DNA of 64,000 nt from Hephaestia sp. MAHUQ-44 (lineage in GTDB: Bacteria > Pseudomonadota > Alphaproteobacteria > Sphingomonadales > Sphingomonadaceae). Where the stretch lies: NCBI RefSeq assembly GCF_023806085.1, contig NZ_JAMSLX010000005.1, positions 218,595-282,594 of the forward strand, in the 5' to 3' direction. Each line of letters begins with the position of its first letter. The stretch's first letter is position 1. The notes under the pieces were generated by a model that had not been told where the DNA came from, did not search any database, and saw only the letters and a list, made by a program, of their open reading frames with translations. Both the position numbers and the translations under genes were made by a program. This document shows positions 1 through 64,000 of the stretch, piece by piece.

Positions 1-531
1 GCAGCACGCGCACAGGATGCATTCGTACAGCCCGTCGAGTTGTTCGCGTTGCGCGGGCGTCTGGAGCCGCTCCTTGCCCGAGGGCGGCGGCGTCACCGTC
101 TGCAACCACGGCTGGATCGAGGCATATTGCGCGTAGAAATGCGTGAAATCGGGGACCAGATCCTTGATCACGTCCATCGCGGGCAGCGGCGTGATGCGGA
201 TCTCACCCTTGAAATCCTCGATCGCAGTCGTGCAGGCGAGCCCGTTCTTGCCGTCCATGTTCATCGAACACGATCCGCAAATCCCCTCGCGGCACGACCG
301 GCGGAAGGTCAGCGACGCATCCTGATCGGCCTTGATCTTGATCAGCGCGTCGAGAACCATCGGCCCGCAATCGTCGAGATCGATCTCGAAAATATCGTAG
401 CGCGGATTTTCGGCGGTGTCGGGATCGTAGCGATAGATTTTGAAGCGCTTGACGCGCGCCGCATCGCCGCTCGCCTTGTGCTCCTTGCCCTTCTTGATGA
501 CGCTGTTCTTGGGCAGAGTGAACTTGGCCAT
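1..531 (-). CDS. sdhB: Succinate dehydrogenase iron-sulfur subunit (partial, C-terminus off the window)
   Basis: Iron-sulfur subunit of respiratory complex II. It passes electrons from the SdhA flavin to quinone at the inner membrane. The 177 visible residues begin [10 protein letters not shown] and contain the plant-type [2Fe-2S] cysteines (CREGICGSC, then a further Cys in NGLAC) and the first part of the [4Fe-4S] motif (CILCACC) at the window edge, so roughly the last third of the protein lies outside. The ATG at 531 is about 40 bases after the sdhA stop on the same strand, making it the last gene of an sdhCDAB operon. The family assignment is secure; only the missing end is unknown. Confidence 0.95.
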
Positions 532-573
532 GTCAGATTTCCCGTGAAATAAGAAAAAGTGCGCCCGCGCGCA

Positions 574-2376
574 TCAATAGACCCGCTTCTTCGGCTCGAT
601 ATACGCGACGTCGTCGGTGAGCGTGTAATCGTGGACCGGCCGGTAATCGATGCTGGTCGCACCGCCCTTGCCGCCCCAGCCATCGAAGGTGATGATCGTG
701 TGCTTCATCCAGTGCGCGTCGTCGCGATCGGGATAATCCTCGTTGACGTGTGCGCCGCGGCTTTCCTTGCGGTTGGCGGCCGAATTCATCGTCGCCACCG
801 CCTGTGCGATCAGATTGTCGAGTTCGAGCGTCTCGACCAGATCGGTGTTCCAGATCAGGCTGCGATCGGTGACGTGCACGTCCTGCATCCGCTGATAGAC
901 CTTGGCGATTTCGGTGACGCCCTCGCCGAGCAGTTCATCGTTGCGGAACACCGCCGCGTGGCGCTGCATCGTCTTTTGCATCTCGACGCGGATTTCCGCG
1001 GTCGGCGATGTGCCGTTCGCATTGCGGAAATGATCGAGCCGGTCGAGCGCCAGCCTCTCCGATCCCTCGGGCAGCGGCGCGTGCGGGGTGTTGGGCTTGA
1101 CGATCTCGGCGATACGCTTGCCGGTCGCGCGGCCGAACACCACGAGATCGATCAGCGAGTTCGAGCCGAGCCGGTTGGCGCCGTGGACCGAGACGCACGC
1201 CGCCTCGCCCACCGCGAACAGGCCGGGGACGACCGCATCAGCATCGCCATCCTTCAGATGGACGACTTCACCGTGATAATTGGTCGGGATGCCGCCCATA
1301 TTGTAATGCACCGTCGGCGTGACCGGCAGCGGCTGGCGCGTCAGATCGACGCCGGCGAAAACCTTGCCCGTCTCGGTGATGCCGGGCAGGCGTTCGTGGA
1401 GCACCTTGGGGTCGATGTGATCGAGGTGCAGGAAGATGTGATCCTTGTCCTTGCCGACACCACGGCCCTCGCGGATTTCCATCGCCATCGCGCGCGACAC
1501 GACGTCGCGGCTGGCAAGGTCCTTGGCCGAGGGGGCATAGCGTTCCATGAAGCGCTCGCCCTCGGAATTGGTGAGGTAGCCGCCCTCGCCGCGCGCGCCT
1601 TCGGTGATCAGCACGCCCGCGCCGTAAATGCCGGTCGGGTGGAACTGGACGAATTCCATGTCCTGGAGCGGAAGCCCGGCGCGCAGCACCATGCCGCCGC
1701 CATCGCCGGTGCAGGTATGCGCCGAGGTCGCCGAGAAATAGCAACGCCCGTAGCCGCCGGTCGCGAGCACCACCGAATGCGCGCGGAAGCGGTGGATCGA
1801 CCCGTCCTCAAGGCACAAAGCGATCACGCCGCGGCACGCGCCGTCTTCCATGATCAGATCGAGCGCGAAATATTCGACGTAAAAATCGGCGTCGTACTTC
1901 AGGCTCTGCTGGTAGAGCGCATGGAGCATCGCATGACCGGTGCGGTCGGCCGCGGCGCAGGTGCGCTGCGCGGGCGGGCCTTCGCCCATGTTCTGCATCA
2001 TGCCGCCGAACGGGCGCTGATAGATCGTGCCCTCTTCGGTGCGGCTGAACGGCACGCCGGCGTGCTCGAGTTCATAGACCGCCGCGGGTGCCTCGCGGCA
2101 GAGATATTCGATCGCGTCCTGATCGCCCAGCCAGTCCGATCCCTTGACGGTATCGTACATGTGCCAGGTCCAGTGATCGGGGCCCATGTTGCCGAGGCTG
2201 GCCGCGATCCCGCCCTGCGCCGCCACGGTATGGCTGCGCGTCGGGAACACCTTAGTGATGCACGCGGTCTTGAGGCCGTTCTGCGCGCATTCCATCGTCG
2301 CGCGCAGCCCCGAACCACCGGCGCCGACCACCACGGCATCGTAGGTATGATCGATGATCTTATAGGCGGCGGGCAT
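574..2376 (-). CDS. sdhA: Succinate dehydrogenase flavoprotein subunit
   Basis: Catalytic subunit of complex II that oxidises succinate to fumarate with covalently bound FAD. It is 600 aa, normal for the family. Near the N-terminus it has the dinucleotide motif [12 protein letters not shown] and the FAD-attachment region [11 protein letters not shown], followed by the substrate-site motifs HPTGIYGAG and [11 protein letters not shown] chose the ATG at 2376 because it overlaps the sdhD stop codon (TGATG), starts at the conserved [13 protein letters not shown], and avoids a meaningless 72-residue extension. It is third in the operon, between sdhD and sdhB. Confidence 0.97.
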
Positions 2377-2762
2377 CAGGCTGGCGCTCCGGTGAAGGCG
2401 ATCTTGAGGATCGAGACGATGGCGATCGCAGCCGCCACCAGGGTGAACAGGTTGAGCAGGACGATCGACGCGATCCGGCCGGGGCCGTGCTGATAATCCT
2501 CGATCAGCACCTGAAGCCCGAGACGGAAATGATAGAAGACCGACGCGACAAGCAGCACGAGCGGGACCGCCACCAACGGCGACGTCATCCACTCGGTGAC
2601 CGTCGCATGATCATAAGCGGGCATCCGCGCGATCGAGAAGATGAACCAGAGGACGAGCAGCAGATTGCCGCCCGCGGTCAGCCGCTGGTGCCACCAATGA
2701 TGCGTGCCCTGCTTGGCGCTGCCCAGACCGCGCACGCGGCCGATCGGCGTTCCGTCGCCCAT
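2376..2762 (-). CDS. sdhD: Succinate dehydrogenase membrane anchor subunit
   Basis: Hydrophobic subunit that, with SdhC, anchors complex II and forms the quinone and haem b site. It is 128 aa with three predicted membrane segments (around residues 28-45, 60-78 and 100-122). The conserved [16 protein letters not shown] stretch, with the haem and quinone residues, lies between segments 2 and 3. The ATG at 2762 begins [19 protein letters not shown], the family's usual N-terminus; longer in-frame starts read through sdhC in a wrong frame. It is tightly spaced after sdhC (2 bases) and overlaps sdhA by one base. Confidence 0.93.
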
Positions 2763-2764
2763 GC

Positions 2765-3181
2765 TTACTTCCCCACCAGCAGATATGCCCAGAAGGCGAT
2801 CGTCGTGAGCGCGGCGAACACCATCGTCAGCAACGCATACCGGCGATTGGTGCGCAGTTCGAACCCCGCGCCGGTATCGAGCACGAGGTGGCGGATACCG
2901 CTCGCCATGTGCTGGAAGAACGCCCAGCTCAGCCCGATTCCGAAGATATAGCCGAGCGCGTTGAGGCTGCCGTCGGCATAAGTGAACGTATCGACAAAGA
3001 TCGCATAGGCCTTGGCCCCGGCCGCCAGCGCGGCGAGCCACCAGACGAACAGGCAGGTGCCCACCAGCGCCATCCCGTCACCCGTCGCGCGATGCAGGAT
3101 CGAGACCAGCATATGCGGCCCCCATTTCCAGATCTGCAAATGCGGTGATAACGGGCGCGTTCGCTCAAGCTGCGTGGCCAA
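2765..3181 (-). CDS. sdhC: Succinate dehydrogenase cytochrome b556 subunit
   Basis: First gene of the sdh operon, encoding the other membrane anchor and haem-binding subunit. The conserved N-terminal RPLSPHLQIWKWGPHMLVS is followed by SILHRATGDGM, and HMASGIRHLVLD carries the haem-ligand histidine region; there are three membrane segments. No ATG fits the family N-terminus. I chose the TTG at 3181 (about 138 aa), which has a GAGGGG ribosome site nine bases upstream (3191-3196). An upstream CTG or ATG would add an unconserved arginine-rich extension. Confidence 0.9.
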   Translation of the reverse strand: MATQLERTRPLSPHLQIWKWGPHMLVSILHRATGDGMALVGTCLFVWWLAALAAGAKAYAIFVDTFTYADGSLNALGYIFGIGLSWAFFQHMASGIRHLVLDTGAGFELRTNRRYALLTMVFAALTTIAFWAYLLVGK

Positions 3182-3213
3182 GACCCTGGTCCCCTCGTTC
3201 GATAGATGGCGCC

Positions 3214-3241
3214 GTATTAGTCTTCGCGGTCGCCGATGCAA
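3214..3241 (-). promoter_or_regulatory. Possible promoter of the sdh operon
   Basis: Reading the minus strand, TTGCAT (3241-3236) and TAATAC (3219-3214) are separated by 16 bases, with transcription expected to start about 25 bases before the sdhC TTG. The match to the sigma-70 consensus is moderate. It lies in the divergent gap between sdhC and the chemoreceptor genes. Confidence 0.35.
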
Positions 3242-3372
3242 CCCGCGAGCGCGATTGTCCGGCTGGCCCGCGCATGGCCCCACACCCTAACCCTGCCTTA
3301 ACCAAATCGCCCTAAACCTGCCGAAGCACCCCGCCACCAGGCGGGATATCTGATTCTTCGGAGACCTCGCGC

Positions 3373-4731
3373 GTGGATAAAAGCAATCTCCCGGCCCCCG
3401 GAACGCTTGCCGCCAGGATCGATCTGGCCGCGCGATTGAGGGTGTTCGATTATGATGGCTCGCTGGCCGCGGCGGGCAAGCAGGTGTGGGCGTTGATCGA
3501 ACCCGACATCCGCACGATTTCCGACGCTTATTGGCAGCAATGGCTGCGCTGCTTCGCCGATGATCGCGTGTGGGCGCCGCACGAAACCGAGAAAATGGTG
3601 GATCTCGGCGTCGTCTTTCTCAAACACCGGTGCCTCGACACCTATGGGCGCGCCTGGATCGAGTCGGTCGAACGATCGGTGGCGGCCGCCTATGGCGCGG
3701 ACGTATCGCCGATGGCGCTGCTGTCGATGATCAACGCCAGCGATCGCGCCGTGCTCGATTCGCTGATGCGCCGCGTCGATCGCAGCGATCCCCGGCTGCC
3801 GACGCTGATCGATACGGTGATGCGGCTCTCCGCGCTCGAGGGCGAAGTCACCGTCGCGCTCTACAACGCCTATCGCGAGCATAGCGCGCAGAACGGCCGT
3901 GATCGCCTTACCGCCGAATTCCGTGACGGCATCGTCACCATGGTCGACAACGCGCTGACCGAAGGCGAGGTGCTGCGTGAGCAGCGCGGCCGCGCCTCGG
4001 TGGTCGCACGCGGGATGCTGGGCAAGGCCTCCGAAGTCGCGGCGGCCGCCGAGCAATCGGCGGTGGCGATGCGCGAAGCGGCGCAAACCGCCGCCGGGCT
4101 GATCCGCGCGATCGAGGACGCCCGCAACGAGGTCGAAGCCGCCGCCGAGATCGCGACCCGCGCCTCGGGCCAGGCAGGTGCAGCAGTCGGCATGTCCGAG
4201 ACGCTGTCCGACCATGCCAAGTCGATCGAATCGATCCTCGGGCTGATCCGCGACATTGCCGGGCAGACCAACCTGCTCGCGCTCAACGCGACCATCGAGG
4301 CGGCGCGTGCGGGCGATGCCGGGCGTGGCTTCGCGGTTGTCGCGCAAGAGGTGAAGAGCCTCGCCAACCAGACCGCGCGCGCGACCGACGATATCGCCGC
4401 CAAGATCGCCGCGATCCAGTCCGCCACCCATTCGACCGTCGAGACCAATGCCTCGATCCGCGACACCGTCGCCGAGGTCCAGGAATCGGCTGACCGCATC
4501 CGCACCGCCATGGAAACGCAGGCGCAGACCGTCACCGCGATCACCGCCGCCGTCGACGAGACCGCCCTCGCTGCCGATTCCATGTCCAACACAATCGCCG
4601 CCATCCGCGAGGATACCGAAACCGTCGCCAGCGAGATCGACAATGTCGGCCACGGCTTCGATGCGCTCGACGAGCGGCTCGGGAACCTCAAACACAGCAC
4701 GGGCGATTTCGTCGCCAAGGTCGCCGCCTGA
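3373..4731 (+). CDS. Soluble globin-coupled-type chemoreceptor (MCP), copy 1
   Basis: Methyl-accepting chemotaxis-type signal transducer of 452 aa with no membrane segment, so it is cytoplasmic. Residues 1-170 are helical and resemble a protoglobin sensor domain (candidate haem-ligand His85), suggesting oxygen or redox sensing. Residues 205-452 are a coiled-coil signalling domain with the conserved hairpin tip [34 protein letters not shown], which binds CheA and CheW. The start is GTG at 3373; no better ATG exists. No che genes lie nearby. It is followed after 21 bases by a paralogue with an almost identical signalling domain. The globin assignment is from pattern and is less sure than the MCP assignment. 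Confidence 0.85.
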
Positions 4732-6026
4732 GCGCGTAAGGAGTAAACGGGAATGGATGAGGCGAACCAGATACAGGTTCAGCGGGCAGCGGCGGTCGAG
4801 GCCATCCGCAAACGGCTGCACGCTTATGATCGCGACGGCGCGATTGCCGCGGCGAGCGGCGAGATCAGCGCGCTGATCGCCGACCATTGCGAGGATATTG
4901 CCGATATCTTTCTGAGCCTGTTCCTGAGCGATCCCGATCTCACCCAGCGCGCCAGCACGATGTCGGCCGACGCGTACGATCGCCAGCGCGCCGATTCGAC
5001 CGCTTATGTTCGCCAGAAATACGCGCAACCGCTGAGCACCGAATGGGTCGGCATGGCGCTGCGCAACGCGGCGCGCTGCCACAAGGCGGGGGTGCCGATG
5101 CACGCCTATCTGTCGGCGCTGTCGGCGGGGCACACGCGCGTCATCGAGTTGATCCGTGCATCGAGCCCGAGCGTCGCCGACGCGTGCCGGTTGACCGACG
5201 TCATCCAGCGGCTGGCGATGGTCGAGGCCGCGGTGATGGCCGAACATTACGGCCGCCGCGAACAGGAACGCGCGCGCCGCGAACGCGCCGCGCAATCCGC
5301 CGAATTTCGCGACACGATCGGCGTCACGCTGATGGCCACCGCCGAACTGGGCACGCGCGCCCGGATGCAGGCGCAGAACACCGCGACATCGGTGCGCGGG
5401 ATGCTGGGCAAGGCATCGGAAGTCGCCGCCGCATCCGAACAGTCCGCGATCGCGATGCGCGAAGCGGCGCAAACCGCCGCCGGGTTGATCCGCGCGATCG
5501 AGGACGCCCGCAACGAGGTCGAGGCCGCCGCCGAGATCGCGACCCGCGCCTCGGGCCAGGCAGGTGCAGCAGTCGGCATGTCCGAGACGCTGTCCGACCA
5601 TGCCAAGTCGATCGAATCGATCCTCGGGCTGATCCGCGACATTGCCGGGCAGACCAACCTGCTCGCGCTCAACGCGACCATCGAGGCGGCGCGTGCGGGC
5701 GATGCCGGGCGTGGCTTCGCGGTTGTCGCGCAAGAGGTGAAGAGCCTCGCCAACCAGACCGCGCGCGCCACCGACGATATCGCCGCCAAGATCGCCGCGA
5801 TCCAGTCCGCCACCCATTCGACCGTCGAGACCAATGCCTCGATCCGCGACACCGTCGCCGAGGTCCAGGAATCGGCTGACCGCATCCGCACCGCCATGGA
5901 AACGCAGGCGCAGACCGTCACCGCGATCACCGCCGCCGTCGACGAGACCGCCCTCGCTGCCGATTCCATGTCCAACACCATCGCCGCAATCCGCGAGGAT
6001 ACCGAAACCGTCGCCAGCGAGATCGA
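4081..6026 (+). repeat. Near-identical 560-bp direct repeat (4081-4640 and 5467-6026)
   Basis: The DNA for the signalling domains of the two chemoreceptor genes is repeated with an offset of exactly 1386 bases. I counted only about five base differences over 560 bases, whereas the sensor-domain halves are strongly diverged. Similarity begins abruptly near 4005/5391 and ends abruptly near 4640/6026. Confidence 0.9.
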
Positions 6027-6117
6027 CACGCTCCAGCGCGATTTCGGCGAGGTCGATGATCGTCTGGGCAACCTCAACACCGCCGCCGACCGCTTTTCGA
6101 CCAGCGTCGCGGCATAG
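4753..6117 (+). CDS. Soluble globin-coupled-type chemoreceptor (MCP), copy 2
   Basis: Tandem paralogue of the preceding gene, 454 aa, starting at ATG 4753 with AAGGAG ten bases upstream. Its sensor domain (residues 1-185) differs clearly from copy 1 but has the protoglobin-like [16 protein letters not shown] segment, in which His110 fits the proximal haem ligand. The signalling domain (about 210-454) is virtually the same as copy 1 in both DNA and protein. Two receptors with different sensors and one shared output are likely to feed the same CheA/CheW array. No transmembrane segment is present. Confidence 0.87.
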
Positions 6118-6208
6118 CCGCCGCGTTCCAGCGACCGGAAACAGGCATCGGATTATGACGAGCGAGCCTCCGCTTTCGCTGGGGTGACGGAACGGCTAAG
6201 CCGCGGCC

Positions 6209-6910
6209 ATGCCCAACATCCTCCTTACCGGATCGAGCCGTGGAATCGGCGCCGCGATCGCCGAGACGCTTGGCGCGCGCGATGACGTGCGGTTGATCGG
6301 CCACGGCACGCGCAGCGGCATCGCCGCCGATTTCAGCGATCCCGACGCCCCGCAAACCTTGTGGGCGCAAGCGCTCGACGCGCTCGATGGCCGGATCGAC
6401 GTGCTGATCAACAATGCCGGGATTTTCGAGGCCGCGCCGATCGACCAGCCGCATACGGACTGGGTCGCTGGCTGGGAGCGGACGATGCGGATCAACCTGA
6501 CCGCTGCGGCCGAACTGTGCCGGCTCGCAATACGCCACTGGCAGGAGGCGGTCCACGGCGGCCGTATCGTCAACATCGCCAGCCGCGCCGCCTATCGCGG
6601 CGACAGCCCCGCGCATTGGCATTATGCCGCGTCGAAAGCCGGTATGGTCGCGATGACCAAGACGATCGCGCGGGGCTATGCCCGCGACGGCATTCTCGCC
6701 TTCGCGATCTGCCCCGGCTTCACGATGACGGGGATGGCCGACGACTATCTGGAGAGCCGCGGTGGCGACGCCTTGCTCGCCGACATCCCGCTCGGCCGCG
6801 TTGCCGCGCCCGCCGAGATCGCCGATACCGCCCATTACCTCGCGCTCGAGGCCCCTGCATCGATGACCGGCGCGGTCATCGACATCAATGGAGCAAGCTA
6901 TGTCCGCTAG
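6209..6910 (+). CDS. SDR family oxidoreductase
   Basis: Classical short-chain dehydrogenase/reductase of 233 aa. It has the Rossmann cofactor motif TGSSRGIG (residues 7-14), the structural NNAG, a serine in the NIASR strand, and the catalytic YAASK (Tyr and Lys). The C-terminal part, ending GAVIDINGASYVR, is typical. The absence of an acidic residue after beta-2 (GHGTR) hints at NADPH rather than NADH preference. The substrate is unknown. Its 3' end overlaps the start of prmA, so the two are probably co-transcribed. Confidence 0.9.
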   Translation: MPNILLTGSSRGIGAAIAETLGARDDVRLIGHGTRSGIAADFSDPDAPQTLWAQALDALDGRIDVLINNAGIFEAAPIDQPHTDWVAGWERTMRINLTAAAELCRLAIRHWQEAVHGGRIVNIASRAAYRGDSPAHWHYAASKAGMVAMTKTIARGYARDGILAFAICPGFTMTGMADDYLESRGGDALLADIPLGRVAAPAEIADTAHYLALEAPASMTGAVIDINGASYVR

Positions 6911-7811
6911 CTGGAAGCTGACCTTGCCGTGCACCCGCGCCGAGGCCGAAGCGATCGAAATCGATCTGGGCGCGCTCGCCGCGCTCGACCCACCGCCGGT
7001 GCTGATGACGAGCGAAGCCGTGCTCGACGATCCCGAGAGCTGGCGGCTCGAAGCCTATTTCGAAGGCAAACCCGACAAAGCGACGATCGCCGCGGTTCGC
7101 GCGCTGGTGCCGAGCGCCGGCGCGACCAAGGCGACGCCCGAAAAGATACCCGACGCCGATTGGGTGACGCTGAGCCAATCGGGGCTGGAACCGGTGCGCG
7201 CGGGGCGCTTCGTCGTCCACACCTCGGCGCACGACATTGCCGACGCGCCGGGCGTGCGGCGCTATATGATCGAGGCCAGCCAGGCGTTCGGCACCGGGCA
7301 TCACGAGACCACCACCGGTTGCCTGAACATGCTCGACCGCATCCGCCGCCGCGGCACGCGAGTCGACAATCTGATCGACCTCGGCACCGGCACCGGGCTG
7401 CTCGCCTTTGCGGGGATGCATTTGTGGCCGCGCGCTTATGCGACCGCGACCGATATCGATCCGATCGCGATCGACGTCACGGCCGAAAACGCCGACGTCA
7501 ACGGCGTGCCGCTGGGGCTCGGCATGGGCAGGCTCGCGCTTGCCGTCGCCGATGGCACCGCCAACGCACTGGTGCAGCGCCGCGCCTCTTATGACCTGAT
7601 CATCGCCAATATCCTCGCCGGGCCGCTGATCGATCTCGCCCCCGACATCGCCGCGATCGCGACACCGCGCGGGCAATTGGTGCTCGCCGGGCTGCTGCGG
7701 ACGCAGGCCGCGGCGGTCGCGCGCGCCTATCGCCGGCAAGGGTATCGGCTGGCCGAACAACTCGATCTGGGCGACTGGGCGATCCTGCGGCTGCGCAAGC
7801 GGCGCGACTGA
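6900..7811 (+). CDS. prmA: Ribosomal protein L11 methyltransferase
   Basis: SAM-dependent methyltransferase that methylates ribosomal protein L11. It is about 303 aa, with motif I DLGTGTGLLAF, an acidic residue in TDIDPIAID, and the catalytic-loop motif NILAGPL. The preceding AFGTGHHETT segment is characteristic of PrmA. I prefer the ATG at 6900 over that at 6888, because GGAG lies six bases upstream of it and it begins the conserved SWKLTLPCTRAEAE. It overlaps the end of the SDR gene. Confidence 0.93.
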   Translation: MSASWKLTLPCTRAEAEAIEIDLGALAALDPPPVLMTSEAVLDDPESWRLEAYFEGKPDKATIAAVRALVPSAGATKATPEKIPDADWVTLSQSGLEPVRAGRFVVHTSAHDIADAPGVRRYMIEASQAFGTGHHETTTGCLNMLDRIRRRGTRVDNLIDLGTGTGLLAFAGMHLWPRAYATATDIDPIAIDVTAENADVNGVPLGLGMGRLALAVADGTANALVQRRASYDLIIANILAGPLIDLAPDIAAIATPRGQLVLAGLLRTQAAAVARAYRRQGYRLAEQLDLGDWAILRLRKRRD

Positions 7812-7911
7812 ACCGCGCGGCCGGGACGCACAAGCGCCGCGACGGGCTGTCACGGCAGCCGCGCATCTGGCATGGCGTCGCACGAAGATCGGATAAAAGG
7901 ATAGCAGGCGG

Positions 7912-8640
7912 ATGACGAGCATCGGGATTTTCGGCAGCGCCGGGCGGATGGGCCGGGCGATCGCGGACCTTCTCGCCACCGAAGGCCTCACGCTGGCCGG
8001 GGGCACCGACATTGGCGACGCGCCGGGGCCGGTCGCCGAAGCGGCCGACGCCCTGGTCGATTTTTCGAGCCCCGCCGCGCTGGAGGCCAATCTGGTCGCC
8101 GCGCGCGCCGCGCGCACCCCGATCGTCGTCGGCACCACCGGGTTGAACGAGACGCACCATGCGCTGATCGACGCCGCCGCCACCGAAATCGCCGTGCTCC
8201 AGACGGGCAATACCTCGCTCGGCGTGACCTTGCTCGCGACGCTGGTGCGCGAGGCAGCAGCGCGGCTCGGCCCCGATTGGGATGTCGAGATCGTCGAGAT
8301 GCACCATCGCTACAAGGTCGACGCGCCGTCGGGCACTGCCTTGCTGCTCGGCGAGGCGGCGGCGAGCGGGCGCGGCGAGACGCTGACCGACGTCAGCGTC
8401 ATCGGGCGCGGCGGGCTGGTCGGCCAGCGCAGCGAGGGCACGATCGGCTTCGCGAGCCTGCGCGGCGGGTCGGTCGCGGGCGACCATCAGGTGATCTTCG
8501 CCGCCCCCGGCGAGCGGATCGAGATCGGCCACCGCGCCGAAAATCGCGACATCTTTGCGCGCGGCGCGGTGCGTGCCGCGCTGTGGCTCGCCGACAAGCC
8601 CGCGGGGCGCTACACGATGCAGCAGGTGCTCGGCCTATGA
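7912..8640 (+). CDS. dapB: 4-hydroxy-tetrahydrodipicolinate reductase
   Basis: Lysine and diaminopimelate pathway enzyme that reduces the DapA product to tetrahydrodipicolinate with NAD(P)H. It is 242 aa, the normal length. The N-terminal GIFGSAGRMGRAI is the cofactor loop, and VGTTG and the catalytic EMHHRYKVDAPSGTAL (His-His and Lys) are intact. The stop codon overlaps the nth start (ATGA), so the two are translationally coupled. Confidence 0.97.
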   Translation: MTSIGIFGSAGRMGRAIADLLATEGLTLAGGTDIGDAPGPVAEAADALVDFSSPAALEANLVAARAARTPIVVGTTGLNETHHALIDAAATEIAVLQTGNTSLGVTLLATLVREAAARLGPDWDVEIVEMHHRYKVDAPSGTALLLGEAAASGRGETLTDVSVIGRGGLVGQRSEGTIGFASLRGGSVAGDHQVIFAAPGERIEIGHRAENRDIFARGAVRAALWLADKPAGRYTMQQVLGL

Positions 8641-9281
8641 AGAAGGCGGACGTCGTTTCGTTCTTCGCGCGGCTGGCCGAGGATAATCCACACCCCGAAA
8701 CCGAACTCGAATCGGTCAATGATTACACGCTGCTCGTCGCGGTCGTGCTGTCCGCGCAGGCGACCGACGCAGGCGTCAACAAGGCGACCCGGCGGCTGTT
8801 CGCCGTGGTCGATACGCCCGAAAAGATGGTGGCGCTGGGCGAGGACGCGCTCAAGCAGCACATCAAGACGATCGGGCTGTTCAACACCAAGGCGAAAAAC
8901 GTCATCGCGCTGTCGAAGGCGCTGATCGCCGACCATGACGGGCAGGTGCCGGCGGACCGCGATGCGCTGGAGGCGCTTCCAGGGGTGGGGCGCAAAACCG
9001 CGAACGTGGTGATGAACGTCGCCTTCGGGGCGGAAACCTTCGCGGTCGATACGCATCTGTTCCGCATCGCCAACCGCACCGGGCTCGCGCCGGGCAAGAC
9101 CCCGCTCGCGGTCGAAAAGAAGCTCGACCGAATCGTCCCCCAGCCCTTCCGACTGCACGCGCACCATTGGCTGATTTTGCACGGCCGCTATGTCTGCAAG
9201 GCACGCAAACCGGAGTGCTGGCGATGCACCGTCGCCGACCTGTGCGCCTACAAGCCCAAGACCCCGCCGCCCGGCGCATGA
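8637..9281 (+). CDS. nth: Endonuclease III
   Basis: Base-excision-repair DNA glycosylase/AP lyase for oxidised pyrimidines, 214 aa. It has the helix-hairpin-helix [12 protein letters not shown] with the catalytic lysine, the catalytic aspartate in [10 protein letters not shown], and the C-terminal [4Fe-4S] ligands spaced as [17 protein letters not shown]. The ATG at 8637 overlaps the dapB stop by four bases and gives the family's standard N-terminus. Confidence 0.96.
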
Positions 9282-9328
9282 AAGCGCTGGCGCCCGCGTG
9301 GATGCTTTGCTAGGCGCGTGCCCGGCCG

Positions 9329-9405
<77 letters not shown>

Positions 9406-9466
9406 ATCTCGCAAATTCGTCGATCGAGAGCGCGCGCCGCGCGACGCGGGTGGCAAAGCGCAAAAA

Positions 9467-9481
9467 GAACATATAGTGAAC
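9467..9481 (+). promoter_or_regulatory. LexA (SOS) box overlapping a -10 element
   Basis: GAACATATAGTGAAC is an exact GAAC-N7-GAAC direct repeat, the LexA box of alphaproteobacteria. TATAGT inside it (9472-9477) is a five-of-six match to a -10 box, so LexA would sit on the promoter. Transcription would start only a few bases before the radical SAM ATG at 9488, giving a nearly leaderless mRNA. I infer DNA-damage control of the two-gene operon downstream. Confidence 0.75.
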
Positions 9482-9487
9482 ATTGTT

Positions 9488-10717
9488 ATGAGAAAATCTC
9501 TGCGTGACCGGTTGGCGATTCTGTCGGATGCCGCAAAATACGATGCTTCCTGCGCGTCGAGCGGTGGCAAAAAACGCGATGCGACCACGGGCGGTATCGG
9601 CTCATCGGGCGGGACCGGCATCTGCCATGCCTATACGCCCGACGGCCGCTGCATCTCGTTGCTCAAGATCCTGATGACCAATTTCTGCATTTTCGACTGC
9701 GCCTATTGTATCAACCGCGTGTCGAGCAATGTCGAACGGGCACGCTTTTCCGTCGACGACGTGGTGTCGCTTACCCTCGAATTCTATCGCCGGAACTATA
9801 TCGAGGGCCTGTTCCTGTCCTCGGGCATCATCCGATCCCCCGATCGGACCATGGCGGACATGGCGCGCATCGCGCAAACCTTGCGCGAGACGCACGACTT
9901 CAGAGGCTATATCCACCTTAAGACGATTCCGGATGCCGCACCGGAATTGATCCGGGAAGCCGGGCGGTGGGCCGATCGGCTGTCGATCAACGTCGAACTG
10001 CCGCAGGATGCAAGCGTGCGCAAACTCGCGCCCGAAAAGCGGCCCGAAACCATTCGCGCGGCCATGGCGCAGGTGCGGCTGGAGCATGAGGCCGCCGGGG
10101 ATCGAACCCATACCGGTCGCACGCCGCCGCGCTTTGCCCCGGCCGGCCAGAGCACCCAAATGATCGTCGGCGCCGATGGGGCCGACGATGTGACCATCCT
10201 CAACACCGCCACGCGCCTTTACAACGGCTATCGGCTGAAGCGCGTCTATTATTCCGCTTTCAGCCCGATTCCGGATGCCTCGTCGGCGCTGCCCCTGATC
10301 ATGCCGCCGCTGCTGCGAGAGCATCGGCTCTATCAGGCCGATTGGCTGATGCGTTTCTACGGCTTTTCGGCCGAGGAAATCGCGACCGGCACCCATCAGG
10401 GGCATCTCGACCTCGATCTCGATCCCAAGCTGGCGTGGGCGCTCCGGCATCGCGCCCAGTTTCCGCTGGACGTCAATCGGGCCTCGCGTGAGCAATTGCT
10501 GCGCGTACCGGGGTTCGGCGTGCGTATCGTTGACCGGATCATCGGCGCACGCCGCCATGCGCGGTTGCGGTTCGACGATCTGATCCGCATGGGGGCCTCG
10601 ATGAAAAAGGCGAAGGCCTTTATTCACCTGGCCGATTGGTCGCCGCGCCACCTGATCGACAGCACCGACCTTCGGGCGCGCTTCGCGCCGCCCCCGCAAC
10701 AATTGACGTTGCTATGA
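9488..10717 (+). CDS. Putative DNA modification/repair radical SAM protein, partner of UdgX fusion
   Basis: Radical SAM enzyme of 409 aa. The iron-sulfur motif is C67-xxx-C71-xx-C74 (CIFDCAYC), and a helix-hairpin-helix DNA-binding motif lies near the C-terminus ([22 protein letters not shown]). The N-terminus [18 protein letters not shown] is typical of the family encoded beside uracil-DNA glycosylase fusions (named rSAM_link_UDG in TIGRFAMs, from memory). The ATG at 9488 begins this conserved segment; a longer frame from 9398 would overlap the tRNA. It overlaps the next gene by ATGA and lies directly behind a LexA box. The reaction catalysed is not known. Confidence 0.88.
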
Positions 10718-12174
10718 GATATGCCGTCTCCCTGCCGCAACGCGACGTCTTTGCCGCCTGGCGTACAGCAGCCCGGCAGGCGATCAGCCACCGCATCGCG
10801 CCCGACGATATCGACTGGAACGGGCAAGGCGCGCTGTTCGCGAGCGCGGCGCTGCCCGAACCGGCCGCGGGCCACGCGGCCCGCGTGCCGGCCGACTTCA
10901 TCGCGCTGGCAGGCGCGGTGATCTGGCATTCGGCGCCGGACCGTTTCCCCCTGCTCTATCAGGCGCTGTGGCGCCTCGACCAACATGACGGCACACCGCT
11001 ATCGCCCGCCGACCCATTGGGCCGCAGGCTCGCGCTGATGGCCGCATCGGTAAAGCGCGACATCCACAAGATGCACGCGTTCGTCCGTTTCCGTGAACTC
11101 CCCGCGGCTGGCCCCCGACGCAGCTTCGGCGCCTGGTTCGAGCCGGCGCATCACACGCTGGAGCCGGGCGCCGCGTTTTTCGTCGAGCGCTTCGCCGATA
11201 TGGATTGGCTGATCGCCACCCCTGCCCTGACGGCGCGCTTTACCGATGGCGTGCTCGACTTCGACACCGGGGGCGAACGGCCCGACTTGCCCGACGACGC
11301 GACCGAAGCGCTCTGGGCCACCTATTTCGCCAATATCTTCAATCCGGCGCGGGTCAAGCTGGCGGCGATGCGCGCCGAAATGCCGAAGAAATACTGGCAC
11401 AATCTGCCCGAGACCCGCTTGATCCCCGCGATGCTGGCCGATGCCGAGGCACGCGTCGAGCGGATGCGCGCGGCCGGCGCCAGCGCGCCACGCCCCGGCG
11501 CGGCCGCGGTTTCGACGCGCTATCGCGCGACCTTGCCCATCGCGGCCGATACACCGGAAACGCTCGAACAAGCGCGACGGGCCGCGCGGCAATGCCGGCG
11601 CTGCGGCCTCTGCGAAGCCGCGACGCAAACGGTGTGGGGCGAAGGCGATGCCACCGCGCGGATCATGATCGTCGGCGAACAAGCAGGCGATCAGGAGGAC
11701 CTTGCGGGGCGCCCTTTCATCGGCCCCGCCGGACAATTGCTTCGGTCGGCGATGCGCGATGCCGGCCTGGCACCCGAACGAACATGGCTCACCAATGCGG
11801 TCAAACATTTCAAATTCACGCCGCGCGGCAAAAGGCGGCTGCACCGGACGCCCGATCGCGATGAGATCGCGCATTGCCGCTGGTGGCTCGGCCTGGAACT
11901 GGCCTTTATCCAACCGCAGATCACGCTGGCGCTCGGGGCATCGGCGGCGTTCGCGTTGACCAACGACGCGCGCCCTATCGCGGAGCGACGCGGGGGCGTC
12001 GAAACCGGCCTGCATCGTGGCCCGGTACTGATGACATGGCACCCCGCCTACATTCTGCGCACCACCGATCCGGCCATGCGTGACCGCTTGCGCCGAGACC
12101 TCGTCGCGGATATTGGCGCTGCCCGGATCAGGGCGTCCAGCAGCGGTCTGCCGAATAGTCCGATTTCGGCATAG
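10714..12174 (+). CDS. Radical-SAM-linked domain fused to a UdgX-type uracil-DNA glycosylase
   Basis: A 486-aa two-domain protein. Residues 1-240 match the conserved domain found beside the radical SAM partner (DUF4130/SAM_7_link type). Residues 285-475 are a family-4-like uracil-DNA glycosylase: CRRCGLC iron-sulfur cysteines, GEQAGDQEDLAGRPFIGPAG active-site segment, and HPAYILR. The stretch NAVKHFKFTPRGKRRLH corresponds closely to the loop of mycobacterial UdgX, whose histidine becomes covalently attached to DNA after uracil removal; here the residue is His377. The enzyme probably captures uracil sites irreversibly. The start at 10714 overlaps the radical SAM stop. Confidence 0.9.
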   Translation: MRYAVSLPQRDVFAAWRTAARQAISHRIAPDDIDWNGQGALFASAALPEPAAGHAARVPADFIALAGAVIWHSAPDRFPLLYQALWRLDQHDGTPLSPADPLGRRLALMAASVKRDIHKMHAFVRFRELPAAGPRRSFGAWFEPAHHTLEPGAAFFVERFADMDWLIATPALTARFTDGVLDFDTGGERPDLPDDATEALWATYFANIFNPARVKLAAMRAEMPKKYWHNLPETRLIPAMLADAEARVERMRAAGASAPRPGAAAVSTRYRATLPIAADTPETLEQARRAARQCRRCGLCEAATQTVWGEGDATARIMIVGEQAGDQEDLAGRPFIGPAGQLLRSAMRDAGLAPERTWLTNAVKHFKFTPRGKRRLHRTPDRDEIAHCRWWLGLELAFIQPQITLALGASAAFALTNDARPIAERRGGVETGLHRGPVLMTWHPAYILRTTDPAMRDRLRRDLVADIGAARIRASSSGLPNSPISA

Positions 12175-12210
12175 GGCCGAGGCCATCACGACCCCAACCC
12201 TACCCGATCT

Positions 12211-12717
12211 TTACATGTTGACGGCGGCATTATCTCCCAGTTCAGGGGCACCGCCGGTCACCGCCGCGACCAACATCTTTGCACCCGAAACCAGCGCGCC
12301 GGGGCTGTCCCAAATCTCACCGCGTTCGGGCGTGACCGTCAGAAGCCGGATCGTCGGATCGTCCTTGCCCTCCCACCACATCTTATCCATTTTCGACCAC
12401 AGTTCCGTGATCTTGGCGCGATCATCGGTCACCTTGGCTCGACCCGAAACCACCGCAAAACGGTAGTTTCCGGTATCGGCCCAGGCGAGAGACACGGTGG
12501 GAAACGCTTCGAGCTCGGCGTTTTTCTCGCCGCTGACGTCGGTGAGGAAGTAGATGGCGTTTTCGTCGCGGTTGGGCCGGGCCGACATCGGCCGGCTGCG
12601 CTGCTGTTCGCCATTCCAGGTCGTCAACATGCAGATGTCGATCTTGGCCGCCAATTCCCACACGCGATCGATGATCTCGTCGGGTGTGGCAGGGTTGTCG
12701 TGTTGACGTTCCTTCAT
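12211..12717 (-). CDS. Pyridoxamine 5'-phosphate oxidase family protein (general stress protein 26-like)
   Basis: A split-barrel flavin-binding protein of 168 aa. The sequence ICMLTTWNGEQQRSRPMSARPNRDENAIYFLTD, then FPTVSLAWAD and YRFAVVSGRAKV, is typical of the small general-stress pyridoxamine-oxidase-like group rather than of biosynthetic PdxH. ATG 12717 has AAGGAG seven bases upstream. It stands alone, convergent with the UdgX gene. Substrate and exact cofactor are unknown. Confidence 0.85.
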   Translation of the reverse strand: MKERQHDNPATPDEIIDRVWELAAKIDICMLTTWNGEQQRSRPMSARPNRDENAIYFLTDVSGEKNAELEAFPTVSLAWADTGNYRFAVVSGRAKVTDDRAKITELWSKMDKMWWEGKDDPTIRLLTVTPERGEIWDSPGALVSGAKMLVAAVTGGAPELGDNAAVNM

Positions 12718-12839
12718 GGAGGATCTCCTTTGGGGGGCCTCTTCAACGTCAAGGGCGCGGGAGCCGTTCCACGCAGGATACGCTATGGCGTCCCCGACGC
12801 AGCGACCGCACTGGCCCCGATCGGTGCCCGTCGGGTCAT

Positions 12840-13268
12840 TTACCCACGCAGCCTGCGTAGCAACGATCGCAACCTCGAAAACGCCAGTCCCGCCAGTGTA
12901 TAGACCAGCGTGGCAACGACGATCGACACGATCGTGACGTCGCGCACCGCACCATCCTCGCCTGCGCACAGCAAGAAGCGCGAAACGCCCTGCTGGCCCG
13001 GTTTGTAGGAATAGCTGTTCGAAACGATCTCGATGCCGCTGCCGCAGACGAACGGCTGGGCAACGATCGCCACGATCGGCGGATAAACCGCGCCACCCGC
13101 GATGGCCAACATCATGGCAACCAAGCCCCAGCCCAGCGCACTGGCCAACAGGTCCCCGCTGCGCAACCCCTCCAGCCTGGCCTGCAACCAGACAAGGCCC
13201 AGGATTGCGATCACGATTCCCGGCCCGATCAGCGCGCGCAAGAGAATGCTGTTGTCACCCGCCGTCAT
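12840..13268 (-). CDS. Small membrane protein, paralogue of the upstream SHOCT protein
   Basis: Unrecognised 142-aa protein with three membrane segments (about 8-30, 40-66 and 112-132) and a basic tail. The loop after segment 2 (GGAVYPPIVAIV...FVCGSGIEIVSNSYSYKPGQQGVSR) closely matches the corresponding loop of the protein at 13806-14522, so the two are paralogues. The loop, with two cysteines, is probably periplasmic. This copy lacks the C-terminal SHOCT domain. Last gene of a six-gene minus-strand operon, overlapping the preceding gene by ATGA. Confidence 0.75.
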   Translation of the reverse strand: MTAGDNSILLRALIGPGIVIAILGLVWLQARLEGLRSGDLLASALGWGLVAMMLAIAGGAVYPPIVAIVAQPFVCGSGIEIVSNSYSYKPGQQGVSRFLLCAGEDGAVRDVTIVSIVVATLVYTLAGLAFSRLRSLLRRLRG

Positions 13269-13702
13269 CGATCGGGGCCGGGCCGCCGCGTCCCGGCCAC
13301 CAGCGGCACGGTCGCGGTTTCACAATGGCAGGCATATTGTCGCCAGGCCGGAGCGTCGATCGGGCATTGGCAGAGATATTCGGCCTCGTGCCCGCATCCG
13401 GCGACGTGGAAGGCTTTATAATACCAGTCGAATCCTTCCGAATAAGGCGCATGTTTCGCCTGCCACAGCGCCAGACGCTGCGGATCGGCGAGAATATCCG
13501 CGGGTGGATCGGGGATCGGGTGTTCGCGCTTGCGCACCTCGCTCCAGCGCACGCCGTCGATCTGCGTCGCCGTCACCCGCTCGATCGGGCACGTGACGGC
13601 CCTGGCCAGCGTGTCGCGCGCTGCCTCTTCATGGCTCGCACAGGCCGCGACAACCATCGCGGCCGCGATCGCCAGCATGCCTCCCGACCGACGACCCGCC
13701 AC
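13265..13702 (-). CDS. Predicted lipoprotein of unknown function
   Basis: About 145 aa from a GTG start at 13702, chosen because AAGGAG lies nine bases upstream and it yields a compact lipoprotein signal (basic MAGRRSGG, then LAIAAAMVVAAC lipobox). An upstream ATG at 13771 would add a 23-residue arginine-rich leader. The mature part is cysteine-rich (VTCPIERV, VAGCGHEAEYLCQCPIDAP, QYACHCE) and could form disulfides in the periplasm. No family recognised. Its stop overlaps the next gene. Confidence 0.7.
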   Translation of the reverse strand: MAGRRSGGMLAIAAAMVVAACASHEEAARDTLARAVTCPIERVTATQIDGVRWSEVRKREHPIPDPPADILADPQRLALWQAKHAPYSEGFDWYYKAFHVAGCGHEAEYLCQCPIDAPAWRQYACHCETATVPLVAGTRRPGPDR

Positions 13703-13805
13703 CCCGCGACGCTCCTTGCGCAAACGGCGCGGGCGGGGCCTGGCCGCGACACGAAATCGAAACGTGCTCATTGCATCGCCTCCCCCGCGAGCCCCATGGT
13801 TCCGG

Positions 13806-14522
13806 TCATAGGTCCGACAATATCGCCGCCCGGCTGGCTTGATATTCGGTCTCCGAGATCAGCCCGGCATCGCGCAGCGACACAAGGTGGCGGAGCCGCT
13901 CCTCGACCTGCCCCCGGCGCGGGTCCGGTGTCCGCATGGGGCGGCGCACGATATCGGCATCGACGCGCAGCCGATCGGCAAGCGCGCTTCCGCGCGCATC
14001 CGCCGTTCGCGCATCGGCGCCGACGTGCCCACCGGTGGCCCTGCGCGGCTTCAGCAGCCGGCGGAGAACCATCAGCACCAGTGCCGCAGCCAGGAAGATC
14101 AACGTGTAATAGACGGTCGCGGCGCCGATCGTCCGCAAGGTGATATCGCGCGAGCTACCGTCCGCACCGAGGCAGAAGATGACGCGCGCGACGCCCTGCT
14201 GCCCCGGTTTGTAGGAATAATTGTGCGACAGGGCCTCGACCGTCCCGTCGCAGACATAGGGCGCAGCGACCGTCACCAGCGGCGGATGGATCGCGCCGCC
14301 CGCGGTCGCCACCATCAGTCCGCAGAAGGCGCAGACCGGCACCACGAGCAGCATCGCACATCCGAACCGCGCGACGGGCCGGGGCAGGCTGTGAAGCGCA
14401 CCCCCGCCGCCCCCGCCGCGTCGCACCACGCGCGCGATCAGCACCACGACCAGCGGGATGATCAGAAACGGCAGCCAGCCGGCGATGAACATCGCCAGCG
14501 TGAAGATCGTCGCATCGTTCAT
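13806..14522 (-). CDS. Membrane protein with C-terminal SHOCT domain
   Basis: 238 aa: membrane segments at roughly 5-32, 50-78 and 130-155; between segments 2 and 3 a probable periplasmic loop with YVCDGTVEALSHNYSYKPGQQGVAR that is shared with the 12840-13268 protein. The C-terminus VEERLRHLVSLRDAGLISETEYQASRAAILSDL is a SHOCT domain (short C-terminal oligomerisation-type domain). A low-complexity GGGGGG run follows segment 1. Function unknown; it is part of the six-gene operon 17328-12840. Confidence 0.8.
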   Translation of the reverse strand: MNDATIFTLAMFIAGWLPFLIIPLVVVLIARVVRRGGGGGGALHSLPRPVARFGCAMLLVVPVCAFCGLMVATAGGAIHPPLVTVAAPYVCDGTVEALSHNYSYKPGQQGVARVIFCLGADGSSRDITLRTIGAATVYYTLIFLAAALVLMVLRRLLKPRRATGGHVGADARTADARGSALADRLRVDADIVRRPMRTPDPRRGQVEERLRHLVSLRDAGLISETEYQASRAAILSDL

Positions 14523-14564
14523 CGCCTGCCGCCCCCAGACCTGCCGCTCATCGGATCGCGCCGG

Positions 14565-15239
14565 TCACAGACCCGACAATATCTCGGCGCGCTTGGCCTG
14601 ATATTCGGTTTCGGAAACCAGACCGTCGTCGCGTAACGATTGAAGCCGACGAAGCCTGTCCTCGGCACCGGTGGCTGCCGCATCGTCTGCAGGGTCCGCA
14701 CCGGTGCTCGCCGTCGCCCGCCCGCCGACCATCCCGTCGCCGTTCAGGTCGATCCCGGTCATGGCTTCAAAAGCGACAATCGCCTCGTCCGTTGCGGGCT
14801 GCCCGTTGACGCTGATGCTTGCCGGCATTCCGAACACAACCCCAGATCGCGGCGCGTGCGCGCCGGCACCGGTTGACGCGGCCCGCTGATCAGCACCATT
14901 GAGCCGGCTCGCGACCTGCGCCGCCTGCTGGGCGCCGCGCTCCGAACCCGAAGGGACCCGATCCCACAGGATCACATATTTGTGAGGATCGTCGCGTTCG
15001 GCGAGAACCGGCAGCACGACGCCGGGCATCGGCCATTGGGCCAAGCGAACGATGCTCGCCTTTCGGACCGCCACACTGGGCTGGCCGGGAATCGTGACGA
15101 CGAGATGCATCACGCACATGCCGCCGCCGCCGCTCTTATGGGGTGGCATGCTGGCCGATACGACCTGCGCTGTACCCTCCACCGGATCGGCAAGGTTTGG
15201 CTTGCCAAGCGCGTCGATCAGATTTCCGAAAAAGCCCAT
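14565..15239 (-). CDS. SHOCT-domain protein of unknown function
   Basis: 224 aa, predicted cytoplasmic. Residues 1-110 form an unrecognised beta-rich domain with an exposed GGGG turn (HKSGGGGMCVMHLVVTIPGQPSVAVRKAS). A calcium-loop-like DLNGDGMVGG lies near residue 170, and a SHOCT domain ends the protein (EDRLRRLQSLRDDGLVSETEYQAKRAEILSGL), very similar to that of the next gene. The two SHOCT tails may let the operon's products assemble together; that is inference. It starts three bases after the LprI-like gene. Confidence 0.75.
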   Translation of the reverse strand: MGFFGNLIDALGKPNLADPVEGTAQVVSASMPPHKSGGGGMCVMHLVVTIPGQPSVAVRKASIVRLAQWPMPGVVLPVLAERDDPHKYVILWDRVPSGSERGAQQAAQVASRLNGADQRAASTGAGAHAPRSGVVFGMPASISVNGQPATDEAIVAFEAMTGIDLNGDGMVGGRATASTGADPADDAAATGAEDRLRRLQSLRDDGLVSETEYQAKRAEILSGL

Positions 15240-15242
15240 GAA

Positions 15243-16538
15243 TCACCTGTTGTCGGCGATGGCGGCAATGCAGAAACGTTCGGGCGCCGCAATATCCGGC
15301 CCCGACAGCGTTTCATCGCCGCAGCGGTTGTGCGTCGACCACAGAATCGTCCCGCGATCGGCGGCCATGGCATAAGGGCGGTCGCCCCGCGCGGTACCGG
15401 CGATGCGGCGTTCCACCCGCGTCGCCATATCGAGCAACGAGACGCCGGTATCGGCGGCATAGACCAGCCGCGAGCGCGGATCGTCGATCACGAAATGCGC
15501 CAGTTCCCACCCGCCCCATCCGACCAGATAGGAGACAGCGCCCGGCGCGCGCGGGCGGACGTGGAGATCGATCGTGGCGTGGCCGTGATCGGCCGCCCAG
15601 ACGAGAAAGGCGTCATTGCCCTGCACGGGTTCGATGACGGCATCGTCGGTGGCAAGCGCCTCGTCATCCACCGCCAGATCGGTGCTGATAGGTTGGAAGC
15701 GCCCGTCGAGGGCACCCGACGGATCGCGCACGCGCTGGCTACCCTTGATCGACGCCTTGTAGATGGCGGTCGTGCCTTCCTCGCCATCGCCGCTTCCGCC
15801 CCACAAAGCGACGCGGACGAAGATCGTGTCGCCCTGCCACGCCAGCGCCTTGATCGCGGCGACAGCGCCATCGGGATAAGGCGGCGCGCCTCGATGCGGT
15901 CGCGGGGTTGCCGGCACCAGCTTGCCGTCGGCGACCCGGTACAGCCACAATTGATCGGGCAGATCGAGGTCCTGACTGGGCAGCAGGATGGCGACATGCT
16001 TGCCATCGGGCGCGAGCCGCATCGCCGTGATCGGCACCTGATCGTCCGCGACGAGTTCGGGACGCGCGCGGACGATCGGCCGCAGGTCGATCTCGCGCAC
16101 CGCCTGCGTCGCAATCGGCGCGGCAACCCCGTCCACCAATGCGCGACGACGATCGAGATAGACGGTCATCAGGCAGAGGCGGGCCGGTTCGCGCAATCCG
16201 GCCGAAGGTGCGGTCAGTTGGGCGAAGGTCCGATCACCGACGCAGCGGCAGTCGCGCTCGACCAGCCAATCGCGCTGGGTGGCCAGCAGCGCGGCGCGCG
16301 CGGGGCCCGAGGCCGCATCGCGCGCCGCGCGATAGGTTCGCGAGAGCGCCAGATCCTGCCAGCGCAGCGTCGCATCGGCGCAGATGAAGCGATCGATCGC
16401 GCGTGTGGCCTTGCCGCAATCGAACCCGGCCGGGACCGTGGCCGGTGGCGGTGCGGCGGACGAGACGCCCCCCACCCCGGCCATGGCAAACACCGCGAGC
16501 AGCAAACCACCCAACCCCATGCCCGCCCTGCTAATCAT
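15243..16538 (-). CDS. Periplasmic protein with LprI-like N-terminal domain
   Basis: 431 aa with a signal peptide (MISRAGMGLGGLLLAVFAMAG). Residues 35-110 (FDCGKATRAIDRFICADATLRWQDLALSRTY, then LLATQRDWLVERDCRC) form the four-cysteine DUF1311/LprI-like module. The remaining 300 residues look like repeated beta strands, possibly a propeller (TAMRLAPDGKHVAILL, DTIFVRVALWGG). I chose ATG 16538, which starts a clean signal peptide and overlaps the upstream stop by eight bases. The exact role is unknown; LprI relatives bind lysozyme. Confidence 0.7.
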   Translation of the reverse strand: MISRAGMGLGGLLLAVFAMAGVGGVSSAAPPPATVPAGFDCGKATRAIDRFICADATLRWQDLALSRTYRAARDAASGPARAALLATQRDWLVERDCRCVGDRTFAQLTAPSAGLREPARLCLMTVYLDRRRALVDGVAAPIATQAVREIDLRPIVRARPELVADDQVPITAMRLAPDGKHVAILLPSQDLDLPDQLWLYRVADGKLVPATPRPHRGAPPYPDGAVAAIKALAWQGDTIFVRVALWGGSGDGEEGTTAIYKASIKGSQRVRDPSGALDGRFQPISTDLAVDDEALATDDAVIEPVQGNDAFLVWAADHGHATIDLHVRPRAPGAVSYLVGWGGWELAHFVIDDPRSRLVYAADTGVSLLDMATRVERRIAGTARGDRPYAMAADRGTILWSTHNRCGDETLSGPDIAAPERFCIAAIADNR

Positions 16539-17328
16539 GGACGATGATCCGCGGATCGTCGCACAAATTCTGGATCGCGATCGGAAGCGGATCGCTGCAG
16601 CAATCCTCTTCTTTCTCTGCGAAAAGCACCGAGATTTCATAGGCGCAGATCCCGGCGCCGCCGGGGATGGTCATGGTCCGCTGGCGCCCCGGCGCCAGCC
16701 CGCCATAACCGAACGTGTCCGAATCGAGTTCGATGGAATCGAGGTCGCGCAGTGCAAGCTGCACGAGGCGGCGGCGGGTCTTGTTGGTCACCGCCACTTT
16801 CAGGTCGTCGGCGGGCGCGGCCCGCGCGGCGGTGCCGCACAATGCGAGCAACGGCGCAGCGGCCGCGGCCACCCCGTCGAGCGGATAACGGGCCGCGACA
16901 CCGCCGACGCTGACGGTCAATTGCCCCGTCGACGCCAGGATCGCTTCGAGCGGCGCATCGAGCGTCACCTGGCCCTTGAGGTGCAGGAGATCGTCCATTT
17001 CCTGTGCCTGAACACGGGCCGGGAAGGTTACCGTCGCGCGCCCGGCGCTCAAGCTGACGGACAATTTTGCCCCGGTAGCCGCGCGCACCGGTGGGTGGAC
17101 CAGATAGGCCGATACGATCGCGGCGCGGCGGTCGCAAATGAACACCAGTGATGTATCATCGCTGTCGGGCACGCCGTACACGAGGCGTGACTGTTCGGCG
17201 CCATCGACGCCGTACCAGCGTGGCTGATCGTCCTGTGCCAAGGCGGGCGCTGCCCACAGCGCCGTGGCCATGGCGAGCAACGCGCCCGATGCTGAAACCC
17301 TGCAATCGTTCGTGAATCGCACAATCAT
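16531..17328 (-). CDS. Secreted protein of unknown function
   Basis: 265 aa with a clear signal peptide (ASGALLAMATALWAAPALAQ, cleavage after AQ near residue 32). The mature protein is beta-rich with cysteines near residues 66, 164 and the CCSDP motif close to the C-terminus, suggesting periplasmic disulfides. I recognise no family. It is the first gene of the six-gene minus-strand operon (17328 to 12840), facing an AraC regulator across a 403-base gap. Confidence 0.7.
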   Translation of the reverse strand: MIVRFTNDCRVSASGALLAMATALWAAPALAQDDQPRWYGVDGAEQSRLVYGVPDSDDTSLVFICDRRAAIVSAYLVHPPVRAATGAKLSVSLSAGRATVTFPARVQAQEMDDLLHLKGQVTLDAPLEAILASTGQLTVSVGGVAARYPLDGVAAAAAPLLALCGTAARAAPADDLKVAVTNKTRRRLVQLALRDLDSIELDSDTFGYGGLAPGRQRTMTIPGGAGICAYEISVLFAEKEEDCCSDPLPIAIQNLCDDPRIIVHD

Positions 17329-17731
17329 CTTGTCTGTCTCCAGCCGCGATGGTGATTAACGGCCTGCCCATGCCTCACGAGATGTCTCGCGCACATGGAC
17401 AGGCCGAACGGGGCAACCGGACAGAGATGGAGGGAAGCCAGGGTGGCCCGTTCTCTCTGTGTCGGTCGACGGATGGATCGTCGGGTCGCTAGCGACGCAT
17501 CCGTCCCCGTATCAGAAGCCGAGCGCGCACCCCGGGCTGTCCGGTATCGGGCACAACAATCGACGCTGACGCATGAGACTCTCCCCTTTGCAGCGGTGAT
17601 GCCACGGGGCGCGGAAGCCTGTCTCGGACCAGACGGCACGCGAGATGGACCAGACGGCACTCGATCGATAGGGTGCCGGAACGACACCGTACTATCGCGT
17701 CGGACATCGCGGCACAGAACGGAAAAAGAGC
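17329..17731 (+). other. 403-base divergent intergenic region
   Basis: Separates the six-gene operon (minus) from the AraC regulator (plus). I see no credible gene in it. Its one clear structure is the pair of direct repeats listed separately at 17626-17660. It must hold the promoters of both transcription units, but none stands out. Confidence 0.6.
17626..17660 (+). promoter_or_regulatory. Paired 14-bp direct repeats, likely AraC-type operator
   Basis: GGACCAGACGGCAC occurs at 17626-17639 and again at 17647-17660. The 21-base spacing is two helical turns, so both copies face the same side of the DNA, as AraC-family half-sites do. It ends 71 bases before the AraC-type gene. Autoregulation, or control of the divergent operon, is inference. 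Confidence 0.45.
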
Positions 17732-18697
17732 ATGAACTCGGCTTACCTATCGCACCGATTGTCCACCGCCTCGGTGCCGATGCGCGACCGTCTGTCAATG
17801 TGGCGCGAAGTGTTCGGGCAAGCGATGGCCCGGCTCGATATCGAAGCCGTTGGGGATGCACCCTTTCATGCCGAAGGCACCTTATGCGCGCTGCCCGGCG
17901 CGGCCTATGCCTCGGTGCTCGCGTCGCCGGTTCGGGTCGCGCGGACACGCGGCCTGATTGCAGCGGACAGCGCCGAAATGATCTATCTCATCACCGCCGA
18001 TGCGCCGGTGGAGGTCGTCCAGAACGGACAGGAACGGGTGCTCGCGACCGGCGATGCGATCTTCCTGCGCGGCGGCGAGGTCTCCAGCATTCTGTCCGAT
18101 GGACCAAACCGCTTCACCAACATCGCCGTCGCGCTCAACGACCTTCGCGCGCTCTATGCGGGTGCCGACGATCTGGCGATGCGCGTTGTCCCCCGTCAAA
18201 GCGATCTGCTGGGGCTGCTCCACGGCTATGTCGACATGCTGCGGATGCGCGGCGATGCAGCCCTGAAGGGCGCCGAACCTCTCGCCGCCGGGCATATCCG
18301 CGACCTGATCGGCGCCATCGCCGCCCAGGACGACGGCGCGGGGATAGAGGAAGCCGGCGTAAAGGCCGCACGGCGGCGCGCGATCAAGGCCGACATCGCG
18401 GCGCGGTTGTGCGACTCCCGGCTCAATATCACCGCGGTTGCGGCCAAGGCCGGGATCAGCCCGCGCTATGTCCGCCGTCTGTTTCAGGACGAGGGCAGCA
18501 GCTTTTCGGCGTATATTCTCGGCCAGCGGCTCGAACGCGCGCATCGCCTGATCCTGCATCCCGGCCCCGCGCCGCGGACGATCGCGGCGATTGCCTATGC
18601 GTGCGGCTTTGGCGACCTGTCCTATTTCAACCGCACCTTCCGCCAGCGCTTCGCGATGACCCCATCGGATCTGCGCGGGGGAATGGGCGCCGCCTAA
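17732..18697 (+). CDS. AraC family transcriptional regulator
   Basis: 321 aa. Residues 15-190 resemble the AraC-binding-like regulatory domain (MWREVFGQAMARLDIE, then a cupin-like segment with LATGDAIFLRGGEV). The C-terminal 100 residues carry two helix-turn-helix units (LNITAVAAKAGISPRYVRRLFQDEG and RTIAAIAYACGFGDLSYFNRTFRQRFAMTPSDLR), the second being the family signature. The ligand is unknown. It may control itself or the divergent operon through the 21-bp-spaced direct repeats upstream. Confidence 0.88.
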   Translation: MNSAYLSHRLSTASVPMRDRLSMWREVFGQAMARLDIEAVGDAPFHAEGTLCALPGAAYASVLASPVRVARTRGLIAADSAEMIYLITADAPVEVVQNGQERVLATGDAIFLRGGEVSSILSDGPNRFTNIAVALNDLRALYAGADDLAMRVVPRQSDLLGLLHGYVDMLRMRGDAALKGAEPLAAGHIRDLIGAIAAQDDGAGIEEAGVKAARRRAIKADIAARLCDSRLNITAVAAKAGISPRYVRRLFQDEGSSFSAYILGQRLERAHRLILHPGPAPRTIAAIAYACGFGDLSYFNRTFRQRFAMTPSDLRGGMGAA

Positions 18698-18728
18698 ACG
18701 CCACCCCATCCGCGCTGGAAAGACGGGC

Positions 18729-19455
18729 TTATCCGCTCCCCTTGTGCCGCAGCTTGGCGATGATCGCGGCGACGCCCGCATCGATCCCGCCGCGGAGATC
18801 GCCGCGCCGGAACAGCGGCAAAATCGCACCTTCCATGATCTCGGTGCAGGTGGCATCGGGCAACGCGCTTTCGAGCCCGCGCCCCACCGCGATCCGCGCC
18901 TTGCGTTCGGCCGGTGCGACCAGCAGCACGATGCCGTCGTTGTGCGCGCGCCGCCCGATGCCCATCCATTCGCCAAAGCGGTGGTATATGCCGCGATGTC
19001 TTCGCCGCCGAGCGTAGGCACCGTGACGACGACAAACTGGTGCCCGCTCATCCGTTCGAACGCGGCGAGCCGGGTCTCGAGTGCACCTTGTCCGCAACGG
19101 ACAGAATAGCGGCGGCATCGGTGACGCGGCCCTGCATGGGCTGCAACGCCGCAGCCGATTGTACCGGTGTCGCGGTGACCGCGACGATATCCGGCGACGG
19201 CGCGACCGGTGTCGGCGGCGCAACCCGATTACCAAGGCTATCGGCCGGTTGGGCACCACTCTCGGCCGCCCATTGCCCGCCCTGATGCGTGCCGCGCCAA
19301 TGCAAGGCGCCTGCGGCAACGATCGCGAAGGCTCCGATGGCGATGAGCGGATAGCAGAGCAGTTCCGCCTTTCCGAACCCGCGTTTCATCACCGCGCCGA
19401 ACAGGATCAACCCCACGCCGCCGATCAGAAACAAGAGACCGCCGCCGTCGATCAC
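18729..19455 (-). pseudogene. TPM-domain membrane protein, broken by two single-base deletions
   Basis: The 5' part (from ATG 19455) has two membrane segments and then enters a TPM domain (GRVTDAAAILSVADK) before running into a stop near 19052. The domain continues in a second frame (LETRLAAFERMSGHQFVVVTVPTLGGEDIAAYTTALANGW) and then a third (GIGRRAHNDGIVLLVAPAERKARIAVGRGLESALP). One missing base near 19088 and one near 18993, both beside short G or GC runs, explain both shifts. It is either a recent pseudogene or an assembly error. It follows the lipoprotein gene at 19484-20164 by 28 bases. Confidence 0.8.
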
Positions 19456-19483
19456 AGCGGCGCGGCCTCCGCCGGCATCGCCA

Positions 19484-20164
19484 TCAGGATTTCAAATAAC
19501 GATCGCCGCACGCCTTCATCACGTCGATCGGTGGGCCCAGCCGCACCGCCTGCGCCATTCCGCGCATCGCGCGCCCGGCCAATTCAGCGGGATTGATATC
19601 GCTGCCCGCCTGCAATTCCTCCAGCACCGATTGATCGAGCTGGCTGTTGAGCTTGATGTATGTTTCAGCACGCGCGTCGGGCGCCACCTCACTCCCTGCG
19701 AAAATCTGAAGCAGCACGGTCGACAGCGTGTAGCACATCATGCGCGTATCGCGGTTGTCGGGGGGAAGCGCCTTGAACGTACCCGCCTGCGTTTCCGGAA
19801 AGGCTTTCGCGCACGCGGCGGCATAAGGCGCGGCATTCTTTTCGGCGACGAATTTGCTTTGCAGGGTTTTGCCGCGCGCGCCGATCTGTTCCACTTTGGT
19901 CGGCTCGCCCACGCCGTTGAGCGACGCGCCGAGCAGGATGAAATGCGCGGCATGGCCAGCCTGGTCGACCGTGAGCGGGCCCGTGCCATCCTGTTCCTGC
20001 GCGAGCGCCAGCGTGGCGCCGTAACAAAGCGCGGCGCTCTCCTCCATGTCGGCCGGGAGCGTGATCTCGGCGGCGCCGCACCCGCTGAGGATCAGGCTCG
20101 CAGCGGCCGATATGCCGAGCGCGGTCCCCCGGCGCGACGTTTTGCGATACCGACCATGACGCAT
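19484..20164 (-). CDS. Predicted lipoprotein of unknown function
   Basis: 226 aa. After a basic start (MRHGRYRKTSRRG) comes a lipobox ASLILSGC, so it is probably a lipid-anchored periplasmic protein. The mature part is mostly helical with two cysteines flanking AAACAKAFPET and RMMCYTLSTV. ATG 20164 has GGGGAG six bases upstream. The longer open frame to 22708 is spurious, crossing two genes on the other strand. No family recognised. Confidence 0.75.
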   Translation of the reverse strand: MRHGRYRKTSRRGTALGISAAASLILSGCGAAEITLPADMEESAALCYGATLALAQEQDGTGPLTVDQAGHAAHFILLGASLNGVGEPTKVEQIGARGKTLQSKFVAEKNAAPYAAACAKAFPETQAGTFKALPPDNRDTRMMCYTLSTVLLQIFAGSEVAPDARAETYIKLNSQLDQSVLEELQAGSDINPAELAGRAMRGMAQAVRLGPPIDVMKACGDRYLKS

Positions 20165-20398
20165 CTCGATCTCCCCCCAGATAAACCGCACGCTTGTATC
20201 GCCTGTGGTTGCCATCGCCGACGCCGCCGCGTCTTGGACGGAGCGGAACACAATACGGACGAGCCGGCACAAGAGCGCAGAGATCGCAACTGCTTCGACA
20301 ACAAGGCGATAATCGCTTATATGCAATTGGTCGGTGTTCGTCTGGCCAACCCCTTTCAGGACAAACCAGATGGGTCGATCGACACCCGAGGAGAGCGA

Positions 20399-21391
20399 AT
20401 GACGGGCGCCAGACTGGTCGCGATCTGCGGCATCCTCCTCTTGTCGACACCCTCCTTGCCCGCGCTGGTGGCCGGGGCGGAACGCGCGCCCGGTTATGCT
20501 GCCGCAGGCCCGGTGTTCGACTTGCCCGCCGGGATGAGCGTGGATCGGCAGGAGGTGCACGTCGCGCTGCATTCGGTGCGGCTGCTCTATGTGTTCAGGG
20601 CCACCACCCACCGGACGGTGCATTTCAGTTTCCCCCTGCCCGCCATGCCGGTGGATGCCAGCCCCGATGCCATCGGACTTGGGGACGCGACGGCGGCGAC
20701 AGGCCTCGACGCCGATGTTCGACCGCCCAATTACCTGAACCTTGCGGTGCGCGTGAACGGCACCCCGCGGACACTCGCCGGCCATGGTCGTGCGCTGTTC
20801 AAGGGCCACGACGTGACGCGACGCTTGCGCGATGCCCGCGTGCCCCTGCTGTACCCACTCGACGGCGAGGCGCCGTGGCGCCACCTTCCGCCACAAACGC
20901 AGGCGATGCTCAAGGCAGACGGCCTGATCGACACCGATGCGGCGCAATGGCAGTTTCAGACCATTTTTGAATGGGATCAGGCATTCGAGCCGGGCGAAAC
21001 CCGGATCGAGATCGGCTATATTCCGGTCGCCGATTATTGGAGCGACATCACATCGAACCACTTCCCCGAGATCGCCCCCGGCGGCTCGGCGACGCGGGCC
21101 TATTGTATCGACGATGCGCTTCGTCGCGCCTTTCTCCGCAACCCCAATTACGAACTCTATACCGTCACCCATGGCGTGACACGATCGGGCGGGTGGCACG
21201 GCCCGGTTGGTCATTATCGTCTGGTGGTCGACAAGAACTCGGTCAGCAATATGGTTGCGTTCTGCCCGGCGTCGGCAACCAAGACCTCGCCGACGACCTT
21301 CAGTTGGACGGCCACCAATGTCACGCGCGACGATGCCATCAGCGTGCTGTTCTTTGTCGATCCAGCTGACGCGGCGTCCAACGCACACTAG
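20399..21391 (+). CDS. DUF4424-like secreted protein
   Basis: 330 aa with a signal peptide (LVAICGILLLSTPSLPALVAGAE). The pattern VDRQEVHVALHSVRLLYVFRATTHRTVHFSFPLP, later LNLAVRVNGTP and FEPGETRIEIGYIPVADYW, fits DUF4424 proteins, which are secreted and of unknown role. The start is ATG 20399 with GAGGAGAG just upstream; the upstream in-frame extension crosses the divergent lipoprotein gene. Beta-rich with a few cysteines. Monocistronic as far as visible. Confidence 0.65.
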   Translation: MTGARLVAICGILLLSTPSLPALVAGAERAPGYAAAGPVFDLPAGMSVDRQEVHVALHSVRLLYVFRATTHRTVHFSFPLPAMPVDASPDAIGLGDATAATGLDADVRPPNYLNLAVRVNGTPRTLAGHGRALFKGHDVTRRLRDARVPLLYPLDGEAPWRHLPPQTQAMLKADGLIDTDAAQWQFQTIFEWDQAFEPGETRIEIGYIPVADYWSDITSNHFPEIAPGGSATRAYCIDDALRRAFLRNPNYELYTVTHGVTRSGGWHGPVGHYRLVVDKNSVSNMVAFCPASATKTSPTTFSWTATNVTRDDAISVLFFVDPADAASNAH

Positions 21392-21417
21392 CGCGCCGCG
21401 TCTCGCCAACCCTCGCA

Positions 21418-21468
21418 CCATCTTTCCCGCTTCCGTCACGACCGCGCAATTCATGGATCCTAACCCTA
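21418..21468 (-). repeat. Solo end of the 25358-25625 repeat element
   Basis: Read on the minus strand, this stretch reproduces about 50 bases of the left end of the element at 25358 (shared core GCGCGGTCGTGACGGA and GCGGGAAAGATGG) with a handful of changes, and the remainder of the element is absent. It lies between the DUF4424 gene and the alcohol dehydrogenase gene. Confidence 0.8.
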
Positions 21469-21547
21469 ATATTGAGGCGCCACGACGCCTATCTTCAGCA
21501 CGTCCGGGCGCCCGCAGAGGCGTTCTCTTGCTTCCGAGGAGATCCGC

Positions 21548-22603
21548 ATGACCACCAAAGCCTATGGCGCCTACGCCGCCGATCGTCGTCTCGAACCGTT
21601 GACGATCACCCGCCGCGCGCCCGGCCCGCACGATGTCGTCATCGAGATCGCTTATTGCGGTGTCTGCCATTCGGACCTGCATCAGGTCCGCAGCGAATGG
21701 GGCGGCACGCATTACCCGTGCGTCCCCGGCCATGAGATCGTCGGCCATGTCCGCGCGGTGGGCGACGAGGTGACCGATTTCGCGGTGGGAGAAACGGTCG
21801 GTGTCGGCTGTATGGTCGATAGCTGCCAGGCATGCCCGTCGTGCGATGAGGGGCTCGAACAATATTGCACCGGATCGGGCTTCGTCGGCACGTATAACGG
21901 CCCGACATCCGACGCGCCGGGCCATACGCTCGGTGGTTATTCGCAGGCGATCGTGGTCAATGACAGGTTCGTGCTCAAGATCCGCCACCCCGAGGCACAG
22001 CTTGCCGCGGTCGCGCCGCTGCTGTGCGCCGGGATCACCACCTATTCGCCGCTGAGGCACTGGCAGGCTGGGCCGGGCAGGAAGATCGGAATCGTCGGGA
22101 TCGGCGGGCTCGGCCATATGGGGATCAAGATCGCGCACGCGATGGGCGCGCATGTCGTCGCCTTCACCACCTCCGAGAGCAAGCGCGACAGCGCCCGTTC
22201 GCTTGGCGCCGATGAGGTCGTCAACGCACGCAACGCCGCGGAGATGGACGCACATGCCGGCAGTTTCGACATGATCCTCGATACCGTCGCCGCGAGCCAC
22301 GATCTCGACGCCTTCGCCAAGCTGCTCGCTCGCGACGGGACGCTGGTGCTGGTCGGCGTGCCCGAACACCCGCACCCCTCGCCCAATATCGCGCCACTGA
22401 TTTTCAAGCGCCGCGCGATCGCCGGGTCGCTGATCGGGGGTATCGCCGAGACGCAGGAAATGCTCGACTTCTGCGCCGAACACGGAATCGTCTCGGACAT
22501 CGAGATGATCCGTATCGAGCAGATCGACGAGGCCTACGACCGGATGCAGCGCAGCGATGTGAAATACCGCTTCGTCATCGACAATGCGACGCTCGACGCC
22601 TGA
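21548..22603 (+). CDS. Zinc-dependent alcohol dehydrogenase (cinnamyl-alcohol/YahK type)
   Basis: 351-aa medium-chain dehydrogenase. Catalytic zinc ligands lie in CGVCHSDLHQVRSEWGGTHYPCVPGHEIVG, with the GHE motif; structural zinc cysteines in CMVDSCQACPSCDEGLEQYC. The cofactor site GIGGLGHMGIKIA is followed by TTSESKRDSA, where Ser and Lys rather than Asp suggest NADP preference. Overall it matches the CAD/YahK group that reduces aldehydes to alcohols with broad specificity. Monocistronic; GAGGAGATCCGC precedes ATG 21548. Confidence 0.93.
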   Translation: MTTKAYGAYAADRRLEPLTITRRAPGPHDVVIEIAYCGVCHSDLHQVRSEWGGTHYPCVPGHEIVGHVRAVGDEVTDFAVGETVGVGCMVDSCQACPSCDEGLEQYCTGSGFVGTYNGPTSDAPGHTLGGYSQAIVVNDRFVLKIRHPEAQLAAVAPLLCAGITTYSPLRHWQAGPGRKIGIVGIGGLGHMGIKIAHAMGAHVVAFTTSESKRDSARSLGADEVVNARNAAEMDAHAGSFDMILDTVAASHDLDAFAKLLARDGTLVLVGVPEHPHPSPNIAPLIFKRRAIAGSLIGGIAETQEMLDFCAEHGIVSDIEMIRIEQIDEAYDRMQRSDVKYRFVIDNATLDA

Positions 22604-22775
22604 CGCGGGAACCTCCGGCGGCGGCACGCATCTGATCGAGCAGGGCGGGCGCTCGCGCACGCGGGCGCCAGACCCTATATGGTGATCTGACGCGGGGCCG
22701 CCGGCCACGAGGGCCTCAACGACACTTGCCCGCGCCGCGCGAGATCATCCGCGCGCACGAGCAAGGAGACAGCCA

Positions 22776-24302
22776 ATGGGGCACGATTCCTCGGCACCGA
22801 CCGGACCCGATTTCACGCAAGGCATCCCTCTTGCCGAGATCGCGGACGGCGGCATGGTGGCGGGCCATGTCGGCGGTGAGGCCGCATTGCTAATCGCGCG
22901 GGGCGACGATCTGTTCGCGGTTGCCGCCACCTGCACGCATTATGGCGGGCCGCTCGCCGAAGGGCTGCTGGTCGGCGAGACGATCCGATGCCCGTGGCAC
23001 CACGCCTGCTTCAACCTGCGCACCGGCCACCCGCACGCGCCCGCGCTCGACGCCCTCAAACGCTGGCGGGTGGAGACGCGCGACGGCACCGCTTTCGTGC
23101 GCGAGGAACTGCCCGAACACCGGCCTTCTGCATTGGCCGACACCGCGCTGCCCGCATCGATCGTCGTCGTCGGGGGTGGCGCGGCAGGCAATGCCGCGAT
23201 CGAAACGCTGCGGCGAGAAGGCTATCAGGGACCGATCACGCTGATCAGCGCCGACGCCGCTTTGCCGTGCGACCGGCCCAATCTGTCGAAAGACTATCTC
23301 GCCGGATCGGCCGCACCCGAATGGATTCCGCTGCGTTCAGCCGATTTCTACGCCGAACAGCGGATCGACGTTCGGCTGGCGTGCCGCGTCACCGCGATCG
23401 ATCCGGGGCGGAACAGGCTGACGCTCGACGACGGCAGCACGCTCGATTACGGCGCGTTGTTGCTCGCGACCGGTGCCTCCCCGGTCCGGCTGACGATCCC
23501 CGGCGCCGATTTGCCGCATGTCCACGTCTTGCGGACGCTGGCCGACGCCGACGCGCTGATCGCCGGGCTCGACGGGGCGACGCGCTGCGTGATCGTCGGC
23601 GCGAGCTTCATCGGCCTCGAAGCGGCGGCCGCGCTCAGCACACGCGGGATCGAGGTGCATGTCGTCGCACCCGACAAGCGGCCGATGGAACGCGTGCTTG
23701 GCGCGGCGATCGGTGACGCGGTGAAGGCGCTCCACGAAGCGCATGGGGTGGTGTTCCATCTCGAAACCACGCTCACCGCGATCCACCCCGATCGGGTGAC
23801 GCTGTCGACCGGCACCGATCTCGCCGCCGATCTGGTCGTCACCGGGATCGGCGTGCGCCCCGATATCGCGCTCGCCGAGGCGGCCGGGCTCGCCACCGAT
23901 CGCGGCGTATCGGTCGATGCCTTTCTCACAACAAGCGCGCCGGGCATCTACGCCGCGGGCGATATCGCGCGCTGGCCCGATGCGCGCACCGGCGACAATA
24001 TCCGCGTCGAACATTGGGCGGTCGCCGAACGGCAGGGCGCCACCGCCGCCCGCAATATGCTCGGCCGGCACGAGCGCTTCGCGGCGGTGCCGTTCTTCTG
24101 GTCGCAACATTACGACACGACGATCAACTACGCCGGTCATGCCGAGGGCTGGGACCGGATCGAGATCGACGGCGATCCCGCCGCGCACGATTGCACCGTC
24201 ACTTATTGGCAAAGCGGCACCCGGCGCGCGGTGGCGACGATCGGGCGCGACATCGCCTCGCTCGACGCCGAAGCGGCGTTCGAGAAGGAGGTATCGGCAT
24301 GA
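22776..24302 (+). CDS. Rieske domain fused to FAD-dependent ferredoxin/NAD(P) oxidoreductase
   Basis: 508 aa. Residues 15-110 form a Rieske [2Fe-2S] domain (CTHYGGPLAEG and CPWHHACFNLRTG). From about 127 a two-dinucleotide-domain flavoprotein follows: FAD motif VVVGGGAAGNAAIETLR, NAD motif CVIVGASFIGLEAAAAL, and the FAD-pyrophosphate motif GIYAAGDIARWPD. This matches the apoptosis-inducing-factor-3/nitrite-reductase-like group and ferredoxin reductases of oxygenase systems. With its own Rieske centre it can pass NAD(P)H electrons onward by itself; the acceptor is unknown. It overlaps the DUF488 gene by ATGA. Confidence 0.9.
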   Translation: MGHDSSAPTGPDFTQGIPLAEIADGGMVAGHVGGEAALLIARGDDLFAVAATCTHYGGPLAEGLLVGETIRCPWHHACFNLRTGHPHAPALDALKRWRVETRDGTAFVREELPEHRPSALADTALPASIVVVGGGAAGNAAIETLRREGYQGPITLISADAALPCDRPNLSKDYLAGSAAPEWIPLRSADFYAEQRIDVRLACRVTAIDPGRNRLTLDDGSTLDYGALLLATGASPVRLTIPGADLPHVHVLRTLADADALIAGLDGATRCVIVGASFIGLEAAAALSTRGIEVHVVAPDKRPMERVLGAAIGDAVKALHEAHGVVFHLETTLTAIHPDRVTLSTGTDLAADLVVTGIGVRPDIALAEAAGLATDRGVSVDAFLTTSAPGIYAAGDIARWPDARTGDNIRVEHWAVAERQGATAARNMLGRHERFAAVPFFWSQHYDTTINYAGHAEGWDRIEIDGDPAAHDCTVTYWQSGTRRAVATIGRDIASLDAEAAFEKEVSA

Positions 24303-24673
24303 CGACCCCCGCTTTCCCGCCCGCGCATCTCAAGCTCAAACGCGCCTACGAGCCCGCCGTGCCCGAAGACGGCGTGCGCGTCCTGATCGACCGGCTCTGG
24401 CCGCGTGGGGTGAGCAAGGCCAGCGCCGCGCTCGACGAATGGATGAAGGAGATCGCGCCGAGTACCGAATTGCGCAAATGGTTCGGCCACGATTCCGCGC
24501 GCTGGGAAGAATTCCAGCGCCGCTACCGCGCCGAGCTTCAAGCCCACGCCGAGGCGCTGGATCGCCTGCGCGCACTCGCCGAAAAGCACGTCGTGACGCT
24601 GGTCTACAGCGCGCATGACGCGGCGCATAACGATGCGGTGGTACTCCGCGAGGTGTTGACCGAAAAAAGCTGA
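24299..24673 (+). CDS. DUF488 family protein (YeaO type)
   Basis: 124 aa. The motif VRVLIDRLWPRGVSKASAALDEWMKEIAPSTELRKWFGHD and then VVTLVYSAHDAAHNDAVVL are signatures of the short DUF488/YeaO family, whose function is uncertain. The ATG at 24299 overlaps the preceding stop, giving translational coupling with the Rieske flavoprotein. Complete and uninterrupted. Confidence 0.88.
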   Translation: MTTPAFPPAHLKLKRAYEPAVPEDGVRVLIDRLWPRGVSKASAALDEWMKEIAPSTELRKWFGHDSARWEEFQRRYRAELQAHAEALDRLRALAEKHVVTLVYSAHDAAHNDAVVLREVLTEKS

Positions 24674-24678
24674 GGGGA

Positions 24679-25347
24679 TCAGCCCATTCCGCCGAGCGCG
24701 TTCACCGAGAAGGCCAGGATGCCCATGTTGAACACGAACGCGGCCATCGACTGGATCAGCGCGACACGGCGGATATGCGCGCCGGTGATCGCGATATCCG
24801 AGGTCTGGAACGTCATCCCCAGCGTGAAGCTGAAATAGAGGAAATCCCAATAATCGGGGGTCGGCGTTTTGGGCATGTCCAGCCCGCCTCGATCTCCGCC
24901 GCCATCGCCGCCAAGATAATAAAGATGCGCATAGTGCAGCATGAACACGCTGTTGGCGAACAGCCATGCCAGCGCCAGCGTGATCACGATCAGCGCGATC
25001 GCGGGCCAGTCGAGCGTCGATTTGCCGGCGATCAGCGTGCCCACCGCGACCAGGACCACCAGCGAGATCAGCACCGTGAGCACAAGCAACCCGCCACGCC
25101 GGGCATCGTTGGCCGCCGCCGTGCGCCGCATCGTCGCGGCATCGTCGTTGAACAGCGACGCCAACGCGGCGAGAAAGGCGAGCGCCGCGGCATCGAACCC
25201 GATCAGCGGCGCGATCCGCGCGGACGCGCCGAGCACGCTCGCGACCATCGTTCCGGCGACGAGCACCACCCCGAACAGAACAAAGCGCGCGGGCGCGATC
25301 CGTTTGGCGATCGCGGCGTCGGCCGCGGTGCGGGACCGCGCGTTCAT
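24679..25347 (-). CDS. DUF1345 membrane protein
   Basis: 222 aa with five predicted membrane segments. The signature YWDFLYFSFTLGMTFQTSDIAITGAHIRR near the C-terminus is characteristic of DUF1345, a family of inner-membrane proteins of unknown role; the pore-like helix resembles that of two-segment ion channels. A Gly/Asp-rich loop precedes it. Convergent with the DUF488 gene (5 bases apart). Its promoter side abuts the small element at 25358-25625. Confidence 0.85.
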   Translation of the reverse strand: MNARSRTAADAAIAKRIAPARFVLFGVVLVAGTMVASVLGASARIAPLIGFDAAALAFLAALASLFNDDAATMRRTAAANDARRGGLLVLTVLISLVVLVAVGTLIAGKSTLDWPAIALIVITLALAWLFANSVFMLHYAHLYYLGGDGGGDRGGLDMPKTPTPDYWDFLYFSFTLGMTFQTSDIAITGAHIRRVALIQSMAAFVFNMGILAFSVNALGGMG

Positions 25348-25357
25348 CGCGCGCGCC

Positions 25358-25625
25358 TAGGGTCAGGACCCATTGATTGCGCGGTCGTGACGGAGGCGGG
25401 AAAGATGGCGCGAGAAGGCGCGCGTGCGGTCCATAGCAGCGCTATGGACCAATCGAGCAACGCGCTCGCGGCGCTTTCCCGCCCCGCCCTTCGGGTGTCC
25501 CCCTGCGGGCCCGTGGCAGCGTCGAAGCGTCTCGACGGGGGAAAACCCCCGCCTTCGACGCTTCTCCTCACCACGAACCCGCAGGGCGACATCACGATCC
25601 TCGCAATCAATGGGTCCTGACCCTA
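25358..25625 (+). mobile_element. 268-bp MITE-like element with 24-bp terminal inverted repeats
   Basis: The ends 25358-25381 and 25602-25625 are perfect inverted repeats (outer part TAGGGTCAGGACCCATTGAT). The interior has no gene, but contains a perfect hairpin with arms GGTCCATAGC and GCTATGGACC (25430-25452), and a second long inverted repeat built on AGCGTCGAAG/CTTCGACGCT. A partial copy of the left end lies at 21418-21468. Small size, no coding capacity and terminal repeats fit a miniature transposable element or a palindromic intergenic repeat. No target-site duplication is obvious. Confidence 0.75.
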
Positions 25626-27890
25626 AGCGGCCATCACGCGCACGGGGATCGCCTTGGCGGCGGGCGTGCCGCTGGTCCGGTCGTAATGGTCGAGCGGCAG
25701 CAGCGGATTGAGTTCGGGGAAATAGCCCGCGAGCGACCCGCGCGGCATCGGATAATCGATCACCGTCAGCCCCTCGACGCGCCGCGACACCCCGTCGTCG
25801 CTGATCGTTTCGGCGACCACGCGCGCCTTGGGGGCCAGCCCCCGTTCGGCGCGATCCTCAGCGTTCATGAACAGCACCATGCGATCGTTATACACCCCGC
25901 GATAGCGATCGCTGTAGCTGTAGATCGTGGTGTTGAACTGATCGTGCGAGCGCACCGTCGCCAGCCGCAGCATCGCCGGATCGGCCACGCTCGGGTTCAC
26001 CTCGAGCCCCGGCAGGATCAGGAAATTCGCCTTGCCGTTGGGGGTCGACCAGACGCGGCGGCGCGGCGGGATATCGAGATGGAAGCCGCGCGGGGCTTTG
26101 ATCCGTTCCGAAAAGCCGGTGTAGATCGCGGGATAGACCTGGGCGATCGCCTCGCGGATCAGGTCGTAATCGTCGCTATAGCTTTCCCACCGCACCTTGC
26201 TGTCGGGCAAGGTCGCGCGCGCCATCCGGCACACGATCTCGACCTCGGGCAGCAGATCGGGGCTGGCGGGTGCGAGCACCCCGCGCGAGGCGGTGACGTT
26301 CGAGAACGAATCCTCGATCGTGATGAACTGCTCGCCGGCCGCGGTGCGGATTTCCTCCGACCGCGCGACCACCGGCAGGATCAGCGCGTCGCGGCCGTGG
26401 ACCACATGGCCGCGGTTGAGCTTGGTGGTGATCGCGACCGTCAGCGCGAGCCCGCGCATCGCGGCATAAGCGCGCTCGGTATCGGGCACCGCGCGGACGA
26501 AATTGCCGCCGAGGCCGATGAACACCTTCGCCGTCCCGTCGAGCATCGCCGCGATCGATTCCACCGTGTGATGGCCATGTTCGCGCGGCGGCTCGAACCC
26601 GAACACCTCACGCACCCGATCGAGATAGGCCGGGGTCGGTTTTTCATCGATGCCGACGGTGCGATCGCCCTGCACGTTCGAATGCCCACGGATCGGCGAG
26701 ATACCCGCGCCGAGCTTGCCGAAATTCCCCTTGAGCAGCAGCAGATTGGCGATCTGCTGCACCAATTGTGAGCTTTTCCGGTGCTGGGTGATGCCCATGC
26801 CATAGCAGATGATCGTCGCGCGCGAGGCGATGTAGATCGCGGCACAGCGGCGGATCTGCTCCTCGGCGACCCCCGAGACCGCGACGATCTCCGCCCAATC
26901 CTGCGCCATGATATCGGCGCGCAGCGCCTCGAGCCCGGCGGTGTGCTCGGCGACGAAATCGTGATCGATAATCGCCTCGCCTTCGGCCTCGCGCTCGAAG
27001 ATCACGCGCATCAGCCCCTTGAGGAAGGCAAGATCGCCGCCGATCCCGATATGGACGAACTCGCTCGCGATCGGGGTCGATCCGAAGGTCGCCATCTGGA
27101 CGATATCCTGCGGCTCGGTGAAGCGCATCAGCGCGCGTTCGGGCATCGGGTTGACGACGACGATCGGCACCCCGCGCTTGCTGGCCTCGACGAGGTTGGT
27201 CATCATCCGCGGCGCGTTGGTGCCGGTATTCTGGCCGATCACGAAGATCGCCTCGGCGTGTTCGAAATCCTCCATGATGACGGTGCCCTTGCCGACGCCG
27301 ATCGCATGGGGCAGCCCGCGGCTGGTCGGCTCGTGGCACATGTTCGAGCAATCGGGGAAATTGTTGGTCCCGAATTCGCGCACGAAGATCGAATAGAGGA
27401 ACGCCGCTTCGTTGGGCGTGCGGCCCGAGGTGTAGAACTCCGCCTCATGCGGGCTGTCGAGCGCGCGCAGATGCGCACCGATCAGCGCGAAGGCGCTGTC
27501 CCAATCGCACGGGACATAGTGATCGGTCGCCGCGTCGTAGCGCATTGGTTCGGTCAGCCGGCCCTGGATTTCGAGCCAGTAATCGGACTTTTCCATCAAT
27601 TCGGTGACGGTATGCTGCGCGAAGAATTCGCGCGTGACGCGGAATTTGGTCGCCTCATGCGCGAGCGCCTTGGCGCCATTCTCACAGAAATCGAGCGTCT
27701 TCTTGCGGTCCGCATCGGGGAAGGCACAGCTTGGGCATTTGAAGCCGCCCGGCTGGTTCATCGAGACCAGCGCGCGCGAACCCTTGGTGACGACGCTTTG
27801 TTCGAGCAGCACCTTCGCGGTCGCCGCCGCCGCGCCCCAACCGCCCGCGGGGCGATCGTAGGTTTTGTAGCGGGGCCGGTCTCCAGCCAT
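25623..27890 (-). CDS. FdhF/YdeP family molybdopterin oxidoreductase
   Basis: 755 aa, molybdenum-bis-MGD-type oxidoreductase of the formate-dehydrogenase-alpha-like group that includes E. coli YdeP. MGD-binding stretches include YTSGRTPNEAAFLYSIFVREFGTNNFPDCSNMCHEPTS, VIGQNTGTNAPRM, and SPIRGHSNVQGDRTVGI. Only a reduced CPSCAFPD cluster motif is present near residue 53, unlike the four-cysteine motif of true formate dehydrogenases, so the electron route is unclear. YdeP relatives are linked to acid resistance. The TAG stop lies inside the inverted repeat of the neighbouring element. Confidence 0.9.
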   Translation of the reverse strand: MAGDRPRYKTYDRPAGGWGAAAATAKVLLEQSVVTKGSRALVSMNQPGGFKCPSCAFPDADRKKTLDFCENGAKALAHEATKFRVTREFFAQHTVTELMEKSDYWLEIQGRLTEPMRYDAATDHYVPCDWDSAFALIGAHLRALDSPHEAEFYTSGRTPNEAAFLYSIFVREFGTNNFPDCSNMCHEPTSRGLPHAIGVGKGTVIMEDFEHAEAIFVIGQNTGTNAPRMMTNLVEASKRGVPIVVVNPMPERALMRFTEPQDIVQMATFGSTPIASEFVHIGIGGDLAFLKGLMRVIFEREAEGEAIIDHDFVAEHTAGLEALRADIMAQDWAEIVAVSGVAEEQIRRCAAIYIASRATIICYGMGITQHRKSSQLVQQIANLLLLKGNFGKLGAGISPIRGHSNVQGDRTVGIDEKPTPAYLDRVREVFGFEPPREHGHHTVESIAAMLDGTAKVFIGLGGNFVRAVPDTERAYAAMRGLALTVAITTKLNRGHVVHGRDALILPVVARSEEIRTAAGEQFITIEDSFSNVTASRGVLAPASPDLLPEVEIVCRMARATLPDSKVRWESYSDDYDLIREAIAQVYPAIYTGFSERIKAPRGFHLDIPPRRRVWSTPNGKANFLILPGLEVNPSVADPAMLRLATVRSHDQFNTTIYSYSDRYRGVYNDRMVLFMNAEDRAERGLAPKARVVAETISDDGVSRRVEGLTVIDYPMPRGSLAGYFPELNPLLPLDHYDRTSGTPAAKAIPVRVMAA

Positions 27891-27976
27891 GATCAGACTC
27901 CGAAACGTTACCGAACAGGATCATGATAAAGCACGGTATGCCAACGTTGGCGACCCGCATTGGCTCCGGGAGGCCG

Positions 27977-28564
27977 CTACAGCCCCAATTCGCGCAGTGC
28001 CGCGCGGACACTCGGCAGCAAATCAGCCTCGAACCACGGGTGCTTGGCGAACCACGGCTGGTTGCGCGGCGACGGATGCGGCAGCGGCAGATAGCCCAGT
28101 GGCAGATACTCGCGCCACGCGGCCACCGTGGCGGTCAGCGTCGGCTTGCGGCGCGCGCGCAGATAATAGGCTTGCGCATAGCTTCCGACGAGCAGCGACA
28201 GCGCGATATCGGGCAGTTGGGCGAGCAGCTTGGCGTGCCACAGCGGCGCGCATTCGGGGCGCGGCGGATTGTCGCCCGAGGCCGCCTTGCCCGGATAGCA
28301 GAACCCCATCGGCACGATCGCGACCTTGGCGGGATCGTAGAATTGCGCCGGGCTCAGCCCCAGCCAGCCGCGCAGCCGATCGCCCGAGGGATCGTTCCAC
28401 GGCACTCCGGTGTCGTGCACCTTGCGCCCCGGCGCCTGGCTGATGATGCACAGCCGCGCGGTGCGCCCCGCCTGCACCACCGGCCGTGGGCCACATGGCA
28501 GATCGGCCGCGCACACGCGGCACGCGCGAATGTCGTCGAGCAATTGCGCCAGCGGATCGTGCAT
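27977..28564 (-). CDS. Uracil-DNA glycosylase family protein
   Basis: 195 aa, UDG superfamily fold. Motifs: CRVCAADLPCGPRP near the start, IISQAPGRKVHDTGVPWNDPSGDRLRGWLG (active-site loop), and LPHPSPRNQPWF (the HPSP/R motif). It belongs to the small group often annotated simply as uracil-DNA glycosylase family; activity on uracil is not certain from sequence. The gene ends nine bases after the HAD gene begins its own stop, with both on the minus strand and 9 bases apart, so they are probably co-transcribed. Confidence 0.85.
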   Translation of the reverse strand: MHDPLAQLLDDIRACRVCAADLPCGPRPVVQAGRTARLCIISQAPGRKVHDTGVPWNDPSGDRLRGWLGLSPAQFYDPAKVAIVPMGFCYPGKAASGDNPPRPECAPLWHAKLLAQLPDIALSLLVGSYAQAYYLRARRKPTLTATVAAWREYLPLGYLPLPHPSPRNQPWFAKHPWFEADLLPSVRAALRELGL

Positions 28565-28573
28565 GGTCCGCGC

Positions 28574-29275
28574 TTACGCTCCTCCCGCCGGATGGTCAGC
28601 CGCATAGGCACGCGACGACACCTCATCGAGATGGTGGAGCAGATCGGCCGGATCGTCATAGACGCGCAGCGCCCAGCTTCGTTCGAGTTCCTCGCGGCCA
28701 TAACCGCCCGAGAGCAATCCCACCCCGAGCGCGCGGCACCGCGCCGCCGCAAGCATATCCCACACGCTGTCGCCGACGACGATCGCATGATCAATCGGCA
28801 CCCCGAGCCGCCGCGCGGCCTCGACGAACAGGTCGGGGTCGGGCTTGGCGAAGCGCACCTGATCGCGCGTCACCACCACATTCTTGTCGGAATCGACCCC
28901 GAGCGCACGCAGATTGACGCTGGCGGTCTCGATCCGCCCGCTGGTCGCGATCGCCCAGGGCACACCCATGCCGGTCAGCGTGTCGAGCAATTCCTTGGCG
29001 CCCGGCAGCGGAACGACATCACCGGCGAGGCGATGATATGCCTCGGCATGACGCGCGCGCAGCCGCTGGATCATGGTCGCTTCGATCGGCCGGTCGATCT
29101 CGCGTAGCAATTGATCGGCGAACAGCCCGCCGCTCATCCCGATTTTGCGATGGATGCGCCAGACCGAGAGCGCGATGTCCTCCGACCGCAGCGCCTCGTG
29201 CCACGCCAGCACATGCTGATACACGCTGTCGACCAGCGTACCGTCGAGATCGAAGAGGAAGGAATTGCGCACCAT
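28574..29275 (-). CDS. HAD family hydrolase
   Basis: 233-aa haloacid-dehalogenase-fold phosphatase, subfamily IA. Motif I DLDGTLVDS (nucleophile Asp at residue 9), motif II ATSGR, motif III Lys in RFAKPDPDLF, and motif IV VVGDSVWDMLAA are all present, with a helical cap between motifs I and II. It resembles phosphoglycolate and sugar-phosphate phosphatases; the substrate cannot be read from sequence. It is transcribed away from the CRISPR locus. Confidence 0.9.
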   Translation of the reverse strand: MVRNSFLFDLDGTLVDSVYQHVLAWHEALRSEDIALSVWRIHRKIGMSGGLFADQLLREIDRPIEATMIQRLRARHAEAYHRLAGDVVPLPGAKELLDTLTGMGVPWAIATSGRIETASVNLRALGVDSDKNVVVTRDQVRFAKPDPDLFVEAARRLGVPIDHAIVVGDSVWDMLAAARCRALGVGLLSGGYGREELERSWALRVYDDPADLLHHLDEVSSRAYAADHPAGGA

Positions 29276-29387
29276 CGCAGGTCATCCGCCGCCATGACCT
29301 GCCAGCCAGGCCCATCGCGGCGTCTAGCAGATGCCCGACGCATTTCCCACCGGCGCGCCCCGCGCCGAAACGAACATGCCGGAAATG

Positions 29388-29533
29388 AAAAGGCGGGGCC
29401 GCAGCCCCGCCCTTATTTGGTGCAGTCAAGCTGCTTGTTAACAGCTGGCCCGCGATCTCTGAGATCAAACTCGTCTCACGCGAATGAAACGAAGTCAAGA
29501 GCCAGCCGCAACCAAGAGTCAATGGCAATCGCC
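29388..29533 (-). ncRNA. tracrRNA, with a long form that resembles a natural single-guide RNA
   Basis: On the minus strand, 29463-29437 is an anti-repeat. Against the array repeat it forms 11 uninterrupted base pairs (CTCAGAGATCG), one mismatch, then eight pairs including one GU, and a final AAC. It is followed by a nexus-like hairpin CAAGCAGCTTG (29437-29427) and a rho-independent terminator (GGCGGGGC/GCCCCGCC, 29411-29392, then TTTT). Upstream of the anti-repeat, 29512-29498 is a degenerate repeat in crRNA sense (GTTGCGGCTGGCTCT, 13 of 15 identical). Directly 5' of it, 29523-29513 matches the cas9 promoter. A short form could start near 29470 from a TTGACT (29498-29493). Promoters are uncertain. 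Confidence 0.85.
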
Positions 29534-29699
29534 GAAGCAGTTACGCATGCCCTTGAGCCGGATGCGGGGTTGGATTTTCCGCCTCCTGCACAATGATGAT
29601 TCATAGCTTTCCGGCTACTAGCGGCCTCATCCGCGGTATGGGCTCGCGGTCAGGCTACGCATCCTTGTGTTGCACCCCTTATCAACCGATATATGCCGA

Positions 29700-29728
29700 T
29701 TGTCAATCTCCAAGAGTCAATATTTTAT
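29700..29728 (+). promoter_or_regulatory. Predicted cas9 promoter containing an 11-nt tracrRNA-matched protospacer
   Basis: TTGTCA (29700-29705) and TTTTAT (29723-29728) are separated by 17 bases, a good sigma-70 promoter in this GC-rich setting. CAAGAGTCAAT at 29711-29721, entirely within the spacer, is identical to 29513-29523, the guide position of the long tracrRNA. On the guide-identical (minus) strand the protospacer is followed by GAGATTGACA, the place of the PAM. Transcription would begin near 29735, about 120 bases before the cas9 ATG. Confidence 0.65.
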
Positions 29729-29854
29729 GAGCCTCAACCACTACATGGTGATCAATCTGATGGGAAGCAGCGCATGGTGGTCAATCTGCTAGGGAGGGGC
29801 GAGAAGCTTGCGCAAATACGATTGAATAATAGTCTGTTCGCGGGGGAGAACAAT

Positions 29855-32800
29855 ATGCGGAGACTCGGACTCGACATCGGCACCAACAGCATCGGCTGGT
29901 GTCTCATCGAAGACGATGAGCGGATCATCGACATCGGCGTGCGCATCTTCAGCGATGGGCGCGATCCCAAATCGGGCGCCAGCCTTGCGGTCGATCGCCG
30001 CGAGGCGCGGGCGATGCGGCGGCGCCGCGATCGCTATATCGGGCGGCGCTCGGCGTTTCTCGACAGCCTTGTCGATTATGGGTTGATGCCCGCCGACAGC
30101 GACGAGGCCAAATTGGTCGCCGAGCGCGATCCCTATGCGATCCGCGCCCGCGCGCTGACCGAACGGCTGGAGCCGTATGAGATCGGCCGGGCGCTGTTCC
30201 ACCTCAACCAGCGGCGCGGGTTCAAATCGAACCGCAAGGCCGATCGGCGCGTCAAAGACAATGAGGACGGCAAGATCGCGAGCGGCGCCAAGGCGCTCGA
30301 TCAGGCGATGGCCGAGAGCGGCGCCGACACGCTCGGCCAGTTTCTGGCCGGCCGCGACCAGAAGCGCGTCCGGCTCGACAGCGACGCCCAAGGCTATGAT
30401 TTCTACCCGCAACGCCGCCATATCGACTATGAATTCGGCCGCATCTGGGAAGAGCAAGCGACGCACCATCCTGCCCTGCTGACCGACGAGGCGCGCGCCG
30501 CGCTGCACCGCATCCTGTTCTTCCAGCGCCCGCTCAAGGAAGCGGTGGTCGGCGTGTGCACCTTCGTCCAGACCGAACGCCGGCTGCCCAAGGCGCATCC
30601 GCTGTTCCAGCAACGGCGGCTCTATGAAGAGGTCAACCAGCTCGAGATCACCACACCGGGCGAGGCCCCGCGCAAGCTGACGCTCGACCAGCGCGATGCG
30701 TTGATCCTCGAACTACGCGGCAAGCGGAAGGTGGCGTTCTCCACGCTCGCACGCCGCCTCAAGCTCCAGCCGGGCGAGAGCTTCAACAAGGCGAGCGAGA
30801 CGCGCACCGATCTGGCGGGTGACGAGGTCCATGCCGTGCTTGCCGACAAGAAGCGCTTCGGCAAAGCCTGGGCGCATCTGCCCGCCGAGCGCCAATGGAC
30901 GATCATCGCGCGACTGATCGACGAGGAAGACCCCGACGCGCTCCATATGTTCCTGACCGAGGAATGCGGGCTGGACGACGAGGCCGCGCGCAACACCGCC
31001 AAGGCGCCGCTGCCCGAGGGCCATGGGCGGCTGGGCGAGACCGCGACGCGGCGCATCCTCGACGAATTGCGGCGTGAGGTCATCACCTATGACGAGGCGG
31101 TGCGGCGCGCCGGCTGGCATCATTCGGACGACCGCACCAGTAAGAGTCTGGACTGCCTGCCTTATTATGGCGAGTTGCTGGCGCGCGACATTCCGCCGGG
31201 CAGCCAACTCGCCACCGATCCGCCCGAGAAGCGGTTCGGCAAGATCACCAACCCCACGGTGCATATCGGGCTGCGGCAGCTCGAAAAACTGGTCAATGCG
31301 ATCATCGCCATCCACGGCAAACCCGACCAGATCGTTGTCGAACTCGCGCGCGAATTGAAGCTCAACGAGAAAGACCGCGCCGAGCACGATCGCCGCATCC
31401 ACCGCGATACCGTCGCCGCGATCGCGCGCGGCGAGTATCTCGAGCGCGAAGGGATCGCCAATACCGGCGCCAACCGGGCGCTGTTCAAACTGTGGGAGCA
31501 GCTCAACCCCGCCAACCCGCTCGATCGCCGCTGCCCGTATTGCGCCGAGCCGATCGGGATGCGCCAGCTCTTCTCGGGCGAGGCGGATGTCGATCACATC
31601 ATCCCTTATTCACGCTCGCTCGACGACAGCGCCTCGAACAAGGTCGTCGCGCATCGCCATTGCAACCGCAGCAAGGGCAACCGGACGCCCCATGAGCGCT
31701 GGGGGCATGACGCCGGAACCTGGGACAAGATCGCCGGGCAGGTGGCGCGGCTGCACCGGTCCAAGCAATGGCGCTTCGGCCCCGATGCTATGGAACGCGT
31801 CGCAAAGGATGGCGGCTTTCTCGCGCGCCAGCTTACCGACACGCAATATCTCTCGCGGCTCGCCGGCAAATATCTCCGCAGCCTCTATCCGACCAAGGAA
31901 GATGGCAGCGTCTATGTCATCCCCGGCCGGATGACCGCGATGCTCCGCCGCCTGTGGGGGCTCAACAGCCTGTTGAGCGATCACAATTACGTCGAGAACG
32001 CGCACAGCAGCGCGCCCAAGAACCGGCTCGATCACCGCCACCATGCGATCGATGCGGCGGTGACCGCGGTCACCACCCGCAGCCTACTCCAGCGGATCGC
32101 ACGCGTCGCCGGCCAGGCCGAGGACAAGGATCTCGACCGGCTGTTCGAGGGGCTCGATCAGCCGTGGGAGGGGTTTCGTGAACAGCTCGGCGCGGCGCTT
32201 GAGCGCGTGACGATCAGCCACAAACCCGATCACGGCCGCAAGGGCCGGCCGGCGCGCGATCGCGACGTCACCTCGGGGCAATTGCACAACGAGACCGCTT
32301 ATGGGCTGACCGGCGACGTCAACCGCAAGGGCGACAGCCTGGTCGTCTACCGGATCGCGCTGGCTAACCTCCAGCCCAAGGATCTGACCGATCCCGAGCG
32401 GATGACCGATCATGCGCTCCAGAATGCGCTGTATGCGGCGACGCGCGGGGCAACCGGCAGCGCGTTCCAGAAAGCGCTCGCCGATTTTTCCAAAGCGCCC
32501 GGCCCGTGGCAGGGCATCCGGCGGGTGCGCGTGCGCAAGCCGTTGCAGGTGATTCCGATCCGCGACGCCACGGGCCGCGCGTACAAGGGTTATCAGGGCG
32601 ATTCGAACGCGCTCTACACCGTGTGGCGCCTGCCCGACGGCAAATGGGTGACGCATTGGACCGACGCGGACGGGATCGCCCGATCGGGCATCGTCTCGAC
32701 CTTCGATTATCACCAGAAGGATTATGTCGAGCACCGCCCGCATCCGGCCGCGAAGAAGGTGCTGATGCTGCGCCAGAACGATCTGATCGCGATCGAACGC

Positions 32801-33022
32801 GACGGCGGCCCGCGCGAGATCATGCGCGTACAGAAATACGGCCAGAATGGACAAGTCTTCCTGATCGCCCACAACGAAGCCGGCAAGATGGCCGAACGCG
32901 ACAAGAACCCCGACGATCCGTTCAAATTCTACGGTCCGGGCGCCAGCGCGCTGCAAAAAATGAAAGCGCGGCAGGTGCGGATTGATCCATTGGGGAGGAT
33001 TTTCGACCCCGGCCCCCGATGA
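29855..33022 (+). CDS. cas9: CRISPR-associated endonuclease Cas9, type II-C
   Basis: 1055-aa compact Cas9 that cuts DNA under crRNA:tracrRNA guidance. RuvC-I LGLDIGTNSIGW (Asp7), arginine-rich bridge helix (about 49-72), RuvC-II IVVELARE (Glu496), HNH domain with CPYC (560-563) and VDHIIPYSRSLDDSASNKV (catalytic His581), RuvC-III HHAIDAA (His730, Asp733). All catalytic residues are intact, so it should be an active nuclease. The C-terminal 300 residues hold the wedge and PAM-interacting region. I chose ATG 29855, which has GGGGGAG six bases upstream; an open frame extends 54 codons further but through the promoter. It is followed by cas1 after 44 bases. Confidence 0.97.
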   Translation: MRRLGLDIGTNSIGWCLIEDDERIIDIGVRIFSDGRDPKSGASLAVDRREARAMRRRRDRYIGRRSAFLDSLVDYGLMPADSDEAKLVAERDPYAIRARALTERLEPYEIGRALFHLNQRRGFKSNRKADRRVKDNEDGKIASGAKALDQAMAESGADTLGQFLAGRDQKRVRLDSDAQGYDFYPQRRHIDYEFGRIWEEQATHHPALLTDEARAALHRILFFQRPLKEAVVGVCTFVQTERRLPKAHPLFQQRRLYEEVNQLEITTPGEAPRKLTLDQRDALILELRGKRKVAFSTLARRLKLQPGESFNKASETRTDLAGDEVHAVLADKKRFGKAWAHLPAERQWTIIARLIDEEDPDALHMFLTEECGLDDEAARNTAKAPLPEGHGRLGETATRRILDELRREVITYDEAVRRAGWHHSDDRTSKSLDCLPYYGELLARDIPPGSQLATDPPEKRFGKITNPTVHIGLRQLEKLVNAIIAIHGKPDQIVVELARELKLNEKDRAEHDRRIHRDTVAAIARGEYLEREGIANTGANRALFKLWEQLNPANPLDRRCPYCAEPIGMRQLFSGEADVDHIIPYSRSLDDSASNKVVAHRHCNRSKGNRTPHERWGHDAGTWDKIAGQVARLHRSKQWRFGPDAMERVAKDGGFLARQLTDTQYLSRLAGKYLRSLYPTKEDGSVYVIPGRMTAMLRRLWGLNSLLSDHNYVENAHSSAPKNRLDHRHHAIDAAVTAVTTRSLLQRIARVAGQAEDKDLDRLFEGLDQPWEGFREQLGAALERVTISHKPDHGRKGRPARDRDVTSGQLHNETAYGLTGDVNRKGDSLVVYRIALANLQPKDLTDPERMTDHALQNALYAATRGATGSAFQKALADFSKAPGPWQGIRRVRVRKPLQVIPIRDATGRAYKGYQGDSNALYTVWRLPDGKWVTHWTDADGIARSGIVSTFDYHQKDYVEHRPHPAAKKVLMLRQNDLIAIERDGGPREIMRVQKYGQNGQVFLIAHNEAGKMAERDKNPDDPFKFYGPGASALQKMKARQVRIDPLGRIFDPGPR

Positions 33023-33066
33023 TCGGCGTGCATGGGGGCCGATAGCGCTGTGCTGGGGGAGGCTTG

Positions 33067-34008
33067 ATGGACCGAATCGTCGATATCGCGACCGATGGGC
33101 GTCACCTGTCGCTCTACCGCGGTTTCCTGATCGTCGAAGAACAGCGCGAGGAAGTGGGACGCATCGCGCTCGACGATGTCCATGCGGTGATCGTCCACGC
33201 CTATGGCACGACCTGGAGTGCCAATCTGGTCGCCGCGCTGGCCGAACGGGGCGCGCCGCTGGTGTTTTGCGGCGCGAACCACGCCCCGATCGCGGTCACC
33301 TTGCCGGTCGCGGGCCACCACGCCCAGAATGCCCGCTTCCGCGCCCAATGGGAGGCATCCAAACCGCTGTGTAAACAGCTCTGGCGCCGGATTGTCGCGG
33401 CCAAGATCCTGATGCAGGGATCATTGTTGGCAGCACGCGCTGTCCCCGATGCGAGCGCCTTCGCGCTGATGGCGCGACGGGTGAAATCGGGCGATGCCGG
33501 GAACCTCGAAGCGCAGGCCGCGCGCCGTTACTGGCCGCTGCTGATGGGCCCCGCGTTCCGGCGCAGCCGCGACAGCCCTGGCGCCAACGCCCTGCTCAAT
33601 TATGGTTATGGCATCATGCGGGCCACCGTCGCCCGCGCCGTGGTCGCGGCCGGCCTGCACCCGACGATCGGCATCAACCACGCCAACCGCGGCAATGCGA
33701 TGGCGCTGGCCGACGACCTTATCGAGCCGTTCCGCCCGCTGGTCGACGCGCTCGTCGTCACGATGTCGACGCGAGGCATCGAAACGCTCGATCCCCCACT
33801 CAAGCGCCGTTTCGCGCGACTGATCGCGTTCGATCTGCGGGTCGGCGACGAGCTTTCCCCGGTATCGCTTGCCGCGGTGCAACTCGCCCAATCGCTGGCG
33901 CGATCGTTCGAGACCGGCCGGCCATCGCTGGCGCTGTTCGATCCGCCGACGCCGATCGAATGGTCGACGCTGACCCGGAAAGACGACAAGGATGCGCCGG
34001 CAGCGTGA
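33067..34008 (+). CDS. cas1: CRISPR-associated endonuclease Cas1
   Basis: 313-aa integrase that inserts new spacers together with Cas2. Metal-binding residues are placed at Glu148 (GNLEAQAARRYWP), His205 (GINHANRGN) and Glu220 (LADDLIEPFRP). The ATG at 33067 follows a strong GGGGGAGG; an adjacent TTG three bases earlier is less likely. It is typical of type II Cas1 in length and sequence and overlaps cas2 by GTGA. Confidence 0.96.
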   Translation: MDRIVDIATDGRHLSLYRGFLIVEEQREEVGRIALDDVHAVIVHAYGTTWSANLVAALAERGAPLVFCGANHAPIAVTLPVAGHHAQNARFRAQWEASKPLCKQLWRRIVAAKILMQGSLLAARAVPDASAFALMARRVKSGDAGNLEAQAARRYWPLLMGPAFRRSRDSPGANALLNYGYGIMRATVARAVVAAGLHPTIGINHANRGNAMALADDLIEPFRPLVDALVVTMSTRGIETLDPPLKRRFARLIAFDLRVGDELSPVSLAAVQLAQSLARSFETGRPSLALFDPPTPIEWSTLTRKDDKDAPAA

Positions 34009-34346
34009 GCGACACCTCCTATCTGAGCGGGTATCGTCTGATGTGGATTTTCGTCATGTTCGATCTGCCGGTTGGCACGAAGAAAGAAGCACGCGACGCC
34101 ACCAAATTCCGCGAGTTTCTGCTCGACGAAGGGTTCGAGATGAGCCAGTTTTCGGTCTATGCCCGCTTCTGCAACGGCAAGGACAGTTTCGAGTCGCATC
34201 TCGCCCGGATCGAGCGCAACCTGCCCGAGAAAGGCGATATTCACATCCTGACCTTCACGGACCGGCAATATGAAAATATCGTCAGATTTTCGAGCCAGCG
34301 CCGCCAGCGACCCCGACAGAATCCCGATCAACTGGCCATGTTCTGA
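34005..34346 (+). CDS. cas2: CRISPR-associated protein Cas2
   Basis: 113 aa from GTG 34005, which overlaps the cas1 stop. The ferredoxin-like fold begins YRLMWIFVMFDLPVGTKKEARDATKFREFLLDEGFEMSQFSVYARFC, with the conserved Asp in FDLP; the basic glutamine/arginine-rich tail ends NPDQLAMF. It forms the Cas1-Cas2 integration complex. An ATG at 34041 would delete the conserved SGYRL segment, so the GTG is preferred. No csn2 or cas4 follows, which fixes the subtype as II-C. Confidence 0.94.
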   Translation: MSDTSYLSGYRLMWIFVMFDLPVGTKKEARDATKFREFLLDEGFEMSQFSVYARFCNGKDSFESHLARIERNLPEKGDIHILTFTDRQYENIVRFSSQRRQRPRQNPDQLAMF

Positions 34347-34418
34347 TATCGAGCGACAGAATGCGCCACCCGAATGTGCCAGCTTCTCCTTGTTAATCAA
34401 GGCGTTGCCAGCACATCC
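34347..34418 (+). other. Gap between cas2 and the array; candidate leader
   Basis: 72 bases directly beside the first intact repeat. They contain a short inverted repeat CCTTG-TTAAT-CAAGG (34388-34402). Since the opposite array end has the degenerate repeat, this side is the likely spacer-acquisition end. No promoter is evident. Confidence 0.45.
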
Positions 34419-35045
34419 GGGTTAGCAGCTCAGAGATCGAGGGCCAACCGCAACCCATGCGAAGCCGGTGCGCGTCATGTAGAAGGGTTAGCAGCTCAGA
34501 GATCGAGGGCCAACCGCAACGAGAGGACTACCGCAAGCCGGTGAAAACAGGGTTAGCAGCTCAGAGATCGAGGGCCAACCGCAACTCCAGCGATCGCTGC
34601 CCGAGGCGCGGCTCGGGGTTAGCAGCTCAGAGATCGAGGGCCAACCGCAACCGTCCCGGCCCTCATCGCGTTTGTGGGACGGGGTTAGCAGCTCAGAGAT
34701 CGAGGGCCAACCGCAACCGAAGCACCGTCACCGTCGAAAGGCCGGTGGGGTTAGCAGCTCAGAGATCGAGGGCCAACCGCAACTCGCTGCGCAGCCGGCC
34801 GCGCTGGTCGATGGGGTTAGCAGCTCAGAGATCGAGGGCCAACCGCAACGGCCTTCGGCTTGCCGATGGCCGGAAGCGTGGGTTAGCAGCTCAGAGATCG
34901 AGGGCCAACCGCAACCGCACGGGCGAAACGCTCACGATCGCCGCGGGTTAGCAGCTCAGAGATCGAGGGCCAACCGCAACTCCGGTGCGCTCTGTGCGAT
35001 CAGAGAGCGGGGTTAGCAGCTCAACGAGCCAGAACCAGCGATAGC
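34419..35045 (-). CRISPR. CRISPR array: ten 36-bp repeats, nine 29-30-bp spacers
   Basis: Repeats start at 34419, 34485, 34550, 34616, 34682, 34748, 34814, 34880, 34945 and 35010. The first nine are identical; in crRNA sense they begin GTTGCGGTTGGCCCTCGATC and end GAGCTGCTAACCC. The tenth (35010-35045) keeps only the part GGGTTAGCAGCTCA and then diverges. Orientation is set by the tracrRNA anti-repeat: crRNAs are read from the minus strand, toward cas2. Each repeat holds TTGGCC and TAACCC 17 bases apart in crRNA sense, a weak match to an in-repeat promoter as known in Neisseria type II-C arrays. Spacer targets cannot be told from the window. Confidence 0.97.
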
Positions 35046-35072
35046 GCGCTGCCCCTGTAAAATCGCCTCTGC

Positions 35073-35699
35073 TCAGCCAAGACTGGCAACGAAATCCTTG
35101 GCCTGGCGGGCGACGGTGTCGGCATCGTCGCCCATGCGGTAAAGCGCCGAGCCGAGGCCGAAGCCGTTGGCGCCCGCCGCGCGCCACGGCTGCATCGTGG
35201 CGGGCGTGACGCCGCCGACCGCGAGCATCAATGCCTCCTTCGGCAACACCGCGCGGTGTGCCTTGAGCACGGCGGGCGACGCGCCCTCGGCGGGGAACAG
35301 CTTGAGCGCGGTGGCCCCCGCATCGAGCGCGGCGAAGGCTTCGCTGGGCGTGAAATAGCCCGGCAGCGACGCCATGTCGGCGGCCACCGTTGCACGGATC
35401 ACGTCCGGGTTGGTGTTGGGCGACACCACCATCCGCCCGCCGGCCGCCGCCACCCCGGCAACGGCATCGGTGGTCAGCACGGTGCCCGCGCCGATCATCG
35501 CGCGATCGCCGACCGTCTGCACCAGCCGCGCGATGCTCTCCAGCGGGTCGGGCGAGTTGAGCGGCACCTCGATCAGCGTGAAGCCGGCCTCGACCAGTGC
35601 CACGCCGATCGGCGCGACCTCGTCGGGCCGCACGCCACGCAGGATGGCGACCAGCGGGCAGCGCGCGAACGCGGCGGCGAAATCACGAACGGCGGTCAT
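35073..35699 (-). CDS. dgoA: 2-dehydro-3-deoxy-6-phosphogalactonate aldolase
   Basis: 208-aa class I aldolase of the KDPG/KDPGal family that cleaves 2-keto-3-deoxy-6-phosphogalactonate to pyruvate and glyceraldehyde 3-phosphate. Motifs: VAILRGVRPDEV, LIEVPLNSPDP (Glu), MIGAGTVLT, and the Schiff-base lysine in ATALKLFPAE. The GAGTV and N-S-P details favour the galactonate enzyme, as does the adjoining dgoK, whose stop overlaps this start. Confidence 0.9.
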   Translation of the reverse strand: MTAVRDFAAAFARCPLVAILRGVRPDEVAPIGVALVEAGFTLIEVPLNSPDPLESIARLVQTVGDRAMIGAGTVLTTDAVAGVAAAGGRMVVSPNTNPDVIRATVAADMASLPGYFTPSEAFAALDAGATALKLFPAEGASPAVLKAHRAVLPKEALMLAVGGVTPATMQPWRAAGANGFGLGSALYRMGDDADTVARQAKDFVASLG

Positions 35700-36559
35700 C
35701 CAAGAAGCTCCTCGATTCGGGTAATGCCCGCGACGAAGGTCGCGTGGCTGTCGATCCGCGCGGCCGACGCGCCGACGATCTCGATCGCGCGGGCATAGAG
35801 CGCGCCCAACGCCTCGTCGGCAAGCAGGTACACTGTCTCGCCGGCGCGGACATGCGCGCGCACATCGGTGCCGATCAACAGCCCGCTGACATAGGAGGTC
35901 GCGGTGCCGGGCGCGCGTAACCCCAGCACGCCCGCCGCGCGCACCCCGAACAGCGCACCAAGCAGGTCGCCGCGCCCGGCATCGGCCACGCCCTCGCCGA
36001 ACGCATCGTCATTGACGACCGCGCCCGTCATTTCCTGCCCGATCAGCGCATGCGTCTTGAGCAATGCAAACAATTCGCCGGTCATCGCGGTGACGAAATC
36101 GGCGAGCGCGCCGTGCTTCATCCACGCCCATTTGCAATGTGTGCCGGGCTGGCAGAGCAGGCTGTCGCGCGGCACCATCCCCGCCGCGACCGCACCGAGC
36201 AATTGTACCTCCTCGCCGCGCATCACATCGCCGCGCCCTTCCACCGCGCGGCTGACGCCGGGCACGATCGCGACCCCCGCAATCGGCCGCACGACATTCG
36301 CGGCAAGCGCCTCGATCGTCGCGGGCGCGGCGACATAGCCGGCATCGACCCAGCCCCGGTTCGATCCCACCATTCCGGCGAGCACGATCGGCACATCGCT
36401 ATAGCGTTCGCGCAACGCCGCGATCTCGGCGTCGAACCCGCCGGGCGCGATCGCAAGGATGCCGCGATCGTCGCGCGTCGTCGCCATCACCGCGCCCTGC
36501 TCGATCAGATAGGCGCGGCGATTGGTGGTGCCCCAATCGATGGCGAGAAAGCGGCTCAC
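35696..36559 (-). CDS. dgoK: 2-dehydro-3-deoxygalactonokinase
   Basis: 287-aa sugar-acid kinase that phosphorylates 2-keto-3-deoxygalactonate with ATP. The N-terminal FLAIDWGTTNRRAYLI is the ASKHA phosphate-binding motif. VLAGMVGSNRGW, MRGEEVQLLGA and PGTHCKWAWM are DgoK signatures. It lies between dgoA and the symporter with overlaps at both ends, forming a three-gene operon for uptake and breakdown of galactose or galactonate. Confidence 0.93.
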   Translation of the reverse strand: MSRFLAIDWGTTNRRAYLIEQGAVMATTRDDRGILAIAPGGFDAEIAALRERYSDVPIVLAGMVGSNRGWVDAGYVAAPATIEALAANVVRPIAGVAIVPGVSRAVEGRGDVMRGEEVQLLGAVAAGMVPRDSLLCQPGTHCKWAWMKHGALADFVTAMTGELFALLKTHALIGQEMTGAVVNDDAFGEGVADAGRGDLLGALFGVRAAGVLGLRAPGTATSYVSGLLIGTDVRAHVRAGETVYLLADEALGALYARAIEIVGASAARIDSHATFVAGITRIEELLG

Positions 36560-38166
36560 CAGAAGGTCGCGTACAGCACGATGAGGATCAGGATCACGCC
36601 CAGCGCGCCGATGTTGAAGCTGGTGTGCGTCGCGTAGCGCACGTCAGCGGTTTCGATCGTATCGGTGCCGGCGCGCGCGGGGACGAGCAGCGAGATCACC
36701 ACCGCCAGCGCCAGCGAGGCCAGGAAGACGATCCCCATCCGATCCATGAACGGCAGCGACACCCAGAACAGCTTGAGCGCCCATGACAGCACCACCGACG
36801 TGACTGCCGCGGCGATCGCACCCGCCTCGTTCGCGCGCTTCCAGAACAGGCCAAGCAGGAAGATCACGGTGATCCCCGGCGTGAAGAAGCCGGTGAATTC
36901 CTGGATGAACTGGAACGCCTGTTCGGAACTGCCGATCAGCGGCTTGGCGGCGAGGATGGCGATCAGAATCGCGACCGTCGCCGCGACGCGGCCGACGAAT
37001 ACGAGGTGGCGCTCCTCTTTCTGCTTGCCCGCGCCGTCCTCCGCGACCCCATCCTCCGCCATCGTCCGGTCGCCGCGATATTTGGCGTAGACATCGAGCG
37101 TGAAGATCGTCGCGATCGAATTGATCTTGGAGGCGGTGGACGCGATGATCGCGGCGATCAGCGCGGCGAACACCAGCCCGAGCAGCCCGGTCGGCAGCAG
37201 CCGCATCATCATCGGATAGGCCTCGTCGGGCTTGGCCAGATCGGGCGCAAGCACCACCGCGGCGATCCCGGGCACGACGATGATGATCGGCATCAGCAGC
37301 TTGAGGAAGGCCGCGAACAGCACACCCTTCTGCGCCTCGCTGATGCTCTTGGCGGCCAACGCGCGCTGGATGATATATTGGTTGAACCCCCAATAACTGA
37401 GGTTGGCGATCCACATCCCGCCGATCAGCACCGACAGGCCGGGCAGATCCATATAATGCGGATTGCCCTTCTCGAGGATCATGTGGAAGTGATCGGGGAT
37501 CTCGGCGGTCAGCCGCGTCCAGCCGGCGATGACGCCCTGCCCGTCACCAAGCTCGCCCAGCGTCAGCCCGGCGATGATCAGCCCGCCCATCACGAGCAAG
37601 GTGACCTGGACGATATCGGTGAGCGCCACCGCCTTCAGCCCACCGCGCAACTGATAGAGCAGCGCGAATGCGCCAAGGATGACCAGCGCGAGCATCTGAT
37701 CGACCCCCGCCACCTTGGTCACCGCGATCGAACCGAGCCAGATGATCGAGGTCAGGTTCACGAACACGTAGAGCGCGAGCCAGAAGATCGCCATCAGCGT
37801 GCGGATCGACTTGCCGTACCGCCGTTCGAGGAACTGCGGCATCGTGTAGATTTCGTTGCGCAGGAAGATCGGCAGGAAGAACTTGCCGACGATCAGGAGC
37901 GTCAGCGCCGCCATCCATTCGTACGACGCGATCGCCAGCCCGATCGCATAGCCCGATCCCGACATGCCGACGATCTGTTCGGCCGAGATATTGGCCGCGA
38001 TCAGCGACGCGCCGATCGCCCACCAAGGAAGGTTCTTCGAGGCGAGGAAATAATCGGCGCTGTCCTTCTGATGCCCCGCTTTCTCGCGCGACACCCATTG
38101 CGCAAGGCCGAAGATCGCGATCGCATAGACCGCGACCACCACGATATCGATCGTCCCGAGACCCAT
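36556..38166 (-). CDS. Sodium/sugar symporter (SSS family, SglT-like)
   Basis: 536 aa with about 14 membrane segments. Conserved SSS features: KNLPWWAIGASLIAANISAEQIVGMSGSGYAIGLAIASYEW, YTMPQFLERRYG, and sodium-site region ASTASKINSIATIFTLDVYAKY. It most resembles sodium-dependent glucose/galactose transporters, and the adjoining dgoK, dgoA and galactose-dehydrogenase-like genes support galactose as substrate. First gene of the minus-strand operon, divergent from a FadR-type regulator. Confidence 0.9.
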   Translation of the reverse strand: MGLGTIDIVVVAVYAIAIFGLAQWVSREKAGHQKDSADYFLASKNLPWWAIGASLIAANISAEQIVGMSGSGYAIGLAIASYEWMAALTLLIVGKFFLPIFLRNEIYTMPQFLERRYGKSIRTLMAIFWLALYVFVNLTSIIWLGSIAVTKVAGVDQMLALVILGAFALLYQLRGGLKAVALTDIVQVTLLVMGGLIIAGLTLGELGDGQGVIAGWTRLTAEIPDHFHMILEKGNPHYMDLPGLSVLIGGMWIANLSYWGFNQYIIQRALAAKSISEAQKGVLFAAFLKLLMPIIIVVPGIAAVVLAPDLAKPDEAYPMMMRLLPTGLLGLVFAALIAAIIASTASKINSIATIFTLDVYAKYRGDRTMAEDGVAEDGAGKQKEERHLVFVGRVAATVAILIAILAAKPLIGSSEQAFQFIQEFTGFFTPGITVIFLLGLFWKRANEAGAIAAAVTSVVLSWALKLFWVSLPFMDRMGIVFLASLALAVVISLLVPARAGTDTIETADVRYATHTSFNIGALGVILILIVLYATFW

Positions 38167-38194
38167 GCGACGCCATCCAAACCATCAACAGCCG

Positions 38195-38233
38195 AGCGCC
38201 TTTTATATGATCGATCGGACTTGTCGAGGCGCT
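38195..38233. promoter_or_regulatory. Promoter/operator region between symporter and FadR regulator
   Basis: AGCGCCT (38195-38201) and AGGCGCT (38227-38233) form an inverted repeat around an AT-rich core. On the minus strand TATAAA (38207-38202) is a good -10 for the symporter operon. The palindrome GATCGATC lies in the same core. Binding of the adjacent FadR-type protein here is inference. Confidence 0.35.
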
Positions 38234-38281
38234 TCTGATCTGCAAAAACGCCGGGCCTGAGGTTGGGCTGGGAGAGGTTCG

Positions 38282-39028
38282 GTGACAGGTTCGGTTCCGC
38301 ATCCGCAAGACGCGGGGCTGGCGCGCAACCAGCTTGGCCGGAACCTGACCTACGGCCTGCTCGAAGCACTGGGGCGCTCGATCGTCGTCGGCGAGTATAG
38401 CGACCGCGCCTTCCCCACCGAGGCCGAGCTGGCCAAGGCACATGACGTCAGCCGATCGGTGACGCGCGAAGCCGTCAAGATGCTCACCGCCAAGGGGCTG
38501 CTCGGCGCGCGCCCCAAACAGGGCACTTTTCTCCAACCCGAAAGCCATTGGAATCTGTTCGATACCGATGTGCTGCGCTGGCTGCTCGAGCGGCGGTCGT
38601 CGATCGGCCTGCTGCGCCAGTTCAACGAATTGCGTATCGCGGTGGAACCGCAGGCCGCCAAGCTCGCTGCGACCCGCGCTGCGCCCGCCGATGTCGCCGC
38701 GATCGGCACCGCCTTGCAACGGATGCGCGACGCCGAACTGGGGCATGAAGACACGCTCGATGCCGATATCGCCTTCCACGTCGCGGTGCTCTACGCGTCG
38801 GGGAACCCGTTTTACGCGCAGTTCCGCGACGTCGTCGATACCGCGCTGCGCACCTCGATCCGCTTCACCAACCGGATCGCGGGGCGCGCCGCCAGTATCG
38901 ACAGCCACGCCGCGGTGTACGATGCGATCGCCGCCGGCAAAGCCGCGCGCGCCGAAAAAGCCATGCGCCACCTCATCGACGACGTCCTTGTTCTCATCGA
39001 ACAGGTGGTCGCCAACGATCCCGCCTGA
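38282..39028 (+). CDS. FadR-type GntR transcriptional regulator, DgoR-like
   Basis: 248 aa from a GTG start with GGGAGAGG upstream. The N-terminal winged helix (IVVGEYSDRAFPTEAELAKAHDVSRSVTREAVKMLTAKGLLGARPKQGTFL) is followed by an FCD all-helical effector domain with metal/ligand residues (DADIAFHVAVLYASGN, DSHAAVYDAIAAG). The position, divergent from the dgo-type operon and upstream of the galactose dehydrogenase, indicates that it controls galactose/galactonate catabolism, probably as a repressor released by a pathway sugar acid. Confidence 0.88.
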   Translation: MTGSVPHPQDAGLARNQLGRNLTYGLLEALGRSIVVGEYSDRAFPTEAELAKAHDVSRSVTREAVKMLTAKGLLGARPKQGTFLQPESHWNLFDTDVLRWLLERRSSIGLLRQFNELRIAVEPQAAKLAATRAAPADVAAIGTALQRMRDAELGHEDTLDADIAFHVAVLYASGNPFYAQFRDVVDTALRTSIRFTNRIAGRAASIDSHAAVYDAIAAGKAARAEKAMRHLIDDVLVLIEQVVANDPA

Positions 39029-39051
39029 TGCCCTCAACGACAGGAACCGCC

Positions 39052-39981
39052 ATGTCCTCTACCCCCATTCCGATCGCCATCATCGGCATCGGCAAGATTG
39101 CCCGTGATCAGCACATGCCCACGATCGCCGCCGATCCGAATTTCCGGCTCGCCGCCTTCGTCACCCGCCGCGATCAACCCGACGACGTGCCCCGGTTCGC
39201 GACGATCACCGAAATGGCCAAGGCAATGCCCGAGGTGAAAGCAATCGCGATCTGCACGCCGCCGCGCGGGCGGCTCGAGCTGGTTCGTGAGGCGATCGCG
39301 GCCGGGCTCGACATCATGCTCGAAAAGCCACCCGCCGCCACGATCGGCGAAGCGCAGGCGCTCGCCGATCTCGCCGCCGCCAGCGACGTCGTGCTCCATG
39401 CCACCTGGCATTCGCGCGAGGCCGCGGCGGTCGAACCCGCGATGGCATGGCTCGCCGATCGCACGATCCACAAGGTCTCGATCGCGTGGAAGGAAGACGT
39501 GCGCGTCTGGCATCCGGGGCAGGAATGGATCTGGGAAAGCGGGATCGGCGTGTTCGATCCCGGCATCAACGCGCTGTCGGTGCTGACCAAATTGCTCGGC
39601 AGTGCGGTGTTGCTCGAGACCGCCGCGCTGCGCTTCCCGAGCAATCGCGACGCCCCGATCGCGGCCGATCTGACGCTGGCGGCGGGCCCGATCCCGATCG
39701 AGGTCGCGTTCGATTTCGATCAGCGCGGGCCGCAGACCTGGGATATCGTGATCGAGACCGACCGCGGCACGCTGACGCTGAGCGCGGGTGCCTCGAAGAT
39801 GGCGGTCGACGGCACGGCGGTCGCAGTCGCCGACGATCCCGAATATGCGCGGCTCTATCGCCGCTTCCACCACCTCGTCACGACGCGTACGAGCGACGTG
39901 GATTTCTCGCCGTTCCGCCTCGTTGCCGACGCCTTCATGCTCGGCAAGCGCGAGACCGTCGGCGCATTCGACTGGCGCTGA
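39052..39981 (+). CDS. Gfo/Idh/MocA family dehydrogenase, probable D-galactose 1-dehydrogenase
   Basis: 309 aa. Rossmann motif AIIGIGKIARDQHMPTI, the catalytic-site lysine in LEKPPAATIGEAQAL, and a C-terminal beta-sheet domain (WKEDVRVWHPGQEWIWESGIGVFDPGINALSVL) match bacterial galactose/arabinose 1-dehydrogenases, which oxidise D-galactose to galactonolactone. I chose ATG 39052 (AGGA upstream); an ATG at 39028 overlaps the regulator stop and adds eight unconserved residues. With dgoK and dgoA it supplies the first step of the De Ley-Doudoroff route. Confidence 0.82.
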   Translation: MSSTPIPIAIIGIGKIARDQHMPTIAADPNFRLAAFVTRRDQPDDVPRFATITEMAKAMPEVKAIAICTPPRGRLELVREAIAAGLDIMLEKPPAATIGEAQALADLAAASDVVLHATWHSREAAAVEPAMAWLADRTIHKVSIAWKEDVRVWHPGQEWIWESGIGVFDPGINALSVLTKLLGSAVLLETAALRFPSNRDAPIAADLTLAAGPIPIEVAFDFDQRGPQTWDIVIETDRGTLTLSAGASKMAVDGTAVAVADDPEYARLYRRFHHLVTTRTSDVDFSPFRLVADAFMLGKRETVGAFDWR

Positions 39982-40212
39982 GGCAAGGCCCGAACCATCG
40001 GGGAGAGGCGGTTTTCTTGCCAGCGCGCGACACGAATCGCCTCATCTCGAGACGGGATGCAACCTTGCATATTTGATCGAGGCAGGCGCGTAACGGCAGC
40101 GGGCGACGACCACGCCCACGCCCGCCATGGCGGCCAGCGGCGGAATAGGCCGCAAAACAATATCGGAATGCGGCTTGACAGGCGGCAAGGAACATAGGAT
40201 TTCCGCCGCCGC

Positions 40213-40257
40213 GCGGGTGTAGCTCAATGGTAGAGCAGAAGCTTCCCAAGCTTACGA
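40213..40257 (+). pseudogene. tRNA-Gly (CCC), 5' fragment only
   Basis: GCGGGTGTAGCTCAATGGTA and the following anticodon arm (loop TTCCCAA, anticodon CCC) match a bacterial tRNA-Gly perfectly up to ACGA at 40257. The variable loop, T arm and 3' acceptor strand (expected GGTTCGA and ACCCGC) are missing and replaced by unrelated AT-richer DNA. The gene cannot give a mature tRNA as it stands. It most likely marks the junction of an integrated element. Confidence 0.85.
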
Positions 40258-40463
40258 TTTTGGCGGTTTTCTACGGTTTTCGCTGTAAACTTCAATCCAA
40301 AGAGATCGATATAAATCAACAGCTTAGATTTTCACTGTAAACTACTCCACCTACCGTCGCGAAGCGATTCGGTGCTTATCCCCGGCCCGTGCGATCAATA
40401 ACCGGACATTTTATAAATCATAATTTCGCGTACGATAATCGATAAAGAGAGCATTTATCGATC
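40258..40463. other. Non-coding junction DNA after the truncated tRNA
   Basis: About 200 bases with markedly lower GC than the flanks (for example the runs around 40300-40345 and 40410-40445). CTGTAAACT occurs twice (40283-40291 and 40335-40343). No gene or integrase is visible. It is the left edge of the presumed island. Confidence 0.55.
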
Positions 40464-41543
40464 ATGCGCTGGAACTGGCAACAACCTGATTGGCCTGATT
40501 TCGCCTACGCCCCCGCCGCGTTGCAAGCAGCCGAAACACAATTCCTGAAAGGCGCCGGCATCGTTGTCGGAGCGATGCTCCACGCGGAAGGTGAGCAGAA
40601 GCAATCACTGACGATCGAATTGATCGCTCAGGAGACGGTCGACAGCTCGGCGATCGAAGGCGAAGTGCTCGATCGCGCAAGCGTCCAATCCTCGCTAGCC
40701 AAACACTTGGGTCTGCAAGCCGACCGCCGGCGCGCCAGTGCGGCCGAGGCCGGTGCCGCCGAACTCATGGCAAACCTCTACAGACATGGGCCGAACACTT
40801 GTCCGATCAGGCGCTTTTCGACTGGCACACCATGCTGATGGCCGGCAGGCGCGACTTGGGAACGATCAGCGGCTATCGCACCCACGCCGATCCCATGCAG
40901 ATCGTGTCGGCGCACTGTACGCGCCGCGCATCCATTATGAAGCGCCGCCTTCCGAACGCGTGCCGCGGGAAATGCGGACTTTCGTCGAGTGGTTCAACGC
41001 CACGACACCCGGCGGGTCGAAGCCGCTACCGGCGATCACCCGAGCCGGAACGCCCACCTCTGGTTCGGGTCGGTCCATCCCTTCGAGGACGGGAACGGAC
41101 GCATCGGCCGCGCGATCGCGGAGAAGGCGCTCGCACAGACCATCGAAGCACCGACGCTCAGGGCGCTCGCCGAAACGATCAACCGCCCCGCAAGGATTAT
41201 TACGCTCAATTGCAGCACGCCAGCCACTCCAACCACATCGACGGTTGGCTGGCGTGGTTCGCGGATATCGTTCTGGAAGCACAGCAACGGACTCTCGCTC
41301 GCATCCGTTTCCTGATCGACAAGACCCGCCTGCTCGAGGGCCTGCGAGGCCGGATCAACGAACGGCAGCAAAAAGCGCTGATCCGCATGTTCGCCGAGGG
41401 ACCCGACGGTTTTGAAGGCGGCCTGAGCGCGCACAATTATCGCACGATTACCGGCGCCACGCGATCTGACGGAACTTGTAACTCTCGGCGCGCTACGCCG
41501 TGAAGGTGAGCGAAAAGCGACGCGCTACCATCTCGTGACGTAG
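40464..41543 (+). pseudogene. Fic family protein, disrupted by several frameshifts
   Basis: Segments of one Fic protein occur in order in different frames: N-terminal DUF4172-like part (MRWNWQQPDWPDFAY to AAELMANLY), then LSDQALFDWHTMLMAGRRDLGTISGYRTHADPMQIVS, RIHYEAPPSERVPREM, the Fic motif HPFEDGNGRIGR, the helical part DYYAQLQHASHSNHIDGWLAWFADIVLEAQQ, and finally DLTELVTLGALRREGERKATRYHLVT ending at 41543. At least four frame changes are needed. The active-site motif is intact but the gene cannot make a full protein. Fic enzymes AMPylate target proteins. Confidence 0.85.
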
Positions 41544-41636
41544 CTGAGTGGGTTAGGTTGGCCGTATTCGAGTTCAAATGCAGACAGGTCCACCAGCCCA
41601 TTCGGTTGCCTTAGCACTCCAAAACTGCTCCGCAAG

Positions 41637-44600
41637 TTACCCTTGCTTTATAGCTATATACGTTTCTCCATTTCCAATTATGAACGCCGAGCTGTCCACC
41701 AGCGATTTCGCTTGGGCAGAAGCGCCCTCTCGAAAATTGTGTTGGTCGTTGCCCTGCGCGCGCCAATATCCAAAGCCTTGATCGAACAGCAGAACGGCGC
41801 TCGATCCGTCATCATAGATGATAGTCAACTTGCGAGCATGCGGAGCCCCGCCGTCGTCGTATTGAATATCAAATCCAAAGTAATCGGCCACGGCAAAAAC
41901 GATATCGGCGCGAGCATCGTCATCCGGCCAATTATCGCGAAGTCGATGGCATCCGTTTCGATAACGGTCCTCTCCGATGCGAGATGTCGCAATCGATAGA
42001 CGAAGCACGGCATCTTTTGGAGCGAGGGCATCGCGCAGCCCGACCACCGTTCGCATCAACAAGGTCAGCGGCAGGGGCGCTTTGAGATAACGATCGGAAT
42101 AGGTAAGCTCGACAAGCTTACCCGGCTTCCATAATCCAATGGCGTCGAGCTCGTCCTTGAGAACCCTGTTCACAAGCCCGACCCCAAATTGCCGCAGGGG
42201 CCGTCCGGGATCATTCGTAAGTATCTTTACCCGATCGCCGATCCGAGGTTTGCGTTCGAGTAGTTCAGGATCAACTGCTTCCACGATCGGCTGCGTGGTC
42301 AATGGAGCGCTGACGACCGGGTGGAGGCTGCCGATACCCCATCCTTCGCGAAGAAGCGTCGCTGACTGATCACGCGAAAACCAACCAACGACCCCATTGG
42401 GATTCTCGATCGCTGCGATCAGACTGGCGCCGTTTGGCATCGGGGAAACAGCGCCTATTCCAAGCTCGAAACGATGGCGCTGCGCCAGGTTACGAAGACC
42501 AAATCGCTGCGCCTCATCGAGATCGCCAATGACCGGTGCAGGTAGGGCAATTCGGACTGTGCTGCCCTTTCTTTCCGCGTCGGCGAAAAGTGCGACAAAC
42601 GGATGCTTCGCTAAGGCGCTGAGATCGGGGACGTCGTTAGCGAATATCGTGGCGACTGATCCGGGGCCGAGACGGCGAGCCAGCGCGTCCGCGACAGGCG
42701 GGCTGAGTGCAGAGTCCGGCGCGACAACGTCGCCGTCTTCGGGGTTTGCCAGCGCTGCCAAAAGCGGAGCGAGAAATGCGCGAGCAGCTTGCCGGTCGAT
42801 GATTTCCTGTTGGGCATAGAGATCAGTGACCAATACACAGGCGGAGCACCCTCGCTGACAGTCGAGCTTGCATGTGAGCACCCCATTTGCCTCACGCAGC
42901 AAACCCGTTAGATCATCAAGTATCCGGGGCGAATATCCAGCTCCGCCAGAAGCCAGATCATAAAGAAAGATCGAGTGCGTAAACGTTCCCAACGCGGTCT
43001 GCCGTGGGGCAACGGAAAGCCCAAGTTCGCGCGTTTCAACGCCCAGCCGGCGCGACAAGGCTTCGCGCAACGCAGAGGCGAGCGCCCACGCGGCTCCAGG
43101 ATCTTCCAGATCTGCCGGTTGCAATTCAGCCACATCGGTAAGCACTTCATGGCCGAGCGCCAGCGGGCGGGTGATTGCGTAGGTTTTGTCATTTCCCGCA
43201 CAACGACCAGCTTCGCCTTTCGGCGGCATCAGCGCCGTATGACCGGACAATGCGTCTTCGTTCTCTTCCGCCGCGCGCCCGCAATCCAGACACACGCGAT
43301 AGCCGCTGCCGGAAGTTCCCAAGGAATAGTGGAACACCAGGCCGTCACCAGTTGCCCGAACCCTACCCAAGGCGGGATCGAGCAATGGCTCCCAGCGGGC
43401 AAGATGGGCGGACACACGCGGTGGCTGTGGTTCAATATAGCGCACCTGATCGGTTTCAGCGTGGGGTTGACTGTTCCAATCTACGCGAAAACCGGCTGGC
43501 TCAAGGAATTGAAGAGAAGTGATTTTTGCAGAACCACAAGCCGGGCATTCATTCGCCATGCGCCTGTCGCAGCCCGCCTCGCCGCAGTCGCCGCAGAGCC
43601 ACGACCAGCGGATGTCCTCGATGTCGCTGGCCTTTTCATTCGCCGGCCGCTGCCAGTTGAGTTGAACTCCCGCCGAGGTCCAAACCAATCCATCGACGAC
43701 CACTTCGGCGCCGGGAGCATACTCACGGATGGCGATGTCGGCGTTACGGCTCGGGTAATCGTATCGGCGATTTCTTCTCGTCTCGCCGCCCTCTTCATCG
43801 TCGCGTTTCCGTTCGCGCGTCTGAGCTTCCCGACAATCAGTGATGAACGGAACGACCGCCGTGGGAAATCCGTGCCCCGGCAATAAAGAGCGATTGGCAA
43901 GCTCTCGCAGCAAAAACTCGCGGCACATTCGCCTTACAGTGTTTTCGATGCTCTTGCGTGCGGCCTCCGCAACATCCTTCGCTTGGTCGCGTAACGCCTG
44001 CCATTGTCGTCCGAAATCGTCACGAGCGACTTCAAACATCCGCGCGGTTTCGTCCGGCAAGCCCGGCATGCTCTCGAGAGCAGTTCCACGGACCAGTCGA
44101 GAGATCGCACCCGATACGGCCTTCCTAGTGCTCGGTTGCTTGAGCCATCTGCAAAATTGGATTCCGGGGGCATTGGGATCGGGTTCGATTCCCAACCCTT
44201 GCGGGAAGCCGAAAAAATCGCCAGCGCGGGTCTTCGTAAGTTCGCCCGCTGCTTCAGCGAACCAGCGCGCCAGTAACAGCGCGTTGACGTGACGTTGAAC
44301 AATCCGCTCCGAATCAAGCTTGATCTTGGGAGCGCGCAGTTTGCGGATAAGATAGCCAGCCGGATCGCGAAACGCTTCTCGTTCGAGCGGCGTGTTGCGC
44401 GCGAATGTTAATGACGAAGCAAATCCTTGCCCACGACGGCCAGCGCGGCCCACTCGCTGGCGATAATTGGCAATCGAGGGTGGAACGTTCGTGTTGAGCA
44501 CCGATTCAATCGAGCCGATGTCAACGCCCATTTCCATCGTAGTCGAACAGGCCAGCAGGTTAATCTTTCCGGTCTTGAACTCGTTCTCGAACGCCCGAAG

Positions 44601-47600
44601 CCGATACGGTGGTTGCTGCGCCGAATGTTCTTCGGCTCGAATATAGGGAGCAAACGTGGCCGCGCGATCATGGAGATTTCCCCACACGCCCCGCGCGCGA
44701 AGGGCCGCGATTTCGGCGTCTCGTTCCACGAATGCGGCGAGTTCGTTTCGTTCAGCGTCATTTGAGGGAAATGACAGGGGCAGCCGCGGCAACAAAATCT
44801 GCTGAGGCAAGCCTGCGGCTCTACCAAAACCTCGCAGTGAATAAGGAGTTCGGCCGAATACCAGCCGTGGCAAAATGCGATTGGTCACTGGGCATAACCA
44901 GGCTTCTCGAACGGGCGACAGAGCCGCTCGATCGAGGCTCAACTGGTAGGTCGAGCCGGCGCCTTTCAGCAGCGGCCGCAGTTGGTCCCACGCTTTTTGC
45001 AGTATTTCATTGATATCGGCGCGATCCTGCGGCTGCCCCGCATCCAAGTTGAGCCCGGTCTCGATCGCCAAAACTGCATTGGACTTGGCTCCATGCAGAT
45101 CTGCCCCCCTGAGGAACGGCCAAACGCGATCAGTGAGATTACGGCGATCCTCATTTGGCCCAACGATCTCTCTCACGCGCGAATGCCGAGGAAGCAGCCA
45201 ACGCTGGTCGGCACGATCGATGGTCAGAACAAAGTAGTTCCTGATGATGGTATCGATCAAGAAATATTGGAAGTCCTTCCAATCCGATAGCGTTCGCCCC
45301 ACGCGTCGTAGTTGCTCCGGGACCTGTGTCTCGCGCAGCGTCTCAATCGGGGGAAAAATCAGTTTGGCGAGACCAAGAGTCTCGATTGCGTTCGCTCGCC
45401 GCGGGCGGCGGGCGAGTTCGCGGAGAAGCAGGAAATTCGCAAGCGACTCGCGGTCTTTGGCAAAGCGGGCGTCGCGATCCTCATCCCACACGGCGCCGAT
45501 CCAGTTCTTCACCATCGGCTCGGCGGCGAGCCCCCGCACTGCTTTGCGCCAAGGGATCGGGGCGACCGCAGAAGTGCCTTCCAACGCAACCTCGGTTTCC
45601 GAAATGAGCTGATCGAATGTCGGATCGCCCGCGTGTGGCTTAAGTTTGGCAAGTCGGCGCTCAAGTTCGGCTCGCTGCTCCAGATCTGTTTCGGCGGAAC
45701 CCGCGCCCTGTTGAACAGCATGATAAACCCACGCCCGGACAAATCCCCGCTCGGCCATCGTCTCGATATTAGCCGCAAATCGAGCCGTGCCTTGGCGGCT
45801 GTCAGTGAACGACAGCAGGCGTCGCCCGTCGGCCGGCAGCTCCTCAGCAGTGCTCGACACCCCTGCGACCCCCTCGAGCATCGTCGGGGCTGCATTCTGG
45901 ATCAAAAAGGGGGCGCCAAAGCGAAAGGGCCAGATCGGCGAAGGACGGTCTTTATGGTGGGCGGCGCCGCAGCGGGGGCACCCATCATCGGCATCAGCTT
46001 TGCTGGCCTGAATCGGGCTTCCCGCATCTCGTCGCTCGGGCAAAGTGCCGGTCTTCAAGTCGACCGAAAGCGTGAGTAGGCTATTACTGTCGCAAGGTCG
46101 AGTAGCGATAAGACGCAGAGGCCCACTCGAAACAGCCGGCACTTGCTCGTCCGGCTCTCCATCCTCTTCCGAGTCCAATTCGCGGGCACTGGCGGCCGCA
46201 AACTCGTCCCGATCTTGCTTGCTCGAAACCGGCAGCAGCGCATTGCCTCCGTTGATCGCTTGCAACCAGGGCTCGCCACATTCCCGGCAGGATACAATCT
46301 CGAATTGAGGTGAGTGGCAGTGGGGGCATCGGTCCTCGTCTTCAAATAGGATCGCGCCATAGGGCCACCCATCCGGTTTTCCTCCGGCGCACTCGGGGTT
46401 GAGACAAGACCAAAGTCCGGGAATGGCCCGAATGAACTTGTGCACGCGCATGGGCAGCAATGGCCCGCGGTCGTCCGACCGCGAAGCAGCCATTGAACCG
46501 AGCAACTCTACGGCGTCACGTTTATCGTTTGCAGCGAGCTTCTCGACTTCACTTACCGTCGCAGGTTTTTCTTCGAGCGTGCGAATGATCCTCTGGATCA
46601 ACGGATCAGATGTCGAGCCCGAACCGTCAAACGTCACCGTGGCGGGTTTGCCCATGATGACTTCAACTTGCGATTCCGCAACGCCAGCAAGGTCCGCCAG
46701 GAATTTACGAAGATCGAGTTCTGCCCCTTCGCCTTCGCCGATCGTGGCCGACGTAGCCACAAAGCGGACCTGAGCAGGATCGACGCTGAACGCCTCCATC
46801 ACACGTCGCAGAAGCAGGGCGACTTCTGCTGCTGCGGACCCGACATAGCTATGCGCCTCGTCGATGATGATCCATCGCAGCTTACCTTGCGACGCTTCGA
46901 CAATAGGCCGATCCGCCCGGCGGATCGTCATATATTCGAGCATCGTATTGTTGGTGACCAGAATGGGCGGCGGATCGTCCCTAAGCGTCGTGCGATAGAT
47001 CACCTGCTCGGGCCTATCGCGGACGGCCTGTTCACATTCTGATTCGCGCGCGTCCCCCATGAGCCCGTTGTAGAGGGCGAACCGAATATCGCCGTGGAAG
47101 GGCCGCACCCAGCGTTTGAGCCGCTCCTCCTGGCTGGCGATCAGGGCATTGAGCGGATAAAGCATGAGCGCATGCACACCGGTGAGCCTGCCCCCTTTCC
47201 GATCCACCTCGCGGGCGAGATCATCAAGCATAGGCACGAGGAAACATTCCGTTTTGCCTGAACCGGTGCCGCTGGAGACCAGCACCGAGCGGCGCTCGGG
47301 TCTACTCAACGCCCGCCATGATTCTAACTGATGTTGATAGGCAGGGTGTGTAAATCGATAATCATCGCCTTCTTCGCCGTCAGTGAGGGCGGCGACAAGT
47401 CGGGAATGAAGGAGAGAACCCTCCAAGTCGCGCGGCGTCTTTCCCGATGTTTCATAGCCCGATGCGGCTTCTATGGTGGGTTCGGCGAATAGCGAACCCC
47501 CGGCCACATCGGTTCCCGCCAGCCGCTCGCGCAGAAAAGCGTTAAGAGCTTCATGCCGGATGCCTCCTTGCGCGATCACCGCTTCCGTCACGCGCGAGCG

Positions 47601-47663
47601 CAATCGTGCGTCGATATCGAGCGGCGTGGGACGATGAATTTGCGCTGGATCCGCCTCGGCCAT
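41637..47663 (-). CDS. Giant DEAH-box helicase with DUF1998-type C-terminus, putative defence protein
   Basis: 2008 aa. Helicase core: P-loop SGTGSGKT (131-138), DEAH (268-271), TSAT, and motif VI QRVGRAGRRGQG near residue 1100. Between the two RecA halves lies a long insertion with several zinc-type cysteine clusters (CLNPEC, CPHC, CREC, CPRC). The C-terminal third has CGDCGEAGCDRRMANECPAC and the DUF1998-like CKLDCQRGCSACVL. Such helicases are frequent in phage-defence islands; from memory it resembles the partner of the YjiT/STY4851 family. The ATG follows the upstream gene's TAA with no gap (TAAATG), so the two are translationally coupled. Confidence 0.85.
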   Translation of the reverse strand: MAEADPAQIHRPTPLDIDARLRSRVTEAVIAQGGIRHEALNAFLRERLAGTDVAGGSLFAEPTIEAASGYETSGKTPRDLEGSLLHSRLVAALTDGEEGDDYRFTHPAYQHQLESWRALSRPERRSVLVSSGTGSGKTECFLVPMLDDLAREVDRKGGRLTGVHALMLYPLNALIASQEERLKRWVRPFHGDIRFALYNGLMGDARESECEQAVRDRPEQVIYRTTLRDDPPPILVTNNTMLEYMTIRRADRPIVEASQGKLRWIIIDEAHSYVGSAAAEVALLLRRVMEAFSVDPAQVRFVATSATIGEGEGAELDLRKFLADLAGVAESQVEVIMGKPATVTFDGSGSTSDPLIQRIIRTLEEKPATVSEVEKLAANDKRDAVELLGSMAASRSDDRGPLLPMRVHKFIRAIPGLWSCLNPECAGGKPDGWPYGAILFEDEDRCPHCHSPQFEIVSCRECGEPWLQAINGGNALLPVSSKQDRDEFAAASARELDSEEDGEPDEQVPAVSSGPLRLIATRPCDSNSLLTLSVDLKTGTLPERRDAGSPIQASKADADDGCPRCGAAHHKDRPSPIWPFRFGAPFLIQNAAPTMLEGVAGVSSTAEELPADGRRLLSFTDSRQGTARFAANIETMAERGFVRAWVYHAVQQGAGSAETDLEQRAELERRLAKLKPHAGDPTFDQLISETEVALEGTSAVAPIPWRKAVRGLAAEPMVKNWIGAVWDEDRDARFAKDRESLANFLLLRELARRPRRANAIETLGLAKLIFPPIETLRETQVPEQLRRVGRTLSDWKDFQYFLIDTIIRNYFVLTIDRADQRWLLPRHSRVREIVGPNEDRRNLTDRVWPFLRGADLHGAKSNAVLAIETGLNLDAGQPQDRADINEILQKAWDQLRPLLKGAGSTYQLSLDRAALSPVREAWLCPVTNRILPRLVFGRTPYSLRGFGRAAGLPQQILLPRLPLSFPSNDAERNELAAFVERDAEIAALRARGVWGNLHDRAATFAPYIRAEEHSAQQPPYRLRAFENEFKTGKINLLACSTTMEMGVDIGSIESVLNTNVPPSIANYRQRVGRAGRRGQGFASSLTFARNTPLEREAFRDPAGYLIRKLRAPKIKLDSERIVQRHVNALLLARWFAEAAGELTKTRAGDFFGFPQGLGIEPDPNAPGIQFCRWLKQPSTRKAVSGAISRLVRGTALESMPGLPDETARMFEVARDDFGRQWQALRDQAKDVAEAARKSIENTVRRMCREFLLRELANRSLLPGHGFPTAVVPFITDCREAQTRERKRDDEEGGETRRNRRYDYPSRNADIAIREYAPGAEVVVDGLVWTSAGVQLNWQRPANEKASDIEDIRWSWLCGDCGEAGCDRRMANECPACGSAKITSLQFLEPAGFRVDWNSQPHAETDQVRYIEPQPPRVSAHLARWEPLLDPALGRVRATGDGLVFHYSLGTSGSGYRVCLDCGRAAEENEDALSGHTALMPPKGEAGRCAGNDKTYAITRPLALGHEVLTDVAELQPADLEDPGAAWALASALREALSRRLGVETRELGLSVAPRQTALGTFTHSIFLYDLASGGAGYSPRILDDLTGLLREANGVLTCKLDCQRGCSACVLVTDLYAQQEIIDRQAARAFLAPLLAALANPEDGDVVAPDSALSPPVADALARRLGPGSVATIFANDVPDLSALAKHPFVALFADAERKGSTVRIALPAPVIGDLDEAQRFGLRNLAQRHRFELGIGAVSPMPNGASLIAAIENPNGVVGWFSRDQSATLLREGWGIGSLHPVVSAPLTTQPIVEAVDPELLERKPRIGDRVKILTNDPGRPLRQFGVGLVNRVLKDELDAIGLWKPGKLVELTYSDRYLKAPLPLTLLMRTVVGLRDALAPKDAVLRLSIATSRIGEDRYRNGCHRLRDNWPDDDARADIVFAVADYFGFDIQYDDGGAPHARKLTIIYDDGSSAVLLFDQGFGYWRAQGNDQHNFREGASAQAKSLVDSSAFIIGNGETYIAIKQG

Positions 47664-50600
47664 TTACATCTCCTTGAGCGCAGCCGCGAAACCTTCGCGA
47701 AACCAATGAGGATGGCGCCTTGCTATGTCCTTGACAGCCATAAGCTCGGGCGCATCGAGTTCGGTCTTTCCCCGAGCAGCCAAAGCCGCCACGAGCGGCG
47801 CGTCGAGCGAGCGCCAAAATTGCTCGTCGTAGCGCCAGGCGGGTAAGTCTGAATCGTGCCGCGAGCGAAAAGGATTTGGGTTCTTGGCGGCGATACGATC
47901 GCCCGAACGGTTCAAGAATGAATTGACCGCTACATCGAGCGGACATTTCGGCACCGACTGCTCCAACAATGGCGCCAATATGGGTTCCAGCAGCGACAGC
48001 TCTGTGCGTGTCTCGCCTATCGTTCCTGCAACGAGCTGAAACTCGTCGGGGAGGCGATCGAACAGATAGTCGGCCTGGGCTTTTGCTGCAGCGTTCCAGT
48101 GCATCTTTGGCACCAACCACCATGCGAAAGGCAAACCCTCGGCCAGTCGCAACAGCGGCTCCAACTCGTCCCGCCGCGCCTGAAACAACATAAGCGTCGC
48201 GATCTCTGGATATTGGGGCAACAGGAGCAACGCGTCGAACGTCCCCGGCGGGAGCCCGTCCAGCGAAAGGGTGAGGTCGATGAGCTGTCTGATGAGCGCG
48301 CGAGCGCTCCCGCTCGTCGGCTCTGCCGCCGCTTGGGAGAATAGGAGTTCCAAAGCGGCTTGACGGTCGGATTTGGCCGCCACGCTCATCGCACGCCCAA
48401 GAGGGTTTTGCGCCTGATTGTCGATTAAACCGGCCATGAGGCGCGGTGCGCTCAGCACCCGATCGTCGGCTCGCAGGTAAATCAGCGCATCGCCATACTG
48501 ACGCGGGAGGACGATCGGATGATGGTTGATGCTGTCGAGCAGATCATATCGTCCCAAGTCATGCTCGCGGGTTGGGTCATGAATCGCTCGTCGAACGATT
48601 CGCGCGCCCTCTTCTGCAACAGCCGGATTGGGAACCAGGCCACCGCGCTCGTCGCTGAGTTCGTGCTCGAACTCGCCGACAAACCAATAGTCCTCATTCG
48701 CGTCGTTGAAATTCAGCTGAATCGTGGTCCGCAGTTTGCCGCTTGGACGCAGGAGAGCGGCGAGATCGTCGCGAACCGTCGATAGCGGCATTTCGCCATC
48801 AACCCACCATCGGACATGCCCCTGAGGCACCGGGCGGCGGTTCTCATCGAGAAGGTCAGCCATCAGCTCGCAACGTTGGGCAGTTCGCGCGACATACCGG
48901 TTGATTACCGACAGAGAGAGACGCGCTCCCTGCCTTGTAGGTCCTTCTGTCCAGCTTTCGATCCATGCTTGGTGGCGCAGGGGAATGACGATATCGAAGG
49001 CATCGCCGCCGGCCGTGCGCAGGGTTACGACGAAGCGCGAACGCGTGTCGCCCTTGGCGTGAAGGCGCCAACACTTTGGGCCGTGAGGTATGCCGTCGTG
49101 AGCGGAAGCTCCATCAAGCCAGCCGACAATGGATATCTCCTGTTGATTGCCGACGACCGCGTGGCGAACATCAAAGCCATCCGGTAACACCACTACATCT
49201 CGACGATCTCGGATGTGGCCCGTGCGTTGATCGCGCCAGGCAAACTCGCATCGGCCGAGTTCCGCGCCGGAAACCCCCGGCCGCCAGCCGCTGGTTCCGG
49301 CGGGCCTCCAGAAGAGCTCGTCACGACCTGCACTTCTGGAGCGCGCTCGCTCTTCAACAAGCGCCGATGGTTTTCCAACGATCAACACGCTCGTCGGATC
49401 GGCCAATCCGAACGAGCAATTGCTTGCATGCACAATCAGCCGATCGCGGGTCGCAGCCTTTTGGCCGGCGCGCAGCAAATAGCAGTCGCCACGCGCGTTC
49501 GTGACGACCGCCGCGCCGGAAACCTTCGCCATTGTCCGCTCGGCGGATTTCCCCGCCGTAAACGGCTCGCAGGCAGCGCCATCCCCGTGCGCCTCGACCG
49601 ACCAGCTTGCCGGCGTATCCACCACCAGCGCTTCGTCGCGAAAAGCGCCGCTGGCCGAACCGATCTGTCTGAGCCTGATCGCCTCTTCGGTCTCGCACTC
49701 GATCACGTAAACCCGAAGATCACCAGTGACAGCGTCGCCGCCCGCCATCACAAAGGGCATTCCAACGCGCTGCCCGTCACCGCGGAGCTCGGCGGCGATC
49801 GGGACACTTGCGGGCACGGCGAAGTCCGTCCTGTGGATTGACGGACGCGCGCGCCAGGCTCCGTCTTCGTCTGGATCGGCAACCGCCAGTTCGCCAACCA
49901 CATGCTGGGCGAACGAGCCGGAGGGATATAGCCGCAGCCGACTCCAATCCGCCGCCAGATTGCCCGGAATCGCCTTGCCGTCCAGCAGCCCTGCAAGTTC
50001 GAGCGTGATGCCCTCCTGCCGGCCATCGGGTCCGATCTCAAGCCAACGATAGCATTTGACCGCATCATACCCACCGCGGAGGACAACGGTGCGCATGAGG
50101 CCGTCGATCAGTGTCCGGCCTGCTTCCGAGCCGACCGACAGCGGGAGCTCGTCGCGCCAGCCTGGCAGATGCTCATCCAGCCACGGGCTGACGAGGGCGC
50201 CGGCCGGCACGCCATCGGCTTCCGCGAGTTGCCGAAGGCGCACGACCTCCGTCGCGAGTTCGGCGGAAACGATCCGCATCCCCTCGTTTTGCCAGGTCGG
50301 CGGCACCATCTCGATCAGCCGCTCGGCAACCGCCTTGGCGGCATCGAAGTCAGGCAGAGGGTTGGCAGCCAGCGTCCCCACCAGGGTTTCCAAATAACGT
50401 TGCGCCCAGCCGCCCTGTGTGCGCTCGAGTGCCGCGACAGGGAATCCACCCTGCCGCGCTATCGCGGCAAGACGGTGATGCGTGCCGTTGAGACGCAGGG
50501 GCTCGAGGCGCCAGAACCGCATTCCTTCGTCGGTCAGGTCGCGCCAATGCCGCCATTCGCAGGGAGCGCCGAGTTCCGCATTCAGCGCCTCCCAATTCAG

Positions 50601-51005
50601 CCCCGTTCCGTTGTAGCAGCGCCTGAACCATTCGGCGGCCCACAACACGAATTGCCCCGCGAGGTCGCGGCTTGGCGCTACCGAAAGCGCCGCGCGGCGC
50701 TCGCACAACCGCTCTTTGAGCGCACGAAAGCCGTCTTCCGAAATTCCATATCGATAGAGAGGCCGGCCATCGATTGCTTCGATGCTTAGGTCCGTCAGCC
50801 AGCTGGCGACAGGTGCAGGATGGCGCGGGGCGCTCCGAATCCACCCTTGAGCCGCCTTTGCGACAACCAGCCTCGAAATCGTCACCAGCCGCAACCGTAG
50901 GGCCTTGGGCGTGCCAATGACGCGCAGCTCCTCGGCAATCCTGCCGAGCTCTGCGGGATCACCTTCCGCAGCGGCGATTCTGCGCCGGAACTCCCCCACG
51001 TCCAC
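47664..51005 (-). CDS. Large protein of unknown function coupled to the helicase (possible YjiT/STY4851-like)
   Basis: 1113 aa, no signal peptide or membrane segment. I see no catalytic motif. The middle (about 380-800) is beta-rich, and the last 300 residues are helical (QARRDELEPLLRLAEGLPFAWWLVPKMHWNAAAKAQADYLFDRLPDEFQ). Length, position beside a 2000-aa DEAH helicase and proximity to a type I restriction system recall the YjiT/STY4851 proteins of enterobacterial immigration-control regions; this comparison is from memory and uncertain. The gene ends exactly where the helicase starts, so the pair probably works as a complex. Confidence 0.75.
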   Translation of the reverse strand: MDVGEFRRRIAAAEGDPAELGRIAEELRVIGTPKALRLRLVTISRLVVAKAAQGWIRSAPRHPAPVASWLTDLSIEAIDGRPLYRYGISEDGFRALKERLCERRAALSVAPSRDLAGQFVLWAAEWFRRCYNGTGLNWEALNAELGAPCEWRHWRDLTDEGMRFWRLEPLRLNGTHHRLAAIARQGGFPVAALERTQGGWAQRYLETLVGTLAANPLPDFDAAKAVAERLIEMVPPTWQNEGMRIVSAELATEVVRLRQLAEADGVPAGALVSPWLDEHLPGWRDELPLSVGSEAGRTLIDGLMRTVVLRGGYDAVKCYRWLEIGPDGRQEGITLELAGLLDGKAIPGNLAADWSRLRLYPSGSFAQHVVGELAVADPDEDGAWRARPSIHRTDFAVPASVPIAAELRGDGQRVGMPFVMAGGDAVTGDLRVYVIECETEEAIRLRQIGSASGAFRDEALVVDTPASWSVEAHGDGAACEPFTAGKSAERTMAKVSGAAVVTNARGDCYLLRAGQKAATRDRLIVHASNCSFGLADPTSVLIVGKPSALVEERARSRSAGRDELFWRPAGTSGWRPGVSGAELGRCEFAWRDQRTGHIRDRRDVVVLPDGFDVRHAVVGNQQEISIVGWLDGASAHDGIPHGPKCWRLHAKGDTRSRFVVTLRTAGGDAFDIVIPLRHQAWIESWTEGPTRQGARLSLSVINRYVARTAQRCELMADLLDENRRPVPQGHVRWWVDGEMPLSTVRDDLAALLRPSGKLRTTIQLNFNDANEDYWFVGEFEHELSDERGGLVPNPAVAEEGARIVRRAIHDPTREHDLGRYDLLDSINHHPIVLPRQYGDALIYLRADDRVLSAPRLMAGLIDNQAQNPLGRAMSVAAKSDRQAALELLFSQAAAEPTSGSARALIRQLIDLTLSLDGLPPGTFDALLLLPQYPEIATLMLFQARRDELEPLLRLAEGLPFAWWLVPKMHWNAAAKAQADYLFDRLPDEFQLVAGTIGETRTELSLLEPILAPLLEQSVPKCPLDVAVNSFLNRSGDRIAAKNPNPFRSRHDSDLPAWRYDEQFWRSLDAPLVAALAARGKTELDAPELMAVKDIARRHPHWFREGFAAALKEM

Positions 51006-51107
51006 CCTTCGCTTCCCCCAAGCGAACTTAGCATCCCCGGTTAGGAAGCAACCATAAACAGTCCATTGAAGTCAAAGAATAATACGTTCCCGCCTCGAAG
51101 CGACGGC

Positions 51108-52568
51108 CTATTCCGCCGGCTCGCCCGCGCCGAGTTTTGCCGCGACGTTGCGGAACTTCTCCAGCGCGAGTTCCAGGCTCGCCACGATCTCCACCGCGAC
51201 TTCCTCAGGCGGGGGCAGGCTGTCGGGATCGGTGGCGCTGGCGTCCTTGAGCCAGAAGATGTCGAGGTTGAGCTTGTCGCGCTTCGCCAGCTCTTCGTAG
51301 GCGAAGCAGCGGAAGCGCTCGCTCTCGGTGCGTTCGTGGCGTTTGTGCTTGGCGCCATAGCACTGAACGAAATCGTCGAGGTCAGCGCGTTTCAACGGGC
51401 GCTCGCGCAGCGTGAAGCGCTGGTTGGTGCGCAGGTCATAGACCCACAGCGCCTCGGTATTCACTCGATCGCCCGGCGGCGCGCGGTCGAAGAACAGCAC
51501 GTTGGCCTTCACGCCCTGGCTGTAGAAGATGCCGGTGGGCAGGCGCAGCAGGGTGTGGAAATCGAAATCCTTGAGCAGCTTGCGGCGCAGCGCCTCGCCC
51601 GCCCCGCCTTCGAACAGCACGTTGTCCGGCAACACCACCGCGGCGGACGATGTGGTGATCGTCATGATGTGCTGGAGGAAATTGAGCTGCTTGTTGCCCG
51701 TGGTGACGGTGAAATCCTCGCGGACATAATCCTGCCGCTCGGTCTCGATCGCCCCTTCCGCATTGACGATGCGGAACGACTGGCGCTTCCCGAACGGCGG
51801 ATTGGTTAGCACCAGATCGTAGCGGCCGCCGTCGTCAGCGATCAGCGCGTCGCCCTGCTGCACAGGCGAGTGCGCGCCGCCGATGCCGTGCAGATAAAGG
51901 TTCATCGCGCACAGCCGCACGACCTCGGACACGATGTCCTTGCCCGACAGCATCTCTTCCTTGAGTCGGCGCGCCGTCCGTTTGTCGTTTGCTGCGGGCT
52001 TGGCGCGCATATGCTCATAGGCGGAGAGCAGGAAGCCGCCGGTGCCGCAGGCGGGGTCGTGGATCGACTCGTTGGGCTCCGGGTCCATCACCTCGACGAT
52101 TGCGTCGATCAGCGGGCGCGGGGTGAAATACTGGCCGGCGCCGGACTTCACCTCGCCGGCGTTGCGCTCGAGCAGCCCCTCGTAGATCGTGCCCTTCACA
52201 TCGACGTCGAGCCCCATCCAGGTCTCGGCGTCGATCAGCTGAATCAGGCGCTGGAGCCGCGCGGGATCGCCGATCTTGCTCTCGGCCTTGAGGAACAAGG
52301 TGCCGACGATGTCGTCGCGCTTCGAAAGCTTGGCGAGCACCTCCTTGTAATGCGCGTCGAGCGCGGCGCCGGAGAGCGCGCGCAGGCTGTCCCAATTGCA
52401 ATCCACCGGGATCGCCGAGGGCTCGCCGAGCGCCCCGGCGCGCTCCTTGTCCATCTTGAGAAACAGGAGGAAGCTGATCTGGCCGAGATAATCGCCATAG
52501 GAGACGCCCTCGTCACGCAGCACGTGCGCATAGTTCCAGACCTTCGAGACGAGCACCTGTTCGTTCAC
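51108..52568 (-). CDS. hsdM: Type I restriction-modification system, methyltransferase subunit
   Basis: 486-aa N6-adenine DNA methyltransferase. N-terminal HsdM helical domain (VWNYAHVLRDEGVSYGDYLGQISFLLFLKM), SAM motif DPACGTGGF (171-179), and catalytic NPPF (256-259). Starts at GTG 52568, overlapping the hsdS stop by GTGA. Together with HsdS it methylates the system's target; with HsdR it forms the restriction complex. Last gene of the hsdR-hsdS-hsdM operon. Confidence 0.96.
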   Translation of the reverse strand: MNEQVLVSKVWNYAHVLRDEGVSYGDYLGQISFLLFLKMDKERAGALGEPSAIPVDCNWDSLRALSGAALDAHYKEVLAKLSKRDDIVGTLFLKAESKIGDPARLQRLIQLIDAETWMGLDVDVKGTIYEGLLERNAGEVKSGAGQYFTPRPLIDAIVEVMDPEPNESIHDPACGTGGFLLSAYEHMRAKPAANDKRTARRLKEEMLSGKDIVSEVVRLCAMNLYLHGIGGAHSPVQQGDALIADDGGRYDLVLTNPPFGKRQSFRIVNAEGAIETERQDYVREDFTVTTGNKQLNFLQHIMTITTSSAAVVLPDNVLFEGGAGEALRRKLLKDFDFHTLLRLPTGIFYSQGVKANVLFFDRAPPGDRVNTEALWVYDLRTNQRFTLRERPLKRADLDDFVQCYGAKHKRHERTESERFRCFAYEELAKRDKLNLDIFWLKDASATDPDSLPPPEEVAVEIVASLELALEKFRNVAAKLGAGEPAE

Positions 52569-53968
52569 TGGACGAGTTCTCCACGGAAGGCGGCGGCGAG
52601 GATGGATTGGCGGAGGGTGCTCGCGTCTGTTTCCTCCAGCGCCTCCTTCATATCGATATGACCCAGCCAGCCTGCGTCGATTCGCGACATCATTTCATCC
52701 AATTCGAGTCGAGGCGGCAGCGGGATAGCCAGTGCACGCAGCGAATCCTGGGAGATATTCCGCATCGACAGCTGATTTCCCGTCGCCGCTGCTTCGATTT
52801 GCTTCCGGCCCAGCGGAGACTTGAGCACATAATAAACCCACCGCTTCACCGTCTCATCCACATGAAGCCGAAGCACCTTATCGCTAATCACCAGGCGCCT
52901 GCCGATATGTCCGACGATCGCAGGTGCTCCAACAAGCTCCAAGGTGTTTGCACGCGAGAGCAGCAGATCACCGGGTCGGATCAGGTTCGCCTCCCGGATC
53001 GCCGTATCAGCGAACAGGGTTTTGCTCTCCGTCTCATCAAATTCATCCCAAGTGACGGCGCTGATTTTGACGATGCCGGTCTCACCGGGTTCTGGCGGGC
53101 GTCCTTGCGCTTTCACGTTCAGACCGGCTTCAATGTGAGTCATCAATTGGCCGAGCGTTGCCCAGGCCCAACTTTCGGACAATGTCGGTAGTATCGCAGG
53201 ATCGGCCGAGGACGTTCGGCCAGAACGTGGCCGGCGGCGTCCCTCTGGCGGTTCGCGGTTCGCCCGGAGCTGGGAGAGGAACGCTGTGCCGTCGCCTTCC
53301 GGGGCGTTACCTTCCCGCCAATCCGCCGTCAGTTCGCCGGTGACGGCAGCCTTGAGCAGGGCCTTGCGGTAGGTTTCCAGATCGGCGCGCGCCCGCGCCA
53401 GTTCCTCCTCGCCATCGTCGAGTTCGGAAAACAGCTCGTCGATGCGCGCGACGATGCGGCGCTGGGTTTCGGACGGAGGCACCGGAATCGAGGCATTGCG
53501 TAGATAGTCCAGCGGCACACGCTTCTGGCCCGCCGTGCCGGTCATGTTGAACTCAGCTTCTTGCCGGAATTGGCGCTGCGACAGCCAATAGAACAGAAAC
53601 CGCGCCTCGACGCGTTCGGGTGCCAGCACATGAAACTCCGTCGATCCCGTGCCGAAGGACGACCGGAGTTCCGGGATGACGGCGATTTTGCCATTCTCCA
53701 TGCAGGGCGTGATTTTGGCGAAGATCACGTCACCGGACTGAAACCGCGTATATCCCTTGCGCACCTCGACAGCGGGTCGAGACTGACTGACATCGATCTT
53801 ACCGGACTCTTCGGCAACCGCCGCCATCGGCACGAATGCCATTGGTTCGTCATCGCTGGTGCTGCCGAATTTTCGTTTGGGATTGACCGGCGCGACATCT
53901 TCGATGCGCTCCCATCGCCATCCTCCGGGCAAGGCCCATGGCTTGCCGCCCGCAATCGAACCCTTCAC
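52565..53968 (-). CDS. hsdS: Type I restriction-modification system, specificity subunit
   Basis: 467 aa with two target-recognition domains (about residues 10-160 and 225-400), each followed by a conserved helical spacer (QRRIVARIDELFSELDDGEEELARARADLETYRKALLKAAVTGEL, and the C-terminal LRQSILAAAFRGELVQ). These read the two halves of a split recognition sequence, which cannot be predicted here. The GTG start at 53968 directly follows the hsdR stop (TAGGTG). Confidence 0.94.
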   Translation of the reverse strand: MKGSIAGGKPWALPGGWRWERIEDVAPVNPKRKFGSTSDDEPMAFVPMAAVAEESGKIDVSQSRPAVEVRKGYTRFQSGDVIFAKITPCMENGKIAVIPELRSSFGTGSTEFHVLAPERVEARFLFYWLSQRQFRQEAEFNMTGTAGQKRVPLDYLRNASIPVPPSETQRRIVARIDELFSELDDGEEELARARADLETYRKALLKAAVTGELTADWREGNAPEGDGTAFLSQLRANREPPEGRRRPRSGRTSSADPAILPTLSESWAWATLGQLMTHIEAGLNVKAQGRPPEPGETGIVKISAVTWDEFDETESKTLFADTAIREANLIRPGDLLLSRANTLELVGAPAIVGHIGRRLVISDKVLRLHVDETVKRWVYYVLKSPLGRKQIEAAATGNQLSMRNISQDSLRALAIPLPPRLELDEMMSRIDAGWLGHIDMKEALEETDASTLRQSILAAAFRGELVQ

Positions 53969-56665
53969 CTACGCCACCAACGCCGTCGTCAGCTCATCCA
54001 CCACCGCATCCAGCCGCCCCGGAAAGGCCGCACGCGCGGCGATGATGCCACCGCGGCGTTCGAATTGCGGCAGCTCCTGCAAGTCCCTCAGCGGCAGCTC
54101 GATATTGGCGGCGAGGTGGTCGCGGATCGCCTCCAGCCAGCCGAGCTGCGCCTGGCTGTAGTCGCGCCCGGCCTGCTTCTCGCGGCCCAGCCACAGGTTG
54201 AAGCGGCCGGCCATCTCGCTCGATAGCGGCGCGAGCGTCTCCGCCTGGCCGATCGCGAAGCGGACCAGCGCGACGATATCCGTCAATGCCTTGGCGGGAT
54301 TGCCGCGCACCTTGTCCCCCTGGAGTCTGCGATACGCGCTCCATAGCTCCAGCGGCTGCAAAAGCCATGGGGGGCGGAGCATCGCGGCGCGCAATTCCTC
54401 CAGGCTGGCATAAGTGAGCCGCGCCTGCGCCGCCGGGCGGCCGAACAGAATCTGGAGCGCGACGATCTCGTCCTGCTGCTGGTCGAGAAACGCGCGGAAG
54501 CTGCTGGTCATGCGCTCCGCCGCGGCGGGATCGAACGCCGAGGAGATGACGGCGTCGCTCGACAGATTGTCGATCACCAATTCGCTGGCGCGCTTGAGCT
54601 CGATTAGCAGGGTGCGCAGACTCGGCTTGTCGAACGGGCGCAACGCCTCTTCGCGCTGCCGTCGGCCTTCTGCTTCGGGGTCGCTCGCGAAGGTAATACA
54701 ATCATAGTCGAGCGCATCGACCAGCGCGCCGGCGAGCTCGTTGAGCGAGCGCCCCTCCGCCGCCTCGATCACCTTCTGCCGATCTTCGGGCGTGAGCTTG
54801 CGGTCGAGCGCCGAAAGGCGATGCGCGAGGCTGGAGACGGTGTCCTCATCGCTGGCGCCCGATGCGACATTCTCCAGCAGCTTGTCGAACGAGACCTGGC
54901 GCTGGCGCTCGAGCGGCTGCGTGACGGTCTTGTCGCTTTCGGTCACGCCCACCGCGTCGATCAGCACGAAGCGTTCCTTGGCCGGAGCATCCGGCGTCAC
55001 GCGCGCGAGGTCGCCCGCCGGGATCGAGCGCACGCCGCGGCCGCGCATCTGCTCGAAATAGATCGCCGAGCGCACGTCGCGCATGAAGATCAGCGCCTCG
55101 ATCGGCTTCACGTCGGTGCCGGTGGCGATCATATCCACCGTCACCGCGATGCGCGGCAGATATTCGGTGCGGAACTGGGCGAGAATCTTCTCGGGCTCGG
55201 TGGCGGCGTAGGTGATCTTCTTGGCGAAATCGTTGCCCTTGCCGAACACCTCGCGCGCGATCATCACGATCTCCTCGGCGTGGTGATCGTCCTTGGCGAA
55301 GATCAGCGTCTTGGGCACCTCGGCGCGGCCGGGGAACAGTTCGGTCGACAGCGTGTCGCGATAGGTTTCCAGCACGGTGCGTATCTGGTTGGGGACGACG
55401 ACCGAGCGATCGAGATCGGCGCCCGAATAGACGAGATCGTCGTCGAGCTGCTCGTAACGCTGCCGACGGGTGTGGCGATCGCGGTGCGGCACGCTGTAGC
55501 CGGCGGACACGCGCCCGCCATGCTCGCCGATCTGGGTGCGGATGCGGAAAATCTCGAACGGCACGTTGACGCCGTCGGCGACCGACCGCTCGTAAGGATA
55601 TTCGGCGACCAGGTTGCGGTTGAAGAAGCCGAGCGTCACCGGCGACGGCGTCGCGGTGAGGCCGATGATCTGCGCGTCGAAATAATCGAGCACCTGACGC
55701 CAGCTGCCGTAGATCGAACGATGACATTCGTCGACGATGATGAAATCGAACGTCTCCGGCGGGAGGCGGGGATTGTAGATTACCGGGCGCGTGGGCGCGT
55801 GCGCGGTCTCAAAATCGCCCTGCTCCTCGTCGTCCTCGTCGAGCTCGGTGCCGGCAAGCTGCGAAAAGACGCGCTGAATCGTCGAGATGACCACCTTGGC
55901 CGGCGGATCGAGCCCGGCGGGGCCGAGCCGTTGGACGTTGTAAAGCTCGGTGAACAGGCGGCCGGTGCCCGGCGGGCGATAAGTCTGGAACTCCTTGAGC
56001 GTCTGCCGGCCGAGGTTGTTGCGATCGACCAGGAACAGGATGCGTTTGGCGTCGGCGTGCGCCAGCAGCCGGTAGCAAAGCGTCGCCGCGGTAAAGGTCT
56101 TGCCCGCACCGGTCGCCATCTGGACCAGCGAGCGCGGCTGCCCCTGCGCCAGCGAATGCTCGATGCCGTCGATCGCCTCGACCTGACACTCGCGCAGGCC
56201 GTCAGCGATGAGCGACGGCAGTCCGGTCAGGCGGGCGCGCACGCTCGATGCGCGTTCTAGCCATTCGAGCATGGTTTCGGGCCGGTGGAAGGCGAATAGC
56301 GGCCGCGAACGCTGGTCAGGATCGAGGCGGTCCGAGAAAAGAATTTCCGAGCCGCTGGCTTCGTAATCGAACCGCAGCGGCATCCCCCAATTCGCCAGCG
56401 CGTCGGATGCGCCGGCATTGTAGCCCACCGCCTGATCGGTCACGCCCGAGAGCGTGAACCCTTCCTTCTTGGCCTCGACCACGCCGCACGCTTTGCTATC
56501 CACCAGCAGCAGATAATCGGTCGGCCCGGCGGCGAGCGGATATTCCCGCACCGCCACGCCGAGTGACGCACGGCGATCGAGCTGATCGCGATCCTGGATG
56601 GCCCAGCCCGACGCCATGAGCTGGGCATCGATCAATTTTCGCGCGCGTTGTTCAGGCGTCGGCAT
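53969..56665 (-). CDS. hsdR: Type I restriction-modification system, restriction subunit
   Basis: 898-aa motor and nuclease subunit. The N-terminal endonuclease domain includes the VVEAKKEG motif (Glu64, Lys66). The helicase part has P-loop ATGAGKT (184-190), VDECHRS (DEAH-like box), GLTATP, and MIATGTDVKPIEALIFMRDVRSAIYFEQMRGRGVR (motifs V and VI). The C-terminal EcoEI-type helical domain is present. Complete and uninterrupted, so the R-M system looks functional. First gene of the operon. Confidence 0.95.
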   Translation of the reverse strand: MPTPEQRARKLIDAQLMASGWAIQDRDQLDRRASLGVAVREYPLAAGPTDYLLLVDSKACGVVEAKKEGFTLSGVTDQAVGYNAGASDALANWGMPLRFDYEASGSEILFSDRLDPDQRSRPLFAFHRPETMLEWLERASSVRARLTGLPSLIADGLRECQVEAIDGIEHSLAQGQPRSLVQMATGAGKTFTAATLCYRLLAHADAKRILFLVDRNNLGRQTLKEFQTYRPPGTGRLFTELYNVQRLGPAGLDPPAKVVISTIQRVFSQLAGTELDEDDEEQGDFETAHAPTRPVIYNPRLPPETFDFIIVDECHRSIYGSWRQVLDYFDAQIIGLTATPSPVTLGFFNRNLVAEYPYERSVADGVNVPFEIFRIRTQIGEHGGRVSAGYSVPHRDRHTRRQRYEQLDDDLVYSGADLDRSVVVPNQIRTVLETYRDTLSTELFPGRAEVPKTLIFAKDDHHAEEIVMIAREVFGKGNDFAKKITYAATEPEKILAQFRTEYLPRIAVTVDMIATGTDVKPIEALIFMRDVRSAIYFEQMRGRGVRSIPAGDLARVTPDAPAKERFVLIDAVGVTESDKTVTQPLERQRQVSFDKLLENVASGASDEDTVSSLAHRLSALDRKLTPEDRQKVIEAAEGRSLNELAGALVDALDYDCITFASDPEAEGRRQREEALRPFDKPSLRTLLIELKRASELVIDNLSSDAVISSAFDPAAAERMTSSFRAFLDQQQDEIVALQILFGRPAAQARLTYASLEELRAAMLRPPWLLQPLELWSAYRRLQGDKVRGNPAKALTDIVALVRFAIGQAETLAPLSSEMAGRFNLWLGREKQAGRDYSQAQLGWLEAIRDHLAANIELPLRDLQELPQFERRGGIIAARAAFPGRLDAVVDELTTALVA

Positions 56666-57180
56666 GGCGCGACACTAGCGCCAAGTTCCCATGCGGCAAG
56701 CGTTTGCGGGCATTGCCCATTTATTCGCTGCGGAGCACCTGGATGGCGAACTCTGCCCCTGTGAATGGCTCCTGTATCCGAACCCGCCCCAAATCAGCAT
56801 CACCCGGATGCGTCGGATAGCAGGCTCCTACGACTTCTCTCTTCCGAGCTGGCTGAACCGCGACCTTAATATGCAAGCTCAGCCGTATCCAGATTTCTCA
56901 CGGCTTTTGAAATTCCGGGCAATTTCGAGGAGTTCGACTTATTGCACCCAATTGACTCGTTTCGGCTGCGCGCCGATGAAGCGCCCATGACCGCGTCGAC
57001 CACCAGCGTCATCATGCCGAACGCCCTCTCGGGTGCGCATCGTTGCGCCATGCTCTTTTACGCCCTGCTGCTGCGCCCTAACGCTTGAGCTGCGCCATGA
57101 CAGATCGCTTCACCTTCCGACCATGACCGCAGCCCCGCCGATCCCGATCGACGGGGCTTTTTCATTTCTGGACACCCTTG
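56666..57180. other. 515-base intergenic region
   Basis: Lies between hsdR (minus) and hen1 (plus) and should hold both promoters. Short open frames in it have no recognisable protein pattern or ribosome site. The only clear element is the terminator-like hairpin at 57131-57162. Confidence 0.5.
57131..57162 (+). terminator. Rho-independent terminator-like hairpin upstream of hen1
   Basis: AGCCCCG and CGGGGCT form the stem, extended inwards by CGAT/ATCG across an A-C bulge, followed by TTTTTC. It points rightward, ending 19 bases before the hen1 ATG. No gene precedes it, so it may end a relic or a small RNA, or attenuate hen1. Confidence 0.55.
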
Positions 57181-58584
57181 ATGCTTCTCACCATCACAAC
57201 GACCCATCACCCGGCGACCGATCTCGGCTTTCTGCTGATGAAGAACCCGGCGAACGTCCAGACGGTCGATCTCAACATCGGGCGCGCTACCCTGTTCTAC
57301 CCGGAGGCGTCGGCGGAGCGCTGCACGGCGGCGATGACGCTGGAGGTCGATCCGATCGAGCTGGTGCGCGGCAAGGGCGCGGTCGAGGAGCAATATGTCA
57401 ACGATCGCCCCTATGCGGCCTCGTCGCTGCTGAGCGTCGCGCTCGGGCGGCTGCTGAACACCGCGATGTCTGGTCGTTCAAGGGATCGGCAAGCGCTCGC
57501 TGACACCGCCATCCCGCTGGAGGCCAGCATCACTCCCCTCCCCGCCCGCGGCGGCTCGGACATCGTGGAGCGTCTGTTCGCGCCACTCGGCTACAAAGTT
57601 CATGCCGAGCCGATCGCGCTCGACCCCACGCATCCCGATTGGGGCGAGAGCCCTTATGTCAGCCTGACGATCAAGGGCGAGGTGCGCTTGGCCGCATTGC
57701 TCACGCATCTGTTCGTGCTGATCCCGGTACTCGACAACCAGAAGCATTATTACATCGGCGAGGCCGAGGTGGAGAAGCTGCTGCGCAAGGGCGAAGGCTG
57801 GCTGGAAACCCATCCCGATCGCGAGCTGATCGTGCGGCGCTATCTCCGCTTCGGCAGCCTGATGCAGCGCGCCCGTGCCGCGCTCGAAGACCGCGTCGAT
57901 GCCGAGCCGGCCGAGGAGCACGCCGCGCAGGATGCCGAGGAGCAGACGATCGAAAAACCGATCCGGCTCAATGATCAGCGCATGGAGCGGGTGACGTCGT
58001 TGTTACGCGAGCTTGGCGCTAAGACCGTGCTTGATCTCGGCTGCGGCGAAGGCCGGCTGATCCGCGAATTGCTCAAGGTCCCCGGCCTCAACCGTATCGT
58101 CGGCGTCGAGGTGGCGCCGCGCGTACTCGCGGCCGCGGATGACAAGCTGCGCCTCGAAAACATGCCCGACATGAAGCGGCAGCGAGTCGAGCTGCTCCAG
58201 GGCTCGCTGGTCTATCGCGACAGCCGGTTGCAGGGATTCGATGCGGCAGCCGTCATCGAAGTAATCGAACATATGGATGCCGAGCGGCTACCCGCATTCG
58301 AGGCGGCATTGTTCGGCTTCGCCAAGCCGGGCGCGGTGATCGTCACCACGCCCAATCGTGAGTTCAACGCTCTGTTCGAAACGCTCCCCGCAGATCGCTT
58401 CCGGCACCACGACCATCGCTTCGAATGGACTCGCGCCGAGTTCCGCCATTGGGCGGAGAGCGTCGCTCAAGCGCACGGCTATACGGTACGCTTCGAAGGT
58501 ATCGGGATTGAGGATACGACCCACGGGCACCCCACCCAGGTGGTCGTGTTCACACGCGTCCAGGACGTGCAGGTGGCGGCATGA
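57181..58584 (+). CDS. hen1: 3'-terminal RNA ribose 2'-O-methyltransferase Hen1
   Basis: 467-aa bacterial Hen1. The N-terminal half (1-240) is the Pnkp-ligase-activating domain; the C-terminal half is the methyltransferase with SAM motif LDLGCGEGRLIREL and the manganese site made by EVIEH (Glu and His) and RHHDHRFEWTR (histidines). It methylates the 2'-OH at the 3' end of cleaved RNA before Pnkp seals it, so that the repaired RNA resists being cut again. ATG 57181 begins the conserved MLLTITTTHHPATDLGFLLMKNP. It overlaps pnkp by ATGA. Confidence 0.95.
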   Translation: MLLTITTTHHPATDLGFLLMKNPANVQTVDLNIGRATLFYPEASAERCTAAMTLEVDPIELVRGKGAVEEQYVNDRPYAASSLLSVALGRLLNTAMSGRSRDRQALADTAIPLEASITPLPARGGSDIVERLFAPLGYKVHAEPIALDPTHPDWGESPYVSLTIKGEVRLAALLTHLFVLIPVLDNQKHYYIGEAEVEKLLRKGEGWLETHPDRELIVRRYLRFGSLMQRARAALEDRVDAEPAEEHAAQDAEEQTIEKPIRLNDQRMERVTSLLRELGAKTVLDLGCGEGRLIRELLKVPGLNRIVGVEVAPRVLAAADDKLRLENMPDMKRQRVELLQGSLVYRDSRLQGFDAAAVIEVIEHMDAERLPAFEAALFGFAKPGAVIVTTPNREFNALFETLPADRFRHHDHRFEWTRAEFRHWAESVAQAHGYTVRFEGIGIEDTTHGHPTQVVVFTRVQDVQVAA

Positions 58585-61124
58585 AGATCGAGATTCCCGA
58601 GTTCGCGCTTGTGTTGTTGGTCGGTGCGTCAGGCACTGGCAAGTCGAGTTTCGCGGCGAAGCATTTCCTGCCGACCGAGGTGATTTCCTCGGACCGCATG
58701 CGCGGCTGGGTGGCCGATGACGAGACCGATCAGAGCGCCACGGCCGATGCGTTCGATGTGCTCCACTACGTCGTCGAGAAGCGGCTCAAGGTACGCCGGT
58801 TCACCGTAATCGATGCGACCAACGTGCAACCCGAGGCGCGCCGCAGCCTGGTTGCTCTGGCGCGCAAATGGCACGCGCTCGCCGTCGCTATCGTGTTCGA
58901 TCTGTCCGAGGCGCTTGCGGTCGCGCGGAATGCCGAGCGTCCCGATCGCCAGTTCGGTGCGGGACCGGTGCGCCGACAGATGCAAAGCCTCAAGCGCTCG
59001 CTGGGCAGCATGGGGCGTGAGGGCATCCGTTACATTCATCGGCTACGATCGGTCGAGGACGTTGACGCCGTCACGATCGATCGCACGCGCCTGTGGAATG
59101 ACCAGCGCGAGGACGAGGGCCCGTTCGACATCATCGGCGACGTCCATGGCTGCGCCGATGAGCTCGAGACATTGCTGGCCGAGCTCGGCTATCAAGTGCA
59201 TTGGGATGGGAAGGAGGTGTCGGTGACGCCTCCCGAGGGCCGCAAGGCCGTGTTCATCGGCGATCTGGTCGATCGTGGTCCGCGGTCGCCCGATGTCCTG
59301 CGTATCGCGCGGCACATGGTTGAAAATGGAAGCGCCCTCGCCGTGGTCGGGAACCACGATGCCAAGCTGCATCGGCATCTCGCTGGCCGCAACGTCAAGA
59401 TCGGCCATGGCCTCGCCGAGACGATCGAACAGCTCGCGCAGGAGCCGCCGGAGTTCGTCGCCTCAATGCGCGACTGGCTCGATCGGCTCATCAGTCATTA
59501 TGTCCTCGATGGCGGCAAGCTCGTTGTCGCGCACGCCGGTCTCAAGGAAGAGATGCAGGGCCGCGCATCGGGCCGCGTGCGCGAGTTTTGCATGTATGGC
59601 GAGACCACGGGCGAGATCGACGAGTTCGGCCTGCCGGTGCGCTTCGATTGGGCGGCCGATTACAAGGGCCGCGCCAAGGTCGTTTACGGGCACACGCCGG
59701 TGATCGAGGCCAATTGGGTCAACGGCACGATCGATATCGACACCGGCTGCGTGTTCGGCGGCAAGCTGACCGCGCTACGCTATCCCGAGCTTGAATTGGT
59801 CTCGGTGCCCGCAGCGAAAACCTATTACGAGCCGATCAGGCCACTGACCGAGCCGTCGCCGGCAACGGGTGAGACGGCATCGCGCCAGCTCGATATCGCG
59901 GACGTGCTGGGCAAGCAGATCATCGACACCCGCATCTACGGCAAGGTCATCGTACACGAGGACAATGCCGCGGCCGCGCTCGAAGTGATGAGCCGGCACG
60001 CCGTCGATCCACGCTGGCTGATCCACTTGCCTCCGACCATGTCGCCGGCGAAGACGAGCGCGCTCGACGGCTGGCTGGAGCGTCCCGAAGAAGCGTTCGC
60101 TTATTATGCGACGCAGGGAGTCACCACGCTCGTCGCCGAGGAGAAGCATATGGGCTCGCGAGGGCTCGTGCTGCTTGCGCGCACGCAGGAGGTCGCCGCG
60201 CGGCGTTTCGGGATCGAGGATGGCGGACGCGGGGTGATCGTCACGCGTACCGGTCGTCGCTTCTTCACCGATCCCGCGTTGGAGGCCGCCTCACTGCGTC
60301 GCTTGGATGCAGGGATGGAAGCGTCTGGTCTTTGGGGTGAGATCAACAGCGACTGGGTTTTGTGGGACTCCGAAATCCTTCCATGGAGCATGAAGGCCGG
60401 GAGTCTCGTGCGCGGGCAGTATGCAGCCGTCGGCGCTGCGGCGATCAGCGGCTTGGCTCCGCTGTCTAAGGCCCTCGACGTGGCGAAGACGCACGGTCTC
60501 GATGTCGCCGCACTCAAGGCAAGGACGGACGCGCGGCTTGACGACGCAACGCGCTATCGTGCCGCCTATAACCGCTATGTCGCGCCGTTCGCAGGGATCG
60601 ATGACCTCCGCATCGCGCCTTTTCATCTGCTCGCCAGCGAAGGCCAAGTGCATGACGACAAGGATCATGGCTGGCACATGGTTGCCGCGCACCGGCTGGC
60701 TGCCGCCGACCCCGCATTGCTGTTGGCGACGCAATATCGCGTCATCAATATCGAGGATGCCCAGCAGGCGGCCGATGCAATCGCCTGGTGGGAAGAGATC
60801 ACCGAGGCGGGGGGTGAGGGCATGGTGGTCAAACCGCTTCAGTTCATTGCACGTGGCCGCAAGGGGCTGCTCCAGCCTGCGATCAAATGCCGTGGCCGCG
60901 AATATTTGCGGATCATCTACGGCCCAGATTACGACCGACCGGAGAACCTCGCGCGCTTGAAGAAGCGCGGTCTTGGCACGAAACGCTCGATGGCGCTCCG
61001 TGAGTTCGCGCTCGGGCTGGAGGCGCTCCACCGCTTCGTCGAACACGCACCGCTCACGCGCGTGCATCAATGCGTGTTCGGCGTGCTGGCGATGGAGAGT
61101 GAGCCGGTCGATCCGAGGCTTTGA
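58581..61124 (+). CDS. pnkp: Polynucleotide kinase-phosphatase/ligase Pnkp
   Basis: 847-aa three-domain RNA repair enzyme. N-terminal kinase with P-loop GASGTGKS (15-22) phosphorylates 5'-OH ends. The central calcineurin-type phosphatase (GDVHGC from Gly186, GDLVDRG, GNHD) removes 2',3'-cyclic or 3' phosphates. The C-terminal ligase adenylates itself on Lys522 in EEKHMGSRG, with later motifs GEGMVVKP and QPAIKCRG. All catalytic motifs are intact. It forms a heterotetramer with Hen1 and mends tRNAs or other RNAs cut by ribotoxins, matching the toxin-rich surroundings. Confidence 0.96.
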   Translation: MKIEIPEFALVLLVGASGTGKSSFAAKHFLPTEVISSDRMRGWVADDETDQSATADAFDVLHYVVEKRLKVRRFTVIDATNVQPEARRSLVALARKWHALAVAIVFDLSEALAVARNAERPDRQFGAGPVRRQMQSLKRSLGSMGREGIRYIHRLRSVEDVDAVTIDRTRLWNDQREDEGPFDIIGDVHGCADELETLLAELGYQVHWDGKEVSVTPPEGRKAVFIGDLVDRGPRSPDVLRIARHMVENGSALAVVGNHDAKLHRHLAGRNVKIGHGLAETIEQLAQEPPEFVASMRDWLDRLISHYVLDGGKLVVAHAGLKEEMQGRASGRVREFCMYGETTGEIDEFGLPVRFDWAADYKGRAKVVYGHTPVIEANWVNGTIDIDTGCVFGGKLTALRYPELELVSVPAAKTYYEPIRPLTEPSPATGETASRQLDIADVLGKQIIDTRIYGKVIVHEDNAAAALEVMSRHAVDPRWLIHLPPTMSPAKTSALDGWLERPEEAFAYYATQGVTTLVAEEKHMGSRGLVLLARTQEVAARRFGIEDGGRGVIVTRTGRRFFTDPALEAASLRRLDAGMEASGLWGEINSDWVLWDSEILPWSMKAGSLVRGQYAAVGAAAISGLAPLSKALDVAKTHGLDVAALKARTDARLDDATRYRAAYNRYVAPFAGIDDLRIAPFHLLASEGQVHDDKDHGWHMVAAHRLAAADPALLLATQYRVINIEDAQQAADAIAWWEEITEAGGEGMVVKPLQFIARGRKGLLQPAIKCRGREYLRIIYGPDYDRPENLARLKKRGLGTKRSMALREFALGLEALHRFVEHAPLTRVHQCVFGVLAMESEPVDPRL

Positions 61125-61246
61125 TATCAACCTTTGAAAAGGGCGATTCGCGTCAACTTAGCTGCAACATCCATCAACCTTGGTTCTTTTCAAGATTGAC
61201 CAAAATCCGCGATATTTGAGACCCGCCGTGAATAGCGGAATTTCCT

Positions 61247-61275
61247 GGAGCCGCGTCCAATCAGGACGCGGCTCC
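61247..61275. terminator. Perfect 12-bp hairpin between pnkp and the 61291 gene
   Basis: GGAGCCGCGTCC, loop AATCA, GGACGCGGCTCC. It sits between two convergent genes, 122 bases after the pnkp stop and 15 bases after the stop of the small minus-strand gene. There is no T tract on either side, so a rho-independent terminator is only probable by position. Confidence 0.45.
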
Positions 61276-61290
61276 GCCGCAGCGCAGAAA

Positions 61291-61584
61291 TCAAGCAGGC
61301 CATTGCGGGACCAATGTCACCAGCAGGTCGGCCGAAATCACGGACCAGCCTCTCCCCGCCAGATAATAGCCAACACCCGGAAACCCCCGCTCGATCGCCT
61401 CGGCCAGATGTCGGCGCTTCATGCCTACGCGGGGTCGTCGTATTGCTCCGACGGTAAACTCCGGGGGCATTCGCCCCATGTATATCTCGTGATGAGTGCA
61501 GAAGAGGCGCGCAGCCTCGTCGATACTGGCGGCAAATATCGTCGCTTCGAACCCCTCAATCGTCGCTGCTTCAAACGCTTTCAT
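61291..61584 (-). CDS. Small protein of unknown function
   Basis: 97 aa, start ATG 61584 with AGGTGA at good distance. The sequence MKAFEAATIEGFEATIFAASIDEAARLFCTHHE reads as a real protein with alternating beta and helix, then a basic KRRHLAEAIERGFPGVGYYLAGRGWSVISADLLV. No known family or motif recognised. It lies between pnkp (convergent) and the hip operon (divergent). Confidence 0.6.
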   Translation of the reverse strand: MKAFEAATIEGFEATIFAASIDEAARLFCTHHEIYMGRMPPEFTVGAIRRPRVGMKRRHLAEAIERGFPGVGYYLAGRGWSVISADLLVTLVPQWPA

Positions 61585-61679
61585 CAGGTCACCTCGTTGA
61601 TTGTTGACGAGGTGACCGTGACAGCTTGATTCCCTGGACGCGGGTGGCTTCGTTACAGGACTACATTACCCATAGAAGC

Positions 61680-61848
61680 TTGTCTCGAAATGGTAATCCC
61701 GTTCGAGACAAAGTCTAGGATGGCGGCCACGACATTACCGACCGGGAAGTTGCCGCCACTATTTTCGGCCTGAGGGGATTAAATTTCCCGATCGGTAACA
61801 TTTATATCGACAAAGCGGCATATAACTGATAATAACCCCGGTCGGGAA
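61680..61848. promoter_or_regulatory. Operator cluster upstream of hipB
   Basis: Three related sites: TTACCGACCGGGAA (61735-61748), the inverted near-copy TTCCCGATCGGTAA (61785-61798), and CCGGTCGGGAA (61838-61848) ending at the hipB ATG. A separate perfect inverted repeat, TTGTCTCGAA (61680-61689) and TTCGAGACAA (61702-61711), lies further upstream. Repeated operators bound by HipB with HipA are the known autoregulation mode of this family; binding here is inference. Confidence 0.6.
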
Positions 61849-61849
61849 T

Positions 61850-62065
61850 ATGACGACAGCCCTTACTTCTCCGGCCGATCTCGGGGCCATCATCCGCGCT
61901 ACCCGCAAGCAGCAGGGCTTACGCCAGGACGAGCTCGCCGGCGTGGCAGGGGTCGGCATCCGGTTCATCATCGAACTCGAGGCCGGCAAGCAGACCATGC
62001 AAGTCGGCAAGATCATGGCCGTGCTCGCTGCGCTCGGCCTCACACTCGCCGTCGAGAGCAGATGA
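61850..62065 (+). CDS. hipB: HipB-like antitoxin (XRE family)
   Basis: 71-aa helix-turn-helix protein (DLGAIIRATRKQQGLRQDELAGVAGVGIRFIIELEAGKQTMQVGKIMAVLAALGLTL), the classical HipB fold. It should neutralise the HipA kinase and repress the operon. The last operator copy abuts the ATG. The stop overlaps the hipA start by ATGA. Confidence 0.92.
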   Translation: MTTALTSPADLGAIIRATRKQQGLRQDELAGVAGVGIRFIIELEAGKQTMQVGKIMAVLAALGLTLAVESR

Positions 62066-63291
62066 TCGACCGCACGCTCAAAGTGTGGTGGGACGACACC
62101 ATCGCCGGGACACTCTCGCAGGATCGTCACGGCGATCTTGGCTTCGTGTATGACATCGAATGGCTACGCGCTGGCAAGCCGGCACTCTCCCGCTCGTTGC
62201 CACTGCGTGAGGAGCTGTTCAGTCGCGCCGAGTGTCGCCCCTTCTTCGGCGGTCTCCTGCCCGAAGCCGGCCAACGTGAACTGGCCGCCGGAGCGCTCGG
62301 TGTTTCGTCGGCCAATGAATTTGCCCTGCTCGACCGACTGGGGGGAGATGTTGCCGGTGCGCTGACGCTGCTTCCCGAAGGTCAGCAGCCACTACCGGCC
62401 GCAACGCGATACGATCCGAGACCACTGACGGAGCGTGACCTGACTCGCGTGCTCCGGCGCCTCCCCGCACGGCCATTACTCGCCGGAGAGCAAGGGCTGC
62501 GCCTCAGCCTTGCGGGAGCCCAGGCAAAGCTACCCGTCGTGCTATTGGACGGACAGCCGGCATTACCATCGCCGGGGCAGCCCACGACGCACATCATCAA
62601 GCCCGAGATCGAGCACTTCCCAGGATCGGTCGAGAACGAAGCCTTCTGCATGGCTTTGGCCGCGCGAGTGGGACTACCTGTTGCACACGCCGAGGCGCGG
62701 ATCGCAGAGGACCGTCGCTACCTATTGGTGGAACGCTATGACCGACTGACTGGTGCGGATGGCCTTACCTTCCGCCTTCATCAGGAAGATGCCTGCCAGG
62801 CGCTTGGCGTGCCTCCAGAACGCAAATACGCCGCCGAGGGCGGACCATCGTTCCGTGATCTTTTTAGTCTGGTGAGAGACTATGTTCGGCAGCCAGCCCC
62901 AGCCGTGCTCAACCTGCTGGATGTCACGATCTTCAATCTGATCATCGGGAACGCGGACGCCCACGGGAAGAACTTTTCCTTCCTGCTCGACCATAGTGGG
63001 CCAAGGCTGGCGCCCTTCTACGATCTCCTCTCGACCATCCACTGGCCGGACCTCAGTCCACGTATGGCCATGCGTTTGGGAGGCGCCGGGACGATCAGTG
63101 AGATCGACGACGATGCATGGGCGAATTTCGCGGAGACGAGTAGAACGTCAATGCGTCTCGTTAGACAGAGGATAGAACGCATCTCTACACGTATCGTCAA
63201 TTGCGTCCCGACGATCGGCGTTGCCGGCGACGTTGGAAGCGCCATTGTAGGAAGAGCAGAGCTTAGAGCCCGTCGCATTAAAGAGCTCTGA
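62062..63291 (+). CDS. hipA: HipA-like serine/threonine kinase toxin
   Basis: 409 aa, matching HipA length. N-terminal couple-hipA domain (WWDDTIAGTLSQDRHGDLGFVY... FFGGLLPEAGQRE), nucleotide loop LRLSLAGAQAKLPVVL, EVEN/ENE segment SVENEAFCMALAARVGLP, catalytic IIGNADAHGKNFSFLLD (Asp), and metal-binding APFYDLLSTIHWPDL. HipA phosphorylates glutamyl-tRNA synthetase in E. coli and causes growth arrest; targets differ among relatives. All catalytic motifs are present, so it should be active. Confidence 0.95.
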   Translation: MIDRTLKVWWDDTIAGTLSQDRHGDLGFVYDIEWLRAGKPALSRSLPLREELFSRAECRPFFGGLLPEAGQRELAAGALGVSSANEFALLDRLGGDVAGALTLLPEGQQPLPAATRYDPRPLTERDLTRVLRRLPARPLLAGEQGLRLSLAGAQAKLPVVLLDGQPALPSPGQPTTHIIKPEIEHFPGSVENEAFCMALAARVGLPVAHAEARIAEDRRYLLVERYDRLTGADGLTFRLHQEDACQALGVPPERKYAAEGGPSFRDLFSLVRDYVRQPAPAVLNLLDVTIFNLIIGNADAHGKNFSFLLDHSGPRLAPFYDLLSTIHWPDLSPRMAMRLGGAGTISEIDDDAWANFAETSRTSMRLVRQRIERISTRIVNCVPTIGVAGDVGSAIVGRAELRARRIKEL

Positions 63292-63455
63292 TGAGGGTTG
63301 CGCGCACCGCGATTACGGTTAGGAAAGCGCCTCCTGTCGCCTTGAGCAAACGAATGTCGCAATCGGACCCCGCCCGGCTCGATAAGATTGAGCGCCTCCA
63401 GAACTTGCCTTACGACCAGCAATTGCAATGGGCCGCGCAGCTTGAAAATCCCTGA
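63291..63455 (+). CDS. Small ORF coupled to hipA
   Basis: 54 aa from ATG 63291, overlapping the hipA stop as TGATG. The C-terminal part (SDPARLDKIERLQNLPYDQQLQWAAQLENP) is a plausible helical, charged peptide; the first 20 residues are basic. An internal ATG (63354) would give a 33-residue version. Unknown family. It supports an extended hip transcript but may be fortuitous. Confidence 0.4.
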   Translation: MRVARTAITVRKAPPVALSKRMSQSDPARLDKIERLQNLPYDQQLQWAAQLENP

Positions 63456-63460
63456 ACGGG

Positions 63461-63877
63461 ATGAGCCTTCCCGAGACCATCATCTTTAGAAAAGACGTAA
63501 ACATCGTCGATGGCAACGTCACGAGGATGCCACGCCTCGGCGGCAGGCCTTGCTTTGGCAATCCGATTGCTTGGATCGTTCATGGTGTGGAACCTGCGCG
63601 CTGGGCGCGTGGACGGGTTGTTGAAACACGCTGCGGCAGGTGCAAGGCACGTGAAGGTTGCGAAAAGGTCGCAGAGGCACGTCTAGGCGTCACGCCGGAA
63701 ATTGCTCAGGCGACGAGTCAGTTCAGGGCTGCGGGCGGCGCCCGAAGTTTGCGATCCGATCGACCAGAAACCGCCAGGCGAGTTTTGGGCCATTTGATCC
63801 AACTCTTGAAGGTCCGCGGACCATTCAACAGCATCAATGACGAATATGCACGTCAATGGCCTGCCGTTGAGCGGTAA
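63461..63877 (+). CDS. Hypothetical protein with a cysteine-rich motif
   Basis: 138 aa, starting five bases after the preceding small ORF. The middle motif VETRCGRCKAREGCEKVAEARL (Cys-x2-Cys and a third Cys) looks metal-binding, and the whole reads as a genuine protein of the kind carried by mobile DNA. I recognise no family. The order hipB-hipA-small ORF-this gene suggests one transcript. Confidence 0.5.
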   Translation: MSLPETIIFRKDVNIVDGNVTRMPRLGGRPCFGNPIAWIVHGVEPARWARGRVVETRCGRCKAREGCEKVAEARLGVTPEIAQATSQFRAAGGARSLRSDRPETARRVLGHLIQLLKVRGPFNSINDEYARQWPAVER

Positions 63878-63898
63878 GCGTGGCCTGGAGGCCGCGGT

Positions 63899-64000
63899 TC
63901 AGGCGGCTTGAGCGATGGGCTGATCGACAGGTGGCTGCCAATTCCATGGGAGCAGTTCGTCCCAGCGGGTGGCGGGCCAATCGGCTGCGATCTTGCTGAT
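63899..64000 (-). CDS. IS66-type transposase, C-terminal end (partial)
   Basis: The last 33 residues of a protein that continues beyond the window: IAADWPATRWDELLPWNWQPP and then DQPIAQAA. The ending with an RWDELLPWNW motif is typical of the IS66 family TnpC C-terminus. It marks insertion-sequence DNA at the right edge of the island. Confidence 0.7.
   Translation of the reverse strand: MSKIAADWPATRWDELLPWNWQPPVDQPIAQAA

What the first reader, a model, noticed from the sequence alone, without database searches (positions are those of the whole stretch)
29498..29728. Natural single-guide RNA predicted to repress cas9 in a type II-C locus
Seen: on the minus strand, an 11-nt sequence (29523-29513, ATTGACTCTTG) sits directly 5' of a degenerate crRNA-sense repeat (29512-29498), which precedes the tracrRNA anti-repeat, nexus and terminator in one possible transcript. 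The same 11 nt occur, in the same orientation, at 29721-29711, within the 17-bp gap of the predicted cas9 promoter (TTGTCA 29700, TTTTAT 29723), and are followed there by GAGATTGACA where a PAM would be. The match begins exactly at the repeat boundary. Known: in S. pyogenes (type II-A) a long tracrRNA with this layout and an 11-nt match lets Cas9 bind but not cut its own promoter. Inference: the same feedback exists here in a type II-C system. A chance 11-mer match at that exact boundary within a few hundred bases is of the order of 1 in 10,000.
Basis: partly seen in the sequence, partly recalled or inferred. Interest (0 to 1): 0.93.

Follow-up and report, generated by a model that had tools for sequence, protein, structure and literature searches.

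The report
Natural single-guide RNA represses its Cas9
In this likely sphingomonad genome, the helper-RNA locus of a CRISPR-Cas9 immune system carries an 11-letter guide that matches the predicted on-switch of the system's own cas9 gene, and some relatives carry different guides that match the region before their own cas9, so the RNA is predicted to lead Cas9 back to turn its own gene down; in the paper passages we could read, this feedback is described only for another CRISPR subtype.

Summary
On the minus strand, ATTGACTCTTG (29523-29513) abuts a degenerate crRNA-sense repeat that folds onto the tracrRNA anti-repeat. The same 11 nt lie in the -35/-10 gap of the predicted cas9 promoter and occur nowhere else in the 3.51-Mb genome. 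Of 98 cas9 loci (window, 57 from relatives, 40 from a class-wide sample), 24 showed the repeat/anti-repeat layout in a scan blind to the guide. In 13 of those 24 the guide matched its own cas9 upstream region better than all 97 foreign ones. Guides differ in sequence and in target strand. Four more loci match weakly and one was found by eye (0 of 97): 18 of 98. Target flanks share a PAM-like nRGnATTG. The window's flank (GAGATTGA) is one base short of it, so PAM use here is unproven. Transcription and repression are inferred. I found this layout reported only for type II-A; [quoted passage not shown] New variant of a known kind: type II-C, both target strands, and a long class with a hairpin leader.

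The parts
29513..29523 (-). 11-nt natural guide ATTGACTCTTG at the 5' side of the degenerate repeat
   Evidence: only two copies in the genome
29495..29512 (-). degenerate crRNA-sense repeat GTTGCGGCTGGCTCTTGA (12 of first 14 nt match the array repeat)
   Evidence: pairs with the anti-repeat in the fold
29470..29498 (-). predicted internal promoter of the short tracrRNA: TTGACT-N17-GACGAG, -10 ending 6 nt before the anti-repeat match
   Evidence: simple scoring; spacing of 3-7 nt in 11 of the 17 loci scored there
29437..29463 (-). tracrRNA anti-repeat CTCAGAGATCGCGGGCCAGCTGTTAAC
   Evidence: local alignment to the array repeat (core CTCAGAGATCGCGGGCCA); fold
29388..29434 (-). tracrRNA nexus-like hairpin GCAGCTTGACTGC and G+C-rich terminal hairpin followed by T run
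   Evidence: fold; by eye similar core in the 12 relatives printed
29711..29721 (-). target: second copy of ATTGACTCTTG, inside the 17-bp gap of the predicted cas9 promoter
29701..29710 (-). PAM-side flank GAGATTGACA; contains TTGACA (29706-29701)
   Evidence: compared with 16 other flanks
29700..29728 (+). predicted cas9 promoter TTGTCA-N17-TTTTAT
   Evidence: best of the guide-to-cas9 region; not found by the strict scan
29678..29706 (-). predicted promoter of the long tracrRNA: TTGACA-N17-GATAAG, -10 ending 165 nt 5' of the repeat boundary; its -35 box overlaps the PAM side and the cas9 -35 box
   Evidence: best-scoring candidate between target and guide; not found by the strict scan
29560..29650 (-). 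weak version of a two-hairpin leader (about 29649-29631 and 29586-29560) seen more clearly in five relatives
   Evidence: the window itself did not pass the hairpin scan
29855..33022 (+). cas9, 1055 aa, with HNH and RuvC-III domains
33064..34008 (+). cas1, type II
33987..34346 (+). cas2
34418..35044 (-). CRISPR array (crRNA sense on the minus strand): 9 near-identical repeats plus one degenerate terminal repeat; 8 spacers read

Best explanation
The tracrRNA locus of this type II-C system encodes a single-guide layout (11-nt guide, degenerate repeat, anti-repeat, nexus-like hairpin, terminal hairpin) whose guide matches the predicted cas9 promoter, so a long tracrRNA likely folds into a natural single guide that would direct Cas9 to bind, but not cut, that promoter and repress cas9. 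Shown: the layout, the unique 11-nt match, the computed fold, and guide-target matches kept in some relatives whose guides differ. Predicted: a long transcript from a promoter upstream of the guide, a short tracrRNA from the internal TTGACT promoter, and Cas9 binding over the -35/-10 gap. Inferred from S. pyogenes: an 11-nt match allows binding without cleavage. In the window the PAM side carries a TTGACA box on the tracr-L strand, so one bound Cas9 may shut both the cas9 promoter and the divergent long-tracrRNA promoter.
For: The 11-mer is unique to guide and target in the genome. A layout scan that ignored the guide gave 27 candidate rows (at most two per locus) in 24 of 98 loci; in 13 loci the guide matched its own cas9 upstream region better than all 97 foreign regions, where about 0.3 rows would be expected; L101, found by eye, does so too. 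Related guides in the window and L097 (ATTGACTCTTG, ATTGGCTCTTA) differ at two positions and both targets carry the same two changes. In 9 of the 13 loci the longest word shared with the cas9-proximal side ends 0 or +1 nt from the repeat boundary. The best promoter candidate anywhere between guide and cas9 overlaps the target in 9 of 17 loci, 3.9 expected from random placement; in the window it is the top candidate. Flanks of 17 targets share G2 (14), G3 (13), A5 (13), T6 (13) in both orientations. Fold z = -4.88.
Against: The window's own flank GAGATTGA has G3 and T6 but not G2 and A5; it looks one base short. No convincing protospacer was found for the window's spacers; the weak ones have mixed flanks. 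No promoter passes a strict scan, and within 85 nt of the window's guide 197 of 200 shuffles score as well as the best candidate. In 8 of 17 loci the best promoter candidate does not overlap the target. In 4 of the 13 clear loci (L100, L105, L204, L045) the longest shared word does not end at the boundary, because of mismatches or, in L045, an offset. A weak terminator-like hairpin lies between guide and anti-repeat (29493-29470). 80 of 98 loci show no such pair, including the close relative L094, so the feedback is dispensable. No transcript data.
Confidence: 0.77

Rival explanations
1. In the window the pair is a decaying relic: relatives repress cas9 this way, but here a one-base loss beside the target spoiled the PAM and the match merely persists.
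For: The window's flank is N3-ATTGA where most relatives have N4-ATTG or similar; the trait is scattered on the Cas9 tree and needs at least 12 changes over 92 rows, so losses may be frequent; the hairpin leader is also weak in the window.
Against: The full 11-nt match and the repeat/anti-repeat pairing are intact, and the window's guide and target differ from those of L097 in the same two places. Flanks of other clear pairs also deviate (L001 AGCG, L043 GGAG, L055 GAAA).
Confidence: 0.15
2. The 11-bp word is a shared operator of a transcription factor that controls both the long-tracrRNA and the cas9 promoters; the position next to the repeat is incidental.
For: Promoter-proximal direct repeats do occur here: CATGGTGRTCAATCTG is present twice between promoter and cas9.
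Against: The word differs from locus to locus while matching within each locus, is inverted in 13 of 18 pairs, and in 9 of 13 clear loci ends at the repeat boundary. A fixed factor's operator would keep its sequence.
Confidence: 0.03
3. The long RNA acts at the RNA level, pairing with the cas9 leader like an antisense RNA, as reported for the N. meningitidis scaRNA on efeO mRNA.
For: A type II-C scaRNA acts post-transcriptionally in N. meningitidis (PMC13431127, abstract and passages).
Against: In the window the target lies between the predicted -35 and -10, upstream of a transcript from that promoter. In the 13 inverted pairs the guide has the sense of the cas9 strand and cannot pair with cas9 mRNA.
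Confidence: 0.03
4. Chance 11-mer match beside a degenerate repeat.
For: Single short matches do arise; 11 of the 24 layout loci do not reach the 0-of-97 level.
Against: Two genome-wide copies only, shuffles reach 9 at most for the window, 13 loci above all foreign controls.
Confidence: 0.02

Closest known systems
tracr-L natural single guide of S. pyogenes type II-A (Workman et al. 2021; paper not held, known here through passages of PMC8616872, PMC11417352, PMC8730458, PMC12216829)
   Same: Guide 5' of the tracrRNA on one long RNA; 11-nt match (9 bp in PMC8730458) in the cas promoter; short and long forms from two promoters.
   Different: Type II-C locus without csn2; target flank nRGnATTG-like rather than GGG; targets on either strand; a long class with a hairpin leader and divergent promoter candidates sharing the target site; no measurements.
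scaRNA of Francisella novicida (type II-B, recalled; PMC8730458 passage)
   Same: Diverged repeat plus short complementarity makes Cas9 a repressor instead of a nuclease.
   Different: scaRNA is a separate RNA that pairs with tracrRNA and represses lipoprotein genes; here guide and tracrRNA are in cis and the target is upstream of cas9.
scaRNA of Neisseria meningitidis, type II-C (PMC13431127 abstract and passages)
   Same: Small RNA beside a type II-C locus, bound by Cas9.
   Different: Acts on efeO mRNA and binds Cas9 in vitro independently of tracrRNA and PAM; the passages seen do not describe it as a cas9-promoter guide.

Membership tests
Type II-C CRISPR-Cas | cas9-cas1-cas2 with array and no csn2 or cas4 | tested here: met
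   Cas9 (TIGR01865), type II Cas1 (TIGR03639), Cas2; the six neighbouring ORFs scanned are a HAD hydrolase, a molybdopterin oxidoreductase, a uracil-DNA glycosylase-like protein, an aldolase, a DGOK kinase and a sodium:solute symporter; no other long ORF between cas2 and the array but those inside the repeats. That lack of csn2/cas4 defines II-C is recalled.
Type II-C CRISPR-Cas | Cas9 falls in the II-C branch of a reference Cas9 tree | not tested
   The tree holds only relatives of this Cas9, no reference proteins of II-A or II-B.
tracr-L autoregulatory natural single guide | guide directly 5' of a degenerate crRNA-sense repeat, on the tracrRNA strand, upstream of the anti-repeat | tested here: met
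   fold
tracr-L autoregulatory natural single guide | about 11-nt guide match in the cas promoter, ending at the guide/repeat boundary | tested here: met
   the promoter itself is predicted
tracr-L autoregulatory natural single guide | functional PAM beside the match | tested here: inconclusive
   Most relatives share nRGnATTG; the window's GAGATTGA is one base short; spacer hits too few and mixed
tracr-L autoregulatory natural single guide | separate promoters for long and short tracrRNA | tested here: inconclusive
   Candidate boxes at recurring spacing; strict scan finds none in the window
tracr-L autoregulatory natural single guide | Cas9-dependent repression of cas genes measured | not testable with these tools
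   needs bench work
tracr-L as described (type II-A) | type II-A locus with csn2 | tested here: not met
   no csn2 seen
scaRNA (F. novicida type) | separate RNA acting in trans with tracrRNA on non-cas genes | tested here: not met
   the guide is in cis with the tracrRNA and its only other genomic copy is upstream of cas9

The most novel reading that the evidence does not exclude
Cas9 self-repression by natural single guides is an old and recurrent trait of alphaproteobacterial type II-C systems. Guide and promoter target co-evolve so freely that their sequence turns over completely and even flips strand. In a long-leader class the same bound Cas9 silences two divergent promoters, its own and that of the guide, and a conserved two-hairpin leader with TCCAAAC loops marks this class.
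Probability: 0.45. Interest if true: 0.87.

Novelty: new variant of a known kind. Interest (0 to 1): 0.8.

Why it matters
How type II systems keep Cas9 low was answered in Streptococcus by tracr-L; whether II-C systems have such a brake was open in what I could read. This gives guide-promoter pairs from several lineages, 14 of them clear, with guides that differ in sequence and target strand, so the idea can be tested by swaps between loci. It also offers natural data on how short a guide may be for binding without cutting, hints at PAMs of uncharacterised Cas9s, and a caution for tool builders: native tracrRNA loci of such enzymes may carry a self-repressing guide.

Tried and rejected
PAM from spacers: the window's array against phages gave only distant hits (Sinorhizobium phage portal gene, 3 mismatches of 30, flank TCCACTGT; Microcystis phage, 5 mismatches, CCCACTGA). 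Three viral-contig scans with 19-nt ends of three of the eight spacers read gave 0, 1 and 0 contigs; the one contig does not match the whole spacer within 8 mismatches. L097's array gave no phage hit at E 1, L040's only weak plasmid hits (38 records, best E 0.3 among those listed). Array searches in genomes gave, besides other arrays and weak hits, L040 spacer 8 with GGGCAACT twice (2-3 mismatches) and TTACGTCA once (4), and L101 spacers with TGGCTTTG and CGGCATTC (5-6 mismatches); the window's own spacers gave 4-6-mismatch hits with mixed flanks (CACCGCGG, CCGGCTCG, AGGTGGGA, TGGCAGCG, TGTTCGGT) (the output was cut, repeats it filtered). Too few and too mixed to define a PAM.

Rfam gives nothing in 28500-35100 up to E 1. 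A loosened repeat search in the 81 loci without a pair gave no further convincing pair: at 0 of 97 L101 (its row is half of its own hairpin), L061 (inside a repeat) and L198 (7-of-12 repeat match 21 nt from the anti-repeat, not followed); at 1 of 97 L222 and L115, at 2 L220, not followed. L101's pair was then seen by eye in the sequence and tested after the fact. A covariance model of the hairpin leader was not built, because the alignment was poor. My first hairpin scan was faulty and found 1 of 98; the corrected one is. My first promoter-overlap count, 14 of 17, searched only around the target, so overlap was half built in; the unbiased count is 9 of 17. The genome-contig scan used one protein and found 3 loci.

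L045's 18-nt match ends 2 nt short of the better repeat boundary (GTTGCAATCGGACC), so it is counted as irregular. The second L045 row (plus strand) at 0 of 97 is similarity between repeat copies and was left out of the 13.

Full report
What is there. On the minus strand the region reads, 5' to 3': ATTGACTCTTG (29523-29513), a degenerate crRNA-sense repeat GTTGCGGCTGGCTCTTGA (29512-29495), about 30 nt, the anti-repeat CTCAGAGATCGCGGGCCAGCTGTTAAC (29463-29437), a nexus-like hairpin and a G+C-rich terminal hairpin. Cas9 (29855-33022, 1055 aa), type II Cas1, Cas2 and an array with repeats at 34418-35044 lie on the other side. Six neighbouring ORFs scanned are no cas genes, so no csn2 or cas4 was seen, which fits type II-C. 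The organism is not given; named records with the closest Cas9 are Sphingobium sp. YR768, a Sphingomicrobium MAG and an Acetobacteraceae MAG.

The match. The 11 nt recur at 29721-29711 between TTGTCA (29700) and TTTTAT (29723). In the whole genome of 3,512,180 bases the 11-mer occurs twice, at these two places. The longest word shared between the guide/repeat segment and the cas9-proximal segment is 12 nt against at most 9 in 60 shuffles. The RNA 29523-29385 folds at -63.7 kcal/mol, z = -4.88, with the degenerate repeat paired to the anti-repeat: the shape of a single-guide RNA.

Relatives. I searched 397 genomes of the family, 295 of the genus and 385 of the class with this Cas9; 37, 28 and 70 had a match, the own genome included each time. 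Flanks were fetched for most family and genus matches (weak or very short ones left out) and for 40 of the class matches; a 3.1-kb fragment (L015) was fetched but not used. With the three loci and the window this makes 98 cas9 loci, some of them partial. For each locus the array repeat was read, corrected or borrowed, the anti-repeat was found by local alignment, and a degenerate sense repeat (at least 10 of the first 14 nt) was sought up to 230 nt 5' of it. This step does not use the guide. It gave 27 rows (at most two a locus) in 24 loci. The 12 nt 5' of each repeat were then compared with the locus's own cas9 upstream region and with those of the other 97 loci. In 13 loci the own match beat all 97: the window, L093, L001, L036, L097, L040, L100, L043, L045, L105, L204, L228, L055. 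About 0.3 rows would be expected. Weaker: L003 (2 of 97 as good), L102 (4), L041 (7), L047 (9). Rows without support: L036 plus strand, L096, L049, L199, L053, L228 second row, L225, L226, L235; a second L045 row is repeat self-similarity. L101 was added by eye: guide AGTGACCTA, target AGTGACCTA followed by TGGGATAACA; put through the same comparison afterwards it stands at 0 of 97. In all 18 of 98 loci, 14 of them clear; L045's match is offset from the better repeat boundary by 2 nt. No two of these 18 share more than thirty 25-mers in their 300 nt upstream of cas9, so they are not copies of one locus.

Co-variation. Guides differ: AAGAGTGGTAG (L036), ATGCGCTAGGT (L001), AGCACTACGT (L040), AAATGGAGTAG (L043), CCTCCATTTTA (L055), each matching its own upstream region. 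The window and L097 have related guides that differ at two positions, and their targets carry the same two differences. In 5 of 18 pairs the target is on the tracr strand (window, L097, L100, L047, L101), in 13 on the other. A Cas9 tree of 92 rows scatters the trait, with at least 12 changes (FastTree, some long branches; L101 still counted there as lacking it). Among the 27 loci closest to the window (best tblastn segment above 1200 bits) 13 have a pair, counting the weak L003, L041, L102 and the irregular L045; of the 40 class-sample loci 2 do (L204, L228).

Promoters. Searched without bias over the whole stretch between guide and cas9, the best simple-scoring promoter candidate overlaps the target in 9 of 17 loci, 3.9 expected from random placement; in the window it is the top candidate. 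In 6 of 13 opposite-strand loci the -35 box of the candidate near the target starts 16-17 nt from the start of the 11-nt target, just behind the first PAM positions. The internal short-tracrRNA candidate ends 3-7 nt before the anti-repeat match in 11 of 17 loci. In 6 of 10 loci with a short guide-to-target distance a candidate -10 box ends 26-29 nt before the repeat boundary, which would start the RNA with about 19-22 nt of guide; taken singly most of these are no better than shuffles (4, 43, 133, 74, 157 and 96 of 200). In the long class one of the three best candidates ends 158-182 nt upstream in 6 of 7 loci (window 165, its best; in L097 it is the third best, in L045 the second).

PAM. Flanks of 17 targets (L045 left out, L101 included) share G2 (14), G3 (13), A5 (13), T6 (13). 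Of these the window's GAGATTGA keeps G3 and T6; L097's GGGGATTGA suggests a lost base. Part of the shared ATTGA may be the -35 box itself rather than PAM. Read one base earlier, the window's flank would be GGAGATTG, which fits, but then the guide's last base would stand outside the hybrid. This stays unresolved, and spacer searches did not settle it (see Tried and rejected).

Hairpin leader. Between target and guide in the long class lie two hairpins, the first of 12-16 bp with a TCCAAAC-like loop. A motif-and-stem scan found such hairpins in 5 of 98 loci, all tracr-L loci (L097, L100, L101, L045, L047; a second one in four of them), against 0.2 loci expected from shuffles. The motif was chosen from these loci, so the number is not a test; the absence in the other 93 is informative. 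The window has only a weak version that did not pass.

Literature. 'tracr-L' occurs as a whole word in 3 papers of the library since 2021: PMC11417352 (12 of 26 passages), PMC8616872 (passages) and PMC12216829 (passages); in the passages seen it is a type II-A matter. [quoted passage not shown] PMC8730458 (passages) speaks of many Streptococcus species. Searches combining tracr-L, the founding title or tracrRNA terms with II-C or type II list 1, 3, 12 and 15 (of 27) papers; no listed title reports a II-C case, but I opened only some of them (PMC13187072 and PMC8224270, passages; PMC13431127). Broader searches and PMC10013973 (passages) added nothing. The founding paper, a 2023 survey of CRISPR-derived regulatory RNAs (recalled) and a 2024 follow-up were not held, so a II-C case in them is not excluded.

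Mechanism. Most likely a long tracrRNA serves as natural single guide, Cas9 binds its own promoter through 10-12 bp and, as in S. pyogenes, does not cut. Shown are layout, match, computed fold and co-variation; transcript, PAM use, binding and repression are inferred. The RNA-level rival is disfavoured because in 13 of 18 pairs the guide has the same sense as cas9 mRNA and in the window the target lies upstream of the predicted transcript.

Noticed in passing
window 29649-29560 (weak); L097, L100, L101, L045, L047 upstream of cas9: A recurring two-hairpin element with TCCAAAC-like loops lies between the cas9-promoter target and the guide in the long class; stems differ in sequence but keep pairing; function unknown.
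   Followed up: partly
window 29744-29759 and 29773-29788: Direct repeat CATGGTGRTCAATCTG twice between the predicted promoter and cas9; TCAATCT also occurs at the PAM side of the target (29703-29709).
   Followed up: no
L095, L096, L098 upstream of cas9: In these three related loci the tracrRNA anti-repeat is on the opposite strand, pointing towards cas9, and no supported natural guide was found.
   Followed up: partly
L045 upstream of cas9: An 18-nt match between the tracr region and the cas9 upstream region ends 2 nt before the repeat boundary; its near relative L043 has a different guide with a regular 12-nt match.
   Followed up: partly
G418:C1:1298349-1298393 (L188): A solitary 45-nt stretch 91% like part of L097's array in a same-genus genome where no cas9 match was found.
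   Followed up: no
L132 and L136: L040 spacer 8 (2-3 mismatches) and L101 spacers 20/22 (5-6 mismatches) match the same stretch in two genomes, about 100 nt apart; the gene was not identified.
   Followed up: no
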